From Catenovulum sediminis (lineage in GTDB: Bacteria > Pseudomonadota > Gammaproteobacteria > Enterobacterales > Alteromonadaceae): a DNA stretch of 64,000 nt. Below are positions 1 to 64,000 of this stretch, piece by piece; positions within the stretch are counted from its first letter, which is position 1, and each line of letters begins with the position of its first letter. The notes under the pieces were generated by a model. It was given only the letters and a program-made list of their open reading frames with translations, made no database searches and was not told the origin of the DNA. A program made the translations under genes and the position numbers. The stretch covers positions 496,001 through 560,000 of the forward strand of contig NZ_CP041660.1 in assembly GCF_007289895.1 (NCBI RefSeq), read 5' to 3'.

Positions 1-17
1 AAATAAAAACCAATATT

Positions 18-722
18 TTATACAAAGCTGCTGGTCGCTAAACGTTTTTCAACGGCTTTTAAATGTATTTGCGTCACTGCTTTCGCTTTTTCAGCATCGC
101 GCTGCATTAACGCATCAACCATAGCTTTATGCTCGCTGATCACCGCATCTGCAACTTTATCTCTGAGTTTATGGTGAAATTGTTTATTCACAGCGGACGT
201 TTCCCGTGCACTCCAAAGCCATTCGTACATCGGAATTAATGCATTATTGCGGGTTGCTTTGACAATTGTCAGGTGAAACAAGTGATCAATTTGTTCAGCT
301 TTGGCAACATCACCATTTTTTGTCGCTTCTTCCATCGTCAGCAACAGGTTTTTCAGCTGATGCAACTCTGCGTTGCTGATTCTTTCAGCGGCCAAACCTG
401 CCGCTTCAACTTCAATGATTTGTCGGGTTTCGATAATTTCAAAAGGGCCGGGTAAATCGTCGGTTAACTGGAGCGACTCTAACCCTTTACTTGGCGCTAA
501 TGCGTATATGCCTGAGCCAGAGCGAATTTCAACGAGCTTACTGACTTCCAGTGCAATCATTGCTTCGCGAATGGTTGAACGGCTCACCTGATAACGCGCC
601 GCTAATTCACGCTCGGCGGGGAAGCGCTGACCGACCGCCACTTCACCCTGCTCGACCAATTCAGCCAATTTACCTGCTATTTGCAGATATAATCTTTTAG
701 ATTCATTTTCAACATTTAACAT
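18..722 (-). CDS. GntR/FadR-family transcriptional regulator (UxuR/ExuR-like)
   Basis: Predicted DNA-binding regulator of 234 residues. Residues about 8-76 form a GntR winged helix-turn-helix (RFPAERELAARYQVSRSTIRE is the recognition region). Residues about 95-220 form an all-helical FCD effector domain with the usual Asp/His metal-site pattern (DHLFHLTIV, then SEHK). The N-terminal half resembles the hexuronate regulators ExuR and UxuR, so the effector is probably a sugar acid or related compound; that is inference. A CAGGAG-type ribosome site precedes the ATG. It is divergent from the oxidoreductase operon starting at 934. Near-palindromes at 798-810 and 896-908 in the shared intergenic region, repeated at 7832-7844, are its likely operators. 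Confidence 0.88.
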   Translation of the reverse strand: MLNVENESKRLYLQIAGKLAELVEQGEVAVGQRFPAERELAARYQVSRSTIREAMIALEVSKLVEIRSGSGIYALAPSKGLESLQLTDDLPGPFEIIETRQIIEVEAAGLAAERISNAELHQLKNLLLTMEEATKNGDVAKAEQIDHLFHLTIVKATRNNALIPMYEWLWSARETSAVNKQFHHKLRDKVADAVISEHKAMVDALMQRDAEKAKAVTQIHLKAVEKRLATSSFV

Positions 723-797
723 GTTTGAGTTACAGCTCCTGATTAAGTGCGCATATTATGCCGAAAGCCGTGTGATATTTAAATACTTAAGTCAAAA

Positions 798-810
798 GGC
801 CTGACCAATT
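798..810. promoter_or_regulatory. Candidate GntR operator O1
   Basis: GGCCTGACCAATT, about 75 bp upstream of the GntR gene start. The same motif occurs inverted at 896-908 and again at 7832-7844. Its position suggests autoregulation. Confidence 0.5.
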
Positions 811-862
811 AAATTTCGCTTCCAAAGCCGAATAAACCTGTTTTCTTTTTACTTGTTAACAT

Positions 863-908
863 TTGACCTAAGCTACTTTATTCCAATATACTAATTTGGT
901 CAGGCCAA
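863..908 (+). promoter_or_regulatory. Promoter of the 934 operon with overlapping operator O2
   Basis: A sigma70-like promoter is visible: TTGACC at 863-868, an 18-bp spacer, and TATACT at 887-892. The near-palindrome TTGGTCAGGCCAA at 896-908 starts 3 bp after the -10 box and would cover the transcription start. A bound GntR-family protein would therefore repress. Confidence 0.55.
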
Positions 909-933
909 TAATTAGAGTATAGTTGAAATTCCC

Positions 934-3363
934 ATGCCTAAAAAAACAAACAGAAAAATAAACACAAAAATAGTTAATCAAAGTCTTATCTCGCTCAGCC
1001 TTATTCTTGCGTTTACCGGTTGTGCTAATCAAGCCGCAGACAATGCGCCTGAGAATGCGGTAGACAAACAAGTAAAAGCGACCCAAACAAAAAGCGAAAA
1101 AGCGAACCCGGGAGATCGTGAAGGCCATGTAATGACCGAAGTGGTGCCGCGCGATATGATTCCACAAGCCCCTATTTTAGATAGCGAACAAGCATTAGCA
1201 TCGTTTAAAGTGCATCCAGAATTTGAATTAGAGTTAATTGCCGATAGTCCGCTGATATATGATCCGGTTGTCATTCAATACGACGCCGCCGGACGCATCT
1301 GGGCATTAGAAATGACCACTTTTATGCCGGATGCACAAGCAAACGGTGAAATGCAGCATGAAAGCCAGATTGTCGTACTGACAGATACTAACCAAGACGG
1401 AAAAATGGACGACCGTCAGGTGATTATTGAAAAATTACTTCTGCCCAGAGCGCTCGCATTTGTGCAGGAAGGTATCTTGTGGGCCGATCATGAATCTTTG
1501 TACTTTACACAAATAGCAGACCACAACGGAAAAATCAGTGCCGTTAAAACAGAAGTTGTTGACGCTGAATATGCCAAAGGGGGGAATTTAGAACACAAAC
1601 CCAATGGTTTATTATTCAGTTTAGATAACTGGTATTACAATGCAAAATCATCCGTTAAATACCGCCCTTACCCATTGGATGCAAAATTACCCGAAGGCGC
1701 GACCGAGATTTACCGCAACCCATTCTGGAAATTTGCAAAAGCCCATACTGAATATCGAGGCCAATGGGGTTTAGCTCAGGATGACTACGGCAGACATTAT
1801 TTTAATCATAACTCCAGCCCTATTTTAACCTCATCTTTTATCCCGGATGTTGCAAACCGCAACCCCAGATATAAATTCCCTAAAGACGTGCTCAACCAAA
1901 ATGTGGGAACAACAGATGTTTATCCTATACGTGTTACACCCGGTTTAAACCGAGGCTACAACCGCGGTATGTACGATGATGAATTTAGGCTAAAAGCTCA
2001 CACGGCGGCCTGTGGTCCACTTATTTATCGCGGCAATCAGTTCCCGGGCGAGTATTACGGTATTGGGTTAGTTTCTGAGCCTGCCGGTAATTTAGTTAAA
2101 GCAACGCGTATAGAAGAGCAAAATGGTTTGCTCACGGGCGAAAACCTGTTTGATAAACAAGAAATTCTCGCCTCGACCGATGAAAGATTCAGACCGGTAA
2201 ACGCATATAATGCACCGGATGGTACAGTGACTTTAGTCGACTTTTATCACGGTATTATTCAACACAGAACTTTTTTAACAAGCTATCTGCACGACCAAAT
2301 AAAAATGCGTGACTTAGAGCGCAGCAAGCATGTTGGTCGTTTATACCGCATCAAACACAAATCATCTGCAATACCTAAAGTTCAGTATTTAGATAAATTA
2401 TCTGCCATCGAACTCGTGCCTTTTTTAGCACATGACAATGGCTGGCACAGAGATACGGCGCAGCATTTGTTGGTGATGAAACAGGATAAAAGTGTACTCC
2501 CTGAACTGCGTAAAATGGCGACATCGCATCCGAACCATCTCGCACAAATAAAAGCCTTGTGGACGTTAGAAGGATTAGGTGTTGTTGAGTTAAATATACT
2601 GCAAACTGCAGCACTGAACAAAAATGCCAAAGTGCAGCGCTCGGTTTATCGCCTTGCTGAACAATTAAATACCAGCGCGACACTGCAAGACTGGTTACAG
2701 CAACAAGCAGAAAATACAAATGCAGAAGCAGCGCAGGCACTTTCGCTTGCTATCGGCACGCATAAAGCTTGGCCTGCGTTAACCACCTTAATCAATAAAT
2801 ATGGTGTCAATCACTTCACCTTTGCGGCATTGGCACATGCTGAAAAAGCTTATTTAGCCGCCGAAGGGAAAAACATCAGCACAGCTAACAAAGAAAAAAT
2901 CACCTTGGTGATGAATATTGATCCTAACAAAAAGCACAAAAAAACACTTAGCGGTGAATCATTATTGAGCTTTGGCCGAGGTAAAAACCTGTATGAAGGC
3001 AAAGCGGCTTGTTTTGGTTGTCACGGTGCCAACGGCGAAGGTAGCGCAATTGTGCCACCTTTAAATAACAGTGAATGGGTGACCAAATCAAAAGATAAAC
3101 TGGCCGCTATTTTATTACACGGCTTAAGCGGACCTATTGAAGTGAATGGTCAAGCGTACAACTCCCCTATGGTCATGCCAGGTTTGGCGGGTAACAACCA
3201 GATTTCAGATCAGGATTTAGCCGATATTGCGACCTATATTCGTAACGCTTGGGATAATCAGGCACAAGCGGTAAAAGCAGACGACATTAAAAAAATGCGC
3301 GCTGAAACGAAAACGCAGACGATACCTTATACCGCGGAAACTTTATCCGCCAAATTTAAATAA
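934..3363 (+). CDS. Lipoprotein dehydrogenase-like propeller fused to cytochrome c (PVC-type haem-binding)
   Basis: Protein of 809 residues with a lipoprotein signal peptide (lipobox FTGC, Cys30). Residues about 75-470 resemble the membrane-bound dehydrogenase propeller found in PVC-type cytochromes. Residues about 480-660 look like helical HEAT-type repeats. The C-terminus is a class I cytochrome c domain with haem motif CFGCH at 693-697 and a later PMVMPGL that can supply the axial Met. It should sit in the periplasm on a membrane and pass electrons from oxidation of a sugar or alcohol to the respiratory chain. The substrate is unknown. It is first in a co-directional set with two Gfo/Idh/MocA genes and a transporter, which suggests a keto-sugar pathway. 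Confidence 0.8.
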   Translation: MPKKTNRKINTKIVNQSLISLSLILAFTGCANQAADNAPENAVDKQVKATQTKSEKANPGDREGHVMTEVVPRDMIPQAPILDSEQALASFKVHPEFELELIADSPLIYDPVVIQYDAAGRIWALEMTTFMPDAQANGEMQHESQIVVLTDTNQDGKMDDRQVIIEKLLLPRALAFVQEGILWADHESLYFTQIADHNGKISAVKTEVVDAEYAKGGNLEHKPNGLLFSLDNWYYNAKSSVKYRPYPLDAKLPEGATEIYRNPFWKFAKAHTEYRGQWGLAQDDYGRHYFNHNSSPILTSSFIPDVANRNPRYKFPKDVLNQNVGTTDVYPIRVTPGLNRGYNRGMYDDEFRLKAHTAACGPLIYRGNQFPGEYYGIGLVSEPAGNLVKATRIEEQNGLLTGENLFDKQEILASTDERFRPVNAYNAPDGTVTLVDFYHGIIQHRTFLTSYLHDQIKMRDLERSKHVGRLYRIKHKSSAIPKVQYLDKLSAIELVPFLAHDNGWHRDTAQHLLVMKQDKSVLPELRKMATSHPNHLAQIKALWTLEGLGVVELNILQTAALNKNAKVQRSVYRLAEQLNTSATLQDWLQQQAENTNAEAAQALSLAIGTHKAWPALTTLINKYGVNHFTFAALAHAEKAYLAAEGKNISTANKEKITLVMNIDPNKKHKKTLSGESLLSFGRGKNLYEGKAACFGCHGANGEGSAIVPPLNNSEWVTKSKDKLAAILLHGLSGPIEVNGQAYNSPMVMPGLAGNNQISDQDLADIATYIRNAWDNQAQAVKADDIKKMRAETKTQTIPYTAETLSAKFK

Positions 3364-3403
3364 AAAGTACACAACACAATAATAAGACTGGCAGGGAATA
3401 TAA

Positions 3404-4555
3404 ATGCAAAACAATATGATAAAACTGGGTGTGATTGGGCTAGGTAATATCGCCCAACAGCACATCCAGAATATACAATCCGGTGAGGTTACACATTGTA
3501 AAATTACGGCACTGTGTTCGCGTAACAAATCTGATTTGGCAGATAAGTTAGGCGCGCAGCATTTTAGCTGTTACCAAGCGCTTATCGATTCAACTGAAGT
3601 AGATGCTGTATTAATCGCTACGCCAACAATGTCGCACTTTGAAATTGCTCAGTATGCGCTGCAAAAAGGTGTGCATGTGATGCTGGAAAAACCAATCGGT
3701 TTATCTTCTTACGAAGGCGAAAAATTGATTGCCAGTGCAAAGCCGCAAACCCGCTTTGCCGTTATGTTAAATCAGCGCACTGATCCAGCCTACCGCAAAA
3801 TTAAACACATCATCGACGCTGGCCGTTTGGGTGAAATCACGCGAACACATTGGACAATGACTAACTGGTTTCGGCCAGAAGTTTATTTTCAGGTCAGTGA
3901 CTGGCGAGCAACTTGGAAAGGCGAAGGGGGTGGTGCACTGCTGAATCAATGCATTCACAACCTAGATATTTTTCAGTGGGTTTGTGGCCTGCCAAAACAA
4001 ATCACAGCTTTTTGTGAATTTGGTAAATACCACAATATTGAAGTAGAAGATGAAGTGAGTGCTTACTTTAAATATGCCAACAATGCGACCGGAATTTTTG
4101 TTGCATCAACCGGTGAAGCACCGGGCGTCAATCGATTTGATATTATTGGTGATAAAGGCAGCTTACATTTTGATGGTGGCCAGTTAATTCAAAAAATTAA
4201 TTCGCACAGCACCCGCGAATATTGCCAGTCAACGCATGACATGTTTGGTATGCCCGAGGTCACGGTGACGGACATAACGCCAAATGAACAAGTCAATCAG
4301 CATGCGATTATTATGAACAATTTTGTGCAATCGATATTATTTGATGAAGCATTAATGACACCTGCCACAGAAGGACTTGCCTCACTGGATATCGCCAACG
4401 CTATGTTGCTTTCAAGCTGGCAACACCAAGCGGTAGAGCTGCCTCTTGACAGAACACGGTATCAAGCAGAACTGCATAAAAAAGTAGGCGCTTCTACATT
4501 AAGGCAAAAAGCCGACATTGAAGCCAATATAGATATGGCAAAATCGTATCGTTAA
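3404..4555 (+). CDS. Gfo/Idh/MocA family NAD(P)-dependent oxidoreductase
   Basis: Cytoplasmic oxidoreductase of 383 residues. The N-terminal Rossmann motif is GVIGLGNIAQQH (residues 8-19), and the family EKP signature is present (MLEKPIGL), followed by the alpha/beta C-terminal domain. No Tat or Sec signal is seen. These enzymes oxidise or reduce sugars, inositols and sugar acids. The exact substrate cannot be read from sequence. It lies 40 bp downstream of the cytochrome fusion, with an AGGGAA ribosome site before the ATG, and 35 bp upstream of the transporter gene, so it is probably in one operon with them. Confidence 0.85.
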   Translation: MQNNMIKLGVIGLGNIAQQHIQNIQSGEVTHCKITALCSRNKSDLADKLGAQHFSCYQALIDSTEVDAVLIATPTMSHFEIAQYALQKGVHVMLEKPIGLSSYEGEKLIASAKPQTRFAVMLNQRTDPAYRKIKHIIDAGRLGEITRTHWTMTNWFRPEVYFQVSDWRATWKGEGGGALLNQCIHNLDIFQWVCGLPKQITAFCEFGKYHNIEVEDEVSAYFKYANNATGIFVASTGEAPGVNRFDIIGDKGSLHFDGGQLIQKINSHSTREYCQSTHDMFGMPEVTVTDITPNEQVNQHAIIMNNFVQSILFDEALMTPATEGLASLDIANAMLLSSWQHQAVELPLDRTRYQAELHKKVGASTLRQKADIEANIDMAKSYR

Positions 4556-4590
4556 TGCAAACAGCAAATTGATTAAGGAAGCTACAACAA

Positions 4591-5967
4591 ATGTCGCAAT
4601 CTGATGCTAACACGCAACAAAATATAGAACTGCTACAAAGCTTAGCTGCTAAAGCATGGTATAAGCGAGTACCTACTTACCTTAAATTAAGCGGTCCAGG
4701 CTGGTTGCAAGGTGCAATGACGCTGGGCGGTGGGAGTGCGGTCACCTCACTGACGATAGGTGCATTATTTGGTTATGAATTATTATGGGTACAGCCGGTC
4801 GCGATGATCATTGGCTGTATTATGTTATTTGCATTGTCTCACCAAACTTTAAATACCCAAATAAAACCCTTTGAAGCAATGAAAAAGCACGTTAACCCTG
4901 CCCTTGCTTGGGGTTGGGCGATCGCCGCATTTGCTTCCAGTATTATTTGGGGATTTGCCCACTACCCGCTCAGTGCCGGTATGCTAGAAGAAATTATATT
5001 AGTGACGTCTGGCTTTTCGGTTGATGAAGAAAATACCCTAACACGCGATCTTTATTTGCTGGTTTTGGCCATTGTCGTCTGGGCCGGCTGCGCTTTTACC
5101 GCATGGCGTTATGGCGATCATGGCAAAGCAGTCAATGTTTTTGAAACCGGCATAAAATTATTAAGCAGTATGATAGTGGTTGCCTTTGCTTGGGTTGTGA
5201 TTTCCGCTTCATTAAATGGAAAAATTGACTGGGCTGCGGTATTAGCCGGCTATATTCCATCTTCATTTCCGTCCGATGCACAAGGTGTCACCGTGGTGAT
5301 GGCTGCACTTGGCAGTGCTGTGGGTATTAATATGACCTTTATTTATGGCTATACCCTGCTGTATAAAAAATGGGATGCACGCCATAGCGAATTATCCCGA
5401 TACGATATCGGGTTAGGCTTAGTCATCCCTTATATTCTGGTTACTGGCTTAATTTCAATCGCGGCAGCGGGGGCGTTTTATGGCTCGGATATGGATATTC
5501 AGGGAAAACTCAGCCCAACCCAAGCTGGTACTATGTTTATGTCAGCCGGTTTAGATGAAGTCACCAGCCGCTTAATTTTTGCTTTTGGTATATTGGGCAT
5601 GGCGGTTGGTTCTTTGGTCATGCATATGTTGTGCTGCGGCTCCGCAGCGGCGGCGATGTTTAATTGGTCTGAGTCTAGTCGAAAATATAAATGGGCATTG
5701 CTGGCTCCTACGCCGGCTATTTTAGGGGTTTTTGTTTGGTCGAGCATGGGCGCTTATGTGGTATTGCCCACCTCTGCAATTTGTGGATTTTTATTACCCA
5801 TAGCGTATATAGGCTGGGCCATTCTAAACAACAAAAAATCTTATTTGGGCGATGCAACCCCGCAAGGTAGCCGCAGAGTGATTTTCAATATCGCCATGGC
5901 ATTGTGCATTATCACAGTAATGTGCAGTGTGACCTATTCCACTTTAGTTAAAATGGGTTATTTATAA
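4591..5967 (+). CDS. Nramp-fold membrane transporter, non-canonical
   Basis: Integral membrane protein of 458 residues with about 11 hydrophobic segments; the overall fold resembles the Nramp (natural resistance-associated macrophage protein) family. Classic Nramp metal ligands are missing. The TM1 DPGN motif is replaced by a stretch around GPGWLQGAMTLGGG, and the TM6 MPH-type motif by GINMTFIYGY. It therefore probably does not carry Mn2+ or Fe2+ in the usual way. Placement between two sugar oxidoreductases suggests uptake of the pathway substrate or an associated ion; that is inference. AAGGAAG precedes the ATG. The stop overlaps the next start (TAATG), so the two genes are translationally coupled. 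Confidence 0.7.
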   Translation: MSQSDANTQQNIELLQSLAAKAWYKRVPTYLKLSGPGWLQGAMTLGGGSAVTSLTIGALFGYELLWVQPVAMIIGCIMLFALSHQTLNTQIKPFEAMKKHVNPALAWGWAIAAFASSIIWGFAHYPLSAGMLEEIILVTSGFSVDEENTLTRDLYLLVLAIVVWAGCAFTAWRYGDHGKAVNVFETGIKLLSSMIVVAFAWVVISASLNGKIDWAAVLAGYIPSSFPSDAQGVTVVMAALGSAVGINMTFIYGYTLLYKKWDARHSELSRYDIGLGLVIPYILVTGLISIAAAGAFYGSDMDIQGKLSPTQAGTMFMSAGLDEVTSRLIFAFGILGMAVGSLVMHMLCCGSAAAAMFNWSESSRKYKWALLAPTPAILGVFVWSSMGAYVVLPTSAICGFLLPIAYIGWAILNNKKSYLGDATPQGSRRVIFNIAMALCIITVMCSVTYSTLVKMGYL

Positions 5968-7064
5968 TGACAACTGAACCTAATATAACACCTAATATAA
6001 AAGATGGCGCTAACTATGCGCCTGTTGGCCAGTCGGTAAAAGTTGTTGGACCAAACGAATTTTATTTTTCAGTCGCATTTTTAGATCATGGCCATATTCA
6101 CGGCCAGACAAACGGACTACTGCAAGCCGGCGCAACCTTACGTTATGTGTACGATCCGGATCCCAACAAAGTAAAAGCCTACTGCGAAAAATACCCAGCT
6201 GCAATCGTTGCTGACAGTTTTGAGCAAATCTTAACGGATGATAAAACCCAGTTAGTTGCAGCAGCTGCGATCCCACATTTACGCGCTGATATTGGCATTC
6301 AGGTGATGCAAGCCGGTAAAGACTATTTTACCGACAAATCACCTTTTACCACACTCGAACAATTGGCTCAGGTGAAAGCAGTCACAGCGCACAGCAAGCA
6401 AATTTACGCTGTCTATTATGCTGAAAGATTACATAACGAAGCCGCTTGGCAAGCCGGCGAATTAATTAAACAAGGCGCAATCGGGCGGGTACTACAGGTC
6501 ATCAACTTAGCGCCACATCGACTGGCTAAAGCAAACCGCCCGGATTGGTTTTTTGATAAACAACAATACGGCGGCATATTAACCGATATCGGTTCGCATC
6601 AGGTTGAACAGTTTTTAACATACGCTGGTGAACAGAATGCAAAAATCAATTTTGCCCGAGCAAGTAACTTAAATAATCCAGATAAAGCGGGTTTAGAAGA
6701 TTTTGGCGAAATATCCATGACAGGTGAAAATGGCACTTCGTTTTACACCCGAGTAGATTGGTTTACGCCAGAAGGCCAAGCCACTTGGGGCGACGGTCGC
6801 AGTTTTATTATTGGTACACAAGGCAACATTGAAATACGGAAATATAATGATGTAGCCAGACAAGCCCCTGCTTCTAAACTTTTCATTACCGATGGTACAC
6901 AAGAGCAGGAAATTGATTGTTATGGCCAATCTAGCTTCCCCTATTTTGGTCAGTTAATTATGGATTGTATCAACCGCACTGAAACGGCAATGTCACAAGC
7001 CCATACCTTTAAAGCGGCAGAGCTCAGTATGCTGGCACAACAAATGGCAGACAGTGAGCTTTAA
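5967..7064 (+). CDS. Gfo/Idh/MocA family oxidoreductase
   Basis: 365-residue member of the same superfamily as the gene at 3404 but clearly diverged from it. The Rossmann strand follows an unusual lead-in of about 30 residues; the nucleotide-binding loop region is FLDHGHIHGQ, and a lysine-containing DKSPF replaces the usual EKP. The C-terminal domain contains YGGILTDIGSHQVEQ, a typical catalytic helix with Asp and His. Its start overlaps the transporter stop by one base. Its stop shares bases with the converging DUF1080 gene inside a 22-bp palindrome. It is probably the second redox step of the pathway encoded here. Confidence 0.82.
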   Translation: MTTEPNITPNIKDGANYAPVGQSVKVVGPNEFYFSVAFLDHGHIHGQTNGLLQAGATLRYVYDPDPNKVKAYCEKYPAAIVADSFEQILTDDKTQLVAAAAIPHLRADIGIQVMQAGKDYFTDKSPFTTLEQLAQVKAVTAHSKQIYAVYYAERLHNEAAWQAGELIKQGAIGRVLQVINLAPHRLAKANRPDWFFDKQQYGGILTDIGSHQVEQFLTYAGEQNAKINFARASNLNNPDKAGLEDFGEISMTGENGTSFYTRVDWFTPEGQATWGDGRSFIIGTQGNIEIRKYNDVARQAPASKLFITDGTQEQEIDCYGQSSFPYFGQLIMDCINRTETAMSQAHTFKAAELSMLAQQMADSEL

Positions 7065-7073
7065 AGCTCACTG
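7052..7073. terminator. Shared palindrome across two converging stop codons
   Basis: A perfect 22-bp palindrome is centred between 7062 and 7063, with arms CAGTGAGCTTT. The plus-strand stop (7062-7064) and the minus-strand stop (7061-7063) both lie in the central TTTAAA. It could fold in both transcripts, but no long T-run follows, so termination is an inference. Confidence 0.4.
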
Positions 7074-7807
7074 ATGCGGATATCTTTAAATCGAATGATG
7101 TTTGTACGATCACCCGTTTTCTTGTAACTATGGCTGCCATGGTGCTGAATACCAATGTAGCCTTCGGTATCTTTAGTATCAATTACATGGGTGGTTAAAA
7201 CACCATTTAAGAATATTTTAATCTCATTACCACGACATTCGATACGGTATTGATTCCAGTCATTGGCTTTATATGCATTGGCTTTTTCGTCTGTCCAAAC
7301 TGGCGATAAATTTTGTTTAAAGTCTGAATCTGGAAAAGAGCGTTTATCATGCAGCGGATTTAACCACTGGCGACGACCTTGATCATATAAACCACCACTC
7401 CATTTACGTGGGCTTGGATCTACTTCGGCCTGATAGCCATACGCCACTTGATAATCCCCTTTTACCCGGGTTTGCGCACGAAACAAAATGCCTGAATTGG
7501 AATATTCTTTAACATCTGGCAATTTAACCTGTGCTTCTAGAATAAAATCCTTGTATTTTTTCTTGCTCAGATAAAACCAGTTACCCGATGAGATAAGGTG
7601 CATTTCATCACCAACTAACTTGGCGTCACCATATTCATATATGTTTTGCCAGTTTTCTAAAGATTGGCTGAGTACTTGATATGGCTGTGCGGTTGAAGAT
7701 GTACCGCTATTTTGATTATTCGCTTGATTGTTATTCGTATTTTCAGGCGTCGTATTTGCACATGCGGTTAACAAGGCAAAAGTGACGGATATTGCTATTT
7801 TTTTCAT
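7061..7807 (-). CDS. DUF1080 lipoprotein (3-keto-disaccharide hydrolase family)
   Basis: Concanavalin-type beta-sandwich protein of about 248 residues. The start is placed at the ATG at 7807, giving MKKIAISVTFALLTACANT, a lipoprotein signal with lipobox LTAC. An in-frame ATG at 7825 would add six residues. The mature part after a Gln/Asn/Thr-rich spacer carries DUF1080 features (SNSGILFRAQ, NQYRIECRGNEIKIFLNG, GYIGIQHHG). Characterised family members cleave 3-keto-glycosides. It faces the operon ending at 7064. An oxidase or reductase making a 3-keto sugar and this hydrolase would form one pathway, which I infer from context. A repeat of the putative GntR operator sits just upstream. Confidence 0.82.
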   Translation of the reverse strand: MKKIAISVTFALLTACANTTPENTNNNQANNQNSGTSSTAQPYQVLSQSLENWQNIYEYGDAKLVGDEMHLISSGNWFYLSKKKYKDFILEAQVKLPDVKEYSNSGILFRAQTRVKGDYQVAYGYQAEVDPSPRKWSGGLYDQGRRQWLNPLHDKRSFPDSDFKQNLSPVWTDEKANAYKANDWNQYRIECRGNEIKIFLNGVLTTHVIDTKDTEGYIGIQHHGSHSYKKTGDRTNIIRFKDIRISEL

Positions 7808-7831
7808 ATTTGGTCTAACCCCCATATAATC

Positions 7832-7870
7832 GGCCTGACCAATTATGCAATCCTAACTGTCTTTACGCAA
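7832..7870 (-). promoter_or_regulatory. Promoter of the DUF1080 gene with GntR operator O3
   Basis: On the minus strand TTGCGT (7870-7865), a 17-bp spacer and CATAAT (7847-7842) form a plausible promoter. The operator-like GGCCTGACCAATT (7832-7844) abuts the -10 box, the same geometry as at the 934 promoter. The whole element fits in the short gap between this gene and its upstream neighbour. Confidence 0.5.
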
Positions 7871-7872
7871 GC

Positions 7873-8892
7873 TCATTCCGTACAAAAGGCATAAAACAAA
7901 CAGTCATTTTGTGCAATCCGCCGGTTACTGGTTGCCATAAAAATACGCAGTGAATGTGCTGTATATAGCTTGCCATCCTGACAGTACAAAATATTGTCCG
8001 ATTGAACTTCACCCGCTTCATTGCGTACTGTAAAAGGTTCGATACCCAATTTGCTCCAGCCCAAAAAACAATCTGCGCGGGTTTTACCCATATTATGCTG
8101 CTCGATATCCGACACTAGAGTGACATCAGCAGATTCATCTTTATGCTCAGCAAACACCAGTTTAATATTTTTATCAATTTCTAAACGCAGCGGGTGTTCA
8201 ATGATATCGACCAATTTATAGTGATGACCCGCAAACAAGTTTTCAGCCTGTAAAAACTCATGTAACCCCTGATAAGCCATTTCATGTGCTAACTGATCCT
8301 GCGATCCACCACACTCAACAGTAACAATCGGGCAGCCAAAGTCTTGCTCCATTAACGAGCCTAACTGCAATCTTGTATAAATTACACTTTGGCAGAAAAA
8401 AGAAGCCAACGCTTGATAAGGCATTTCAATTCGCGTTGTTACACAAAAAGCGGGGCTAGAACCAGAGGTATTGTGCATATCAATCACAGCTTCTGGGTGC
8501 ACTTCTGAAATAGCCTGCAGGATAGAAGCAGCGCGCAGCTTAACTGCTTGATCTTCTACTTTAAGAGAAAAGCAGCGGTTTAAATCGTGAATGTCGTTTA
8601 AATAGCGGGTTGTAAAATAAGGCGGTTGCTGCGCCGCTTCGACCGCTGAAATAATAAACCGAACGTTACAAATGGGGGTTTCGTTGCCTTTTAGCCAACG
8701 ATGCACCGCATAAAAACCGGATGGCTCATTGCCATGCACCAGCACAGAAACAACACGCGTACGGTTTGTATCTTGACCTTCTACGTCAATCACAACCCCA
8801 CTTTGTAAACTCACCAGCCATTGTTCAGGATCATCGGGCAATTGCGTCCGGTCGATATGAACATAGTGAATTTTTGCCAGTTTTATAGCCAT
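7873..8892 (-). CDS. M14-family aspartoacylase / succinylglutamate desuccinylase-like enzyme
   Basis: Zinc carboxypeptidase-fold enzyme of about 339 residues. The start is taken at the ATG at 8892 because GGGGGTA lies 4 bp upstream; an in-frame GTG at 8913 lacks such a site. Visible motifs are VHGNEPSG (zinc ligands H53 and E56), DLNRCF (substrate-binding Asn-Arg), IDMHNTSG (third zinc ligand His) and VECGGSQDQ (catalytic Glu). The family removes acyl groups from amino acids and related amides. Its substrate here is unknown. It is upstream of and co-directional with the DUF1080 gene but separated from it by a promoter, so membership in the keto-sugar pathway is uncertain. Confidence 0.8.
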   Translation of the reverse strand: MAIKLAKIHYVHIDRTQLPDDPEQWLVSLQSGVVIDVEGQDTNRTRVVSVLVHGNEPSGFYAVHRWLKGNETPICNVRFIISAVEAAQQPPYFTTRYLNDIHDLNRCFSLKVEDQAVKLRAASILQAISEVHPEAVIDMHNTSGSSPAFCVTTRIEMPYQALASFFCQSVIYTRLQLGSLMEQDFGCPIVTVECGGSQDQLAHEMAYQGLHEFLQAENLFAGHHYKLVDIIEHPLRLEIDKNIKLVFAEHKDESADVTLVSDIEQHNMGKTRADCFLGWSKLGIEPFTVRNEAGEVQSDNILYCQDGKLYTAHSLRIFMATSNRRIAQNDCLFYAFCTE

Positions 8893-9164
8893 GCTACCCC
8901 CATTTTTTATCACTATGTGCCCTAGCGTCAGGTGTTATTTCCACTTGCTAACAACGATTAACATCTGCATTTTGGCTTGAATATCAGCACACTTAAATTA
9001 ACGTGTGATGTAAAGCGCAATTTAAAGTGTGATTGCTTAATGTTTAGTCAAATGAATCTATAAAAGCAAGTTTGTTGAGGGTTTATCAATCGCAAATTGC
9101 TGTTTTATTCTGCAAAAACAACTAAACTTATATTCAATTCCTGAACCCTTGGTACTGATAAACC
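8893..9164. other. Intergenic region with imperfect inverted repeat
   Basis: This is the divergent region between the M14 gene and the binding-protein gene. CACACTTAAATT at 8988-8999 and AATTTAAAGTGTG at 9019-9031 are inverted copies about 20 bp apart. They may be a dimer operator, but no matching site elsewhere was found. Nothing else was recognised. Confidence 0.25.
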
Positions 9165-9938
9165 ATGTTAAAAAACTGGCTTAAATTATTAGCCTATATT
9201 TTTATATTAATATGCAATGTGCCAAGCTACGCAGCGCCCGCCGAAAAAACGCTAGAACTCGCCTCCTGGCAAGGGCACCCGCTCACCTTATTGGGTTACA
9301 ATATCCTTTCTCAGGCTTATGCTGAGCTGGGTATCAAAATCAAAGTCAAATATTATCCTTCTCCTAGAGCCTTATATATGTCCAATTCCGGCCGCTTAGA
9401 TGGAGAGCTAGGGCGCGTTAAGCTAATACTGCAGCAATACCCCAATTTACAAATAGTGCCTGTTAAAATAGCTGATTTGGAGGTTATGTACATTACGTTA
9501 AAGGAGCTTAACTTTACTTATTCCTCTATCGAGCAGGTAAATAAGTTAAAAGTGGGACGGATCCGAGGCGGCAAGTACATTGAAAATTTAACACGACAGG
9601 CTGATGCCATTGAAACACAAAATACAAGACAGTTATTATTGTTACTAGAGCGAAAAAGAATCGATATCATTGCCCTTGACAGGTCAATGGGCGAAATTGC
9701 ACTAAGTCAATACCATTCAAACCGAATAACCAGTTACATAGACACTGAAAACCGAGTCCCGATTTATCATTTTTTACATAAAAAACAGGCTGACTTAATC
9801 CCGAAAATCAAAAGCGTTTTAGAAAAGATGACAGCTACAAAGCAAATCCAACGACTCACCACAGAATATTATGATTGCATAAGCTCTGGCAACCTAGTTG
9901 AGCCTGAACATAGTCAGGCTTCCTATTCTTGTCGCTAA
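9165..9938 (+). CDS. Periplasmic solute-binding protein, family 3-like
   Basis: Protein of 257 residues with a signal peptide (hydrophobic core LLAYIFILICNVP, likely cleavage after SYA near residue 23). The remainder resembles the amino-acid-type binding proteins (SBP_bac_3): ELASWQGHPLTLLGYNILSQAYAELG, then MSNSGRLDGELGR, typical of the stand-alone versions common in Alteromonadales and Vibrionales. No permease or ATPase is adjacent, so it may serve in sensing rather than transport. The C-terminus is cysteine-bearing (YDCISSG, SYSCR), which would allow a disulphide. The ligand is unknown. Confidence 0.7.
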   Translation: MLKNWLKLLAYIFILICNVPSYAAPAEKTLELASWQGHPLTLLGYNILSQAYAELGIKIKVKYYPSPRALYMSNSGRLDGELGRVKLILQQYPNLQIVPVKIADLEVMYITLKELNFTYSSIEQVNKLKVGRIRGGKYIENLTRQADAIETQNTRQLLLLLERKRIDIIALDRSMGEIALSQYHSNRITSYIDTENRVPIYHFLHKKQADLIPKIKSVLEKMTATKQIQRLTTEYYDCISSGNLVEPEHSQASYSCR

Positions 9939-9986
9939 TCGCTAACCCCTTACGGTAATGGTTCTTATGAGTAAATGAGTCAGTGT

Positions 9987-10607
9987 TTAACCGGTCGAAA
10001 CACTATAATATTGATGTAAGCCTGACATCACCGCATTCATTGCAACAGCCGATAGTATCAACCCCATAACACGGCTAATGACATTAGCACCAGTATCACC
10101 AATTACACTAGAAATGCGGTTAGCGGCCAACATTAATAATAAGGTGACAAGTAAAATTAATAAAATGATCCCCGTGGTTATGGTTTGGTCGAGTAAAGAA
10201 TATCTATGATTGTCAGTTAATAACACCGCCGCCATCATCGCGCCGGGTGAAGCAATCGACGGGATTGCTAGCGGAAAAACAGCAGCGTTGTCTGCTTTAT
10301 CAATCATGCCGACTTCTTGCTCTGGTTTACTGTCACCAAAAATCATTGTTAAAGCAAATAGAAATAACACAACCCCACCGGCAACTTGAAAAGCGGGTAA
10401 AGGGATATCCATTGCATCCAGTAAAATTTCGCCTAACACAACAAAAAAAATCAGTACCAAACTGGCTATAATAACGGCTTTAATCGCAATTTTGTTTTTT
10501 TCTGCTGTGGTTTTTATCGCAGCTGTTACACCAATAAAAACAGGGATAGTGCCTATTGGATCGATAACGGCCCAAAGTAAGACAAATTTATGAATGATAC
10601 TATCCAT
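9987..10607 (-). CDS. MarC/YhgN family integral membrane protein
   Basis: 206 residues with six hydrophobic segments, the normal size of the MarC (UPF0056) family. Typical features are the N-terminal LWAVIDPIGTIPVFIGVT, the central FPLAIPSIASPGAM and the C-terminal NVISRVMGLILSAVAMNAVMSG. The family is membrane-embedded and its function is not settled. The gene lies 19 bp downstream of the carboxylate-amine ligase gene and is probably co-transcribed with it. It converges on the binding-protein gene ending at 9938. A weak hairpin (GTGTTT at 9983-9988, AAACAC at 9998-10003) overlaps the stop. Confidence 0.88.
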   Translation of the reverse strand: MDSIIHKFVLLWAVIDPIGTIPVFIGVTAAIKTTAEKNKIAIKAVIIASLVLIFFVVLGEILLDAMDIPLPAFQVAGGVVLFLFALTMIFGDSKPEQEVGMIDKADNAAVFPLAIPSIASPGAMMAAVLLTDNHRYSLLDQTITTGIILLILLVTLLLMLAANRISSVIGDTGANVISRVMGLILSAVAMNAVMSGLHQYYSVSTG

Positions 10608-10626
10608 TGATTCCTCTAATTAGCAT

Positions 10627-12111
10627 TTATAAGCGGGCAGCCCAGGGCCGCTCCCATTGATGCACTACAATACCATTTTTACTTTGCTGCTGGTAAAGTT
10701 TAAGCATTTCTGCGCAGGCGTTATGCCTGTGGTGATTTTGCTCAAAATGATGCAATGCCGCTTTCTGCCAATTTGCACCGGTCAGTTTATCTTCAACACG
10801 TTGCTGAATAATATTCAGATAATGTTGAATCTCTTGCTGACAAACGCCCAATAAAGTTAAACCGGCCTGTGCTGTCTCTAAAGAGGCTAATACAACTTGT
10901 TGAATGGGCTGGTAAGTCACGTGGTAATGATCAATATCCGGCCAATAAATTGAAGCATCTAAACCATATTGCGCGGCTCGGTAAAAATTATTGTCGACAA
11001 TATCAAAAGGCATGATAGCTGCGTATGCTTCCATTTGCTGACTCAGCCCATAGGCTAATCCAATACTGTATGCTGCATTCGCTACCATATCTTCAACAGT
11101 GGGTCCTGCAGGCAGTGCTCTAAACTCAATTCTGACATGGCCTGTTCCTTGATTGCAGTAAACTGGCCTGTGCCAATTCCAAACTGTTCCCATATGCAAA
11201 TTTAGCTCAGCTAACTCTGGCAAACCTTCCGCTGGATGCTGAGGGTATAAATAAGGTAACAACACAGGGTACAAAGCGACCGCTTCTGCGTATAAACTCC
11301 AGGCACTTTGTTTTAGCCAGCCTAACCCTAAATTTACCCGCGCAGGTAGCTGACGCGCCAAACTGTCTCGCATGCGACAATCCAAAACTTGTTTTAATAA
11401 CGCAATACGTGTTTCATCCCAAACGATTTTGCCTAAAAACACTGGCGAGTTGCCGCACGCCGCCGTCACCAAAGATTGACTTAACATGGCCGCATTATAA
11501 ATAGGCACAAATGCCCCCGGAGGCACCATCATGTGCACCTGAAAAGATGTATTGGCGCCTTCAGCCGTGACATCTTCCACCTGCATGTGCACCTCTTCTT
11601 CACCATGAATATCAATTAAAAAAGGCGCACCACGATTTACTTTTAGCTGATCCACTAATATATGGTAGCGCTCTAGGTCCGTCATATTTTGTTTTAGCAG
11701 GTCACGAGGTCTGAGCGTCGGTAAAATGCCGATCGCCGTCGCGTGTGTGTTTAAGTTGGCACAACACTGGTTCAATTTATTAAGGCGGCTGTTTAATTGC
11801 TTTGCTAACTGGCTAAAGGCATTGAGCCCCAGCTCAACCGGCGGAACATTCAGTTCAATATTGTATTGATTTATTTCGTGTTGAAAAACCGCGTCTTTGA
11901 GCTTACTCAGCACGGCTTGATTACTTAACTGACAATGACCTGAATCATCTGTCAGATATAATTCCAATTCAGCTCCCAACTGCAAAGACGCTTGCCCAAA
12001 GCTAGGTTGCCCCATGATGTTTTTAAGTGCATCCAATTGTTCATGCAATCTTTGTTTAAATTGGACAAAATCAGCCTGACTAAAGCATTGCTTATCTATA
12101 TTTTGTCCCAT
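10627..12111 (-). CDS. Glutamate-cysteine ligase family (GCS2) carboxylate-amine ligase
   Basis: Protein of 494 residues. The ATP-grasp-like GCS2 fold is suggested by LGAELELYLTDD (Mg/ATP-binding glutamates near residues 47-53), the IELNVPPVEL stretch, SFQVHMMV and HVRIEFRALPAGPTVEDM. Family members condense an amino acid carboxylate with an amine. This clade is usually annotated as glutamate-cysteine ligase, but the sequence does not prove that glutathione synthesis is the role. The start ATG at 12111 is the first of the ORF; no strong ribosome site was noticed. A region of about 440 bp separates it from the divergent mannitol operon. Confidence 0.75.
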   Translation of the reverse strand: MGQNIDKQCFSQADFVQFKQRLHEQLDALKNIMGQPSFGQASLQLGAELELYLTDDSGHCQLSNQAVLSKLKDAVFQHEINQYNIELNVPPVELGLNAFSQLAKQLNSRLNKLNQCCANLNTHATAIGILPTLRPRDLLKQNMTDLERYHILVDQLKVNRGAPFLIDIHGEEEVHMQVEDVTAEGANTSFQVHMMVPPGAFVPIYNAAMLSQSLVTAACGNSPVFLGKIVWDETRIALLKQVLDCRMRDSLARQLPARVNLGLGWLKQSAWSLYAEAVALYPVLLPYLYPQHPAEGLPELAELNLHMGTVWNWHRPVYCNQGTGHVRIEFRALPAGPTVEDMVANAAYSIGLAYGLSQQMEAYAAIMPFDIVDNNFYRAAQYGLDASIYWPDIDHYHVTYQPIQQVVLASLETAQAGLTLLGVCQQEIQHYLNIIQQRVEDKLTGANWQKAALHHFEQNHHRHNACAEMLKLYQQQSKNGIVVHQWERPWAARL

Positions 12112-12552
12112 TGCTTACTCAACCTTGGTCTGCACGGATAGTTTAATATTTAGCCAAGGCTTGTCTGTTTTGCAAGTTTACGAGAGTGAGCTCGCCAATC
12201 AGTTTCACATTTCGTTGTATTTTATCCACCTGAACCTCGAAAAAACGAGCATTTGCTCATAACAAAACAAATAAATCACACCCAGAAAAATATTAAGAGA
12301 ATTAAAAAACCATATAAAACAATAATTTGACAAAATAGCCTTATCGATAAAACAAATAAAATGAGATAAAAACAGTCAATTAAACATTTATAACAATTTT
12401 TTTAATCATTATTTTCAATAACTTATTTGATTTTTTGGTTAAAAAAAGGATACGAAGCGCAAAAAACAAACATTAAAAATTGACAAAACAATAACAAATT
12501 GAGATTATGACCACATTAAGGGCATATGCCCACATCGAATTTAGAGGGCAGT
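12112..12552. other. Long AT-rich intergenic region upstream of the mannitol operon
   Basis: About 440 bp between divergent genes, very AT-rich from 12260 to 12500 with several A- and T-tracts. A small compact hairpin lies at 12236-12258 (overlapping CTCG-CGAG and GAGC-GCTC stems). I see no coding potential and no copy of the two operator motifs found elsewhere in the window. It presumably holds the mannitol operon promoter. Confidence 0.4.
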
Positions 12553-13260
12553 ATGAAAAAAGATATCCAATTAGTTATTTTTGATTGTGATGGTGTTGTC
12601 GTAGACAGCGAAATAATCAGTGCGCATGTTTTGGTTAACCAATTGCAAAAAATCGGTATCTCTATTGATAGTGCATATGTCATGCAGCATTTTTTAGGTT
12701 GTAATTTTGCAACGGTAAAAAAACACTTAGCCGAATATTTTCCAATCGCTTTGCCCACTCACTTTGAAGAAGTTTATCGCGAAGCTTTGTTGCTTGAGTT
12801 TGAACAACAACTCACAACGACACCCGGTTTTGCTGCAATGCTAGAAAAGCTAAATATACCTTACTGCATCGCAACCAGTAGCAGCCCGCAGCGCACCGCC
12901 AAAGCATTGAAATTAGTGGGCTTAGAGACACATTTTAGCGGCCGAGTTTTTACAGCCTCTGAAGTTAAAAATGGTAAACCGGCACCAGATTTATTTTTAC
13001 ATGCCGCCAAGCAAATGTCGGTTGAAGCGAGTCACTGCCTTGTACTGGAAGACAGCCCTGCAGGCATACAAGCGGGCTTAAGTGCCAATATGCAAGTTGT
13101 CAACTATCGCGGTGGTGCACACTTAAAAGCACAAAATTCACCGGCAGAACAGCCCCAAAAAGCAGATTTTACAATATTCAACTGGCCGCAGTTTGCTCAG
13201 TTGTGCGCGTCTTTATTTACAATCCAGGAGAAATCATATGGACACAATATCAGTATCTGA
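12553..13260 (+). CDS. HAD-superfamily sugar phosphatase (subfamily IA)
   Basis: Haloacid dehalogenase-like phosphatase of 235 residues. Motif I is FDCDGVVVDS (nucleophile D11, acid/base D13), motif II is ATSSS, motif III has the lysine in NGKPAPD, and motif IV is LEDSPAGIQAG. This is the beta-phosphoglucomutase/YieH-type branch. The start is set at the ATG at 12553, preceded by AGAGGGCAG; a longer in-frame start at 12526 has no such signal. It heads the mannitol gene set and may dephosphorylate a sugar or polyol phosphate, perhaps mannitol-1-phosphate. That substrate is inferred from the neighbours only. Confidence 0.83.
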   Translation: MKKDIQLVIFDCDGVVVDSEIISAHVLVNQLQKIGISIDSAYVMQHFLGCNFATVKKHLAEYFPIALPTHFEEVYREALLLEFEQQLTTTPGFAAMLEKLNIPYCIATSSSPQRTAKALKLVGLETHFSGRVFTASEVKNGKPAPDLFLHAAKQMSVEASHCLVLEDSPAGIQAGLSANMQVVNYRGGAHLKAQNSPAEQPQKADFTIFNWPQFAQLCASLFTIQEKSYGHNISI

Positions 13261-13369
13261 AATTAAGCTGAGCCTGTTCAGCGACCAATATAACTTAACG
13301 AATAAGTTACCGATTAAGTTAGCGAATAAGTTACCGAAAAAAGCCTGTGCTTCGGTTTTAGAGCGTTAA
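13238..13369 (+). CDS. Possible small ORF (43 residues) overlapping the phosphatase end
   Basis: An ATG follows a strong CAGGAG ribosome site and opens a 43-residue frame that overlaps the last 23 bases of the phosphatase gene in another frame. The product contains two NKLP repeats encoded by a 15-bp direct repeat (13299-13313 and 13323-13337). No family is recognised. It may be a leader or coupling ORF for the permease gene, or chance. Only the ribosome site and overlap support it. Confidence 0.3.
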   Translation: MDTISVSEIKLSLFSDQYNLTNKLPIKLANKLPKKACASVLER

Positions 13370-13427
13370 TTAAAGCAACTGTTACAAAGTTTGTAATAGT
13401 TAACAATCAATAAGGGTTGGAATTGAA

Positions 13428-15143
13428 ATGAGCATAAATCCAAATACTCAGCCACTGCACGAGGTAAATGAAGAACAGTTACCTGTTGCAAAACATAAAC
13501 TACATGGTTGGAAACACTTTGCCGGTTTGTATGCGGGTGAACACGTTGCGGCAACCGAGTTTGTCATTGGTGCAACTTTTGTAGCTTTAGGTGCATCGAC
13601 CATCGATATAATTATCGGTTTATTTATCGGTAATATTTTAGCAATGTGTTCTTGGTGGTTGTTAACCGCCCCGATTGCCGTTGAAACGCGATTAAGTTTA
13701 TACAATTATCTAAACAAAATTGCCGGCGATTCAATGACCAAGCTCTATAACTGGGCGAATGTGGTTATATTCGCGGTGATATCCGCCGCGATGATAACCG
13801 TCTCCTCCACCGCGGTCCGGTTTCTGTTTGATATCCCCGCCCAATTACAATGGTATCCAACCAATATGTGGTTTGTGGGTATTGTTCTGGCGGTCGGTTC
13901 AATTGTGGTATTGGTTGCCATGTTTGGTTTTTCAACCGTTGCTGATTTTTCAAAAATTTGCGCGCCTTGGTTGTTCGTTATCTTTATCTCGGGTTCGTTT
14001 GCACTCTTCCCTGCGCTATCTGAACACGTGTTAGGTTCGACACAAGTGAGTAGCTGGAGTGACTTTATAAAAATTGGCGATATGTCGGTGTGGACCGGGT
14101 TAAACAGTCAAGGTGAAGAAGGTATCGGACTACTTGAAGTGATCGGCTTTGCTTGGGCAGCTAACTCAATTACCCACTTTGGCTTGATTGATATGGCAAT
14201 CTTCCGTTTTGCCAAGAAAAAACGTTATGGCTTATTGTCTGGTGTGGGTATGTTCTTCGGCCATTATCTGGCGTGGATCTCTGCAGGTATCATGGGTGCC
14301 GGTGCAGCTGTTTTATTAAGCACAACTATCTCTCATTTAGATCCGGGTGATGTTGCCTATCAAGCTTTAGGTATTACCGGTTTTGTTATCATTATTATTG
14401 CTGGCTGGACAACCGCTAATGCGAACCTTTACCGGGCGGGTCTTGCTGCACAATCTATCTTTACTAAACATTCGCGTGAAAAGACGACTTGTATTGTGGG
14501 CTTAGTGACTGTCGTTATCGCTTGTTTCCCATTTGTATTTACCCAAATGCTACCGTTATTAACCTACGCTGGTTTATTAGTTGTACCCGTGGGTGGGATT
14601 GTATTTGCTGAACATGTGCTGTTTCCGAAAATTGGTTTAACCCGTTATTGGGCACGCTACCAAAAAATCAGTAAAAGTGTACCGGCAATTGCATCATGGG
14701 GTTTAGCACTGGCATTTGGCTTTGGTTTAAACGCATTAGACGTGATGTCATTCTATTACCTGTTTATCCCAACTTGGATATTTACCATTGTTGTTTACAC
14801 CTTACTAGCGAAAAAATACGGTGCAGACCGTCAATACCCAGAACAAGTGAAAGAAGATGAAGCTTTACAGGCAAAAATTGAGATACACCAAGCAAAGCAA
14901 GCCAACTCTGAAGCACCTTTTGTGGTAGATAATTCGAAATTTAGCAAATTACTCAATGGCTTATCAGTTATCTCGCTTGCGGTGATTAGTTATTACGCCT
15001 GTTTGGTGATGTTTTTCAGCCCGACGCTGGAAGCGTACACGCAAAACAAAGCATTGTTCGAGACTTTTTGTATCAGTGGCACCATCGTCTATTTTGTGAC
15101 GGCCTATTGGTCACTCAAGCGACAAAAAGCACTCAATAGCTAA
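13428..15143 (+). CDS. NCS1-family permease (purine-cytosine permease-like)
   Basis: Membrane transporter of 571 residues with about 12 transmembrane segments. The N-terminal part WKHFAGLYAGEHVAATEF and later TTANANLYRAGLAAQ are typical of nucleobase:cation symporter-1 proteins. It is longer than most cytosine permeases because of a hydrophilic insert around residues 465-505 followed by two more hydrophobic helices. An AAGGGTTGG ribosome site precedes the ATG. It lies directly before mannitol 2-dehydrogenase and fructokinase genes, so I infer that it imports a polyol or related compound rather than a nucleobase. The sequence alone does not prove that. Confidence 0.8.
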   Translation: MSINPNTQPLHEVNEEQLPVAKHKLHGWKHFAGLYAGEHVAATEFVIGATFVALGASTIDIIIGLFIGNILAMCSWWLLTAPIAVETRLSLYNYLNKIAGDSMTKLYNWANVVIFAVISAAMITVSSTAVRFLFDIPAQLQWYPTNMWFVGIVLAVGSIVVLVAMFGFSTVADFSKICAPWLFVIFISGSFALFPALSEHVLGSTQVSSWSDFIKIGDMSVWTGLNSQGEEGIGLLEVIGFAWAANSITHFGLIDMAIFRFAKKKRYGLLSGVGMFFGHYLAWISAGIMGAGAAVLLSTTISHLDPGDVAYQALGITGFVIIIIAGWTTANANLYRAGLAAQSIFTKHSREKTTCIVGLVTVVIACFPFVFTQMLPLLTYAGLLVVPVGGIVFAEHVLFPKIGLTRYWARYQKISKSVPAIASWGLALAFGFGLNALDVMSFYYLFIPTWIFTIVVYTLLAKKYGADRQYPEQVKEDEALQAKIEIHQAKQANSEAPFVVDNSKFSKLLNGLSVISLAVISYYACLVMFFSPTLEAYTQNKALFETFCISGTIVYFVTAYWSLKRQKALNS

Positions 15144-15164
15144 GTAAGCGAAACCTAATTATTT

Positions 15165-15182
15165 GCGAGGGTTCGCCCTCGC
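15165..15182 (+). terminator. GC-rich UUCG hairpin between permease and dehydrogenase
   Basis: GCGAGGG (15165-15171), loop TTCG, CCCTCGC (15176-15182). A 7-bp stem with a stable UUCG-type loop and no T-run after it. It is more likely an mRNA processing or stability element, or a weak attenuator, than a full terminator. Confidence 0.45.
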
Positions 15183-15227
15183 TAAACAGTATTAACGTTC
15201 AAAATATCCATCTGATAGGGCTTTAAA

Positions 15228-16766
15228 ATGAACAATATCAAACAATCTCACATCGAACTTCCGCGTTTAAAGCAAAATTTATTGCCGCAGTTACCGGCGG
15301 ATATCGATGTGCCAACATACGACCGAACGCAACTTAAAGCCGGTATTGTGCACATTGGTGTCGGTGGTTTCCATCGTGCACATCAGGCAGTGTATACCAA
15401 CGAGTTGTTAAAAATAGCGGGCAATGAACAATGGGGCATCTGTGGTGTGGGTTTGTTCGAAAACAATCGGGGACTGTCTGAAATTCTCGCAGCTCAAGAT
15501 TATTTATATACAGTGATTGTGCGACATCCTAATGGTGAAATAGAGCACAAAATTGTTGGTTCAATGATCGATTTTTTATTGGCCCCAGATGACAAACAAA
15601 AAGTCATTGATAAATTGGCGCATCCAGACACTAAAATTGTTTCACTAACCATTACCGAAGGGGGTTATAACATTAACCCGGCCACCGGCGAGTTTAACAG
15701 TCAGTCAGCTGATATTGTGCATGATATTAATCAACCGACAGATCCAAAAACAACCTTTGGCTTTTTAACGGCCGCGTTAAAACAGCGCAAAGAAGCGGGT
15801 TTACCTGCTTTTACAGTAATGTCTTGCGACAACATTCAGCACAATGGTGACATGACGAAAAAAATGTTGCTGGCCTTTATCGAGTTAACAGACAGTGAAT
15901 TAGCGACTTGGGTAAATGAACAGGTCTGTTTTCCGAACTCTATGGTCGATCGCATTACCCCACAAACGACAGCCGTTGAACTAAACCATGTTGAACAACA
16001 ATTAGGTTTTTCTGATCAGTGGCCAATTACTTGCGAACCGTTTACGCAGTGGGTGATTGAAGATAATTTTTCTCAAGGCTGCCCAAAATGGCAGCTTGCA
16101 GATGAAAAAACCGGTGCACAATTTGTCGATAACGTTGCGCCTTATGAAAAAATGAAACTTAGACTATTAAATGCCGGCCACTCTGTGCTTGGCATATTGG
16201 GCGCGGTAGAGGGTTTTTCAACCATTAATGAATGTGTTCAAGATCCGGTCTTTAAACAATTTTTACGTGTTTATCTGGATAAAGAAGCCACCCCGACATT
16301 AGACGAAGTTAAAGGCGTCGACTTAGAAGCCTACAAAAATGATTTAATTGAACGGTTTGCTAATCCAAACATAAAAGACAGTGTCAGCAGAATATGCTCA
16401 GAAAGCTCTGCTAAAATCCCTAAATTTATCTTAGAAACAGCAAGTCAAAATTTAGCCGCACAACGAGATGTTCGGTTAGCTGCGTTGTTGATTGCAGCTT
16501 GGTGCTGGTATAGCGACCGGCAGGTAGACCGCTATGGGCAAGCCATAAATATCCAAGATGAAATGCAAAAGTCGCTTCATCTAAATGCAGCTAAAACACC
16601 ACAAGACAACCTAGCGTTTATCCGCCAAGCTGACCTTTTTGGTGATTTAATTAACAATAAAGCCTTTGTTAATGCTTACATTAAAGCAGTGCACCATATT
16701 TACGCAACTGCCACTCAATCGGGTATCAAACCGATTATGCTTAACTACCTAACGGAAAAGGAGTAA
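15228..16766 (+). CDS. Mannitol 2-dehydrogenase
   Basis: Polyol-specific long-chain dehydrogenase of 512 residues; it oxidises D-mannitol to D-fructose with NAD+. The Rossmann start is HIGVGGFHRAHQAVY. The catalytic pattern Lys-x4-Asn-x2-His is K310, N315 and H318 within KMKLRLLNAGHS, matching the known Lys/Asn/His arrangement of Pseudomonas mannitol dehydrogenase. The C-terminal helical domain is complete. Fructuronate or tagaturonate reductases share the fold and cannot be fully excluded, but the fructokinase 4 bp downstream favours mannitol. The two genes are almost certainly one operon with the permease. Confidence 0.87.
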   Translation: MNNIKQSHIELPRLKQNLLPQLPADIDVPTYDRTQLKAGIVHIGVGGFHRAHQAVYTNELLKIAGNEQWGICGVGLFENNRGLSEILAAQDYLYTVIVRHPNGEIEHKIVGSMIDFLLAPDDKQKVIDKLAHPDTKIVSLTITEGGYNINPATGEFNSQSADIVHDINQPTDPKTTFGFLTAALKQRKEAGLPAFTVMSCDNIQHNGDMTKKMLLAFIELTDSELATWVNEQVCFPNSMVDRITPQTTAVELNHVEQQLGFSDQWPITCEPFTQWVIEDNFSQGCPKWQLADEKTGAQFVDNVAPYEKMKLRLLNAGHSVLGILGAVEGFSTINECVQDPVFKQFLRVYLDKEATPTLDEVKGVDLEAYKNDLIERFANPNIKDSVSRICSESSAKIPKFILETASQNLAAQRDVRLAALLIAAWCWYSDRQVDRYGQAINIQDEMQKSLHLNAAKTPQDNLAFIRQADLFGDLINNKAFVNAYIKAVHHIYATATQSGIKPIMLNYLTEKE

Positions 16767-16770
16767 TTCA

Positions 16771-17712
16771 ATGGCTGGCATTTTAACCAACAAACCTGCC
16801 AATCAAGTTAGCATTAGTTGCTTTGGTGAAGTTTTATGGGATTGTTTTGGCGAGGACAAACGCTTAGGTGGCGCACCACTGAATGTATGCTGGCGTTTAA
16901 ATGCATTAGGTTTAAACGCACAACTGATCAGTAGCGTCGGCCAAGACCCACTGGGTGAAGAAATTTTAAGCCTAATGAAGCAAAACAAAGTGGATACAAC
17001 TTTAGTTCACAGCCACGCGACCAAAAAAACCAGTGAAGTACAAGTAACATTAAGCAAAAGTGGCAGCGCAAGTTATACCATTTTTGAAGATTGTGCCTGG
17101 GATAATATTGAACTGAACAATACGATGAAACAGCAGGTTAAAGCAGCTGATTGTTTTGTTTTTGGGAGTTTGGTCGGCCGTGCAGATGTTTCCCGAGCAA
17201 CCTTAAATGCCTTACTTAAAGAAGCCAAATTTAAGATATTTGATGTTAATCTGCGTGCGCCCTACTACGATATCACGCGTGTTATTGAATGGATGGAACA
17301 AGCAGATTTTATTAAGCTCAACGACGACGAACTTTATCTAATAGCAAAACATATGGGTAGTCCGTATCACTCACTTGAACAGAATCTCGCATTTATTGCC
17401 CAACAAACGGATACGCACTTTCTTTGTGTGACTAAAGGTTGTCACGGCGCTGTTTTGCGTATTGGCGAGCAGCATTATTATAACTCTGGTTATCTGATTG
17501 ATGTGGTTGATACTGTAGGTGCCGGTGATGGTTTTCTGGGTTCATTAATTTATCAATTGTGTGTTCAATCCAACCCACAAACGGCAATAGATTTTGCTTG
17601 TGCGGTGGGCGCTTTAATTGCGCAACACAAAGGCGCAACGCCGACACTGAGTTTGCAAGAAATCCAGTTATTTGTCGACCCCACCCAATCCCCTGCAAAT
17701 AGCGAGCAGTGA
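16771..17712 (+). CDS. PfkB-family carbohydrate kinase, probable fructokinase
   Basis: Ribokinase-fold sugar kinase of 313 residues. The N-terminal signature is FGEVLWDCFGEDKRLGGAPLNV and the C-terminal signature DTVGAGDGFLGS holds the catalytic D253 in the GAGD anion hole. It would phosphorylate fructose to fructose-6-phosphate. It follows the dehydrogenase by 4 bp, so mannitol goes to fructose and then to fructose-6-phosphate. The same enzyme could take fructose released by the GH32 enzymes encoded later in the window, since no other fructokinase is visible here. Confidence 0.88.
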   Translation: MAGILTNKPANQVSISCFGEVLWDCFGEDKRLGGAPLNVCWRLNALGLNAQLISSVGQDPLGEEILSLMKQNKVDTTLVHSHATKKTSEVQVTLSKSGSASYTIFEDCAWDNIELNNTMKQQVKAADCFVFGSLVGRADVSRATLNALLKEAKFKIFDVNLRAPYYDITRVIEWMEQADFIKLNDDELYLIAKHMGSPYHSLEQNLAFIAQQTDTHFLCVTKGCHGAVLRIGEQHYYNSGYLIDVVDTVGAGDGFLGSLIYQLCVQSNPQTAIDFACAVGALIAQHKGATPTLSLQEIQLFVDPTQSPANSEQ

Positions 17713-17729
17713 GCATTGAACAGTGCGCA

Positions 17730-17752
17730 GTGAGCTGGCATAAGCCGCTCAC
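17730..17752 (+). terminator. Hairpin after the fructokinase gene
   Basis: GTGAGC-T-GGC, loop ATAA, GCC-GCTCAC forms a 9-bp stem with one bulge just after the operon end. No T-run follows. A factor-dependent or weak terminator is plausible. Confidence 0.4.
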
Positions 17753-17879
17753 CGTGCGTTAACATAAACATTTCAGTGCAAGTAAATTATTAAGACGATT
17801 GCATAAATTACTTGCACTCCCCTGCTTAATCACAATAATGTGACCCTTATTTTTAATATCAGCTAAATGTTGCACTGAG

Positions 17880-18602
17880 ATGAGCGAACAATCAAAAGAA
17901 AGACTAGAGCAAGCCAAAGAAAAAGGCCGTTTTATTCGCGAAGTAAAAAGCTTTGTTACCCGCCAAGGGCGATTAACCAAAGGCCAGCAAGCGGCAATTG
18001 ATGAATTTTGGCCATCTTTTGGTTTGCAACATCAAGCGCAAATGTATCAATGGTCTGAAATTTTTGGCAATGACAACCCGGTTGTATTAGAAATCGGTTT
18101 TGGTATGGGTGCGTCGTTAATTGAAATGGCCATGGCTGCACCTGACAAAAACTTTGTCGGCATTGAAGTACATTTGCCCGGTGTCGGTGCCTGTTTAAAA
18201 GATGCCAGTGGTAAAGGTGTCAAAAACCTTAGATTAATCAACCACGACGCGGTTGAAATACTAAAAGACTGTGTGGCCGACAACTCTCTTTCAACTGTGC
18301 AGTTGTTTTTTCCAGATCCCTGGCATAAAAAACGCCACCATAAACGCCGGATTGTGCAAACCGAATTTGTCCAGCTGTTAGCGCAAAAATTAAAAACGGG
18401 TGGTGTTTTCCACATGGCGACAGACTGGCAAAATTATGCTGAGCATATGTTAGAAGTGATGACCGCACAGCAAAACTACAAAAACCAATCCCCCACCGGC
18501 GATTATATGCCACGACCTGAACATAGACCGCTGACTAAATTTGAACAGCGAGGCCACAGACTAGGCCATGGTGTTTGGGATTTAATGTTTGAGAAAAAAT
18601 AA
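17880..18602 (+). CDS. trmB: tRNA (guanine-N7-)-methyltransferase TrmB
   Basis: Class I SAM methyltransferase of 240 residues that makes m7G46 in tRNA. The SAM-binding loop is [10 protein letters not shown], and the family-specific [14 protein letters not shown] is complete, followed by the C-terminal tRNA-binding [15 protein letters not shown]. The length is normal for the family. The ATG at 17880 follows GCACTGAG. It is a housekeeping gene, not evidently linked in function to its neighbours. Confidence 0.96.
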
Positions 18603-18690
18603 TACTAATATAAATATGCACTACCACAGTATTGGTTAATAAAATGTTATATAATCATTTCAACTGTCGTCATTATTAGGTTGAGTATAT

Positions 18691-21099
18691 ATGCGAATTA
18701 CCGCGAAGGGTCAGGTTTATGATTTTAAACACCCTTTCCCCTCAACCGCTTTCGCTACTCTGTTCATTATTATATTTACCTTTTGTCTAAATATATTCAG
18801 TGCCGCTAGCTACGCTAAAGAAAAAATTGAAATCCTCAGTATTCATTCGTATCACGAAAATTATCATTGGACGAAAACTCAATATCAAGCATTTCAACAG
18901 GCGTTAGCCAATGAAATCTCCGATCTCGATTTGCAACATTCCAGTGAATATCTCAATACAAAAAAAATAAATCCAAAAGATAGCTTTACGGCTCAGGTAA
19001 TCGAGTATTTGCAAAACAAATATGCGAAAACGCGTCCCGACTTAATTTACATCACCGATGACTATGCAGCTAAAGTGATATTAACTGCCAATTTACCTTT
19101 TATGGCGGACATTCCAGTTATTTTTTCGGGTGTTGAAAACACCCACTTAATGCAAATAATCACGCACACTCAAACGACCGGTGTTTTTGAAACGCCACAA
19201 ATTACACAAAGCGTTGCGCTTTTACAAAATGCATCGCCGGATAGTCGTGAAATTTTATTTATTGGCGATGCGTCAATGACGGATAAAGTCAATCATCAAA
19301 CGATTGACGAATATAACCAACAAAATAAGCAGAATATCAAACTCATTCATTTATCAGCCAATACGATAGAGGAACTGTTAAACAAATTAGCCCAATATAA
19401 AAACATCCCCGCGATAGTTGGTTCAATTGGTGCGTTAAAGAATGAAGATGGACTCTTGCTCGATATTCAAGCAGTGGTAAACATACTCAGTGAAACCATT
19501 CCGGTGATTGTTTTTAACGGAGACTTTGTACCCGGCGTACTGGCAGGCTATGAAGTGGGTTCATTGTATGGACAATTTGCAGCTAAGTTAGCCGCAACTG
19601 TCCTGCTAAGTAGTGCAAACACGCCGCTTCCTTCCCCCAAAACCCCCAATAAACAATTAATCATAGATTTCGAAAAAGCGAAAGCACTGAAGCTAGATGT
19701 AAATCACCCCAAGTTTAAACATGCAAAATTATATAATAAGCCTCAAAGCTTTATGACGCGTAATAAAGAAATACTCTATCGGCTAATGACCGCTTTAGGA
19801 GCACTCTTTTTTATCCTCTCGGTCGTGACAATTTTTGCCTTGCGTAACCGCAATGCAACGATAGCTCAACAATACACAGATACACTAACCAAACTACCGA
19901 ACAGGTTAAAACTAACAGAAGACTTAAAAATTTTTGCAGATTGCAGCTTAATACTGCTCGATGTAAATAATTTTAGAAATGTTAATTCTTTTTATGGGGG
20001 TGATATTGCTGACCAACTATTGTGTGAATTAAGCATTTGGTTAAGTTCTAAAATTGAAAGCGGTAATATTCTCTATCGAATTTCTGGCGATAACTTTGCA
20101 ATCTTAAATTTACGACAAAATGAACTAGATTACCTGCAAAAGTCGATCGGCCTTTTAATTGAACAAACAGAACAACATGAGTTTTTAGCCTCGAGTGTCA
20201 ATATCAATGTGTCTTTAACAGCAGGCATCAGCGACAACCAACAAAAAGAAAAGATAGCGCAGGCGCATAGCGCGCTTCGCTATGCCAAAAAAGCCGGTTT
20301 ACCGTTATCCTCACACAAGCCAATGATGCAGGAACAGGACAAGAAACGGCAAAATATTGAATGGAATAAAAAGCTTAGGCAAGCTTTAAGTGAAGATAGA
20401 ATTACCGCATTTTTTCAACCTATTATTTGTAATAAAACAGGTGAAATTGCCAGCTATGAATCCCTGGTTAGGTTGTTAGAAAGTGACGGAAAAGTAATTT
20501 CCCCCTACTTTTTTCTGGAGATTGCAAAACAGTCTAGGCTTTATCACAAACTCACCGCCGCCGTGTTTAAGCGAGCGATTGAATTGGTTGCACAGTATAA
20601 AATTCATGTATCCGTGAATGTGAGCGTCTATGACATTAACTCACCGCATCTACAAGAAATTCTACTTCAACTCAGGCAACGACAACTGGCCGGTTACTTT
20701 TGTTTTGAGATAACCGAAACAGAAGGCATTGAAAATCACAAAGGCATGAGCCATTTTATCGAAGAGCTACAAATATCAGGCTGTCAGGTTGCCATTGATG
20801 ACTTTGGTACCGGATATTCTAACTTTTCACACATTCTGGATTTACAGGCAAACAAATTAAAAATAGACGGAAGCCTGATTCAACGCTTATTAACAGACAA
20901 TAAAGCGGAGTTGGTTGTAAAAACCATAGTGGAATCAGCCAAAACGATGGGGATGGAAACCGTAGCTGAGTTTGTCGACTCGGCAGAGTTGCAAGCTAAA
21001 GTAAAACAACTGGGCATTGACTACTCACAAGGTTTTTATTTTTCACCGCCGGTTCAGGGGATATTACCCGCTCAGTGTTTTACCGAGCTGGCAAGTTAA
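18691..21099 (+). CDS. Membrane c-di-GMP phosphodiesterase: binding-protein sensor, degenerate GGDEF, EAL
   Basis: Protein of 802 residues. An N-terminal hydrophobic segment (signal anchor) leads to a periplasmic region (about 45-340) of the ABC-substrate-binding type (IEILSIHSYHENYHW; NGDFVPGVLAGYEVG). A transmembrane helix lies at about 363-385. The GGDEF domain (about 395-550) is degenerate: the signature reads SGDNF, so it is not a cyclase. The EAL domain (about 565-800) keeps ESLVRL, VNVS, EITETEG, DDFGTGYS and LKIDGS, so phosphodiesterase activity is likely although EAL itself reads ESL. It should lower c-di-GMP in response to a periplasmic ligand. Its last codons are duplicated at 29028-29067. 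Confidence 0.87.
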   Translation: MRITAKGQVYDFKHPFPSTAFATLFIIIFTFCLNIFSAASYAKEKIEILSIHSYHENYHWTKTQYQAFQQALANEISDLDLQHSSEYLNTKKINPKDSFTAQVIEYLQNKYAKTRPDLIYITDDYAAKVILTANLPFMADIPVIFSGVENTHLMQIITHTQTTGVFETPQITQSVALLQNASPDSREILFIGDASMTDKVNHQTIDEYNQQNKQNIKLIHLSANTIEELLNKLAQYKNIPAIVGSIGALKNEDGLLLDIQAVVNILSETIPVIVFNGDFVPGVLAGYEVGSLYGQFAAKLAATVLLSSANTPLPSPKTPNKQLIIDFEKAKALKLDVNHPKFKHAKLYNKPQSFMTRNKEILYRLMTALGALFFILSVVTIFALRNRNATIAQQYTDTLTKLPNRLKLTEDLKIFADCSLILLDVNNFRNVNSFYGGDIADQLLCELSIWLSSKIESGNILYRISGDNFAILNLRQNELDYLQKSIGLLIEQTEQHEFLASSVNINVSLTAGISDNQQKEKIAQAHSALRYAKKAGLPLSSHKPMMQEQDKKRQNIEWNKKLRQALSEDRITAFFQPIICNKTGEIASYESLVRLLESDGKVISPYFFLEIAKQSRLYHKLTAAVFKRAIELVAQYKIHVSVNVSVYDINSPHLQEILLQLRQRQLAGYFCFEITETEGIENHKGMSHFIEELQISGCQVAIDDFGTGYSNFSHILDLQANKLKIDGSLIQRLLTDNKAELVVKTIVESAKTMGMETVAEFVDSAELQAKVKQLGIDYSQGFYFSPPVQGILPAQCFTELAS

Positions 21100-21100
21100 T
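21061..21100 (+). repeat. 40-bp repeat, copy 1 (3' end of the EAL gene)
   Basis: The last codons and stop of the EAL gene. The same 40 bases with one mismatch occur at 29028-29067 after the HD-GYP gene, 8 kb away and in the same orientation. Confidence 0.85.
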
Positions 21101-21127
21101 ACCAGACAGAGATATACCGGTAAGAAG

Positions 21128-22693
21128 CTAAAGCGCCGGCAAAGTAAACAGCAATTGGGTGCCGCTTTGTCGATCTGAGGTCAGTTCCAACGCCCCACGT
21201 TGCACACTGGCCATTAATTTGGCCGCATACATATTGTGTTTACCTGTATTTGCAAGCACAGCTCTTTTGTCAAAAAAGCGCTCCACTATGGTTTCATCTA
21301 AAACACTGGATACCGACAAAGACAAGCTAGCCGTCTGTTCTTGTTGTACCAGTTCACAGCTGATGTATGATCCTCGATGCGCTGTATCCACTAAAAAGTT
21401 TAAAAGGTTGGCAATAACAGATGAAGTTAACAAAGGTTCAGCATTCACCATAAATTGAGTTGGCAAATTAATACGCTGTTCTAGTTGTTTGTTTTGAATT
21501 GCAACATAATATAAATCAAACACTTCTGATATCAGTTGCACTAAATCAAATTGACACGGCGTACACCTGAAGTCACCATTTTCAATTCTGCGAAACGTCA
21601 GCATATTATCGATTAGTTGAGATAATAAAGTGCATGAGCGTTTTAAATTATCAATGCGTAACTGAGACTTTTTAACCTCTGATTTTGCACTTTGCATAAA
21701 TTCAATTTGATTGAAAATTTCATTTAGCGGACCTTTTAAATCGCTTTGTAAAATACTTTCAAACTCATCACGCAGTTTTTCATTTTCAATTAGAGTATCA
21801 ATTTGATTTCGTAGCGCTTTATTGGCTCGATTAACGCGTAAATGGGTCGCCACTCGAGCCATCAGGACAGGCGGATCAATAGGTTTGGTCACAAAGTCTA
21901 CGGCCCCTAACGCAAAGCCCTTGACGATTTTTTCAGAATCATCTATCGCCGTTAGAAAGATAACATCGATATGCTGTGTCTTAGGGTTACTTTTTAATTC
22001 TCTACACACGTTCATACCATCCATTTCAGGCATGACAATATCAAGTAGGATTAAATCAGGTGATAAATCAGATTCACAAATTTTTAATGCAACTTTGCCA
22101 TTGCGGGCTGCTCTAATTGTATATTCTTTTTCTAGTAATCCACTGACCAAATCGATAATATCCGGCGAATCGTCCACGATCAATATAGACGGTTTTCGGC
22201 TATCTATTGCGATTTCATTACTTTTTGACGACTCTGCTTTTTTTATTAACCCAGCAGCTTGATTAACAGGCGTAGTCAAAGCGCGCCGAATTCGTTCTTC
22301 AAGAATCTTAATTGAAAAAGGCTTAGCGACATACTCTGAGACACCGTGTCGGATGGCGCGCAAAACTTCTGACTGTTCAATATCAGCCGACAACATAATA
22401 AACGGCATTGAAGCATGTGCCTCTGATGCCCTGACTTTAATCAGCAGTTCAATACCATCCAATCTCGGTAAATTAACCTCTGAAATCACAATATCAATCG
22501 GGTGCTCTTCAATAGTAGCTAAAGCTTCGATACCATTTTTAGCTTGCAATATTTTATTAAACCCAAGCGTCGACAGCATAGCCGCTAACGTTACGCGGAT
22601 ATTCTGTACATTGTCGACCAACAAAACATTCAAGCCTTTAAAGTCAGTGTTAAATGCTGCTGTCATTTTTATTGCGCTGATTGATTTATTCAT
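21128..22693 (-). CDS. Double-receiver response regulator with degenerate histidine-kinase core
   Basis: Protein of 521 residues. The first receiver (about 20-140) has Glu72 where the phosphoacceptor Asp should be (VISEVNLPRLDG), so it may be locked in one state. The second receiver (about 168-290) is canonical (ILIVDDS, LLLDIVMPEMDG, a later KP). Residues about 300-520 look like a HisKA/HATPase core, but the H-box reads QSDLKGPLNEI with Asp in place of His and the ATP-binding N and G boxes are poor. It probably acts as a phosphorylation-dependent partner or scaffold rather than a kinase. The start overlaps the hybrid kinase stop by 8 bp, so the two are coupled. Confidence 0.8.
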   Translation of the reverse strand: MNKSISAIKMTAAFNTDFKGLNVLLVDNVQNIRVTLAAMLSTLGFNKILQAKNGIEALATIEEHPIDIVISEVNLPRLDGIELLIKVRASEAHASMPFIMLSADIEQSEVLRAIRHGVSEYVAKPFSIKILEERIRRALTTPVNQAAGLIKKAESSKSNEIAIDSRKPSILIVDDSPDIIDLVSGLLEKEYTIRAARNGKVALKICESDLSPDLILLDIVMPEMDGMNVCRELKSNPKTQHIDVIFLTAIDDSEKIVKGFALGAVDFVTKPIDPPVLMARVATHLRVNRANKALRNQIDTLIENEKLRDEFESILQSDLKGPLNEIFNQIEFMQSAKSEVKKSQLRIDNLKRSCTLLSQLIDNMLTFRRIENGDFRCTPCQFDLVQLISEVFDLYYVAIQNKQLEQRINLPTQFMVNAEPLLTSSVIANLLNFLVDTAHRGSYISCELVQQEQTASLSLSVSSVLDETIVERFFDKRAVLANTGKHNMYAAKLMASVQRGALELTSDRQSGTQLLFTLPAL

Positions 22694-25600
22694 TTTCAGA
22701 TTCTAATTTTATCTCCAATTCCAGCAAATTAGACAAGGCTGCATCAAAGTCATATTCATTTATTTGTCTTTCCAATACTTTATAAAGCGTTTCAAACACA
22801 GTACCGTGTAAATAAGTAGACAGTTCTTCAATGATATCGACGGCACTGGTGTCATACCGACTTACCAGCTGTTTCGCTTCAGACAAAAGCTCAAGTACTT
22901 TAGCTGAATCAAACTGTTTAGTTTGCTCAGAGCGTACCATCAGTCCAGAACGATTGAGCACCAGCAACAAACGATTTAAGTGTAGCTGTAAACGCGCTTT
23001 TATCTCTTCGATTAAATCAGAGTCACCTTGTTTTAATGTCTGCTCAAGGTTTGCTGCCAGCTCTGCCACAACATTATGACCAATCTGGGCTGCCGTACCT
23101 TTTAACGTGTGTGCCAGTCTAATAGCTTGCTCTCTATCTTGATTAGATATCAAACTTGTAAAATCAGATTCAAAATTTTCATATGTGTAAAAGAACCTGA
23201 CCAATAGCCTTTTATATAACTCATAATCACCCAAAGCACCCGACAAGCCCTTTTCTGCATTCAATTCTTCATCAGATCTTAAAAATTGATACCAGTTTAG
23301 ATTATTTTGGCCGTTCTCTTTTTCAACAGTGGTATCCACAACCGTTGCCAACGATAACCATTTTGCCAACTGCTCATATAATTTTTCCGGTACTATGGGT
23401 TTGCCGATGCAGTCATTCATCCCAGCCGATTTAGCCTCTTCTATCTGAGATGGTAAGATATTGGCTGTTAATGCCAATATAGGCACATTTTTAAACTGTG
23501 GTAACAAGCGTATTTGCCGCGTAGCGGTTAAACCATCGACCTTCGGCATTTGGCAATCCATTAAAATCAGATCGTATTTATCCTGATTAGCTTGCACATT
23601 ATCAACCGCCATCGCGCCATCTTCCACCAGCGTCACCGCTGCGCCTTTGCGAGTTAACAGCTCAAAGATCAATTCTTGATTGAGTAAATTATCTTCAGCA
23701 ACCAGTATGTTTTTACCGGTTAAATTAATTGTGTGATTTTCTGCAGCTGAATTTAAAGCAGCGCATTTTTCAAGTAAGTGACTCAATAATTTACTTGGCG
23801 AAATCGACTTTTCAATTACGCCATCTAGCCATGCAGACTGTTCGTGCATATTATCACTGCTTTGCTCTGTGTCAGTCAAAACAAAAACAAAGCCTTTCAA
23901 ATAATGCGCTTCTATCCGTTTACGTGCAGTCTGAATAGCGTTCTCTGCACCTTTCGTATCCGCTTGTATATCAACCAATAGGATAAGCTGCTTTGTTCCA
24001 TTTAAACTATGCAGTACATCCGGCAGCTCCATTGATAAGTCTGCCAATTCGATAGTACCCATCTTTTCATCTGCAAATACTTGGCAAAAATGTGATTTTA
24101 ACGCGTCGTCATGTGACACAATCAGCACTTTAGTATTGGCAAAAGCGTACTCAATCTGATTGGCTCGCCGATGAAAAGTTGAGCGGTCAAGCTCAAAGGG
24201 AAGCTCTATCGTAAACTCTGTTCCTTTGCCTTGTTCACTGATAAATGAAATATCCCCCTGCATCATCTCAACAAGGTTTTTGCTGATGACCAATCCCAAC
24301 CCCGTACCACCAAAGCGACGGGTAATTGAAGTATCAGCCTGGCTGAATGATTTAAACAATTTTGTTTTTTGCGCGTCATTCATCCCTATCCCATTATCCT
24401 TTATGCTAAATGATAATGAAATAAGTTGACGCTCCGGCTCTGCGCCCTGATGGGTCACCTCAAGCCAGACTGGGGTATTCTGCTCACTAAATTTAATTGC
24501 ATTATCAATGATATTAACAAGGATCTGGCATAACCTTAATGGATCACCTAATAAAAACAGGGGTACATCAGGGGCAATACGAAACACCAAGTTAGTATTT
24601 TTTTCTTGCGCTTTGACTAACACTAAGGTTTTAACATTCTCTATTACTTCGGCTAAATTAAACTGAACCGTTTCAATTGTCAGCTGCCCGGATTCTATTT
24701 TAGAAAAGTCTAAAATATCATTCACAATAGACAGTAAATGCAAGCCACTATGGTTTACTTTTTCAATATAATTACGCTGTTTAGCTTCCAGCTCGCCTGT
24801 TAAAGCCAATTGTGTCATGCCGATAATCGCATTCAGTGGCGTGCGGATTTCGTGCGACATATTAGCCAAAAACTCACTTTTTGAGATCGCAGCTTGCTCT
24901 GCCTGAGACTTGGCTTCTAATAAATTGCGTTCTTCTTGTTTAGCCGCGTCTATGTCGATATGAATGCCCATTGCCCTGTCTTTTTCATCAAAACGCTGCG
25001 CCTTAACAAACTTACCAACCGTGCGTATCCATTTCCAATCGCCTGAAGCGGTTTTTAACCTAAATTTGGCTTGATATAAATCTAGCGCTCCTTCTACGTG
25101 CCCATAAAATGCCTGTTCAGCGATTGGCTCATCATCGGGGTGAATCAGCATCCGCCATAAATTACAGTTTTTGCCATAGCGTTCAAATAACTCCGCACGA
25201 CTATAACCCAGCATTTGACACCAAATTTCACTAACATAAAGTTTTTCAGTTTCTAATTCAAAATCCCAAATACCGATATTACCGCCTTGTATTGCCAGCT
25301 CTAACCTTTGTTTAGAACGGAATAACTCAATCTCAGCTTCCTTGGTTATAGAAACATCTGCAATATTGCCAACCGCGCCAATTACTTTATTTTTAGCATA
25401 AACCGCCTCTCCGGTTGTTCTAACCCATAAAATATGACCCGCGTAAGTTTCTAATTGTGCAGTGATATCAAACGGTATGCCATTTTCTAAACAGTTAGCA
25501 AAGGCTTTAAAAACTTTGGTTTTACTGTCTGCTAAAAAACACTTTAAGCAATATTCCGGCGCCAGATTTTCCGGCAACACAGGGGTTTCAAAGATCCTGA

Positions 25601-27638
25601 ATACTTCGTCTGACCAGTATAATTTTTCTGATGTTTTGTCAAACTCCCAGCCCCCTGTTTTAGCCAGCGCCTGACTGCGCGATAAAATGCGTTCACTTTT
25701 TTCTAATTGCTCTCTAGCTCTCTTTTGCGGTGCGATATCTTTAATCACGATGACAATTCCGCCACCAATTTCATCTGGTAACGCAGCACAATTCATTTCA
25801 AGCCATTGCAACTCGCCTGCTAAGTTAACAACACCCAGCTCATAACTGCGCACTCGGTATTGCCCGTGATAGATCTTATAAACCGGACAATCTTGATATT
25901 GCAAAGGCCTACCATCAAGGTCTTGCATCTGCCAATTGACCGAAGATAAATTAAAGTCAGCCAGTTTATCTGTATCTACAGCCAATATTTGATTAAACAG
26001 TTCGTTAGAACGTAAATAGCTGCCGGTGGCTGAAAACACACCTACCCCGACGGGTAAAGTAGAAAAAACCGAACTTAGTTGCTGTTGTATAGCATGTAGG
26101 CTTTGTATTTGCTGTTTGTATTCAGTAATGTCTTTTTGAATGTATAAAAAGCGCTTTTCACCGCTCAGTACAATCGGGATTAAAGAAATTTCTGAATACC
26201 ATTTTTGCCCATCTCGAGTACAGGCCCATTCAAACGAAACCAGTCGGTTATTGCTTTCGGCCTGCGATAAGTACTGCCACCCTAGACTGTGTTGTCCTTC
26301 ATTCTCAAAGGTCAGCTCATCACTAAAAAAATGCTTGTCGTAAAAAAAGTTTTCATCCGTTTGCTGGTACAGCTCCAACATACGCGGGTTGACTTTAATA
26401 AATCGATTTTTATCAACAATAGCAGCGCCACTGACGGTATAATTGAATATAGTAGAAAACAAAACCTCCTGACTTTTTTGCGCACTAATGTCTAGATAAA
26501 TCTCACCATGCGCAAGCAGCTCTGCACTGTGGTTATAAAGCGGAAATTTAGAGCCTAAAAAAGTTTTTTGTTTAGAGCTTGCGATATCGACGGTAAATTC
26601 GCGCTGCGAAAAATGCGTATAGTCCCCGCCTAATTGTTCCAACGTTTTTCGATTCGTACTCTGTGCAACTTTCTCAACATCAAAATAATATTTATTTAAG
26701 ACTTGCTCTCTAGAAAGTTTTGTTAATTGGCTCCAAGCATTATTTACATACAAAATTTTGCCTGTTGAATCTTGAATCGAGACAGGTGCTTCAAGATGCT
26801 CTAGATAGCCCTCAAATAACGCATTCGCTTGCTTGGCTCGCAAGTACTTTTTTTCATATCTCGCAACAACAAAATGGTGCAGTAAACTTTGTAATCCCCA
26901 CGCGAATGCAACAAAGATAAATAAACCTATTGCCATAAATGCCACTGGTATAGGATAATTTATCAATTGCTGCTCAAGCGGTTGAGAAAATATATACAGC
27001 TTTTCAGCACCACTGCCCAGGCGGAGCGGTGCGCTCGTTTCTAACCACGAGCGTTCGCGCAAACTCGATATTTGTGCCTGCTGTGAGGCATCCCAAATTT
27101 CGCTGTCATCGTTTAAAAAACGTTTTTTCCCGGCTTCTAAATCAATCGTGACTAGTTGTACTGTATCTTGATGCGGAAGCTGCAATAAAACCAGAAGTAT
27201 TTCGTGTGAGCCTGAATCAGATGCCCAATTGGTAAAATATACCGGTGTTTGTTTTATATCTTGATTAAGTAAGTTTTGTTCTAACGAGTAATCGGTAAAT
27301 ACGTCAGACGTCAGCCGTAAATGCAATTGCCAATTTTGATTATGCAACTCGTACGAAGATATGGCTAAAATAGACTCAGGCAATTTTTTACGCAGGGTAC
27401 GATTTGGATACCCATTGTTATATCGACTTGCTTCCAATTGAAAGTAGCCTAAAGCACCATCAATTGTTCGACCCAAATCTTTAGTAAAAGCAGCGGCACT
27501 GATATCAAGTTGGTGTTTTTGCTGTTCCTGGTAAACAAAAGAGAACTCTTTCAGCACTAGCCAACATGCTAAAGTACAGATACATATTATGTAAACCATG
27601 GAGAAAAACACGCAGTTTTTTCTAAAAAAGACAGCCAC
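22686..27638 (-). CDS. Giant hybrid sensor histidine kinase (PAS repeats, HisKA, HATPase, REC, Hpt)
   Basis: The start is assigned to the GTG at 27638 because a perfect AGGAGGT ribosome site (27646-27652) lies 7 bp upstream; the open frame continues to 27767 without support. That gives 1650 residues. TM1 lies near residues 12-32, a periplasmic sensor runs to about 230, and TM2 at about 232-252. Several PAS/PAC units fill about 285-900. HisKA has the phospho-His in ANMSHEIRTPLN near 929, followed by HATPase. A possible degenerate receiver lies at about 1170-1290, a true receiver at about 1305-1420 (LMDCQMPKVDG), and a C-terminal Hpt with AHTLKGTAAQIG near 1510. It is a BarA/TorS-style phosphorelay kinase; the signal is unknown. 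Confidence 0.9.
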   Translation of the reverse strand: MAVFFRKNCVFFSMVYIICICTLACWLVLKEFSFVYQEQQKHQLDISAAAFTKDLGRTIDGALGYFQLEASRYNNGYPNRTLRKKLPESILAISSYELHNQNWQLHLRLTSDVFTDYSLEQNLLNQDIKQTPVYFTNWASDSGSHEILLVLLQLPHQDTVQLVTIDLEAGKKRFLNDDSEIWDASQQAQISSLRERSWLETSAPLRLGSGAEKLYIFSQPLEQQLINYPIPVAFMAIGLFIFVAFAWGLQSLLHHFVVARYEKKYLRAKQANALFEGYLEHLEAPVSIQDSTGKILYVNNAWSQLTKLSREQVLNKYYFDVEKVAQSTNRKTLEQLGGDYTHFSQREFTVDIASSKQKTFLGSKFPLYNHSAELLAHGEIYLDISAQKSQEVLFSTIFNYTVSGAAIVDKNRFIKVNPRMLELYQQTDENFFYDKHFFSDELTFENEGQHSLGWQYLSQAESNNRLVSFEWACTRDGQKWYSEISLIPIVLSGEKRFLYIQKDITEYKQQIQSLHAIQQQLSSVFSTLPVGVGVFSATGSYLRSNELFNQILAVDTDKLADFNLSSVNWQMQDLDGRPLQYQDCPVYKIYHGQYRVRSYELGVVNLAGELQWLEMNCAALPDEIGGGIVIVIKDIAPQKRAREQLEKSERILSRSQALAKTGGWEFDKTSEKLYWSDEVFRIFETPVLPENLAPEYCLKCFLADSKTKVFKAFANCLENGIPFDITAQLETYAGHILWVRTTGEAVYAKNKVIGAVGNIADVSITKEAEIELFRSKQRLELAIQGGNIGIWDFELETEKLYVSEIWCQMLGYSRAELFERYGKNCNLWRMLIHPDDEPIAEQAFYGHVEGALDLYQAKFRLKTASGDWKWIRTVGKFVKAQRFDEKDRAMGIHIDIDAAKQEERNLLEAKSQAEQAAISKSEFLANMSHEIRTPLNAIIGMTQLALTGELEAKQRNYIEKVNHSGLHLLSIVNDILDFSKIESGQLTIETVQFNLAEVIENVKTLVLVKAQEKNTNLVFRIAPDVPLFLLGDPLRLCQILVNIIDNAIKFSEQNTPVWLEVTHQGAEPERQLISLSFSIKDNGIGMNDAQKTKLFKSFSQADTSITRRFGGTGLGLVISKNLVEMMQGDISFISEQGKGTEFTIELPFELDRSTFHRRANQIEYAFANTKVLIVSHDDALKSHFCQVFADEKMGTIELADLSMELPDVLHSLNGTKQLILLVDIQADTKGAENAIQTARKRIEAHYLKGFVFVLTDTEQSSDNMHEQSAWLDGVIEKSISPSKLLSHLLEKCAALNSAAENHTINLTGKNILVAEDNLLNQELIFELLTRKGAAVTLVEDGAMAVDNVQANQDKYDLILMDCQMPKVDGLTATRQIRLLPQFKNVPILALTANILPSQIEEAKSAGMNDCIGKPIVPEKLYEQLAKWLSLATVVDTTVEKENGQNNLNWYQFLRSDEELNAEKGLSGALGDYELYKRLLVRFFYTYENFESDFTSLISNQDREQAIRLAHTLKGTAAQIGHNVVAELAANLEQTLKQGDSDLIEEIKARLQLHLNRLLLVLNRSGLMVRSEQTKQFDSAKVLELLSEAKQLVSRYDTSAVDIIEELSTYLHGTVFETLYKVLERQINEYDFDAALSNLLELEIKLESENE

Positions 27639-27645
27639 TAAAATT

Positions 27646-27652
27646 ACCTCCT
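27646..27652 (-). promoter_or_regulatory. Ribosome binding site deciding the kinase start
   Basis: AGGAGGT on the minus strand, 7 bp before the GTG at 27638. It argues for the shorter kinase and leaves 27639-27960 as a divergent promoter region with no other element recognised. Confidence 0.8.
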
Positions 27653-27960
27653 TGTCCAACACTGAACGACTACAGGAATATAACGGACGGTAAACTAAAA
27701 AGAAGAGCAGTGTCCTTAAAAGTTTAGACGTTTGGGCGCTCATTGCAACACAGCATCGACGAATCAACTAATTTATTTAGCCGATAAAAATTATAAGCAT
27801 TGCGAATAAGAGACTGGTGGAAACCTATCACCTTTTTACGGAAAAACGTTTAAGTTCAGTCGCTATATCAAAAATAATTGCCGCAAACATGTACCTATGG
27901 TACTTTCAGTTATAAATATATACACAGCTCACTACAGCTTGCAGAGGATCTTAAATTTAA

Positions 27961-28998
27961 ATGCTTGAACCACAACAAGCAACGATATTAATCGTCGATG
28001 ATGCCCCTTCGAATATCGAAGTTTTATCTAATATCTTACGCAGTGATGGTCATCGAGTTATTGCCGCCGCCAAAGGGGAAATTGCGCTTCGTATCGCCAA
28101 AGGTGTCAATAAACCAGATTTAATCTTACTGGATGTCTTAATGCCGGATATGGATGGACATGAAGTTTGCCGAAGATTAAAAGCAAACCCACACACCATG
28201 AATATTCCTATTATCTTTGCAACGTCTAGAAATGAAGAAGAAGATGAACAGGTCGGTTTCGCGTTAGGTGCTGTAGATTATATGACAAAACCCTTCCGTC
28301 CTGCCGTTGTATCGGCAAGGGTAAATACCCACTTACACCTGCACTATCAGACCCGCCACTTACAAAGCTTGGTCGATGCCAAAACCACGGAAGTTAAAAA
28401 CACCCAGTTTAAAATTATTCAAAAGCTTGGCCGCGCTGCTGAATTTAAAGACAACGAAACCGGCGAGCATGTGATTAGAATGAGTTGGTTTGCACGTTTA
28501 CTGGCTGAAAAAAATAATATGGACCCACATTTTTGCGAGCTATTATTTCAAGCGGCACCGATGCACGATATAGGCAAAATAGGCATTCCAGATAAGATTC
28601 TGCAAAAACCGGGTAAATTAGATGCGGACGAGTGGGAAATAATGAAAAAACACGCAGTTTTTGGCGCGGATATCATTGGTGACAGTAAAACGCCTCTGCT
28701 TAAACTCGCGCGTGAAATTGCGTTAAATCATCATGAAAAATGGGATGGCTCCGGTTACCCAAGTGGCAAAGCGGGTGAAGAAATTCCGGTATCCGCGAGA
28801 ATTATTGCAATTGCCGATGTTTTTGATGCGCTGACCAGTGAAAGGCCATATAAGCGCGCCTGGAGTGAAGAATCAGCCATCGAGCTTTTGCAAAATGAAG
28901 CAGGTAAGCACTTTGATCCAAACTTAGTTCCTAAGTTTATTGAATGCTTACCGGAAATTCGCCAGATACAAAAAAAACACGCCGAACCCAAATCCTAA
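27961..28998 (+). CDS. Response regulator with HD-GYP phosphodiesterase domain
   Basis: 345-residue two-domain protein. The receiver (about 8-125) has ILIVDDAPSN, phosphoacceptor Asp in LILLDVLMPDMDG and KPF. The HD-GYP domain (about 145-335) has MHDIGKIGIPD and HHEKWDGSGYPSG, i.e. the full HD and GYP signatures, so c-di-GMP hydrolysis is expected. It is divergent from the hybrid kinase, which is the obvious candidate to phosphorylate it. With the EAL protein at 18.7 kb this gives two c-di-GMP-lowering outputs around one phosphorelay. AGAGGATC lies upstream of the ATG. Confidence 0.92.
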   Translation: MLEPQQATILIVDDAPSNIEVLSNILRSDGHRVIAAAKGEIALRIAKGVNKPDLILLDVLMPDMDGHEVCRRLKANPHTMNIPIIFATSRNEEEDEQVGFALGAVDYMTKPFRPAVVSARVNTHLHLHYQTRHLQSLVDAKTTEVKNTQFKIIQKLGRAAEFKDNETGEHVIRMSWFARLLAEKNNMDPHFCELLFQAAPMHDIGKIGIPDKILQKPGKLDADEWEIMKKHAVFGADIIGDSKTPLLKLAREIALNHHEKWDGSGYPSGKAGEEIPVSARIIAIADVFDALTSERPYKRAWSEESAIELLQNEAGKHFDPNLVPKFIECLPEIRQIQKKHAEPKS

Positions 28999-29027
28999 AA
29001 CTTTTTATTGTTCAGCGAGTGAGTACA

Positions 29028-29067
29028 ATATTACCAGCTCAGTGTTTTACCGAGCTGGCAAGTTAAT
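29028..29067 (+). repeat. 40-bp repeat, copy 2 (orphan EAL 3' end)
   Basis: Matches 21061-21100 with one mismatch (A for C at 29036), stop codon included. Here it is intergenic, between the converging HD-GYP and symporter genes. The mismatch completes a stem CCAGCTC (29034-29040) and GAGCTGG (29052-29058), so this copy could fold as a hairpin between the two stops. Confidence 0.8.
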
Positions 29068-29076
29068 CAAGAAGAC

Positions 29077-30486
29077 TTAACGCCTAAGTTCTGTCGCTAA
29101 ATCTTCTAACGTTTTGCCTTTAGTTTCTGGCATCATAAATTTCACCCAGATTAACTGTAGTACCATCATAGCGGTAAAGAAGTAGAAGACGGTACTGGCA
29201 TCAAATGCAGCCAATGCGGTTGGCATCAGTAAGCTGATTAAAGCGGCAAAAACCCAATGTGTACCTGAGCCAAGTGCCTGCCCTTTTGCACGAACAGCAT
29301 TTGGAAACACCTCTGATATAAATACCCAGATAACTGCGCCCTGACCAATCGCATGTGAAGCAATAAACATAAAAACAAAAAATACCACTAAAGCGCCACC
29401 GGTTCCGCTGGAAAATGCCCAAGCGACCACTGCCAGCGAAATAATGTAGCCGACAGAGCCGATATACATTAAATTTTTTCTTCCGGCTCTATCAATTAAC
29501 CATAAACCCAACATAGTAAAGACCAAGTTCACGACACCTACGCCGGCAGAGGATAATAATGACGCACTGGCATCTAAACCTGCCATCGAAAACACGCGAG
29601 GCGCGTAATAGAGAATAAAGTTAATGCCCGATAACTGATTAAAAAACGCAATTAAAAAGGCCAGTAAAATAGGCAATCGGTATGTACCGCTAAACAAGCT
29701 GGAAGGTTCTGATTGTTTTTCTTTAATAATGTCTGTGACTTCCTGATCGACGTTATGGCTTTCCAGTTCATTTAAAGCTGATTTAGCTTTGTTAACATCT
29801 TGGCTAGAACTTTTACTCAGTTTTATTTCGTCAATGATATGCTCTACATTTTCTTCACCAATTTCTGTCAAAATACGGCGACATTGAGCGATATCATTAC
29901 GATGCAAAGCCAACCAACGAGGGCTTTCTGGTACTCGCAGCACAAACAATAAATAAATCAATGCAGGTACCGTTTCTATCCCTAACATCAAGCGCCAATC
30001 CCAATCTGCAAGACCTGAAATAAAATAGTTAGAAATCAGTGCAACCAAAATCCCAAAAACAATTTGGAATTGATAAAGTGCAACTAACTGGCCACGACGC
30101 TTAGCGGGTGCAACTTCTGAGATATAAGCAGGTACCGCAACTGATGAAATACCGACACCGATACCACCAATAAAACGTAAAACAGCAAAGGTATATGGGT
30201 CTTGCGCCATGGCTGAACCAAATGCGGACAATGCATACAAAATACCAATAAAAATTAGGGTTGGCTTACGGCCAAACTTATCACAAGGATAACTGCCACC
30301 TAAGGCCCCTAAGACGGTTCCCCAAAGCGCAGATGAAACGATTAATAACCCGTGATCAAAAGGCGACAGGTTCCACAAGGCTTGAACTTTTTGCTCTGCG
30401 CCGGATATTACAGCGGTATCAAACCCAAACAAAAAACCGGCGACAGCGACAGTTATCGACCACAGTAGTAATTTTGGCATACTCAT
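29077..30486 (-). CDS. MFS sugar/H+ symporter (sugar porter family)
   Basis: 469-residue 12-helix transporter of the xylose/arabinose/glucose porter type. Signatures present are GFLFGFDTAVISGAE in TM1, DKFGRKPT between TM2 and TM3, PESPRWL after TM6, a long central loop, and the C-terminal PETKGKTLEDLATEL. It would import a monosaccharide with protons; fructose is the natural guess because its promoter carries the same ACAACGTTGT operator as the GH32 genes. The gene is downstream of the ABC ATPase gene but has its own promoter. Confidence 0.9.
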   Translation of the reverse strand: MSMPKLLLWSITVAVAGFLFGFDTAVISGAEQKVQALWNLSPFDHGLLIVSSALWGTVLGALGGSYPCDKFGRKPTLIFIGILYALSAFGSAMAQDPYTFAVLRFIGGIGVGISSVAVPAYISEVAPAKRRGQLVALYQFQIVFGILVALISNYFISGLADWDWRLMLGIETVPALIYLLFVLRVPESPRWLALHRNDIAQCRRILTEIGEENVEHIIDEIKLSKSSSQDVNKAKSALNELESHNVDQEVTDIIKEKQSEPSSLFSGTYRLPILLAFLIAFFNQLSGINFILYYAPRVFSMAGLDASASLLSSAGVGVVNLVFTMLGLWLIDRAGRKNLMYIGSVGYIISLAVVAWAFSSGTGGALVVFFVFMFIASHAIGQGAVIWVFISEVFPNAVRAKGQALGSGTHWVFAALISLLMPTALAAFDASTVFYFFTAMMVLQLIWVKFMMPETKGKTLEDLATELRR

Positions 30487-30513
30487 ACTCTCAATTAATT
30501 AACAACTGCCGTC

Positions 30514-30541
30514 ATTATAACAACGTTGTCTCAATTAACAA
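30514..30541 (-). promoter_or_regulatory. Promoter of the sugar symporter with LacI-type operator
   Basis: On the minus strand TTGTTA (30541-30536), a 16-bp spacer and TATAAT (30519-30514). The perfect palindrome ACAACGTTGT at 30520-30529 fills the spacer next to the -10 box, an arrangement expected for repression. Confidence 0.65.
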
Positions 30542-30580
30542 GTTGGAAATTATAAATTAAACTCCTGCTAACTTTACCCT

Positions 30581-31747
30581 TTATATGTCAACTTTTAGCG
30601 ATAACCCTGTTGCTAAATCAAAAACATGACAATGCGACTTCGCTATATGAATCGGCCAGTTTGTTGTTTGCAACTCAGAAACCTCAAATTGCTTTTGTAC
30701 TTTAACAACCAGCTCAGAATCGCCATATAAAAAGTGCAAGATACTTTCACCACCCAGTTGTTCGCATGATTGCAGTTGAGCTTCCAGCTTAAAATAACGC
30801 GCTTCCTCCGTTTTATTGATTTCTGCACCAATCTCTGCACCAATCAATATATGCTCAGGGCGAAATGCGAGCTCAACCTCCTGATGAAGATTTACCTGAC
30901 ATCCGGGTAAGCTGATTAGGTGTTTGTTTTGCTGCAGCTCAAATAAACTGACGCTTTGCGATTGCTCGACAACTTTAGCGCGTAAAAAATTAATTTTTGG
31001 TTGTCCGAGAAATTGCGCAACAAAACGGTTACAAGGTTTATTGTAAAGTTCTAACGGCGTGCCGACTTGTTGCAAATTGCTTTGTCTGCAATCATTGCCG
31101 TTGATATCACCTATGGGTGCAAAAACAGCAATTCTATCAGCCAGTGTCATCGCCTCATGCTGATCGTGAGTAACATATATCATGGTTGCTTTTAGCGTTT
31201 TGTGCAGTTTTTTAATCTCAAGTCGTGTTTTAGCGCGCAAAGAAGCATCTAAATTACTTAACGGTTCATCCAACAAAAACAATTGTGGGCGCTGCACAAT
31301 ACAGCGCCCAATAGCAACGCGCTGCTGCTGACCACCCGATAAGTTTTGCGGTTTTTCAGCTAAAATATGGCTAATTTCCAGTTTTTCCGCGACGATTCTA
31401 ATGCGTTGTTCAATTGATTTTTTATCAACCTTCTTTTGTTGTAAGCCAAATGATAAGTTTTCATAAACGGACATGTTTGGGTATAAGGCATAGTGTTGAA
31501 AAACCATTCCTATTTTGCGCTCACCCGGCACCACGTTGTTCATCAGCTTATCATCAAACCATAATTCGCCCTCGCTCACAGGCTCAAGACCCGCAATTAA
31601 ACGCAACAATGTTGTTTTACCGCAGCCTGACGGCCCGATGAAAACCATGAGCTCTCCATCGTATATTTGCAAGTCGACATTTTTTATCGTGCTGCTCTCA
31701 CCGGATGCGTAAGTTTTGGAGACTTTATTTAAAGTTACTTTTGTCAA
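30581..31747 (-). CDS. ABC transporter ATP-binding protein, MalK/UgpC/MsmX type
   Basis: 388-residue sugar-importer ATPase. Walker A is GPSGCGKTT (about 37-45), the signature motif is LSGGQQQR, Walker B is LFLLDEPLSNLDA, and there is a C-terminal TOBE-type regulatory region (about 245-385). Such subunits energise CUT1 sugar importers. No permease gene is in the window, so it is an orphan here and may serve importers encoded elsewhere, as MsmX does. It is divergent from a sugar-binding-protein gene, with a CAACGTTG operator between them, which ties it to the fructan regulon. Confidence 0.88.
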   Translation of the reverse strand: MTKVTLNKVSKTYASGESSTIKNVDLQIYDGELMVFIGPSGCGKTTLLRLIAGLEPVSEGELWFDDKLMNNVVPGERKIGMVFQHYALYPNMSVYENLSFGLQQKKVDKKSIEQRIRIVAEKLEISHILAEKPQNLSGGQQQRVAIGRCIVQRPQLFLLDEPLSNLDASLRAKTRLEIKKLHKTLKATMIYVTHDQHEAMTLADRIAVFAPIGDINGNDCRQSNLQQVGTPLELYNKPCNRFVAQFLGQPKINFLRAKVVEQSQSVSLFELQQNKHLISLPGCQVNLHQEVELAFRPEHILIGAEIGAEINKTEEARYFKLEAQLQSCEQLGGESILHFLYGDSELVVKVQKQFEVSELQTTNWPIHIAKSHCHVFDLATGLSLKVDI

Positions 31748-31789
31748 ATTTGTTCCTTAATACAGCCTAAATCAACAATACAGACTAAT

Positions 31790-31799
31790 TCAACGTTGT
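31790..31799. promoter_or_regulatory. LacI-type operator between divergent ABC ATPase and binding protein genes
   Basis: TCAACGTTGT, 9 of 10 bases of the ACAACGTTGT consensus. It lies 43 bp from the ATPase start and 61 bp from the binding-protein start, so it could control both. Confidence 0.55.
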
Positions 31800-31859
31800 T
31801 TTATTGCGAATAATGCAATATCAACTAGAATTTGTATATCAAATTATTTAGACGTTTAC

Positions 31860-32828
31860 ATGAAACACTCAATTTTTTTACGCACAAGGATAGATGCTTT
31901 GTATAAAAATATCACGCTTTGGATGATGTTGTTTTGCTGTATTACTTCGTTTCATGCATACAGCAAATGCTTATACATGGTAACAGCCGGTGGTGGTCAC
32001 ACCTTTTGGCAAGCCATTACTCATGGTGCACAGGTTGCAGCAAAACAGTACAACTACCGTATTATCTCAAGAGGGACTTTTGAATCTATTAACGCTGAAG
32101 CACAACTTTCAATTATCGAATACTCTAAAAACTATAATTGTGATGGTTTAATTTTAGCACCCTACAACCAATTAGTGGTTGATCAGCTCCAGCAAAACTA
32201 CTTTAAGCCTATTATTCTTATCGATAGAAAACCTAAATTCAGCACAATGCACGTCGTTAAAACCGATGATTATCAGGCTGGCCAATTAGCCGCTAAACAA
32301 CTGCTCGCGTCAAATACCAAAAAATTTAAGCTCGGCTATATTCTAACCAATACCCAAATCGCCCATTTAAATGAACGTGCAAAGGGTTTTTCTGATTATT
32401 TAATGAAAAAACAAACATTTGAAAAATTAGAAACAATCAATCTGGGTGGTTCAGTGGGTTCGGCCAGACAACAAATTTATCTTAAAAAACCGATTTTAAA
32501 TCAAGCCGATATCATATATTCCACCAATGAACTGAGTAGTTTAGCCATTAACCAAGACTTAGATTTACCCACAACAATAAAAATAGGCTTTGACTGTCAT
32601 CCTTTATTAATCGAAGCCACACTAAACAGCAAAATGTTAGGTTTTGTTAGCCAAAATGCCTTTCAAATCGGCTATGCCAGTGCGAGCAAATTAATTGCTC
32701 ACATAGAGTCTGGCAAACCGCTCAACAGCCTATATTTAAACGCAAACTTTATAGACTATGCATTTTTACAAAAACTACCGGTTGTAAATTGCCAGAACAT
32801 CTATCGCTATCTGGCACAACAAAACTAA
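31860..32828 (+). CDS. Periplasmic sugar-binding protein, RbsB/LacI fold
   Basis: 322 residues with a Sec-type signal region (ITLWMMLFCCITSFHAYSK, cleavage near residue 36). The mature protein is a type I periplasmic binding fold of the Peripla_BP_4 class: TAGGGHTFWQAITHGAQVAAK, DGLILAPYN, ILIDRK, KTDDYQAGQLAAKQL and IGFDCHPLLIEA. The ligand is probably a sugar. The last codon comes 6 bp before the end of the converging chemoreceptor gene. The neighbouring ATPase is of the CUT1 type whereas this fold usually works with CUT2 importers, so a sensory role is possible. Confidence 0.82.
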   Translation: MKHSIFLRTRIDALYKNITLWMMLFCCITSFHAYSKCLYMVTAGGGHTFWQAITHGAQVAAKQYNYRIISRGTFESINAEAQLSIIEYSKNYNCDGLILAPYNQLVVDQLQQNYFKPIILIDRKPKFSTMHVVKTDDYQAGQLAAKQLLASNTKKFKLGYILTNTQIAHLNERAKGFSDYLMKKQTFEKLETINLGGSVGSARQQIYLKKPILNQADIIYSTNELSSLAINQDLDLPTTIKIGFDCHPLLIEATLNSKMLGFVSQNAFQIGYASASKLIAHIESGKPLNSLYLNANFIDYAFLQKLPVVNCQNIYRYLAQQN

Positions 32829-32834
32829 ACACAC

Positions 32835-34820
32835 CTATCGAGTCGCAAACTTAGCAGTTAATCCTTGCAAAGTATGAGCTCTGTCAACCAAGTCTTCTGT
32901 TTGTTTTACATTGTCATTAAACTCGGTTTTGTTTTCGTTAATTTGCGCTGCTAATTCAACAATATTTTGTGCAATTTCCTGAATGACGGTGCCTTGTTCG
33001 GTCGCCGATGTTGAGATAGAAGCACTCATTTCTTTAATAATTGAAGCAGCATCACCAATTAAACGCATATCTTTGGATAAATCGTTCGCATCATCAATTC
33101 GGGCCAAAGTCACTTCCGCACCAACGTCTACCATACTTTCGGCTTTTTGACTCTCTTCCTGCAATCGGCTGACGATAGTTTCAATTTCTTCAGTTGATTT
33201 TTGCGTACGCGCAGCCAACTCTCTCACTTCATCTGCAACCACCGCAAAACCGCGTCCATCCTCACCCGCTCTCGCCGCCTCAATTGCTGCATTTAAGGCC
33301 AATAAATTAGTTTGCTCAGCAACCGCACGAATAATTGCCACCACACTACTAATATCTTCACTGCTTTGCCGCAAAGATCGCACTATGTTTGACGCGTCTT
33401 TCATTTGCGTGCCCAGATCGGCTAATTTTTCCGCATTCTGCTTAGACAAATCTCGACTCTGTACAATTAAACGATCGATATTATCCACTTCTTTTTGGGT
33501 GTTAATTGTGCGCTCTTCAATATGTACGGCAGATGTCCCAAGCTCTTGTAAGGCTGCCGATAACGTTTCAATATCACTGCTGATTTTAAAGACTCTATCT
33601 AAACTACGTTGATTATTACTCAGCAAATTATCGCTGGCATGATTGACACTTTGGCTGGTTTGAATCACTTCAACAACTAACGCGTTTAAATGCTCAGTAA
33701 TGCTATTTAACATCTTGCCTATCGTACCAAATTCATCGGTGCCAGCGTTTGAAATGTTTTCAGTTAAATCTCCGTTACTGACTTTTTGGCTAAATTGTGT
33801 CAAGCGTTTAATTGGCCTGCGTATCCCTGTAATCATCACTAAACTAATCACTGCGGTGATAATCACTGAAATGACACCCGCCACTATTAGCCACTGAGTT
33901 GCCGCTTCATTATCTTGTTTACTTTGTCTTGCGTTTTGCATGGTTTGTTGGTTTATCCAACCCGCAAACTTATCGATTTTTGCTAAATCTTGCGTCCAGC
34001 TATCGCGATATTCGTCTAAGCGTAAAACCTGACTGTCACGTGCGACTAAGTAACTCACAGCAGTTGGTAACATGCCACTTTGGTTTAACAGTGACGTTTC
34101 CATTTTCTCAATCAAGGCAGAGAGGTCGTCAATCGGAAACATGGTTTGATAGGCTAATATTTCTAAATTGGTTTTTAATGTTGCCATGGTATCAGAGGCA
34201 GTGGGTATCAACGTTGGATAAACGTCAGGATCTTGAGTAACCGCGACCATTTCTGTCAACGTTCGAATGCGGTCTAATCCATCTTTAATCGCCATTAATG
34301 AAGACAACCAAATAAAACTTTCGTTATTCAAATCTTTTAATTTAAGCTCTATCAGCTCATTAACCTGCTGCCATTGAGTTAAAAAATCGGTTTGTTTGTC
34401 CTGCAGTTGCAAATCTAAGCTCAGCGCTTTTTGATTTGCCAAAATAAGTGTTTTTTGCGCGCTTAAATCCGGCTTTACATCACTCAACTGCATGTCATTA
34501 TTCGCAAATAACAGGCCAGCATTTTTTATGAGTTTACCAGTCAGTTGTTCAAGCTGATCATCCTCTTTTTTTAGTTGTTCTTCTAGTCCTGTCTGTTCAT
34601 GCTTTGAACCTGCCAGATAGTGCTGGAGCACTTTGTTATCCACTTTTTGGAACGTCTCTCGCATATCCGACAAATTAAGTAGCAACTCGGTTGCATGCTC
34701 TGAAAACTGATTAAAGCGATAACTGATACTTTGGCTGTTTTGCACACCGGCCGCTATCACAACAATAATCACGAGGGCTAAAAAGCTAAAAACGGCTGAA
34801 ATCTTAAACTGTAGTGTCAT
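32835..34820 (-). CDS. Methyl-accepting chemotaxis protein
   Basis: Chemoreceptor of about 661 residues. The start is set at the ATG at 34820, which follows GGACGGAG 8 bp upstream; a TTG-initiated frame at 34838 is unsupported. TM1 lies at about 7-27, a helical periplasmic sensor at about 30-300, and TM2 at about 308-330. HAMP follows. The signalling hairpin tip is [19 protein letters not shown] with [19 protein letters not shown]. The preceding binding-protein gene ends 5 bp before this start. The pair probably senses a sugar through the binding protein, and its promoter carries the fructan operator. Confidence 0.93.
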
Positions 34821-34825
34821 GGTAT

Positions 34826-35767
34826 TTACTCCGTCCAACCTTTGTATTGCTTAACATTTGTTTTATTGACCAAACTCGGATCAATCAAAAACACTTTTTG
34901 AGAAAGTTTCGTTCCATTTTTAAGCTGATAGCCAAGCTCTACCGCTTTTTCAGCCATCAAATCTGGATACTGTGCGGCCGTGGCACTTACCAGCGCATTG
35001 TTGTTTTTTAACGCATCTTGCATTATTGGCGCACCATCCACTGAAGTGATAACAATGTTTCGCTTACCCTGATTTTGTGCTTCAAGTTCAGCACCAATTG
35101 CACTAGGGTCATTAATTGCAAATACACCACTGATTTCGGGGTAACGGGATAAAATAGACTTCATCGCTTGCTCTCCACCGACTTGACTGCCCTGCCCTTG
35201 CGCTTCAATTTCTGCTAATTGAATGCCCGGTGCCGCAGCCAAGGCTTGTTGACACCCCGTCACTCTATCGACAACAGCTGACACATTGGGGCCGTTGATA
35301 ATCGCAACCTGACCGTCTCCCGATAATTGTTTGACTAAATATTCGCATGCCAAAAAACCGGCTTTAACATTATCTGTCGCTACGGTTGCAACGGCACCTT
35401 CGGCTGAAACATCTACCGCAATAACTTGCGTGCCTTTGGCAATAGCCTTGCGTATATCTTTCGCTAACGCTTGTTGATCGGCCGCCGTAATGACAACAAT
35501 ATCTGCCTTTCGCTCAACCAGTTGGTTTAATTGCCAACGTTGTCTACTTAACGAATAATCACTGGATACGACCATGATATCGGCTTTGCCATTGGTCAGT
35601 TGATCGGCTTTTCGTTTTGCACCTTTGACAATTTGCAGGAAAAACGGGTTATTTAAATCGTTAATTGCAACACCAACTGTCAACTCTGCCAGCGCTTTTT
35701 GACTGAATGCAAAAATAAACATGCCCACAATCAGTACTAAATGTATACCTAACTTTTTATACCGCAT
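34826..35767 (-). CDS. RbsB-like periplasmic sugar-binding protein, partner of the chemoreceptor
   Basis: 313 residues. The signal peptide has hydrophobic core [18 protein letters not shown] (cleavage after residue about 27). The mature protein has the ribose-binding-protein pattern: [65 protein letters not shown] and ITSVDGAPI. It is first in a two-gene operon with the chemoreceptor, 5 bp apart, and no transport genes follow, so its main task is probably ligand presentation for chemotaxis. The ligand is likely fructose or an oligofructan, given its operator. Confidence 0.9.
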
Positions 35768-35810
35768 AATCTACCCATGCATGAGAATTTGTAAACAAAA
35801 TGTATAAATT

Positions 35811-35839
35811 AGTATAGATTAACAAAACAACGTTGTCAC
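35811..35839 (-). promoter_or_regulatory. Promoter of the binding-protein/chemoreceptor operon with LacI-type operator
   Basis: On the minus strand GTGACA (35839-35834), a 17-bp spacer and TATACT (35816-35811). The perfect ACAACGTTGT (35827-35836) overlaps the -35 box and start of the spacer. Confidence 0.7.
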
Positions 35840-35921
35840 TAGTAACTATAAAAAATCAGAATGAAAAAGGTTAAATAGGCACATCTAAAACGCGAATAAT
35901 TGACATTATGTCTTTGCATTT

Positions 35922-37145
35922 TTAAAGCGCCCTAACAGCCTCGTCCAAAACAGTATCGATACCTAAGGCAAGATCATCAGGTTTAGTTTGAACAGCAATA
36001 TCCGGTTTCAATCCCTGCCCTTCAAATACGCTCATATCCGGAAACATTGGCATTTGTACTGGAACTCTAACAACAAAGCCATCTCCAAGCTCTTTAATTA
36101 AAGGTTGCCCAGTACTACCATGCGTCGTGGTTCCTATCAGGCGTGCACGCCCTGAATACTGAAGAGCATAGGCAAAATCTTCAGCGGCAGAGTAAGTATT
36201 TTGATTAACCACACATAAAATTTTTCGACTAAACTGCTGATAGTTAAACTTAACTACATCTTGTCCCTTTACCAACATCAATGGCTGTTCTCCCAAAGAA
36301 GCAGAAGCCGCTCCGATAAGTTCTGCAGGTACCGGTATATTCCTTTTTATAAAAGAAGATTGACAAGTCGTATAAGCTTCCAATGCACTGATTCCGGTAT
36401 TCGTTGAGTAAGACAAAGTTGGAAACCTATCGGATTCGAGCAGGCATTGGATTAATTTAAAAGGGGTCACACCGCCTACATTGTTACGAATATCAATAAT
36501 TAAGTTTTTATCACTTGATTTTATAGCCTGTACTAACTCGTCTTCACATTTACCTCCCAAAAAACGACTAATCTTATAATAATCATAAAGCGGGTTTGTA
36601 TTCTGTGAAGAGATTGCTTTTGCCGTACAATTTAAATTAATCGGCTTAACATGATATTTTTTGCCTTTAGGTCCGATAAACTCAATAGATTGGATCGCTT
36701 TGAACATGCCTCCAGAAAAAAACAGGATATTTAATAAATTTAAAGGATTGCTCGAAGAAACATACCTTGCTTGCATTGCCAACCAACGCTCTGCAGGTAT
36801 CCCATCAATAGAACTTAACACATCCCCTAACTGCACATCTTGGCGAAACGATTCAGTAACACGCCACGCGCCCAGAAAATCGCATATCACCCCTAAACTT
36901 TGCATCCGTTGTTCATAGACATCGATAAACTCTATGTGGCTGCGCTGTAAAGCTGATAGCACTTTTCTAACAGCCAACGTGAACTGCACTCTACTGAGAT
37001 TCTTATGCGTTACCATAAAACTCAGGCGACTCATTTTGTCTAAATAGACTTGATGATGGGCGTCACCTAAAAACTGAAAGTGTTTTTCTAAACATGCGTG
37101 AAGTTGACATAAAATAAACGCGTAATTTCGGTTGGAATAATTCAT
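35922..37145 (-). CDS. S41-family peptidase in a RiPP-like cassette
   Basis: 407 residues, with no signal peptide and no transmembrane segment, so it appears cytoplasmic. The C-terminal half matches the S41 core of the tricorn/IRBP-like branch: NLIIDIRNNVGGVTPFKLIQ, CVVNQNTYSAAEDFAYAL with the likely nucleophile Ser near residue 318, and ARLIGTTTHGSTGQ. The N-terminal part has a short PDZ-like stretch (QLGDVLSSIDGIPAERWL). Its ATG overlaps the stop of the radical SAM gene in ATGA, showing translational coupling. With the precursor gene upstream, the likely job is leader removal or processing of the modified peptide. That role is inference; S41 enzymes are unusual for it. Confidence 0.75.
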   Translation of the reverse strand: MNYSNRNYAFILCQLHACLEKHFQFLGDAHHQVYLDKMSRLSFMVTHKNLSRVQFTLAVRKVLSALQRSHIEFIDVYEQRMQSLGVICDFLGAWRVTESFRQDVQLGDVLSSIDGIPAERWLAMQARYVSSSNPLNLLNILFFSGGMFKAIQSIEFIGPKGKKYHVKPINLNCTAKAISSQNTNPLYDYYKISRFLGGKCEDELVQAIKSSDKNLIIDIRNNVGGVTPFKLIQCLLESDRFPTLSYSTNTGISALEAYTTCQSSFIKRNIPVPAELIGAASASLGEQPLMLVKGQDVVKFNYQQFSRKILCVVNQNTYSAAEDFAYALQYSGRARLIGTTTHGSTGQPLIKELGDGFVVRVPVQMPMFPDMSVFEGQGLKPDIAVQTKPDDLALGIDTVLDEAVRAL

Positions 37146-38140
37146 AACTCAACAATTTCTATACTATTAACACCTTGGTTTTTTGGAAAATTATTTGCAG
37201 GACAAGATAAAACGGTTAGGTCACCATCACTGTATCCTCGCATCCATTTTTTGAGTTTATTTGTATCTAGTTCCATTGTTCCGTCCGTATTTAATTGGCC
37301 AACTGTGTTATTTGGGTCTTCAAGTTTTACTGTACATTTTTGAATTCGCCCATCAGCTCTGACCGCAAAAGAATTTACCCTAGAGGCATAACAAAGTTTC
37401 AGTCTGTCTTTTGAGGCTTTCTGAGTAGATGCCAATATATCGTTTAACTCCCCCATTTTTGACTTTCGAGAGTTTTTATTAAGCACTGGAATATGTTTAT
37501 TACTCCCTCCTAAATTTTCAATTGGTTTTATGAAAACATTAAATCTAGTATCATTGCCAAATTGCTCTTTGATTTCTAAAAGAAGCTGCTTGACTGAGTT
37601 GAAATTGTTAGAAGTTACATGTACCCGTAAGACGATGTTAAACTGCAAATAAGATGCCTGCAAATCAATAAGATTACTCCAGATTTTTGAGAAAGTACCA
37701 TTTCCAGAAGCTGTTACTCTTGTAGAATCATGAGCTTCTCGGGTACCATCCAAAGATATTTGATATTCAGTTATTCCTAGATCAACCAACTCGTTCATCA
37801 ACTCGGGAGTCAATTTATAGCCATTAGTTGTCATACTTCCCACTAATTTCACATTATGCAATTTACACATCTTGCTTGCATGGCCACTAATATTGCTTAT
37901 CACATCAATCGCAAGCGTAGGTTCACCGCCAAAAAAAGACAAAGATAACGTCGTTAAACGGGGGATGTTATTGCTTAAAAGTGTTTTTATACTGCTTTGG
38001 AGTTCAAAAGGCATTTTCCCCAAATCAAAACTTTCATAGCAATATATACATCTAAAGTTACACTTTTCGGTTGGATATATAATAAGCTCAAAATACTGCT
38101 CAGAAAGACTAGCTAATAATTTTCTAGTTTTATGTTCCAC
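37142..38140 (-). CDS. Radical SAM peptide-modifying enzyme
   Basis: About 332 residues. The radical SAM cluster motif is CNFRCIYCYE (Cys27, Cys31, Cys34; CxxxCxxC), followed by SFFGGEPTLAIDV, MTTNGYKL and YQISLDGTREAHD, the pattern of SPASM/twitch-type peptide maturases and sulphatase maturases. Three further cysteines lie in the C-terminal third (KLCYASR, IQKCTVKL, VLSCPANN), enough for a reduced auxiliary cluster but short of a full SPASM set. A GTG at 38140 is chosen because TGAGG lies 5 bp upstream; the GTG at 38146 is an alternative. It sits between a GG-leader precursor and the S41 gene, so it probably modifies the core peptide. Confidence 0.82.
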   Translation of the reverse strand: MEHKTRKLLASLSEQYFELIIYPTEKCNFRCIYCYESFDLGKMPFELQSSIKTLLSNNIPRLTTLSLSFFGGEPTLAIDVISNISGHASKMCKLHNVKLVGSMTTNGYKLTPELMNELVDLGITEYQISLDGTREAHDSTRVTASGNGTFSKIWSNLIDLQASYLQFNIVLRVHVTSNNFNSVKQLLLEIKEQFGNDTRFNVFIKPIENLGGSNKHIPVLNKNSRKSKMGELNDILASTQKASKDRLKLCYASRVNSFAVRADGRIQKCTVKLEDPNNTVGQLNTDGTMELDTNKLKKWMRGYSDGDLTVLSCPANNFPKNQGVNSIEIVEL

Positions 38141-38181
38141 AATCACCTCAATTATAGTATTAATTCAATGACCACCTGACT

Positions 38182-38197
38182 CAACAGCGACCTGTTG
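38182..38197 (-). other. Hairpin before the radical SAM gene
   Basis: CAACAG and CTGTTG around a 4-base loop, in the leader of the maturase gene and downstream of the larger hairpin at 38243-38270. No T-run follows. A role in limiting translation or stabilising the mRNA is possible. Confidence 0.35.
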
Positions 38198-38242
38198 CTT
38201 TGCAATAAGTTTTAATTTATGGTCAAAATATATCTTTTTGAA

Positions 38243-38270
38243 CAAGAGGCTAACCGCAGGTCGCCTCTTG
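38243..38270 (-). terminator. Attenuator-like hairpin between precursor and maturase genes
   Basis: Perfect 8-bp stem CAAGAGGC (38243-38250) and GCCTCTTG (38263-38270) with a 12-base loop, 10 bp after the precursor stop. No strong T-run follows in the direction of transcription, so it more likely reduces read-through or protects the precursor mRNA. This is the common arrangement where a precursor is made in excess over its modifying enzyme. Confidence 0.5.
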
Positions 38271-38280
38271 CCTAGCAAGA

Positions 38281-38481
38281 TTATGAATAGTTTGTATCTG
38301 GTCTAATGGGACAGTAGTAATTAGTTGGCCCTGTAGTACATTCATTATTGACTCCACCGCTAATTACCTCAATCTCGTCATCCGTTAGTTGACGAATAGG
38401 GTCATTAATACCTATTTCACGAATTCCCGTTTTCCCAATCTCAATATCGTCTAAGTTCAATATCTGACCAAGTTTAGCCAT
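38281..38481 (-). CDS. Putative RiPP precursor peptide with GG leader
   Basis: 66 residues. Residues 1-43 look like a leader: a charged N-terminus, then LTDDEIEVISGG (32-43), the double-glycine motif of Nif11/bacteriocin-type leaders. The 23-residue core begins VNNECTT and has two cysteines (C48, C57) and two TNY motifs (53-55 and 63-65) separated by a Pro/Arg-rich stretch. AATGAGGG precedes the ATG. The radical SAM and S41 genes follow in the same direction. I do not recognise the core family. GG leaders are usually cut by C39 ABC exporters, and none is encoded nearby. Confidence 0.75.
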   Translation of the reverse strand: MAKLGQILNLDDIEIGKTGIREIGINDPIRQLTDDEIEVISGGVNNECTTGPTNYYCPIRPDTNYS

Positions 38482-38800
38482 ACAAATACCCTCATTAGTT
38501 GTGAATTGTTATAATTACCTAGGCAGCTACGTACACAAATTAACGGTAAAAAATTAACAATTCGTAAGATTATAATTCACCACCCAATGTGGCTTTGCGA
38601 TTGTTAGCTATTTGAGATCAAATAGCTACTGTACCTAGGGACAGTTTGCACTGTTTAATAACAAATACAGTTAAGCCTACTTTGTTTATATGGGTGACAA
38701 TAAAGGCATAATCATTGAATAAGACAGAGAAAATAGTTATAAACTAACATCAACTTAAACCTACAGCGCTCATCCGCCAATCAGGGATGCAAAAGGCAAG
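38482..38800. other. Divergent intergenic region between precursor and recQ, with perfect inverted repeat
   Basis: About 320 bp and AT-rich. A perfect inverted repeat TAGCTATTTG-agat-CAAATAGCTA lies at 38605-38628, about 125 bp upstream of the precursor start and 170 bp upstream of recQ. It may be an operator or a hairpin. The hexamer CCTAGG occurs at both ends of the interval (around 38518 and 38634). No copies of the LacI or GntR motifs were seen. Confidence 0.4.
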
Positions 38801-40759
38801 ATGCAAATATCACAAGTTATTCAAGACAGCCTAGTGCAAGTATTTGGCTTTTCACAACTAAGACAGGGCCAAGCACAAACGATTAACCAGTTGCTGGCGG
38901 GTCGTTCATCACTGGCCGTATTCCCAACCGGATCGGGTAAATCGCTGTGCTATCAGTTAACAGCTTTGCATCTGCAACATATCACTCTGGTCGTCTCGCC
39001 GTTATTGGCTTTAATGAAAGACCAGCTGGATTTTTTAACTGAAAAAGGAATTGCAGCAGCTTGTTTAGATTCAACGCTCACCCCTGCTCAATATCAGCAA
39101 GTGATCGCCGACGCTAAAGCAAACAAACTTAAAATTTTAATGGTTTCTGTTGAGCGCTTTAAAAATGAGCGTTTTCGGCGTTTTATTGAGTCAGTACCTA
39201 TCTCGATGCTCGTCGTCGATGAAGCACACTGTATTTCAGAATGGGGACATAATTTCAGGCCTGATTATTTAAAACTGCCGCGTTATAAAAATGAGCTAAA
39301 TATTCCACTGACATTATTGTTAACCGCAACCGCCACTAACAAAGTTAAGCTAGATATGGCCAATAAATTTGCAATTGCAACGCAAGATATCGTGCAAACC
39401 GGATTTTATCGGCCCAATTTAAACCTGCAGATTAAAGCCGTACCTGAACAAGCTAAAAAACAACAACTAGTTGATATTGTTAGCGATAAAACGCAGCAAA
39501 ATCAGCCTGGCATTATTTATGTGACTTTGCAGCACAGTGCAGAACAAATCGCTCAATATTTACAGCAGCACAACCTAAATGCACAAGCTTATCATGCCGG
39601 CATGGACAACAATCGTCGTCAGCAGATCCAGATGGACTTTATGAATAACAAGATTGATGTCGTGGTTGCAACTATTGCTTTTGGCATGGGCGTTGATAAA
39701 TCTAATATTCGGTTTGTTATTCATTATGATCTGCCAAAGTCGATTGAAAATTACAGCCAAGAAATAGGCCGTGCTGGGCGCGATGGCGATCTCTCTGATT
39801 GCATTACCTTAGCGAATTTAGATAGCCTAACCACATTAGAAAATTTTGTTTATGGTGACACCCCAGAGTTATCCGGTATTCAAGCCTTATTTAACGGAAT
39901 AAAAAGCAGTGCATATACTACTGCGCAAGGCGAAAGTCGATGGGAGTTTCAAATTCATGAGCTTTCAAATCAAACGAATATTAGGCAATTACCGCTCAAA
40001 ACTTTATTGGTTCAACTTGAACTGCAAGGCATTTTAAAACCTTTATATAGTTATTTCGCTGAATTCAAAATCAAATTTTTAGTTGATAAAAATCAAGTGT
40101 TAACGCAATTTGACGCGCAAAGACAAGCGTTTTTATCCTTGATTTTTGAACATACTGACTTCAAAAAAATCTGGGGGACAGTGAACTTTGACACTTTATC
40201 AAGCGTGATACCCAACGAGCGAAACCGCGTAATTGCCGCACTAGAGTATCTAAGTGAAAAAGGCCTGATCGAATTACAAAGTCGATTAATGACCGACGTT
40301 TACCAAGCTGATTTAAACGCTTTAGCGCACGCCTCACTTGCGCAACAACTCCACCAATATTTTGCTGAGAAAGAAAATAAAGAAATACAAAGAATTGCCA
40401 CTCTAATCAGATTTTTTGAACTAGATAAATGTTTAAGCCATAACTTGTCAGCTTATTTTGGCGATAAACAAGCACCTTTACAATGTGGTCATTGCTCGGT
40501 TTGTCTGGGAAAAATCGCCAAACTGGATTATTCAACGCAACCGAATTGGCCAGACGACAACCAGATAAAACAGGTTTTAGTCCAGCTTAAAGATTACCTT
40601 GCCAGTAAAGGCGAAACCGCTTCAACCATCAGCTATTGCCGTTTTTTAACTGGTATTAGCACCCCACTTTTCGCGCGAACTAGAAGCAAAGCTAATGTTG
40701 ATGGCTTTGGTTTGTGTGAACAGCTTAGATACGCCGAGGTCAAAGCAAAAATTGAATAG
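38801..40759 (+). CDS. recQ: RecQ-family ATP-dependent DNA helicase
   Basis: 652-residue superfamily 2 helicase. Walker A is FPTGSGKSLCYQL, the DEAH box is VVDEAHCISEWGHNFRPDY, motif III is LLTATAT, and motif VI is SQEIGRAGRDG. A zinc-binding RQC cysteine set follows (DKCLSHN, CGHCSVCLG). The C-terminus (about 590-652) is divergent and no clear HRDC domain is visible, so it may be a RecQ-like paralogue rather than the orthologue of E. coli RecQ. It transcribes away from the RiPP cassette and shows no link to it. Confidence 0.88.
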   Translation: MQISQVIQDSLVQVFGFSQLRQGQAQTINQLLAGRSSLAVFPTGSGKSLCYQLTALHLQHITLVVSPLLALMKDQLDFLTEKGIAAACLDSTLTPAQYQQVIADAKANKLKILMVSVERFKNERFRRFIESVPISMLVVDEAHCISEWGHNFRPDYLKLPRYKNELNIPLTLLLTATATNKVKLDMANKFAIATQDIVQTGFYRPNLNLQIKAVPEQAKKQQLVDIVSDKTQQNQPGIIYVTLQHSAEQIAQYLQQHNLNAQAYHAGMDNNRRQQIQMDFMNNKIDVVVATIAFGMGVDKSNIRFVIHYDLPKSIENYSQEIGRAGRDGDLSDCITLANLDSLTTLENFVYGDTPELSGIQALFNGIKSSAYTTAQGESRWEFQIHELSNQTNIRQLPLKTLLVQLELQGILKPLYSYFAEFKIKFLVDKNQVLTQFDAQRQAFLSLIFEHTDFKKIWGTVNFDTLSSVIPNERNRVIAALEYLSEKGLIELQSRLMTDVYQADLNALAHASLAQQLHQYFAEKENKEIQRIATLIRFFELDKCLSHNLSAYFGDKQAPLQCGHCSVCLGKIAKLDYSTQPNWPDDNQIKQVLVQLKDYLASKGETASTISYCRFLTGISTPLFARTRSKANVDGFGLCEQLRYAEVKAKIE

Positions 40760-40849
40760 GTTGAATTGATTTAGGTGCAAATAGTTCGGCTCACTATGAA
40801 TTAAACAAGAGTGATTTAAACAAGAATGGTTTAAGCGATGCTCGCCGCC

Positions 40850-41029
40850 TTATTCTTGACGGCCTCGCTCAATTTCTTTGATTTTGCTGGCAATTTCTTC
40901 GGCTTCTGCGGTAATCATAGCGTAAGAGCGAATGTCTCCTTTGCGCTGTGCATACATAGCTTCTTCAAGTTTAGCTTCATATTCTTTGGTTAGTTTTTTG
41001 ACCGGATTCTTTTTTAAAAACGAAAACAT
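40850..41029 (-). CDS. Small DUF6435-like protein
   Basis: 59 residues starting at the ATG at 41029 (AAAGAG upstream); the longer frame to 41098 adds a hydrophobic stretch with no ribosome site. The sequence MFSFLKKNPVKKL, then a charged helix with AMYAQRKGDIRSYAMITAEAEEI, matches my memory of the DUF6435 family of short gammaproteobacterial proteins. It is probably one long amphipathic helix and cytoplasmic. The function is unknown. It converges on recQ. Confidence 0.65.
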   Translation of the reverse strand: MFSFLKKNPVKKLTKEYEAKLEEAMYAQRKGDIRSYAMITAEAEEIASKIKEIERGRQE

Positions 41030-41198
41030 AATAGCTCTTTGCGTAACGAATAATAAAATCTTATACGCAACTTCAGAGCAATTAGTTTGGTATACCACTT
41101 ATTTCATTTCTATTTGTATAAAAAATATTGGTGATGTTGCTAATCATCAAACTGGTTAAATGATCAGTTGTTAAAGTTTTGTTATTTGTGTATTATTT

Positions 41199-41226
41199 TT
41201 GACAACGTTGTAAATTAAACTATCAT
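41199..41226 (+). promoter_or_regulatory. Promoter of the first GH32 gene with LacI-type operator
   Basis: TTGACA (41199-41204), a 16-bp spacer and TATCAT (41221-41226). The perfect ACAACGTTGT (41202-41211) overlaps the -35 box, so binding would block RNA polymerase. The leader to the start at 41316 is about 85 bp. Confidence 0.7.
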
Positions 41227-41244
41227 TAGTTATCAAAGGAGGAA

Positions 41245-41304
41245 ATGAAGTTAGACGAAATACAACATTTATCTGCCTGCAGTCGTTGGCAAATCTTAAA
41301 ATAA
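41245..41304 (+). other. Possible 19-codon leader ORF
   Basis: An ATG just after AAAGGAGG opens a 19-codon frame ending 12 bp before the GH32 start. The spacing from the ribosome site is only about 2 bp, which is short. It could be a translated leader or chance. Confidence 0.2.
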
Positions 41305-41315
41305 GAGAGTCTGAT

Positions 41316-44300
41316 ATGAATTTAGTAATACACACAAAAATTATGACTAGAACAGGACTTCTATCGCTCGCTTTAGCTGGGATAAACTCAGCACTAGCAG
41401 CACCACCACTTACACAACAACCAGAGACAGAGGGCTTTTCTCTGTTTCATAATATCAATATGCCAACACAAAATATTGCCGGATTTGAGTTTTGTTGCGG
41501 CCAATACAATACCTACCAAGAACATACATTTACAAACGCATCTGACGCATTTATATATTTAGATGGCGGCCATTGGAAAGACAGTTTTGCAGGTGTTATA
41601 GGCGATCGTCTATTCGCAAGCTTTGGTTCGGGATATTTTTCAGAAGGCGGAAATAGCAGCTACTTTGGTTATGATGCAATCGGTAGTATCGATAGCCCAA
41701 CATTCACTATCATTAATGATTACATCAATTTTAAAATTGGCGGTGGCAATAACAATTACACAACCGCTAACGCGACAGCCGCTGTATTGCTGGTAAACGG
41801 ACAAGTTGTGCGCCATGCAACCGGGCAAAACCGTGACAATGCAATTGCATGGCACACTTGGGATGTTAGCGACCTACAAGGCCAAACAGCGTCAATACGT
41901 TTAATTGACAATCATTCTGATAATGGCGTCGACAACGCGCTTCCCTATTTACTCGCGGATGAATTTCGGGCAGCCAATCTAGCGGCAGTATTACCTACAA
42001 CACAAGATTACGTGCAACCTGAACTCGTGGGCGAAGCTTTGTTTGTTAATGCCAATAATACAACACAAGATATTGCCGGATTTGAGTTTTGCTGTGCAGG
42101 TTATGATAGTTTTTCCCAACACAATTTTGACAACGTTGTAAGCGATCTAACTAGCTTAGATGGTGGTCAATGGGCGGCTAACTACAACGGCGCAATTGGT
42201 GACAGGGTATTTTCCAGTGCAGGTGATGGGTATCAAGATATCTACGATACCAGTATTGAGCCTATAGGCGAGCAAGCCACTGGTAGCCTAGATTCACCAG
42301 AATTTGTAATTAACAAACCCTACATTAACTTTTTATTAGGGGGCGGCAGCAACCTATTTGATGCGGCCAATCCAACCTCTGCTCTGTTGATTATAAATAA
42401 TCAAGTCGTCCGCCAGGCCAGTGGCGACAACTCAACAGACTTAGTGTGGCATAGCTGGGATGTTGACGAATTTATCGGTCAAACAGCACGCGTTCGTTTA
42501 TTAGACTACCACCCTGCTGATAACTCAGATGCAAGCATTCCATACTTACTTGCCGATCAATTTCGCGCAGCAGATATTCCTGCCACACAAAATATATCAG
42601 GCGAAATAGATTATTCGGCCGCACCAATCGCAAGCTCTCCAGCAAGTGAAGGACAAGCGGCCTTTAGCTCAAGTAAATTTCCAACGACTCATATTGCAGG
42701 TTTTGAGAACTGCTGTTTCAACTATGACACTTACCATGCTTTTAACTTTTTAGCCTATGGTGATTTTGTTAGGTTTAACGGCGGCCAGTGGGCAACCGGC
42801 ATCGCTAACAATGTGGATGATCGCATTTTTGCCAGTTATGGCCAAGGTTATGCAAACAACGCCGATACGACAGGCACTTGGTATGGTTGGGAGGCGACTG
42901 GTCGTCTATTATCCCCTAAATTTACCATCGAAAAACCTTACATTAATCTATTAACCGCAGGCGGTACCAATACCTTTGAGTCTGACAATGCAACCGCAGT
43001 TGTTTTGCGCGTAAACGGCAAAGTTGTGCGCCAATCTACGGGTAATGGCTTAGAAACTGAACTTGAATGGGTTTCTTGGGATACAACTTCTTTAATCGGT
43101 CAACAAGCTGTGATTGAAATTATCGACCAACATGACAATACAGTAAGCGATGGTAGTTTACCCTTTATTTTAGTCGATGAAATTCGTCAAGCCGATAAAG
43201 CCGCGGTTGCCCCACTCACCTCATCTATTGTCAGCCAGGTAGACGGTCATAAAGTAGCATTGCAACTGAATATGGGGGATGCGAATCCGTATTATGAAAA
43301 TGGCGAATTTTATATCTACTACTTGCAAAACTCAGCTTACCATTCTTGGTATTTGTCTAAAACAGACGATTTATTAACAGGCACTTTCTCCGAAGAAATT
43401 ATCCCAGCGTCTGGCGACAGTACTGCACAAGATAGATGGATTGGCTCTGGTAGTGTAATGAAAGACCAAAACGGTCAATATCACTTATTTTATACCGGCC
43501 ACAATAAAGACCACTATCCGGTTGAGGCTGTGATGCATGCCGTTGCAACTGACAATACCTTGAAAAATTGGCAAACCATTGATGAACACACATTCACAGG
43601 TTCAAATGGCTATAGCGACTATGATTTCCGCGACCCATTTGTATTTTGGAATGAAGACGAGCAACGTTATTGGATGCTGATTACCTCTCGTTACAATAAT
43701 CAAGCAGCTATTGGTTTATATACTTCAACCGACTTAGCCAGTTGGACCGCTCAACCACCACTGTATGCTGAAACTTCGCCATTAAACTTAGAAGTACCAG
43801 AGTACTTTGAGTTTGCTGATACGCCATTTGTGGTTTATTCCGACCAACGCAATGAGTCGCCAGTAGTTAAATATTTAATTAAGCAAAATAACCAATGGGT
43901 TAAACCAAACTTTGATGCACTAGACGGCCGCTATTTTTATGCCGCGCGTTCAGCTGGGCCTGAAAGTGAGCGTTTATTGTTTGGTTGGGTACCACACACA
44001 GACGGCCGAAACGATGGTGCAGCGCCAAGCTGGGGTGGCGATTTATTAGTGCATCAGTTGCATAAACACCCAAGTGGTGAACTTGCTGTAAAAATGCCAG
44101 AAAAACTAATTAACCAGTTAGATAGCAGCATGCCACTCAGTTTAAGCTGGACTCAAGGTAACGCGCAATTGCAAAACAATACCGCAACCTTAACTGCAAA
44201 TAGCGCACTAACCCTAGCGGCAAGTGAGCAACCTAACCGTATCCAGTTTAACCTTGCCAGCACCTCAGCTGATGCAGTTTCAGGCATTCAATTTAGATTA

Positions 44301-44606
44301 CCTGTCAGTGGACAAGCGGACAAACTTGCATACCTAAAACTTGACCCAACTAGCAGTACAGCCAAGTTTTATTTTGCGGGCGATGAACAAAACACGGCCA
44401 ACCCGAGCGTCACTATCCCTTTCAACATGCAGTCTGGTGTACATGTTGATTTATGGCTCAATCCACAATCGGGTGTGGGTGCTATCTACTTAAACCACTA
44501 TCGGGCGCTCAGTTTTCGCCTATATGATTTAGCCCAATATCAAATTGGTCTATTTAGCGAAAACCGTGATGTCACGGCTAGCGGTTTTACTCGCTTTAAC
44601 GATTAA
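41316..44606 (+). CDS. Secreted GH32 fructan hydrolase with three N-terminal CC-motif modules
   Basis: 1096 residues; start at the ATG at 41316 (AAGAGAG upstream), signal peptide ending near NSALA. Three beta-rich modules of about 180-200 residues follow, with landmarks FEFCC, FEFCC and FENCC near residues 54, 254 and 460. The GH32 propeller starts near 650 with GDANPYYENG (nucleophile Asp), then FRDP near 770 and EVPEYFE near 825 (acid/base Glu). The C-terminal beta-sandwich closes with GVGAIYLNHYRALSFRLY. It should cut fructans such as inulin or levan outside the cell. The modules are probably carbohydrate-binding (inference). A 384-bp block is identical to the next gene, and a perfect operator lies inside the coding region at 42130. 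Confidence 0.88.
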   Translation: MNLVIHTKIMTRTGLLSLALAGINSALAAPPLTQQPETEGFSLFHNINMPTQNIAGFEFCCGQYNTYQEHTFTNASDAFIYLDGGHWKDSFAGVIGDRLFASFGSGYFSEGGNSSYFGYDAIGSIDSPTFTIINDYINFKIGGGNNNYTTANATAAVLLVNGQVVRHATGQNRDNAIAWHTWDVSDLQGQTASIRLIDNHSDNGVDNALPYLLADEFRAANLAAVLPTTQDYVQPELVGEALFVNANNTTQDIAGFEFCCAGYDSFSQHNFDNVVSDLTSLDGGQWAANYNGAIGDRVFSSAGDGYQDIYDTSIEPIGEQATGSLDSPEFVINKPYINFLLGGGSNLFDAANPTSALLIINNQVVRQASGDNSTDLVWHSWDVDEFIGQTARVRLLDYHPADNSDASIPYLLADQFRAADIPATQNISGEIDYSAAPIASSPASEGQAAFSSSKFPTTHIAGFENCCFNYDTYHAFNFLAYGDFVRFNGGQWATGIANNVDDRIFASYGQGYANNADTTGTWYGWEATGRLLSPKFTIEKPYINLLTAGGTNTFESDNATAVVLRVNGKVVRQSTGNGLETELEWVSWDTTSLIGQQAVIEIIDQHDNTVSDGSLPFILVDEIRQADKAAVAPLTSSIVSQVDGHKVALQLNMGDANPYYENGEFYIYYLQNSAYHSWYLSKTDDLLTGTFSEEIIPASGDSTAQDRWIGSGSVMKDQNGQYHLFYTGHNKDHYPVEAVMHAVATDNTLKNWQTIDEHTFTGSNGYSDYDFRDPFVFWNEDEQRYWMLITSRYNNQAAIGLYTSTDLASWTAQPPLYAETSPLNLEVPEYFEFADTPFVVYSDQRNESPVVKYLIKQNNQWVKPNFDALDGRYFYAARSAGPESERLLFGWVPHTDGRNDGAAPSWGGDLLVHQLHKHPSGELAVKMPEKLINQLDSSMPLSLSWTQGNAQLQNNTATLTANSALTLAASEQPNRIQFNLASTSADAVSGIQFRLPVSGQADKLAYLKLDPTSSTAKFYFAGDEQNTANPSVTIPFNMQSGVHVDLWLNPQSGVGAIYLNHYRALSFRLYDLAQYQIGLFSENRDVTASGFTRFND
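42130..42139. promoter_or_regulatory. LacI-type operator inside the first GH32 gene
   Basis: Perfect ACAACGTTGT about 930 bp downstream of the promoter operator at 41202. It encodes part of DNVV, so it may be coincidence, or an auxiliary operator for looping as in the lac system. Confidence 0.35.
42818..43201 (+). repeat. 384-bp identical block, copy 1
   Basis: Identical by eye to 46156-46539 in the next GH32 gene. It covers the third module. Flanking sequence is clearly more diverged. Confidence 0.9.
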
Positions 44607-44618
44607 CCCCTCCTAAAG

Positions 44619-44648
44619 GGAGATTAGGTGTCCCTTCACCTAATCTCC
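44619..44648 (+). terminator. 12-bp perfect stem between the tandem GH32 genes
   Basis: GGAGATTAGGTG (44619-44630), loop TCCCTT, CACCTAATCTCC (44637-44648). It is strong but has no T-run, so it may give partial termination or protect the upstream mRNA. Confidence 0.55.
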
Positions 44649-44671
44649 TAATTCACAAAACGGAAACAAGC

Positions 44672-47600
44672 ATGAAAAAAAACAACACACACTTATTAAT
44701 GGGTATTCTTTTTAGCAGCAGCTTATACTCAACAGCTGCATTAGCCGAGATACCTATAACGGAAAGTCCGGAGCAATCAGGCACTAACCTGTTTTTTAGA
44801 CCTGCCGAACCTTGGCAAAACATTTCTGGCTTTGAATTTTGCTGTGGTGGGTTCGATTCTTACCAAAAACATGGCTTCAGCCAAGCAAGCGGTGATTTTG
44901 TCAAACTCGATGGCGGTCAATGGGCAGCTGGCATTGCAGGCTCAATCGGAGACAGAGCATTCGTCAGTTATGGTGATGGCTACGAAGGTGAATGGGACAA
45001 CACACCAGAGCATATCGGTTGGCATGCAACGGGGTCAATAAGAAGCCCAGAATTCACAATAGAACAAAACTACATTAACTTTAAAGTAGGCGGCGGCAGC
45101 AACCGCTTTGACCACATCAATGCAACCTCAGTTGTATTAGTCGTTAATGGAGAATGGGAGCGCCACGCCAGCGGCCAAAACATTGAAAACCAGTTAGATT
45201 GGCAAACGTGGGACGTTAGCGAATTCATTGGCCAAAATGCATACATCTTATTTTTAGATATGCATCCTGCCGATGGTTCTGATACCTCACTTCCGTATTT
45301 ACTGGCAGACGAATTTAGGGCTGATAACGCGGCAGCCGTAGAACCTTCTATCGCTAACTGGGTTAACCCAGCGAATGCCGGCGTAGCACTGTTCACGCCC
45401 GATAATCTAGCTGATTTCGAATTTTGTTGTGCAGGTGCCGGTACATATGCAGCTCATGGATTCACCAATGCAACAGCTGACTTTAACAAATTAGATGGTG
45501 GTTTTTGGGCTGCTGACATAAGTGGATCAATTGGCCAGCGGATATTTTCAAGTTACGGTGACGGTGCAATTGATGAGCAGGGTAATATTGCGCAACTTGG
45601 TGGCGAAGCAACCGGCACATTAGATAGCCCTGAATTTACCATTGATCATAATTTTATTAATTTTTTAGTAGGCGGTGGCAGCAACCGGTTTGACGCGGCT
45701 AACGCAACCTCTGTTGTACTTTTAGTGGATGGCGCAATAGTTCGGCACGCCAGTGGGAATAACCAAGCAAACAAACTCAGTTGGGCCAGTTGGGACGTCA
45801 GCGAATTTTTCGGTAACACCGCACAACTTAGATTTATCGATATCCACCCTGATGACAAATCAGATAATACTATACCGTATCTTTTAGCTGATCACTTCCG
45901 TGCAGCAGATAGCCCAGTGGTAACCCCCGATGCAGACAGTGCCGTTAACCTAGCCGCTGAATTGATTATCGAAGCGCCAGAGCTTGCAGGTGAAGCAGCC
46001 TTCTCGCGCTTAAACCACCCGCAACAACATATCGCCGGTTTTGAGTTTTGTTGTGGTGGGTATGATGCCTATCATCAACATAACTTTCTGGCGACAGGTG
46101 ATTTCATCCGTTTTGACGGTGGTTTATGGGCAGACGGTATCGCTAACCATGTGGGTGATCGCATTTTTGCCAGTTATGGCCAAGGTTATGCAAACAACGC
46201 CGATACGACAGGCACTTGGTATGGTTGGGAGGCGACTGGTCGTCTATTATCCCCTAAATTTACCATCGAAAAACCTTACATTAATCTATTAACCGCAGGC
46301 GGTACCAATACCTTTGAGTCTGACAATGCAACCGCAGTTGTTTTGCGCGTAAACGGCAAAGTTGTGCGCCAATCTACGGGTAATGGCTTAGAAACTGAAC
46401 TTGAATGGGTTTCTTGGGATACAACTTCTTTAATCGGTCAACAAGCTGTGATTGAAATTATCGACCAACATGACAATACAGTAAGCGATGGTAGTTTACC
46501 CTTTATTTTAGTCGATGAAATTCGTCAAGCCGATAAAGCTGCGGTAACCCCACTCACCTCATCTATTGTCAGCCAAATTGACGGCCATAAAGTACCATTG
46601 CAACTGAACATGGGGGATGCGAATCCGTATTATGAAAACGGAGAGTTTTATATCTACTACTTGCAAAACTCAGCTTATCATTCTTGGTATTTATCTAAAA
46701 CAGATGATTTACTCACGGGTACGTTTACTGAGGAAGTTTTAGCCGCATCGGGCGACCATACCGCGCAAGATCAATGGACTGGTTCAGGCAGTGTAATGAA
46801 AGACCAAAACGGTCAATATCATTTATTTTATACCGGCCACAATAAAAACCACTATCCGGTTGAAGCTGTGATGCATGCCGTTGCAACTGACAATACCTTG
46901 AAAAATTGGCAAACCATTGATGAACATACATTCACAGGTTCAAATGGCTATAGCGATTATGATTTCCGCGACCCATTTGTATTTTGGAATGAAGACGAGC
47001 AACGTTATTGGATGCTGATTACCTCTCGTTACAATAATCAAGCAGCTATTGGTTTATATACTTCAACCGACTTAGCCAGCTGGACTGCGCAAGCACCTCT
47101 ATATACCGAAAACTCGCCATTAAATTTAGAAGTACCAGAGTACTTTGAGCTTGCTGATACGCCATTTGTGGTCTATTCAGATCAACGCAGTGAATCACCT
47201 GTTGTTAAATATTTAATTAAGCAAAATAACCAATGGGTTAAACCAGATTGGGATGCACTCGATGGCCGCTATTTTTATGCAGCCCGTTCAGCTGGGCCTG
47301 AAAACGAGCGCCTATTGTTTGGTTGGGTACCACATACAGATGGCCGCAATGATGGCGCCGCAGCGCAATGGGGTGGCGATTTAATCATGCACCAACTGCA
47401 TAAAAAACCAAATGGTGAATTAGCGGTTAAATTTCCGAAAAAATTAAGACAGCAAATGAGCCAACAAATGCCAGTAGAAAACCTACAAGCAAACAAAGGT
47501 GTACGCAGTTTTAATAAGGGTCGTTTCGCAAACTCAGCGCTACTTGTGTTGCCGAAAGGACAATTTTTGTTACCTGCAGCCAGCAACAAAAACTTGCTTG

Positions 47601-47953
47601 AATTGGCGGTAGTCAGCAAAAACACCAATGCAAAATTGGCCGTGGCGCTTAACAGCGACAAACACTCTGTTCAGTACAAAATACTGCTTAATAGTGCGCA
47701 AAATAAAGCTATGTTATTGCAACAGATTAACGGAAATAAAAACGTAATTGCTGAAGTTGAAGTACAACTTGACCCGAAAAAAGATATACAACTACAACTG
47801 TATTCTGACCCGCAATCGGGCGTTGGCTCGCTCTATATCAACCAAGACAAAGCCCTAAGCTTTAGGTTATATCAACTCAAAGATTACCAAATTGGCCTTG
47901 AAGCAATAAAAGGTATGTTTGAAGTAAAAGATATGAACCGAATTGGTTTGTAG
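44672..47953 (+). CDS. Secreted GH32 fructan hydrolase, paralogue of the previous gene
   Basis: 1093 residues with a signal peptide (ending near AALAE). Three modules of the same type have FEFCC landmarks near residues 52, 249 and 455. The propeller begins near 647 (GDANPYYENG), with FRDP near 765 and EVPEYFE near 820. The last 180 residues form a beta-sandwich that differs from its neighbour (a lysine-rich insert near 930-1000). Module 3 and much of the catalytic part are near-identical to the first gene, while modules 1 and 2 and the C-terminus have diverged. It has no operator of its own and is probably read from the 41199 promoter past the hairpin. A remnant of a third copy lies at 49158. 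Confidence 0.88.
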   Translation: MKKNNTHLLMGILFSSSLYSTAALAEIPITESPEQSGTNLFFRPAEPWQNISGFEFCCGGFDSYQKHGFSQASGDFVKLDGGQWAAGIAGSIGDRAFVSYGDGYEGEWDNTPEHIGWHATGSIRSPEFTIEQNYINFKVGGGSNRFDHINATSVVLVVNGEWERHASGQNIENQLDWQTWDVSEFIGQNAYILFLDMHPADGSDTSLPYLLADEFRADNAAAVEPSIANWVNPANAGVALFTPDNLADFEFCCAGAGTYAAHGFTNATADFNKLDGGFWAADISGSIGQRIFSSYGDGAIDEQGNIAQLGGEATGTLDSPEFTIDHNFINFLVGGGSNRFDAANATSVVLLVDGAIVRHASGNNQANKLSWASWDVSEFFGNTAQLRFIDIHPDDKSDNTIPYLLADHFRAADSPVVTPDADSAVNLAAELIIEAPELAGEAAFSRLNHPQQHIAGFEFCCGGYDAYHQHNFLATGDFIRFDGGLWADGIANHVGDRIFASYGQGYANNADTTGTWYGWEATGRLLSPKFTIEKPYINLLTAGGTNTFESDNATAVVLRVNGKVVRQSTGNGLETELEWVSWDTTSLIGQQAVIEIIDQHDNTVSDGSLPFILVDEIRQADKAAVTPLTSSIVSQIDGHKVPLQLNMGDANPYYENGEFYIYYLQNSAYHSWYLSKTDDLLTGTFTEEVLAASGDHTAQDQWTGSGSVMKDQNGQYHLFYTGHNKNHYPVEAVMHAVATDNTLKNWQTIDEHTFTGSNGYSDYDFRDPFVFWNEDEQRYWMLITSRYNNQAAIGLYTSTDLASWTAQAPLYTENSPLNLEVPEYFELADTPFVVYSDQRSESPVVKYLIKQNNQWVKPDWDALDGRYFYAARSAGPENERLLFGWVPHTDGRNDGAAAQWGGDLIMHQLHKKPNGELAVKFPKKLRQQMSQQMPVENLQANKGVRSFNKGRFANSALLVLPKGQFLLPAASNKNLLELAVVSKNTNAKLAVALNSDKHSVQYKILLNSAQNKAMLLQQINGNKNVIAEVEVQLDPKKDIQLQLYSDPQSGVGSLYINQDKALSFRLYQLKDYQIGLEAIKGMFEVKDMNRIGL
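46156..46539 (+). repeat. 384-bp identical block, copy 2
   Basis: Identical to 42818-43201. Recent gene conversion or a recent partial duplication is the simplest reading. Confidence 0.9.
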
Positions 47954-48012
47954 ATGGGTGGTAAATCAACTAGGTAGCCGTTTTTGGCTACCTAGTGGTG
48001 TTCGGTTTGGTG
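47869..48012 (+). repeat. 144-bp direct repeat, copy 1 (GH32 3' end plus terminator)
   Basis: Last codons of the second GH32 gene and its terminator. It is repeated with a few changes at 49157-49300, on the far side of the PIN/HTH module. Confidence 0.85.
47969..47996 (+). terminator. Terminator-like hairpin after the second GH32 gene
   Basis: ACTAGGTAGCC (47969-47979), loop GTTTTT, GGCTACCTAGT (47986-47996): an 11-bp perfect stem 15 bp after the stop codon. Confidence 0.6.
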
Positions 48013-48060
48013 TAAATGTGCCAGACGCACGCGTACTCTCATATATTTGGAGTTATTAAC

Positions 48061-48626
48061 TTACAAAAATTGAATGTATTTACGCAAGGCCGATACAGTT
48101 TGAGGTAGCTGCTGTTTTTGTAGAATAGCTAAAAAATTCGCGACATCAATTTCGGGATTTTTCAACGCTGCCCGCTGGCGTCTGATAGCGTCGCAACAAA
48201 CTGCCGTTGCCATATCTATTTGATAATGAATAAAATCGTCAGGATGGACAACATCTATCCCAAATTGCTGCAAATATTCGGTTGGAAAATCTTTCAAGTT
48301 AAAAGTTACGATAGCATCCGCATTTACTTTAATTGCGGCCGCCAATACGTGACGGTCATCAGGATCAGGTAAGTTAAGTCCGTCAATTAAACTTTCGTAG
48401 TTAGATACTTTTGCATCACGTACATGACTATCCATTAGAACCCTAGTACGTTCAAGTACTTCTTTGCTATGCTTTCCCTGCCTGAGTAATGCGTTTATCC
48501 ATTCATCATGGATCTTATCTGTCCAGTGAGCTTTGAATAAATCCGTCAAAGCTAAACGCATGAAGGTGTCCCTTAAGGGGCCGGATATAACACACACGCA
48601 TCAAATCCAACCGTAAACTTAGCCAT
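48061..48626 (-). pseudogene. PIN-domain toxin (PIN_3 type), frameshifted
   Basis: The expected start is the ATG at 48626, 5 bp after the antitoxin stop, giving MAKFTVGFDACVLYPAP with the first catalytic Asp of PIN nucleases. A TAA at 48575-48573 then stops this frame. One extra C in the C4 run (48577-48580, minus strand) would restore PAPLRDTFMRLALTDLFKAHW and the rest of a full PIN_3 protein, including LPDPDDRHVLAAA with two acidic catalytic residues. The toxin is therefore broken by a one-base deletion, or the read has an error, or the run is phase-variable. An internal GTG start (48597) would lack the first Asp. Intact versions cut RNA. Confidence 0.75.
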
Positions 48627-48631
48627 TAAGT

Positions 48632-49084
48632 TTAATATCCCATACCTTCAGACTGCGAAAGCTCTGACAACTCATCAAGTGCTTGGTTTCGTTTCTCATC
48701 AATTTGTTGCTTATAAGTCAAAATATCCTGCAATTTAACGCGTCTGTGAGTACCAATTTTGTGAAAAGGAATGTTTCCACCTTCAAGTAATTTAATCAGA
48801 AATGGGCGACTTACGTTCAAGATATTAGCGGCTTCTTGGGTACTCACTTCCTGATTATGAGGGATCAAGCTAATTGCGTTACCGTTTGATATTTCTGACA
48901 ACACATCTAACAGGATCTGCATAACATGCCCAGGCAGAACAAACTGTTCACCTTCTCCGTTGCTGCCGCGGATCGACATTTGAACACGATCGACAGATGC
49001 ATATTTTGCTAACGTCCTGCTAGATCGCTTTGCAACGTCAATCTCATCAGATGTTGGTAAATGTAATAACGTGGCACTACTCAT
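48632..49084 (-). CDS. HTH (excisionase-type) antitoxin of the PIN module
   Basis: 150 residues starting at the ATG at 49084 (AGGAG 7 bp upstream); a longer frame has no signal. The C-terminal half is an excisionase-like helix-turn-helix: STQEAANILNVSRPFLIKLLEGGNIPFHKIGTHRRV, then a helix KQQIDEKRNQALDEL. The N-terminal region is a dimerisation-type segment. Pairs of this HTH family with PIN_3 toxins are common, and the toxin gene starts 5 bp downstream. It presumably binds the AT-rich upstream region (49085-49156), where CGAAA-type repeats occur. It appears intact although its toxin is broken. Confidence 0.8.
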   Translation of the reverse strand: MSSATLLHLPTSDEIDVAKRSSRTLAKYASVDRVQMSIRGSNGEGEQFVLPGHVMQILLDVLSEISNGNAISLIPHNQEVSTQEAANILNVSRPFLIKLLEGGNIPFHKIGTHRRVKLQDILTYKQQIDEKRNQALDELSELSQSEGMGY

Positions 49085-49156
49085 TATATGTCTCCTTTTG
49101 TTTAGTAAATTATAGTACACAAACGAAATAATCGAAACAAATGAAATAAACGAATC

Positions 49157-49300
49157 ATATCAACTCAAAGATTACCAAGTAGGTCTTAAAGCAATAAAAG
49201 GTATGTTTGAAGTAAAAGAAATGACCCGTATTGGTTTGTAGATGGGGTGGTAAATCAACTAGGTAGCCGTTTGGGCTACCTAGTGGTGTTCGGTTTGGCG
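49157..49300 (+). repeat. 144-bp direct repeat, copy 2
   Basis: Matches 47869-48012 including the 11-bp terminator stem (49258-49284). The boundary on the left is sharp; no GH32 similarity is seen upstream of 49157. Confidence 0.85.
49158..49241 (+). pseudogene. Remnant of a GH32 gene (last 27 codons and stop)
   Basis: In frame it reads YQLKDYQVGLKAIKG and onward to RIGL plus a stop, homologous to the C-terminus of the gene ending at 47953 but with several substitutions. It is therefore an older or different paralogue end, not a perfect duplicate. The rest of that gene is absent and the PIN/HTH module stands in its place. Confidence 0.75.
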
Positions 49301-49443
49301 TTTGTATGCCAAAAGCGGACATTCAGTTATAACTCGTTTATGCCCCATTTCGTGACAGCACACACTTTAATCAACTTGATTCTGTACAAATACGCAATGT
49401 TAATATACAATATTGAGTACACAACAAAGTACAAAGGTGTGTT

Positions 49444-49737
49444 ATGAAAACAAGTACAATCTATGCAGAAAAAGCAGTGTCATCAAGCGAAGCTAGAAAG
49501 CATTTTAAAGATTGTTTATCAGGGGAGCCAGTCGTAGTTTTATCGAACAATGAGCCTGCTGGTTATATGATGAGCGCCACTTTTTTTGAAGGGCTAATGA
49601 AAGCTTTGGAGGGCAAAAATGCTGACTCTGTTTCATCATTTAGGCCAATGAGTGCTCGCTTAGAAGTCATTTCTCATCTGAATGCTCAAGCATTAACAGA
49701 GCTTGATGAAAGTATTTTGGATGAGTTTCAAGAGTGA
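49444..49737 (+). CDS. yafN: YafN-like antitoxin (Phd/YefM family)
   Basis: 97 residues. The N-terminal AVSSSEARKHFKDCLSGEPVVVLSNNEPAGYMMS is the Phd/YefM DNA-binding fold; the C-terminal acidic tail (ALTELDESILDEFQE) would wrap the toxin. AAAGGTG precedes the ATG. The upstream sequence holds two GTAC half-sites around 49422-49433 that may form the autoregulatory operator. Its TGA overlaps the toxin's GTG start by 4 bp. It should neutralise YafO and repress the operon. Confidence 0.85.
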   Translation: MKTSTIYAEKAVSSSEARKHFKDCLSGEPVVVLSNNEPAGYMMSATFFEGLMKALEGKNADSVSSFRPMSARLEVISHLNAQALTELDESILDEFQE

Positions 49738-50144
49738 GTAAGTCATTAAATATTAGAGTTTTTAAGCATAAGATCTTAATTGATTCACTTACTGAAAGTG
49801 AGCTTCAATCTTTGACTAAAGACTTTAGACACTATAAAGAAACAGGTCAAAAACCAGATTTTTTTGGTCGAGATGAAGCTTATAATCATCCCGATACATT
49901 ACCGATCTTGAAGTCAGAGGAAGTTAAGCACATTCACTTAGCTGCTAGTGATGCTCCGTTCTTAAGTTCTATCCAATTTTACCAAACGAGCGATAAGCAC
50001 CTAGTGTATTGTCAAGGTTGGAATGACCTTAGTTGTTTTCTGTTAATCGCCATCCTTGCCCCTGACGCTCATGAGCAAGCTCGTAATCGAACTATCATGC
50101 ATAACTTGGGTTTGATAGCTGAAAAATTTCGGCAGCAATTCTAA
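49734..50144 (+). CDS. yafO: YafO-type mRNA interferase toxin
   Basis: 136 residues, close in length and sequence pattern to E. coli YafO: FRHYKETGQKPDFFGRDEAYNHP, VKHIHLAASDAPF and HLVYCQGWNDLSCFLLIAILAPDAHEQAR, ending in MHNLGLIAEKFRQQF. YafO is a ribosome-dependent endoribonuclease. It starts at a GTG within GTGA, coupled to the antitoxin. The frame is intact. It lies between the GH32 remnant and the next GH32 gene on the other strand, so this position looks like an entry point for addiction modules. Confidence 0.9.
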   Translation: MSKSLNIRVFKHKILIDSLTESELQSLTKDFRHYKETGQKPDFFGRDEAYNHPDTLPILKSEEVKHIHLAASDAPFLSSIQFYQTSDKHLVYCQGWNDLSCFLLIAILAPDAHEQARNRTIMHNLGLIAEKFRQQF

Positions 50145-50326
50145 ATCGCTTCTGTCCAAAAATGTGTTAGATCCTCCGTCCGTCGTTTGCTCACACCAGA
50201 AGTTCATTTGATTAAGTTATTTAATTTACGCTGCGTTTATACCCTGAAGCACATAAGGAAAGACAAAACACTCCATTCAGCGCGATTATGACAACCGCGC
50301 CGAATAGGTATTTTATTAGGATGGAA
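50145..50326. other. Short gap between yafO and the converging GH32 gene
   Basis: No gene, repeat or clear terminator was recognised here. Confidence 0.4.
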
Positions 50327-52384
50327 CTACCAAATAGATTTTAACTGACTGATTTGCCAATTTGTCACTAGGCTGCTTTGCTCAGATTGTAAGTGAATTT
50401 GGTTAAAAGGTTTGTTAGGAAAAACCAACGAGGTAATGGTCGATTTACCGTCTTCTACAAATACTTCTATTGACGCAACGTCTTGAACAATTCGAACTGA
50501 ATAATTCTGTTTAGTTGAAATAGGTGCAACTTGTACCATCGGAAAGTCTTCGTCAAACCTTTGCTGGCCCGCTTGGGTTCTATCAACCGACAAAACACCC
50601 GTTTTACTATTTAAACTAATTACCGCCTGCTCATTTAAATCGTTGGCTAGCACGATTTTAAATTCATTTGCTTGCAGCATATTAACATTCAGCGAAATAT
50701 CCGCCAATTCAGTGGCAAATTGCACTTGTTTATCTAGGCGCACTGTCTGTTTAACCACTAAATTGCTACCCGTTTCTGTATTTTGTCGCAACTTGTTAAG
50801 TTCAGTGGTTGGTACAGAAGCGACACGATAACCTTTAGCCATTTTATGCAGTTTCAGTTCTCGTGGTATTGTCATTGCGCCGCGCCATTGATCAGTGGGT
50901 ACTTCGTTAGCATACGCCCAGTTGTTCATCCAACCGATAAATAAATGACGGCCATCTTCAATACCTGACCAAGTAACACCGGCATAATTGTCTGCACCAT
51001 AATCTAACCAAACTGCCGGTTCTATTGCTGATTTGGCGGGTGTGTCGGCAAATACAATTTGGTCAACCGAAATATGTCCCCATGGGCCCGTCGCTCTGTC
51101 TACTATTTCTAAACGTGCTTTTTTACCCTGCCATTTTGATACATCCCAGCTGGCAATCGACATACTGCCGGAATTATTTCCCGTTGCGTACGCAACAATT
51201 TGATCATCGACAATAAGATTCATTGCTGCGTCTTTTGGATATTTTCCACCCGCAATTACAAAGTTGATGTAAGGTTTTTCAATTTTGAATGCCTGACTAA
51301 TTAACTTACCGGTTGATGCATCACCCGTATTAAAAGAATTAGCAAGCTGCGCGCCATACCGGCCGATAAATTCGTTCGCACCAGCTTTTATCGGTGACTG
51401 GTTAAACGAATCGCCTTCTGTCGTCCATTTATCTATGCCGCTTTCAAAGTCTTCAAATATTTGCTGTTGCGGAAAAACAGCTGGTATTTTGGTGACTTCA
51501 CTTTTAAAAGCAGGGTCCATCGTAAAAGTTTTGCCATCAAAATCACCCACAAAATATTGTGTACCTGAGCCACCATTTGGCCCACCCGGGTTTAAGCTGA
51601 CCAAGAGTACATATTTTTCTTCTTGCGTGCCTTCCACCTGCATTTTAATTAAGTCTGGGCATTCCCAATATCCACCATGTGCGCCATATGCAGCGCCAAA
51701 ATCACTTAGGTGATGCCAGTCTTTTAAATTGGGTGAGGCGTAAAAACCAATGCGGTTTTGCACGGCTAAGGCCATTACCCATTGGTTTGACTCGTCATGC
51801 CAAAATACTTTTGGATCGCGAAAATCGGCAATTTTGCCGCCTTCTAATACTGGGTTGCCCGCATATTTTTGCCAACTGCGACCATTGTCTAAGCTGTAAG
51901 CTAAGGCTTGTGTCTGAACGTTTTCGGCTCTAGCTGCTTCGGCAACTTTGTCGTGGTAGGTGAATATGGCAACTAACGGTGGGTTGTCTGCCGTGCCAAA
52001 ACCGGATGTGTTGTTTTTATCTAATACGGCACTACCAGAGAATATCCAACCTTTATCGTCTGGAAATAATGCTATTGGTCGTTCTTGCCAATTCACTAAA
52101 TCTTTAGAAATCGCATGTCCCCAATGCATTGGCCCCCACTTTGTGCCTTCTGGGTAATGCTGAAAGAACAGGTGATATTCACCATTGTGATAAACCATGC
52201 CATTAGGGTCATTCATCCAAGCTTGTTTTGGTGAAAAGTGAAATTGCGGTCTATGGTGTTGGAAATATTCAGGTGTTGATGAGGTTGCGTCTACCGCTTG
52301 ATTTGCGTTAACTATTGCAGGTGAGCTTGCGAGCCCAGCTGTCATTGAAAGCGCTACTAACCAACTTAATTTTCTAAGCTTCAT
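50327..52384 (-). CDS. Secreted canonical GH32 enzyme (exo-levanase/inulinase type) with inserted beta-sandwich
   Basis: 685 residues with signal peptide (cleavage near IVNA, residue 27). All three GH32 signatures are canonical: WMNDPNG with nucleophile D59, FRDP near 190, and WECPDL near 240. A module of about 130 residues (about 312-445, FEDFESGIDKW to GHISVDQIVF) is inserted in the propeller before GVTWSGIEDGRHLFIGWMNNW. It resembles CBM38-like fructan-binding modules in outline; that assignment is from memory. The C-terminal beta-sandwich is complete. Expected reaction: release of fructose from levan, inulin or sucrose. It lies downstream of the lipoprotein GH32 gene, after a terminator-like hairpin. 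Confidence 0.9.
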   Translation of the reverse strand: MKLRKLSWLVALSMTAGLASSPAIVNANQAVDATSSTPEYFQHHRPQFHFSPKQAWMNDPNGMVYHNGEYHLFFQHYPEGTKWGPMHWGHAISKDLVNWQERPIALFPDDKGWIFSGSAVLDKNNTSGFGTADNPPLVAIFTYHDKVAEAARAENVQTQALAYSLDNGRSWQKYAGNPVLEGGKIADFRDPKVFWHDESNQWVMALAVQNRIGFYASPNLKDWHHLSDFGAAYGAHGGYWECPDLIKMQVEGTQEEKYVLLVSLNPGGPNGGSGTQYFVGDFDGKTFTMDPAFKSEVTKIPAVFPQQQIFEDFESGIDKWTTEGDSFNQSPIKAGANEFIGRYGAQLANSFNTGDASTGKLISQAFKIEKPYINFVIAGGKYPKDAAMNLIVDDQIVAYATGNNSGSMSIASWDVSKWQGKKARLEIVDRATGPWGHISVDQIVFADTPAKSAIEPAVWLDYGADNYAGVTWSGIEDGRHLFIGWMNNWAYANEVPTDQWRGAMTIPRELKLHKMAKGYRVASVPTTELNKLRQNTETGSNLVVKQTVRLDKQVQFATELADISLNVNMLQANEFKIVLANDLNEQAVISLNSKTGVLSVDRTQAGQQRFDEDFPMVQVAPISTKQNYSVRIVQDVASIEVFVEDGKSTITSLVFPNKPFNQIHLQSEQSSLVTNWQISQLKSIW

Positions 52385-52420
52385 AACAATACAACTCTAT
52401 TGATTACTTTAAAAGAAAGC

Positions 52421-52454
52421 GGCGCCACCAGACTCAGCACTGACTGGTGACGCC
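52421..52454 (-). terminator. Intrinsic-type terminator between two GH32 genes
   Basis: On the minus strand an 11-bp stem with one mismatch (52454-52444 with 52431-52421) and a 12-base loop, followed by CTTTCTTTT. It would end or attenuate transcription from the lipoprotein GH32 gene. Confidence 0.65.
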
Positions 52455-52491
52455 AATTCTGATCATGGGGATCAGAAACCTTTACGTTAAC

Positions 52492-55353
52492 TTAGCGAGA
52501 AAATCGTTTTACATCTTTAACACTGACTGCATCAGCATTAGTATAAAAACCAATTTCGTATTCCGCTAGTTCATATAATCTAAAGCTAAGAGCTCGATAA
52601 CCATTTATATACAGAGCACCCACACCCGCTTCTGGGTCTGCTAACAGTTCAAAGTTAATCCCTGCAGTCGCATCTAGTGGCACTGCTACTTCTGGGTTAA
52701 ATTGATTTGTTTCATCACCTACAAAATAGAATTTAGCTAGGTTGTTGGCAGCGTCAATCGATATATGGGCGCGTTTATCTGCACCTTCAGCTTCTGGTTT
52801 ACGTAACACTAAACCAAAATTAGCGTCTGCATTGGTGCTAGTTACATTAAAACTCCAACGGTTTTTCATGTTTGAGCTGGCGAGCGTTGTTAAGCTTTGC
52901 GCCTGTAAATCAAAGCCTGTTGCAGTGGCCGTAGCAGCGCCTTCACTGAATACAGAATCTGTTGCCATGGTTTGGGCTAATCCAGTGCGTAATTTTTCTG
53001 GTAGTTCCACGGCCAGTTCACCATCTTTTAATTTAACCTCGTGAACCATCAAGTCGCCACCCCAGTCAGGGTTTGCGCCATCTTTACGACCAAAGTTGTG
53101 TGCGACCCAACCAAATAATAGGCGTTCATCAGCATGACCAGCAGTACGTGCTGCGTAATATGCTCTGCCGTCTAATGCGGTGTTATTCGCCAATACCCAA
53201 TCATCGTTTTGTTTTGTTAATACTTTAACTTGACGAGAATCGTCTCTTTGATCAGAGAAAACAATAAATGGCGTACCATCCAACTCAAAGTAGTCTGCAA
53301 CTTCTAAATTCAGGTTAGACACTTCTGTATATAGCGGCGCTTGTGCGGTCCAACTAGACAAGTCTTCTGAAGTATATAAACCGATCGCCGCTTTGTTTTG
53401 GTAGCGTGTCGTGATTAACATCCAATATTTGCTTTCACTTTCATTCCAAAATACCAGTGGGTCCCTGAAATCAAAGTCGCTGTAACCGTTAGAACCACTA
53501 AAGGTATCCGCTGGTATCGGCTGCCAGTTGGTTAATGTGTTATCGGTGGCTTTAGCATGCATCACTGTTTCAACAGGGCTCAAATCACGATTGTGACCTG
53601 TATAAAACATATGATAACTACCATCTTGCGCTTTAATGACACTGCCTGAACCTATCCATTGATCAGCTTTACTTGAATCACCCGAAGCTGGCAATACAGT
53701 TTGTGGGAAACTAGAAGTCAATAAATCAGACGTTTTAGCCACTGCCCAAGAATGAAAACCTAAGTTTTCGAGGTAATAAATATAATACTCTCCGTTATCA
53801 TAAAACGGATTTGGATCACCTAAGTCTAATACCAGATTTTGACCATGCCCTGTGTCACTTGTTACAACCGCGGAAGCGACAGGTTGCGCTGCTGCTCTAT
53901 CGGCTTGTCTAATTTCGTCAACCAATATAAATGCTAGTGAACCATCGTCTTCTGATGCGTCATGCTGGTCAATAATTTCAATAACAGCTTGTTGCCCATT
54001 TAATGCGGATACGTCCCAGCTATGCCAATCAACCTTATTCTCTTCGCCATTACCGGTCGCGTGACGTACTATTTTACCGTTTACTCGTAAAACAACTGCT
54101 GTCGCTTTGTCTGAAGTATATTCGTTATTGCCACCACCAATTAAAAAATTAATATAGTTTTTATTGATGACAAACTCAGGCGTAATTACAGAACCTGTTG
54201 CAGCATCGCCTAACCAGCCTAAATTAGTGCCATCGGCTTCAAATGCGTCTGTGCGGCTTGAAAATGCGCGATCACCTACATGGTTGGTTACATCAGCAGC
54301 CCACCAGCCACCATCCAGTTTAATCATATCGCCGGTCGCGCGAAAGCTATGGTTTTGGTAACTATTGAATTGACCACAACAAAATTCAAAACCTGCAATG
54401 TTCTGATTAACGTCTGTTTGACGAACAAATGCAGCCTCGCCTGTTGTGGTAGGAGCACTTGTTAGTGTCGCAGTCGCTTTCACGATATTACTTGCCGATG
54501 GTGCGACGGCAGCTTTGTCTGCCGCTCTAAATTCGTCAGCCAGTAGATACGCTAAACCGGCATCACTTCTATCGTCGGTATGCATATCAATAAATTCGAT
54601 CCAAGCTGTTTTGCCTTGATAGTCTGTCACGTCCCATGTTTGCCAATCCATAGAGTTGTGTTGATTATCACCACTCGCGGTACGCACCACTTGATCATCA
54701 ACCATCAGTAGTACGCTGGTTGTATTGGCGCTGCCATATTGGTTGCTGCCACCACCGACTAAAAAGTTAATGTACTTTTTATCTATGTTAAATTGGGGCG
54801 AGCGAATGCTACCTGTTGCACTTAGGCCCACTTGCGCGGCAGAGGTATCCTCATCACTATCAAAACCATCACCATAACTAGAAAACACTCGTTCACCAAT
54901 ATGGCCTGCAACATCTGCCCCCCAAAAACCGCCATCTAATTCAACAAAGTCACCCGTTGCATTGGTAAATTCGTGTTCTTGATATGTGTCGTAACCACCA
55001 CAACAAAATTCAAAACCTGCAATATTTTGGTTTGCATCATTTGCTCGCACAAATAGACTCGCGCCTTCTGTTTCAGGCGTATCTGTTAAAACGATGTCTC
55101 CACCGTCTCCACCGTCTCCACCGTCTCCACCGTCTCCACCGTCTCCACCGTCTCCACCATCACCGCCGTCTCCCGGATTTAATATATCGTCAGCATTTTG
55201 ACCTTCTTCAAGAATGACCACTTCCACATTTTGTTGGTCTACACTCTTGCCTGTTGTTTCTGCTGTATCTGTGCTACAAGCTGCTAAAAATACCGCCCCT
55301 GACAACAAGGCGCTGTGTCTTACTATGGTGTTAAGTTTGAACTTATTAAGCAT
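52492..55353 (-). CDS. GH32 lipoprotein with Gly-Asp-Gly linker and two CC-motif modules
   Basis: 953 residues. Lipoprotein signal with lipobox LAAC (Cys26), then an acidic stretch and a (GGD)n linker at about 60-88 encoded by 9-bp tandem repeats. Two modules have FEFCC near residues 112 and 320, the same family as in the other two GH32 proteins. The propeller starts near 508 (LGDPNPFYDNG), with FRDP near 628 and EVADYFE near 683. The C-terminal beta-sandwich ends in ALSFRLYELAEYEIGF. It is probably anchored in the outer membrane facing out, so hydrolysis happens at the cell surface. The operator at 55382 lies 29 bp upstream of its ATG. Confidence 0.88.
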   Translation of the reverse strand: MLNKFKLNTIVRHSALLSGAVFLAACSTDTAETTGKSVDQQNVEVVILEEGQNADDILNPGDGGDGGDGGDGGDGGDGGDGGDGGDIVLTDTPETEGASLFVRANDANQNIAGFEFCCGGYDTYQEHEFTNATGDFVELDGGFWGADVAGHIGERVFSSYGDGFDSDEDTSAAQVGLSATGSIRSPQFNIDKKYINFLVGGGSNQYGSANTTSVLLMVDDQVVRTASGDNQHNSMDWQTWDVTDYQGKTAWIEFIDMHTDDRSDAGLAYLLADEFRAADKAAVAPSASNIVKATATLTSAPTTTGEAAFVRQTDVNQNIAGFEFCCGQFNSYQNHSFRATGDMIKLDGGWWAADVTNHVGDRAFSSRTDAFEADGTNLGWLGDAATGSVITPEFVINKNYINFLIGGGNNEYTSDKATAVVLRVNGKIVRHATGNGEENKVDWHSWDVSALNGQQAVIEIIDQHDASEDDGSLAFILVDEIRQADRAAAQPVASAVVTSDTGHGQNLVLDLGDPNPFYDNGEYYIYYLENLGFHSWAVAKTSDLLTSSFPQTVLPASGDSSKADQWIGSGSVIKAQDGSYHMFYTGHNRDLSPVETVMHAKATDNTLTNWQPIPADTFSGSNGYSDFDFRDPLVFWNESESKYWMLITTRYQNKAAIGLYTSEDLSSWTAQAPLYTEVSNLNLEVADYFELDGTPFIVFSDQRDDSRQVKVLTKQNDDWVLANNTALDGRAYYAARTAGHADERLLFGWVAHNFGRKDGANPDWGGDLMVHEVKLKDGELAVELPEKLRTGLAQTMATDSVFSEGAATATATGFDLQAQSLTTLASSNMKNRWSFNVTSTNADANFGLVLRKPEAEGADKRAHISIDAANNLAKFYFVGDETNQFNPEVAVPLDATAGINFELLADPEAGVGALYINGYRALSFRLYELAEYEIGFYTNADAVSVKDVKRFSR
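55096..55176. repeat. 9-bp tandem repeat in the lipoprotein linker
   Basis: Seven perfect units of GTCTCCACC (55096-55158), then two degenerate units to 55176. In frame on the minus strand they encode Gly-Gly-Asp. Being a multiple of three, copy-number change would alter linker length without frameshift. Confidence 0.9.
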
Positions 55354-55381
55354 ATATTAGCCTCTTTAACCTTTACATTTT

Positions 55382-55391
55382 ACAACGTTGT
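55382..55391. promoter_or_regulatory. LacI-type operator, GH32 lipoprotein gene
   Basis: Perfect ACAACGTTGT 29 bp before the minus-strand start at 55353. Confidence 0.65.
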
Positions 55392-55480
55392 CATTTCTTT
55401 TAATTTAATGACTAAGTTGTTTACTCTAATTTTACTAATTTCAGACATTCACTTGATCAGTGAAAAGCACACTTAAATTT

Positions 55481-55490
55481 ACAACGTTGT
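55481..55490. promoter_or_regulatory. LacI-type operator in the lacI/GH32 divergent region
   Basis: Perfect ACAACGTTGT about midway between the two divergent genes. Three sites at 55382, 55481 and 55630 lie 99 and 149 bp apart, which would allow looping. Confidence 0.6.
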
Positions 55491-55629
55491 CTATTTATAA
55501 ACGAATATGCTTTTTTTATCAAACAATATTTACAAAATATATTAATTTATTTAAACAATAGGCGGTGCGATACCATTTTATCGACACATTAAAATAAATG
55601 ACCCCTTAGCGATTTACGTTAACTTTTTG

Positions 55630-55639
55630 ACAACGTTGC
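55630..55639. promoter_or_regulatory. LacI-type operator at the lacI promoter
   Basis: ACAACGTTGC (9 of 10 bases), 47 bp before the lacI start, overlapping a TTGACA box at 55627-55632. It suggests autorepression. The rest of the 332-bp region 55354-55685 is AT-rich without other elements. Confidence 0.55.
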
Positions 55640-55685
55640 CCATTATATAGTTAAATAAGCCATTATTATCACGAAAATTAAAACA

Positions 55686-56696
55686 ATGGTCACCATTAAA
55701 CAAGTTGCGCAATTGGCGGGCGTTTCTTTTAAAACCGTCGCGCGAGTCGTCAACAAAGAACCTGGCGTCAAACCGCACAATGTAGAAAAAGTTGAAGCTG
55801 CAATAGAAAAGCTAGGTTACAGACCGAATAAAGCGGCAAGTTTAGTCCGCAAAAAACAAAGTGACATTATTGGGTTTATTTCTGACGAAATTTCGACAAC
55901 TCCTGCTTCCGTTGCCATTTTAAAAGGTGCACAAGATATGGCTTGGGAGCAAGGTAAAACCCTAATGGTTTTTAACTTAGATCCTAAACACCCAAACAAA
56001 GACAGACTATATGAAGAGTGTCTGCAGCACCGCTCTGAAGGTATTATTTATGGGGCTATGTATCATCAGTCGGTTGAATTTTCTAAACTGTTTAAAACGC
56101 TACCCACAGTTTTGGTTAATTGTGTCAGCATGCAGAACGATTTCACTTCAATCGTACCGGATGATGAGCTGGCTGGATACTATGTGACTAAGCAGCTTTT
56201 GTACAAAGGTTACAAACGTATCGCTTTTTTAAATCTAAACCCAGATATTATGGCGGCGCAGCATCGCCAAAAAGGTTTTTTAAAAGCCATGCAAGAATAC
56301 GGCATTCCTGAAAACCAATGGCGTATAGATACCATTGAACAAGTAATTGAAGGCCGCACGGTCAATATTGCAGGCGAAGTTGCAAAACAAGTGATAGAAG
56401 AATTTAAGCCCGATGCGGTATTGTGTGGCAAAGACCTAGCTGCCATTAAAGTTTACTTAGTGATAGAACGCTTAGGTTTAACAGTAGGTCAAGACATCGC
56501 AGTAGCCAGCTTTGATAACTGGCACGATATTCCAGAAATATTAGAACCCAAATTATCAACCATGGCACTTCCCTACTACGAAATGGGACGGCTAGCGGTC
56601 TCTCAGGTGTTGCAGTTAATCGCTAACAAAAATACCGTATACCCGGTTACACACCATAAAGTACCGTGTTTGTTGTTTGACAGAGCCTCTTTTTAA
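55686..56696 (+). CDS. LacI-family transcriptional repressor of the fructan genes
   Basis: 336 residues. The N-terminal helix-turn-helix VTIKQVAQLAGVSFKTVARVVN and hinge GYRPNKAASLVRKKQ are intact. The rest is a sugar-binding core (IIGFISDEI, VLVNCVS, IVPDDELAGYYVTKQLL, DIAVASFDNWHDIPEILEP). The site ACAACGTTGT, with central CG, is the type bound by LacI-family proteins, and it recurs at promoters of GH32, symporter, chemoreceptor and ATPase genes. The inducer is probably fructose or a fructo-oligosaccharide. Its stop lies in a long hairpin shared with the converging peptidase gene. Confidence 0.9.
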   Translation: MVTIKQVAQLAGVSFKTVARVVNKEPGVKPHNVEKVEAAIEKLGYRPNKAASLVRKKQSDIIGFISDEISTTPASVAILKGAQDMAWEQGKTLMVFNLDPKHPNKDRLYEECLQHRSEGIIYGAMYHQSVEFSKLFKTLPTVLVNCVSMQNDFTSIVPDDELAGYYVTKQLLYKGYKRIAFLNLNPDIMAAQHRQKGFLKAMQEYGIPENQWRIDTIEQVIEGRTVNIAGEVAKQVIEEFKPDAVLCGKDLAAIKVYLVIERLGLTVGQDIAVASFDNWHDIPEILEPKLSTMALPYYEMGRLAVSQVLQLIANKNTVYPVTHHKVPCLLFDRASF

Positions 56697-56708
56697 AGAC
56701 GCTCTGTC
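56679..56708. terminator. Bidirectional terminator between lacI and the M16 gene
   Basis: GACAGAGC (56679-56686) pairs with GCTCTGTC (56701-56708), and inside it TCTTT pairs with AAAGA after one mismatch. This gives a long near-perfect hairpin overlapping the lacI stop. Confidence 0.65.
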
Positions 56709-56730
56709 ACGTTCACGCCTGATAGATCAA

Positions 56731-59574
56731 TTAGATAAATTTTTTACCTTTTAATTTAATGGTTAGTTTTTCACTATTCCTATTCAGCAAAATATTCTGA
56801 TAAGTATCAATAATGGACGATTTACTTACCTTTTCAAATGCGGCAATACTTTTTTCAAAGCTGGAAAATTCATATTGACCAATTTCCCAATCAGCCAGAT
56901 AAAACTGTGCTTCGTTGTAAATTTTTGCCGGTTTTTGGTTAATTTGCTTGACGATAAACTCTGCGACTTGGTTGTATAATTTTGCGGGTAGTTTAGGTAA
57001 AGCTAACCTGAATTGCTCGATAAATTGTGTGATTTCAGCTTCAACTTCTGCTAATTCCGTATTGTCACTTTGCACAATAAACCGAATTGCAGGATAGTGA
57101 TGGATAGCCGCTGGCATACTAGCGACAACATACCCCATTTGCTTATCAGTCCGTATTCGCGTAAAAAACTCGTTCGCCATAATCTGATTCAACACAAAAA
57201 TATCTGCCTCTATCTCGAAAGACGATTTCAATGCAATATAAGTTAGCTCAACACCATTGTCGCTGGACTCAATCTGCTTTTCGATTAATCGATTTTTGTT
57301 TGCTTTGGGCGTTAAGTATTGTTCATACTTCCATGGTTCCTGCTTTGACGGGCCGAGTGTTATACGGGCATTCTGGGCCAATTCGCTAATCTGTTTTTCA
57401 CTGTAATAACCAAAAGCAAAAATGTCTAAAAAGTTATTGTTAATTGCTTTTAGATGATGCGCTCGTACTTTTTCTACGGTTACTTGTTGTAGCGCGTAAA
57501 TTTTATCTGCGAGCGGAAAAGCAACATGTTTGGTGCGATATAGCCCGCCTGCATACTCATTAAACTGTTGAATTGCTGGTGTTTTATGCAAATTTTGTAG
57601 ACCTTGTAAATAACTCTCCACTCTTGCATTAACCAAAGATTCCGTAATTTCTAACTGCTTGAATACTTGCAAAGCTTCTTCGATATAAACAGCATGGGAG
57701 CGCAAATCACCAGTAAGCTCTAACTCTGTAAAACCGTAAGGGTTGCCATAACCTTTTAATTGTACCTGATGCATTTTTTTAGCGCGGTCAGCAAGCGAAC
57801 TAAGTTGCTGTTGATATAAATAACTCAATACATGGTTCAATATTAAAGATTCAACATCTTTCACTTGATTGGGTGTTTGAATGGTTGCTTTCAATACGCC
57901 TTGTATCGAATTTTCGAAGTGTTTACTATGCATTAAATATGCTCTAATGCCTTGCTGTGCGACAACTCTTTTGGGTTGAGTTAACTGCTTATCTATCTTT
58001 GCTAAAGCAGATTTTTTCTCACTTGAGCCTGACATCGCAGGTGGCAAAACAGCGAGGTTTTGCCCCAAAGCGGATAGCCAGACATTTTTCTCTTCGTGAG
58101 TAAATGGCAAAGTTGAATACTTCCCAAATGCATAGGGGACTGGATTTTCAGCCTCAACACGATCACCTATATGCCATAACCTTAAATTATCGATTGTCAT
58201 TTGGTTTAACAATGACTCGATTGCCGGTTTATTAAAACCTTCGTAATAAGACTTTTCAGTCAGCACATATTTAATTGGGAAATACAATTGATTGACTGAT
58301 AGCTTCAAAGCCGTATTGTAAGCTTCCTCTCCTTGATGGTTGGCACTTTCTCCATCCAACAACATTTGCAACTCATTTGAGTACGCTTGAGTGACAGCTT
58401 TATTTTTAATTTGATGCAAATAATCCAAATAAGTTTGTACTATTAAATCTTTATGCTGCTCGCCTTTACCGGTTAAATTGAAGTATGTGTAAAACGTGCC
58501 TTGGCTGCCGTAGATATTTGAACTGACATGATAATAAGCATCTTTTATCAACCCTTGATTACGCAATGTAGGAATAAGCGCTCCATTTTCCTGACTAAAT
58601 ATCAAATTGATTAAAAACCGGTTGGGTTTACTTTTCCATTCTGACAAATTGTTTTTTATTGGAAATTCCACCCCTAATTGACTCTGCTTTTCTCGCGTTT
58701 TAACAAAAATATGCTGTCCAACTTGTTGCTTAGCAAACGCGTCTGTCGTCACTTCGGGTTTTTCTATCGCTTTATTTTTAATCGTACCAAAGTGTCGCAT
58801 TGCAAGCGCCATCAACTCATCAATTGATTGGCTTCCGACCAATGTTAGCTTCATTTGATTTGCCGAATAGAACCTATTGTAAAACTGAACCATTTCATCA
58901 TGAAGTGTTTTGTCGTCTTTATCTTTTAGCGTATCGGCATTACCCACAGCCAAAAACCGCAATGGATGCTGCGGATTTGCAGTAACCGCAGCCACTCGCT
59001 GTATCGTAAAGTGCGGACTAGACTTTTGTTTTGACCATTCTGAATGCACTGCTTGTACTTCTTTTTTACTATACTGATGGTCAAATAGTGGCTCAGAGAG
59101 CGCAGCAGACAACCGATCTAACGCACCATCAAATTTACTATTTGAAACATAAAAAAAGTAATTAGTGTGGTCTCTAGCAGTATACGCATTGGTAAAACCG
59201 CCTCCTTGCTCAACAAACTTTTTAAATTCGTTCGGCCAAGGATATTTTTTAGATGATTGAAAAATCATATGCTCTAGATAGTGTGGTAAACCTTGATAGT
59301 CTTCACTAGCTTGAAACGCACCTGCTGCGACCACTATAGAGGCTGCTGCGACCTCTAAGTCTTCATCAGATACCACAATAACTTGCATGCCGTTGTCTAA
59401 TGTGAAACCGGCATATTTCCGATGATCGTTTTCGTGTTTTATTGGTGTAACATGGCTAATGCTTTTGGAGTAGTTAGACTGATGTGATACTAGAGATTTG
59501 TCTGTTGTCGCACACGAAAGCAGTAAACTCAGTGTCAACGACAGCATTAATATAAATATTGAACAATTGCGCAT
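56731..59574 (-). CDS. M16-family zinc metallopeptidase (pitrilysin/insulinase type), lipoprotein
   Basis: 947 residues, the usual two-half M16 length. Lipoprotein signal with lipobox LLSC near residue 21. The inverted zinc motif HYLEH (in GLPHYLEHMIF) is present, with a downstream glutamate in EVQAVHSEWSKQ as third ligand, and the later R/Y substrate region (FTRIRTDKQMGYVV) is typical. It should degrade small peptides in the periplasm. Its place among fructan genes shows no functional link and it carries no LacI operator. It converges on lacI. Confidence 0.9.
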   Translation of the reverse strand: MRNCSIFILMLSLTLSLLLSCATTDKSLVSHQSNYSKSISHVTPIKHENDHRKYAGFTLDNGMQVIVVSDEDLEVAAASIVVAAGAFQASEDYQGLPHYLEHMIFQSSKKYPWPNEFKKFVEQGGGFTNAYTARDHTNYFFYVSNSKFDGALDRLSAALSEPLFDHQYSKKEVQAVHSEWSKQKSSPHFTIQRVAAVTANPQHPLRFLAVGNADTLKDKDDKTLHDEMVQFYNRFYSANQMKLTLVGSQSIDELMALAMRHFGTIKNKAIEKPEVTTDAFAKQQVGQHIFVKTREKQSQLGVEFPIKNNLSEWKSKPNRFLINLIFSQENGALIPTLRNQGLIKDAYYHVSSNIYGSQGTFYTYFNLTGKGEQHKDLIVQTYLDYLHQIKNKAVTQAYSNELQMLLDGESANHQGEEAYNTALKLSVNQLYFPIKYVLTEKSYYEGFNKPAIESLLNQMTIDNLRLWHIGDRVEAENPVPYAFGKYSTLPFTHEEKNVWLSALGQNLAVLPPAMSGSSEKKSALAKIDKQLTQPKRVVAQQGIRAYLMHSKHFENSIQGVLKATIQTPNQVKDVESLILNHVLSYLYQQQLSSLADRAKKMHQVQLKGYGNPYGFTELELTGDLRSHAVYIEEALQVFKQLEITESLVNARVESYLQGLQNLHKTPAIQQFNEYAGGLYRTKHVAFPLADKIYALQQVTVEKVRAHHLKAINNNFLDIFAFGYYSEKQISELAQNARITLGPSKQEPWKYEQYLTPKANKNRLIEKQIESSDNGVELTYIALKSSFEIEADIFVLNQIMANEFFTRIRTDKQMGYVVASMPAAIHHYPAIRFIVQSDNTELAEVEAEITQFIEQFRLALPKLPAKLYNQVAEFIVKQINQKPAKIYNEAQFYLADWEIGQYEFSSFEKSIAAFEKVSKSSIIDTYQNILLNRNSEKLTIKLKGKKFI

Positions 59575-59691
59575 TTAATCACGCTCCTTTGTATAAATTT
59601 TCACTTTTGTTATTTGACTTACCTTAACCCGCTCTGTTTTTATTGATATTTGTTGTGGTTTACTCCTCTTACTGTATTTAAAATGAAAAAA

Positions 59692-59761
59692 GCTAACGCT
59701 AGGGCGTGTTTATCTTTGTTTATAAAAATAATACAAAAATAAACACGCCCTAAGCATTAGC
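59692..59761 (-). terminator. Long imperfect inverted repeat after the last GH32 gene
   Basis: Arms of about 28 bases (59692-59719 and 59733-59761) sharing AGGGCGTGTTTAT, with a few mismatches and an AT-rich loop. Read on the minus strand, the stem is followed by GCTTTTTT, so it is a good intrinsic terminator for the GH32 gene ending at 59788. Its length would also fit a small MITE-like element. Confidence 0.6.
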
Positions 59762-59787
59762 CATGTAAACGAACAAATTTAACTCGA

Positions 59788-62700
59788 CTATTTTGAGCTA
59801 CTGCTTAAATGCAGATGATCAAAGCTGACAAAGCCGCAGCCGCCCGGCTCTTCATCAAACACAACCACTTGCACAAACTGCTCAACATAATCACTTAAGT
59901 CGATTGTTTGCCAATGCTGATCACCCAGTACCCGAGAGTCAGCGCAGGAATTTGGTGTATATTGTGCGATGACTGCATCGTTTGCTGGATTGATGACTTT
60001 TAAGCCAACAGGCGCACTGCCATTGCCCCCTGACATTAAAAAGTTCAAGTGCGGTCTAGCTGCATCTATTTTAAATGTCGGAGAAGTTAATGTACCCACT
60101 GGCTGGTCACAACCATTCGCATTGTTGTTTAACTCACAAGTACTCACCGCATTTGTGCCCACTTTAGCCGCATCATTAAAACTGGTCGTGCCAGCCCAAG
60201 CCGTGTCATCTGCTGGGTTTGCAAAATCCCCTGTTGCAGACCAACCATCTGCTAACATTGCAGTTGGGCTGTCAAAACTGCCGATAACCTGTGCAAAAGA
60301 ATCAGCATTCACAGTGATATTGGTAAGCGTTTGATCTGGGTTGGCTTCAGCGTAATCCGTTGCAACAAAGTTAAAATCAACATAGTTTGGATCAATTGCT
60401 TCACCAGACGTTAAATGAATATGATCAACACTAATAAACCCACAGCCGCCGGTTTCATTATCAAACACCTCTACTTTAACTTGTTGACCAACATAAGCAG
60501 ATAAATCAATGGTTTTCCAATGACTATCATTTTTTACGTAAGCATCGCCGCACGTGCCCGGGTTCATACGCGTTAACTCAGCATCTGAGGCATCCAACAC
60601 TCGAATACCGACATCATTTGTCATTTCTGCATTACCACCAGAAACAAGCAATGCCAACATTGACTGCTCGGCAGTTACATCAAATAAAGGCGAGGTCAAT
60701 GTACCCGTACTGGCATCACAAGGATTACCATTTAACTCACAGCTTGTTGTACCACCCGCACCCACTCTGGCTGAATCAGCCGCACTTGTGGTTAAACTGT
60801 GCCATGCAGTGGCAGAAGCAGGGTTAGCAAAATCACCAGTAGCGACCCAACCATCTGAAATCATTGCTTGCGCATCATCAAATGAACCAATGACATTTGA
60901 ATCAGAATCTTGATACGGTAAGCTCACACCATAAGTTAAATTGGCACTTTGCTCTGCTGTTAAGGTTACCGTGCCACCATCAAGCATAGTGTCACTTTTA
61001 GCTGCATCACTTTGGAACAAGTGATCAAAACTAACAAACCCGCAGCCGCCTGATTCTTCGTCATAAAATTGTGCTCGAATATTTGCGCCTTTTAATGCAC
61101 TGGCCTGAATAACTGTCCAATCATCATCACCATCAATATTGGCTGGGCCACAACTCGCTGGTGAATAGTTATGTAATAAATTCCCCGCGGTATCGAGTAC
61201 TCGAATACCAACAGCCTTGCTATTGTTTTCACCACCGGCGAGCAAGGTATATAAGTTGTCTTTCGTTAAGGTGAATATTGGCGAGGTTAAACGACCAGTG
61301 CTTTGGTCACATCCTTTGGCATTGCCGTTCATTTCACAGGTACTGACTGCTGCATCACCTATTTGCGCTGATGCACTATTTGTTGTTGTCCCCCGCCAAG
61401 CGCCTTCAGTAGCGGGGTTTGCAAAATCACCAGAAGCTGACCAGCCTTGTGCTAGCGTGGCCTGAGCGCCATCAAATCGCCCAATAACTAAGGCATTGTT
61501 TTGCCCATCAACTGGCAAAGTTGCGTTAAATACTTTGTTGGCTTTAAACAAAATAGAAGTCGACATAGCCGCTTGGCCAAATAATTCAGGATCGGCCTGG
61601 CTAAAGGCTTCGGCTGCTATACTGAAGGTCACCAACTTATCTTGGTTTCCATAGCTTTCAGCAGTACCGGCAATTTGAATATCGACTTGATTGTTAGCGA
61701 CTCGAGTCAAGGTAAAGTCCAACCCGGCCGGTAAGTTTTGCGCTGTCCAATGTGCTTTATCAACCGGATCAACAAAAGTGTTATTGGTTAAAGCAACTGA
61801 AATAGTCTGACCACTTTCAGAACCTTCGCTGATAGTCGCTTGCGCATCACCATCTATGGTTAACGCTGCAGACGTTACCACTTCAACTTCCGCGGTAATA
61901 GTTGGGCCGAATCCCCTAACGTCTGCCGGAACAGGCATAGAGACAAACTGATCTGCCGCAATACTCAACTCGATATTAGAAATATTGACATCAAAGTCAT
62001 CACTCGAATTGCCAGATAGCGTTATTTCAGCTGTCGTGTCGTCAATACGGTTAACACTGCCTAAACTGACCCCATTTGGTAAATTGATAGCTTGCCAGTT
62101 ATTAATATCTAGAGTTTGTGCAAATGTATTATTAGTCACGCTAACCGTAATAACTTCGCCGTCTTCCTTTTCTTCAATAATGCCATCCGTGTCTGCTTTT
62201 GCTGAAATAAAAGTGCGTCGATTCTGCATATCCGCCAATTGATATACCTGAACCTCGGTAAACTCAGTATCCGCTGCTTGCGAATAAAGCGCGATGTGAT
62301 TGCTGTCATCTTTTGTTGGATAAATCCTAAAAGAAAAGGCCGCTTTGTCGTTGATAAATACATCTACTACTGAACCATCAACAAAAATATGAAATTTTTC
62401 TGGTTTACCAAATGCCGTTTCGTCATAACTGCCGGCTTGTTCGGTGAGCTCAAACGCACTGTCTGAAGTGGTTGATTTTGTTTTATCCAACACAATGTTT
62501 TTATTCACTGCATCGTAATAAATAATTGTTTTTTCTTCGCCGTCAGCAGACGCAGCAATAACCACACCGTATTGGTTCGCTGTATCCGTTGCATCTAGTT
62601 CAGCGATAATTTCTACTCGGCGTCCTTTCGCATCTAACAGCGTTTCTCCATTAACCACCAAGTTAGATTGCTGGCGTAAACTGTTATTCAAACGTAAATC

Positions 62701-64000
62701 ACTTAACTGAGCAGCGGGTGCTTGCTGAACAGTCGCGCCGTCTGCAGCTAACGACCAAACGCGGGGTGCTGAAAAGGTTTGTGTCCAGCCTGCCGCTAAC
62801 TGAGCTTCAGAAGAACGTCTTTCATCGACTATACCAATCGCAGTTAATAATCCGTCCGCATTGCGCGCAACCGTTGGTGATATATGGCCGACAATTAAAT
62901 CTAAATATTTAGCTTGGGTATCGTCCGCTACAAATTGGCCATTTGTCCAACTGCCAATCCAGTACAAACCTCTGGGTTTGTATCCACCACCGACAGGGTT
63001 AACGAGCAATATATATTTATCGTCTGAAATTTTGTCGAATACCGGCATTTCCCATAACACATTCGCAAGTCCGTCTTTTGAGCCATCAGGTGCTGTTAGC
63101 GCCGAGAAATCGGCCATAAAGTCGCTAGATTGCCAGCTATTTCCGTCCGTAATATCTGTAGTCGATAAGTGCAACAGTGCGCCATGCCCCCCCTTTATTG
63201 CACCAACTATCATGTGCCACGTGTCGCCGTCTTTCCATAAATACGGATCACGCATATCATCAACCCCAGTGCGGTCAATAATCGGGCCTAATTTTGTCCA
63301 GTTTTGTAAATCAGCATCCGAACTGGTTGCAACTGCCACGCCCGGATTAAACGGCCCTGTATGATTCACATTCGTGTAAAACGCATAGGCTGTATCACCT
63401 TCAACAACGACATCACCCGACCAAATGCCCTTCATATCAAAGCCGTTAGCACCGCCCTGCTCTACTTCAGGCCAGAGCGCATCTTGCATATGTGTCCAGT
63501 TAACAAAATCATCTGACTTCATATGACCCCAATGCATTTGGGTTTTAAACGGGCCATTTGGTGTGCGCTGGTAAAACATATGATACTGGCCGTTAAACTC
63601 AACCAAACCATGTGGTTCATTTGCCCAGTTGGCAGGTGGCATAGCATGAAAAATAGGCCGGAGCGGATCATCAATGAAACGGCTCTCTGGTGTTTCAAGT
63701 GAGACCGTACCTAACGGATGAGCGTCATCTTTTATCTGAGTGTTTGTGGTAAACGCATCTGCCGATTTGCTACCTTGGTAAATCTTAACTTCATCAAACG
63801 CGCCATTTAATCCATTAATGACAGAAAATGGCCCTGAAGATGTCGTTGCATGACTTTTTGCAATGAGCAAATCAGAATCAACGTTGTCTATTTTGCCACC
63901 AATAGGGTTAGTATCCGTAGTCGCGACTTCTACACCATTTAAATACAGTTTAATATTACCGTTAAAACCGTCAACTACTGCAGCAATATGGTTCCAGCTA
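59788..64000 (-). CDS. Very large secreted GH32-family protein, 5' end outside the window
   Basis: At least 1403 residues; the frame stays open to the window edge. Codons 63871-64000 encode a LamG-like strand pattern (NIKLYLNGVEVATTDT), so the TTG at 63870 is not the start. The order is: LamG-like domain; GH32 propeller (WANEPHG, MRDPYLW, WEMPVF) and its beta-sandwich; two Ig-like repeats (ITLSGNSSDDF; ISEGSESGQTISVALTNN); then three modules of about 165 residues ending in GGCGFxSxDH. The nucleophile position is Glu (codon 63616-63618) where GH32 has Asp, so activity or specificity may be altered. It is surface or extracellular; the substrate is probably a fructan or related glycan. Confidence 0.85.
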   Translation of the reverse strand, partial: SWNHIAAVVDGFNGNIKLYLNGVEVATTDTNPIGGKIDNVDSDLLIAKSHATTSSGPFSVINGLNGAFDEVKIYQGSKSADAFTTNTQIKDDAHPLGTVSLETPESRFIDDPLRPIFHAMPPANWANEPHGLVEFNGQYHMFYQRTPNGPFKTQMHWGHMKSDDFVNWTHMQDALWPEVEQGGANGFDMKGIWSGDVVVEGDTAYAFYTNVNHTGPFNPGVAVATSSDADLQNWTKLGPIIDRTGVDDMRDPYLWKDGDTWHMIVGAIKGGHGALLHLSTTDITDGNSWQSSDFMADFSALTAPDGSKDGLANVLWEMPVFDKISDDKYILLVNPVGGGYKPRGLYWIGSWTNGQFVADDTQAKYLDLIVGHISPTVARNADGLLTAIGIVDERRSSEAQLAAGWTQTFSAPRVWSLAADGATVQQAPAAQLSDLRLNNSLRQQSNLVVNGETLLDAKGRRVEIIAELDATDTANQYGVVIAASADGEEKTIIYYDAVNKNIVLDKTKSTTSDSAFELTEQAGSYDETAFGKPEKFHIFVDGSVVDVFINDKAAFSFRIYPTKDDSNHIALYSQAADTEFTEVQVYQLADMQNRRTFISAKADTDGIIEEKEDGEVITVSVTNNTFAQTLDINNWQAINLPNGVSLGSVNRIDDTTAEITLSGNSSDDFDVNISNIELSIAADQFVSMPVPADVRGFGPTITAEVEVVTSAALTIDGDAQATISEGSESGQTISVALTNNTFVDPVDKAHWTAQNLPAGLDFTLTRVANNQVDIQIAGTAESYGNQDKLVTFSIAAEAFSQADPELFGQAAMSTSILFKANKVFNATLPVDGQNNALVIGRFDGAQATLAQGWSASGDFANPATEGAWRGTTTNSASAQIGDAAVSTCEMNGNAKGCDQSTGRLTSPIFTLTKDNLYTLLAGGENNSKAVGIRVLDTAGNLLHNYSPASCGPANIDGDDDWTVIQASALKGANIRAQFYDEESGGCGFVSFDHLFQSDAAKSDTMLDGGTVTLTAEQSANLTYGVSLPYQDSDSNVIGSFDDAQAMISDGWVATGDFANPASATAWHSLTTSAADSARVGAGGTTSCELNGNPCDASTGTLTSPLFDVTAEQSMLALLVSGGNAEMTNDVGIRVLDASDAELTRMNPGTCGDAYVKNDSHWKTIDLSAYVGQQVKVEVFDNETGGCGFISVDHIHLTSGEAIDPNYVDFNFVATDYAEANPDQTLTNITVNADSFAQVIGSFDSPTAMLADGWSATGDFANPADDTAWAGTTSFNDAAKVGTNAVSTCELNNNANGCDQPVGTLTSPTFKIDAARPHLNFLMSGGNGSAPVGLKVINPANDAVIAQYTPNSCADSRVLGDQHWQTIDLSDYVEQFVQVVVFDEEPGGCGFVSFDHLHLSSSSK
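63879..63887. promoter_or_regulatory. Weak internal match to the LacI operator
   Basis: CAACGTTGT inside the coding region of the last GH32 gene. It is probably coincidental. Confidence 0.15.

Follow-up and report, generated by a model that had tools for sequence, protein, structure and literature searches.

Here, we analysed a 64,000-nucleotide stretch of DNA from Catenovulum sediminis (RefSeq assembly GCF_007289895.1, contig NZ_CP041660.1, positions 496,001 to 560,000), in the following called the window, which holds a compact cassette of three co-directional genes. A preliminary description had named these genes without giving their strand. All three open reading frames exist and lie on the minus strand in the order precursor peptide (38481-38281), radical SAM maturase (38146-37142) and S41-family peptidase (37145-35922). 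The precursor comprises 66 amino acids from an ATG start, divided into a 43-residue leader ending in GG and a 23-residue core. The maturase, 334 amino acids long when read from a GTG, displays a CxxxCxxC motif and three C-terminal cysteines, and the peptidase consists of 407 amino acids. As noted before, the stop codon of the radical SAM gene and the start codon of the S41 gene overlap as ATGA at 37142-37145, and the two genes are probably translationally coupled. The S41 enzyme is, also in agreement with the earlier reading, the sole protease of the cassette and shows no evident signal peptide when judged by eye. No exporter is encoded within the cassette.

A GAGGG at 38489-38493 is located seven bases upstream of the precursor ATG. 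The radical SAM gene contains a second in-frame GTG at 38140, for which a GAGG at 38146-38149 lies at a more favourable distance and which is possibly the true start. Between precursor and radical SAM gene, the transcript is predicted to form a hairpin (38232-38281, minus strand); the folding energy of an 83-nt stretch amounts to -22.6 kcal/mol (z = -3.29) and none of 200 shuffled sequences was equally stable. A terminator-like site was not found between the two genes, and the hairpin may reduce expression of the two enzymes relative to the peptide. The GC content is 0.349 for the radical SAM gene, 0.396 for the S41 gene, 0.378 for the precursor gene and 0.412 for the window; the AT-richness of the radical SAM gene would be compatible with its acquisition, without being proof of it. 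The cassette is flanked upstream by a divergent RecQ gene and downstream by a gene for a substrate-binding protein (both named by reading, not by family search), and both look unconnected to it. RecQ is present in seven of eight genomes of the genus, the own genome included. A search for an empty site in the genus yielded no insertion boundary, since neither the focal neighbours nor the cassette could be matched in the six RecQ flanks compared.

The leader of the precursor ends in LTDDEIEVISGG and the core reads VNNECTTGPTNYYCPIRPDTNYS, which confirms the previously described double-glycine leader and 23-residue core with two cysteines. Both cysteines carry an asparagine at position -3 (chance 0.029 by permutation), resulting in the two NxxC motifs Asn45-Cys48 (NNEC) and Asn54-Cys57 (NYYC). 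But, is such a short open reading frame a genuine substrate? The peptide matched neither a Pfam nor an NCBIfam model up to E = 1 and, by eye, its leader departs from the strict motif used to pick the leaders of relatives, as would be expected if the radical SAM enzyme and the S41 peptidase acted on another protein. We consider this very improbable. The peptide gene sits just upstream on the same strand, its product combines a leader ending in GG with a core holding two NxxC motifs, and a leader profile made from relatives, with the focal sequence left out, ranked it first of the 444 window open reading frames of 30-120 aa, with 8.8 bits (E = 0.038) against 6.6 bits for the runner-up. Scored alone, the focal leader reached 7.0 bits, a value matched by 15 of 5000 shuffles with fixed GG (best shuffle 11.7 bits). 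At the sequence level, there is thus moderate support for a precursor that is more than a chance open reading frame.

The radical SAM enzyme is recognised by the Pfam model Radical_SAM with 53.7 bits (cut-off 29.5). Its top NCBIfam matches are all radical SAM peptide maturases (TIGR04463, Clo7bot, geopeptide, CefB and PapB), and all of them stay far under their cut-offs. The best one, the radical SAM/SPASM RiPP maturase model TIGR04463, scores 157.2 bits with a cut-off of 525; the corresponding values are 112/340 bits for PapB, 114.5/400 for geopeptide and 86.1/500 for CcpM. Three members of the family were scanned (the focal enzyme, L030 and L082), and among the matches listed no NCBIfam cut-off was passed. 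A reading as viperin, an anti-phage protein, was rejected, since the PADLOC model pVip scored 53.4 bits and was weaker than the NCBIfam maturase matches.

Across 41 aligned members of the family, the three cysteines of CxxxCxxC and, C-terminally, only C252, C271 and C315 are invariant (41/41), which bears out the reduced C-terminal cysteine set of the preliminary description. CX9-15GX4C, with which the SPASM motif begins, occurs in all 41 of them, and CX2CX5CX3C in none. SPASM-domain enzymes possess seven or eight C-terminal cysteines and two auxiliary clusters, and twitch-type enzymes three or four such cysteines and one cluster, according to the consulted part of PMC10452713; on cysteine count, the family is of the twitch type and not of the SPASM type. 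It looks as if a three-cysteine, AuxI-like cluster alone has been retained.

The AlphaFold model of the enzyme is of good confidence (mean pLDDT 89.4). Its best solved-fold match is 5why/5wgg (E = 3e-15) and 5wgg is also the best profile match (E = 9.1e-24); we take these structures to be CteB. The margin in the fold comparison is small, as the anaerobic sulfatase-maturating enzyme 4k37 follows with E = 2.1e-14. CteB, the SCIFF maturase of the ranthipeptide thermocellin, forms a non-alpha thioether (PMC11002830, consulted in part), and its AuxI cluster has three cysteine ligands, with an open site that can join substrate binding in ranthipeptide maturases (PMC10452713, consulted part). In contrast to CteB, the focal enzyme is shorter (334 aa versus 453 in the chain), lacks the motif of a second auxiliary cluster and is only 21-22% identical, and the focal precursor does not match the SCIFF type. 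PapB (NF047865), the maturase of freyrasin, is likewise thioether-forming and of similar length (profile 330), but the focal enzyme does not reach its cut-off, and PapB links cysteine to aspartate or glutamate, not to asparagine (PMC9413430, consulted part). A two-cysteine precursor next to a radical SAM enzyme of the thioether type (best match 5why/5wgg, with 4k37 close) is what would be expected of a ranthipeptide locus.

The maturase family to which the enzyme belongs is widespread. When named genomes were scanned with an alignment of nine members, 294 relatives were confirmed among 327 candidate stretches, and the best 80 of them were kept as named loci; a scan with a single sequence confirmed none of 50 stretches. 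The closest of these best 80 of 294 stem from Pseudomonas crudilactis (51% identity) and Chromobacterium alticapitis (47%). Nearer to the host, homologues at E <= 1e-30 occur in 10 of 295 genomes of the host's taxonomic family, the own genome included, and in none of the seven other genomes of the genus. Plasmid records contributed 18 further matches, distant to moderate, with identities of up to 42%. A tree of 91 rows spans Pseudomonadota, Actinomycetota, Cyanobacteriota, Bacillota, Myxococcota, Planctomycetota, Bacteroidota, Acidobacteriota and other phyla. In this tree, the focal enzyme shares a group (98/94) with the enzymes of Pseudomonas crudilactis, Trinickia and Duganella, and its position inside this group is weak (80/16).

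Next to these relatives, open reading frames with a leader motif were found at 56 of 95 loci (including four repeats of a contig already sampled), so that the earlier reading as a RiPP system holds in outline. The 60 different frames, some with GG leaders, were selected by their leader motif, irrespective of the core sequence. No adjoining precursor was recognised for the near tree neighbour from Trinickia. Cysteines are present in 59 of the cores (162 in total, the focal peptide excluded). Asparagine occupied position -3 of the cysteine in 67 of 162 cases (expected 17.2) and position -4 in 44 (expected 16.9), and neither value was reached in any of 2000 shuffles, while counts at -1, -2, -5, -6 and -7 were close to expectation. 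Asparagine at +2 (28 versus 16.2 expected) and glycine at +1, -1 and -2 were also enriched. With one core per enzyme cluster at 60% identity (28 cores), the signal persisted at -3 (38/88, expected 9.3) and at -4 (24/88, expected 8.9), again with 0/2000 shuffles in both cases; after clustering at 50% (18 cores, 59 cysteines), both positions were equal with 18 each (expected 5.9). Overall, NxxC occurs in 43 of the 59 cores and is missing from 16. The Pseudomonas crudilactis peptide carries VNAKC, VNGGC and VNSSC. Cores from Duganella and Chromobacterium carry NxC, hence the spacing varies.

Which bond might such a pairing reflect? One option is a carbon-carbon or other crosslink, e.g. a cyclophane formed via a tyrosine near the asparagine, with the cysteines left free or in a disulfide. 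The focal core does contain NYY and TNYS, and triceptides use the C-beta of asparagine as acceptor (PMC11002830, consulted part). However, asparagine at -3/-4 of cysteine was the strongest signal in the relatives' cores among the residues N, G, S, T, D, P, K and E tested, and it is a thioether enzyme that gives the best fold match, which leaves such a crosslink decidedly unlikely. Less remote, yet unlikely too, is an alpha-carbon thioether as in sactipeptides, joining cysteine to asparagine or to another residue in place of a side-chain bridge. The asparagine enrichment is blind to the acceptor carbon, i.e. alpha and beta carbon cannot be told apart by it, and the sactisynthase SkfB (6efn) is among the structure matches. 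It ranks 17th in the fold comparison, though, behind the best fold and profile match 5why/5wgg with its non-alpha chemistry, and NxxcB, an enzyme acting on an NxxC motif, forms a C-beta bond (PMC13361665, consulted part).

The latter enzyme belongs to the known system that the focal core resembles most by motif. In streptococcal NxxC peptides, the radical SAM maturase NxxcB joins Cys23 of NxxcA to the C-beta of Asn20 (PMC8326336 and PMC13361665, both consulted in part), and NNEC and NYYC of the focal core show the same placement of asparagine three residues before cysteine. Compared by description only, the two systems differ in that NxxcB counts among the SPASM-domain enzymes (PMC9012708, consulted part) whereas CX2CX5CX3C is absent from the focal family (0/41), and in the GG leader and S41 peptidase of the focal cassette. 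An Rgg/SHP quorum-sensing neighbour was not recognised by eye among the open reading frames of 33-42 kb. The previous statement that the cassette falls into no well-described RiPP class thus stands, within our search, for the exact three-gene set; it does not stand for the chemistry, as enzyme and core motif, NxxC especially, point to thioether ranthipeptides.

We propose, with a probability of about 52%, that the product of the cassette is an Asn-Cys ranthipeptide with two bridges, the GG leader of which is cut by the S41 peptidase. The radical SAM enzyme would abstract a hydrogen from the asparagine side chain, and the side-chain carbon, presumably C-beta, would then be joined to the sulfur of the cysteine three residues on, linking Asn45 to Cys48 and, separately, Asn54 to Cys57. 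The outcome would be two small thioether rings. A single three-cysteine auxiliary iron-sulfur cluster, if present as predicted, may hold the substrate thiolate during the reaction. Subsequently, the S41 peptidase would remove the leader at or near GG, in place of a C39 exporter. Gene layout, enzyme family, the reduced cysteine set, fold likeness, the Asn-Cys spacing and the lack of a canonical C39 exporter among the genome's matches all support this proposal. Against it speak the variable spacing, the additional enrichment of asparagine at +2 and of glycine beside cysteine, the 16/59 relatives' cores devoid of NxxC, the small fold margin, the unrecognised precursor at the Trinickia locus, the absence of an exporter from the cassette and the failure to find the focal S41 in other sampled genomes.

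The S41 protein is a clear family member (Peptidase_S41, PF03572, 85.7 bits, cut-off 24); its structure model is poor (mean pLDDT 46.2) and offers no basis for judging the active site, although sequence alignments point to Ser319 as the putative nucleophile. By Pfam, the genome encodes two S41 proteins in addition to that of the cassette. The preliminary description had proposed searching other genomes for the same three-gene order. Searches for the focal S41 in 394 genomes of the order (E <= 1e-25) and 369 genomes of the class (E <= 1e-18), draws that share some genomes, returned no genome except the own one; the same order was hence not found elsewhere with this S41 and cannot be called a conserved class. 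Nothing was confirmed in viral contigs. Seven plasmid records matched at E <= 1e-8, only one of them covering 80% of the query (27.9% identical), and in the two records inspected no radical SAM gene is listed within 8 kb of the S41 gene. Since the other sampled genomes yielded no close relative of this S41 protein, the three-gene set looks rare.

Do relatives of the maturase use other proteases? The earlier statement that GG leaders normally go along with C39 exporters fits many of them, as a C39 exporter domain was found in the examined flanks of 28 of the best 80 of 294 loci. S41 genes do accompany the family elsewhere, namely at E <= 1e-5 in 3 of these 80 flanks (L036, L081 and L084, all three also with a C39 domain) and at L016-L019, which encode S41 proteins of the L081/L084 type and, by reading, C39 exporters. 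A weaker match exists at L056 (9.8e-5). A neighbour of the Trinickia enzyme was considered as a possible S41 and dismissed, as it shows no real similarity and no Pfam match. The loci L016-L019, L081 and L084 (HlyD, C39 exporter, longer S41) resemble the focal cassette in their homologous radical SAM enzyme and nearby S41 gene and, at L016-L019 and L084, in cysteine-containing peptides. They differ in several respects: the S41 proteins are longer (472-502 aa) and, judged by eye, carry a putative signal sequence, a C39 exporter is present, and the radical SAM enzymes form a clade (99/99) separate from the focal one. Within that clade, L055 lacks an S41 gene in the examined flank. The focal S41 constitutes a separate branch; it is 24-25% identical to those of L081 and L084, with which it has GSTGQPL in common, and 19-23% to those of L036 and L056, and matches those of L016-L019 partially and locally (27-40%).

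The best-known role of S41 proteins is that of C-terminal processing proteases. The peptidase could accordingly degrade failed, unmodified or mature peptide as quality control or self-protection, and a general protease would remove the leader. This view draws on the other S41 proteins linked to the family, which coexist with a GG-capable C39 exporter (3/3, and L016-L019 by reading), and on the two further S41 genes of the genome. On the other hand, the cassette encodes no other protease, and the S41 gene overlaps that of the radical SAM enzyme. Moreover, a canonical C39 exporter was not found in the genome: PF03412 gave two matches at E <= 0.01, one an ABC protein beside a 2602-aa open reading frame, which by eye has no cysteine at the usual place and reads as LapB-type, the other a C39_2 protein that reads like a lipoprotein. 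Hence, we regard a degrading role as somewhat unlikely. As no canonical C39 exporter was found, the S41 peptidase is the best candidate for the leader peptidase, at odds that are near even because the focal S41 lacks conservation.

Taken together, a two-ring Asn-Cys thioether peptide would be the most likely product chemistry of the cassette. Its maturase belongs to a family that is widespread but little described, and the pairing with a cytoplasmic S41 peptidase looks rare. A partial title search that included few subscription journals yielded no report of the maturase family or of an S41 leader peptidase. The more than 250 clusters of SPASM-group enzymes in PMC9062424 (consulted part) may include the focal family, and 'S41' does not occur as a whole word in the consulted part of PMC10885120, a review on leader proteases. 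We tentatively suggest a broad class of ranthipeptide maturases with one three-cysteine auxiliary cluster, which pair cysteine with an asparagine three or four residues upstream and occur in many phyla and perhaps in archaea; in the lineage studied here, a cytoplasmic S41 peptidase would have replaced the C39 exporter as leader peptidase. If this is true, the contribution of an auxiliary cluster to thioether formation could be put to the test with an enzyme that seemingly has a single one, and such a compact enzyme would suit mechanistic studies as well as peptide stapling. S41 peptidases would represent a new protease family for double-glycine leaders, and Asn-Cys thioether peptides, which the consulted parts of the literature name only from streptococci, would be a widespread type of radical SAM peptide.

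The locus of the closest relative of the focal radical SAM maturase, in Pseudomonas crudilactis (L030), carries as an extra gene one for a JmjC-domain protein (Pfam PF08007; L030:7022-8167), and its peptide may therefore also be hydroxylated. At three Pseudoalteromonas-type loci (L011:11371-12656, L013:10244-11550 and L015:7898-9210), we observed a second peptide, 64-66 aa long and containing a GG-like stretch such as ITSLEMLDALVGG; its gene immediately precedes that for a protein of 362-372 aa. The L011 protein, the one checked of this group, had no Pfam match at E <= 0.01. These loci possibly represent a two-peptide system.

Within the window, the N-terminal half of a 1106-aa ORF (41286-44606) contains three similar stretches, each centred on IAGFE(F/N)CC. 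Elsewhere in the genome of C. sediminis, a locus at L125:5922-15944 pairs a 2602-aa ORF with a neighbouring gene for an ABC protein, whose C39-like domain has, as judged by eye, no Cys at the usual place; this is possibly an adhesin export locus.

Two further maturase-homologue loci (L016:9147-14832 and L018:4237-10387) comprise four clustered radical SAM genes together with HlyD, a C39 exporter and S41, adjoined by a peptide with a C-terminal TNCCNGCD. The cores at L074, L082, L107, L046 and L101 hold 4-6 Cys in repeated Asn-Cys motifs, and the adjoining maturase is of the same kind as the focal enzyme; these peptides are candidate multi-ring peptides.
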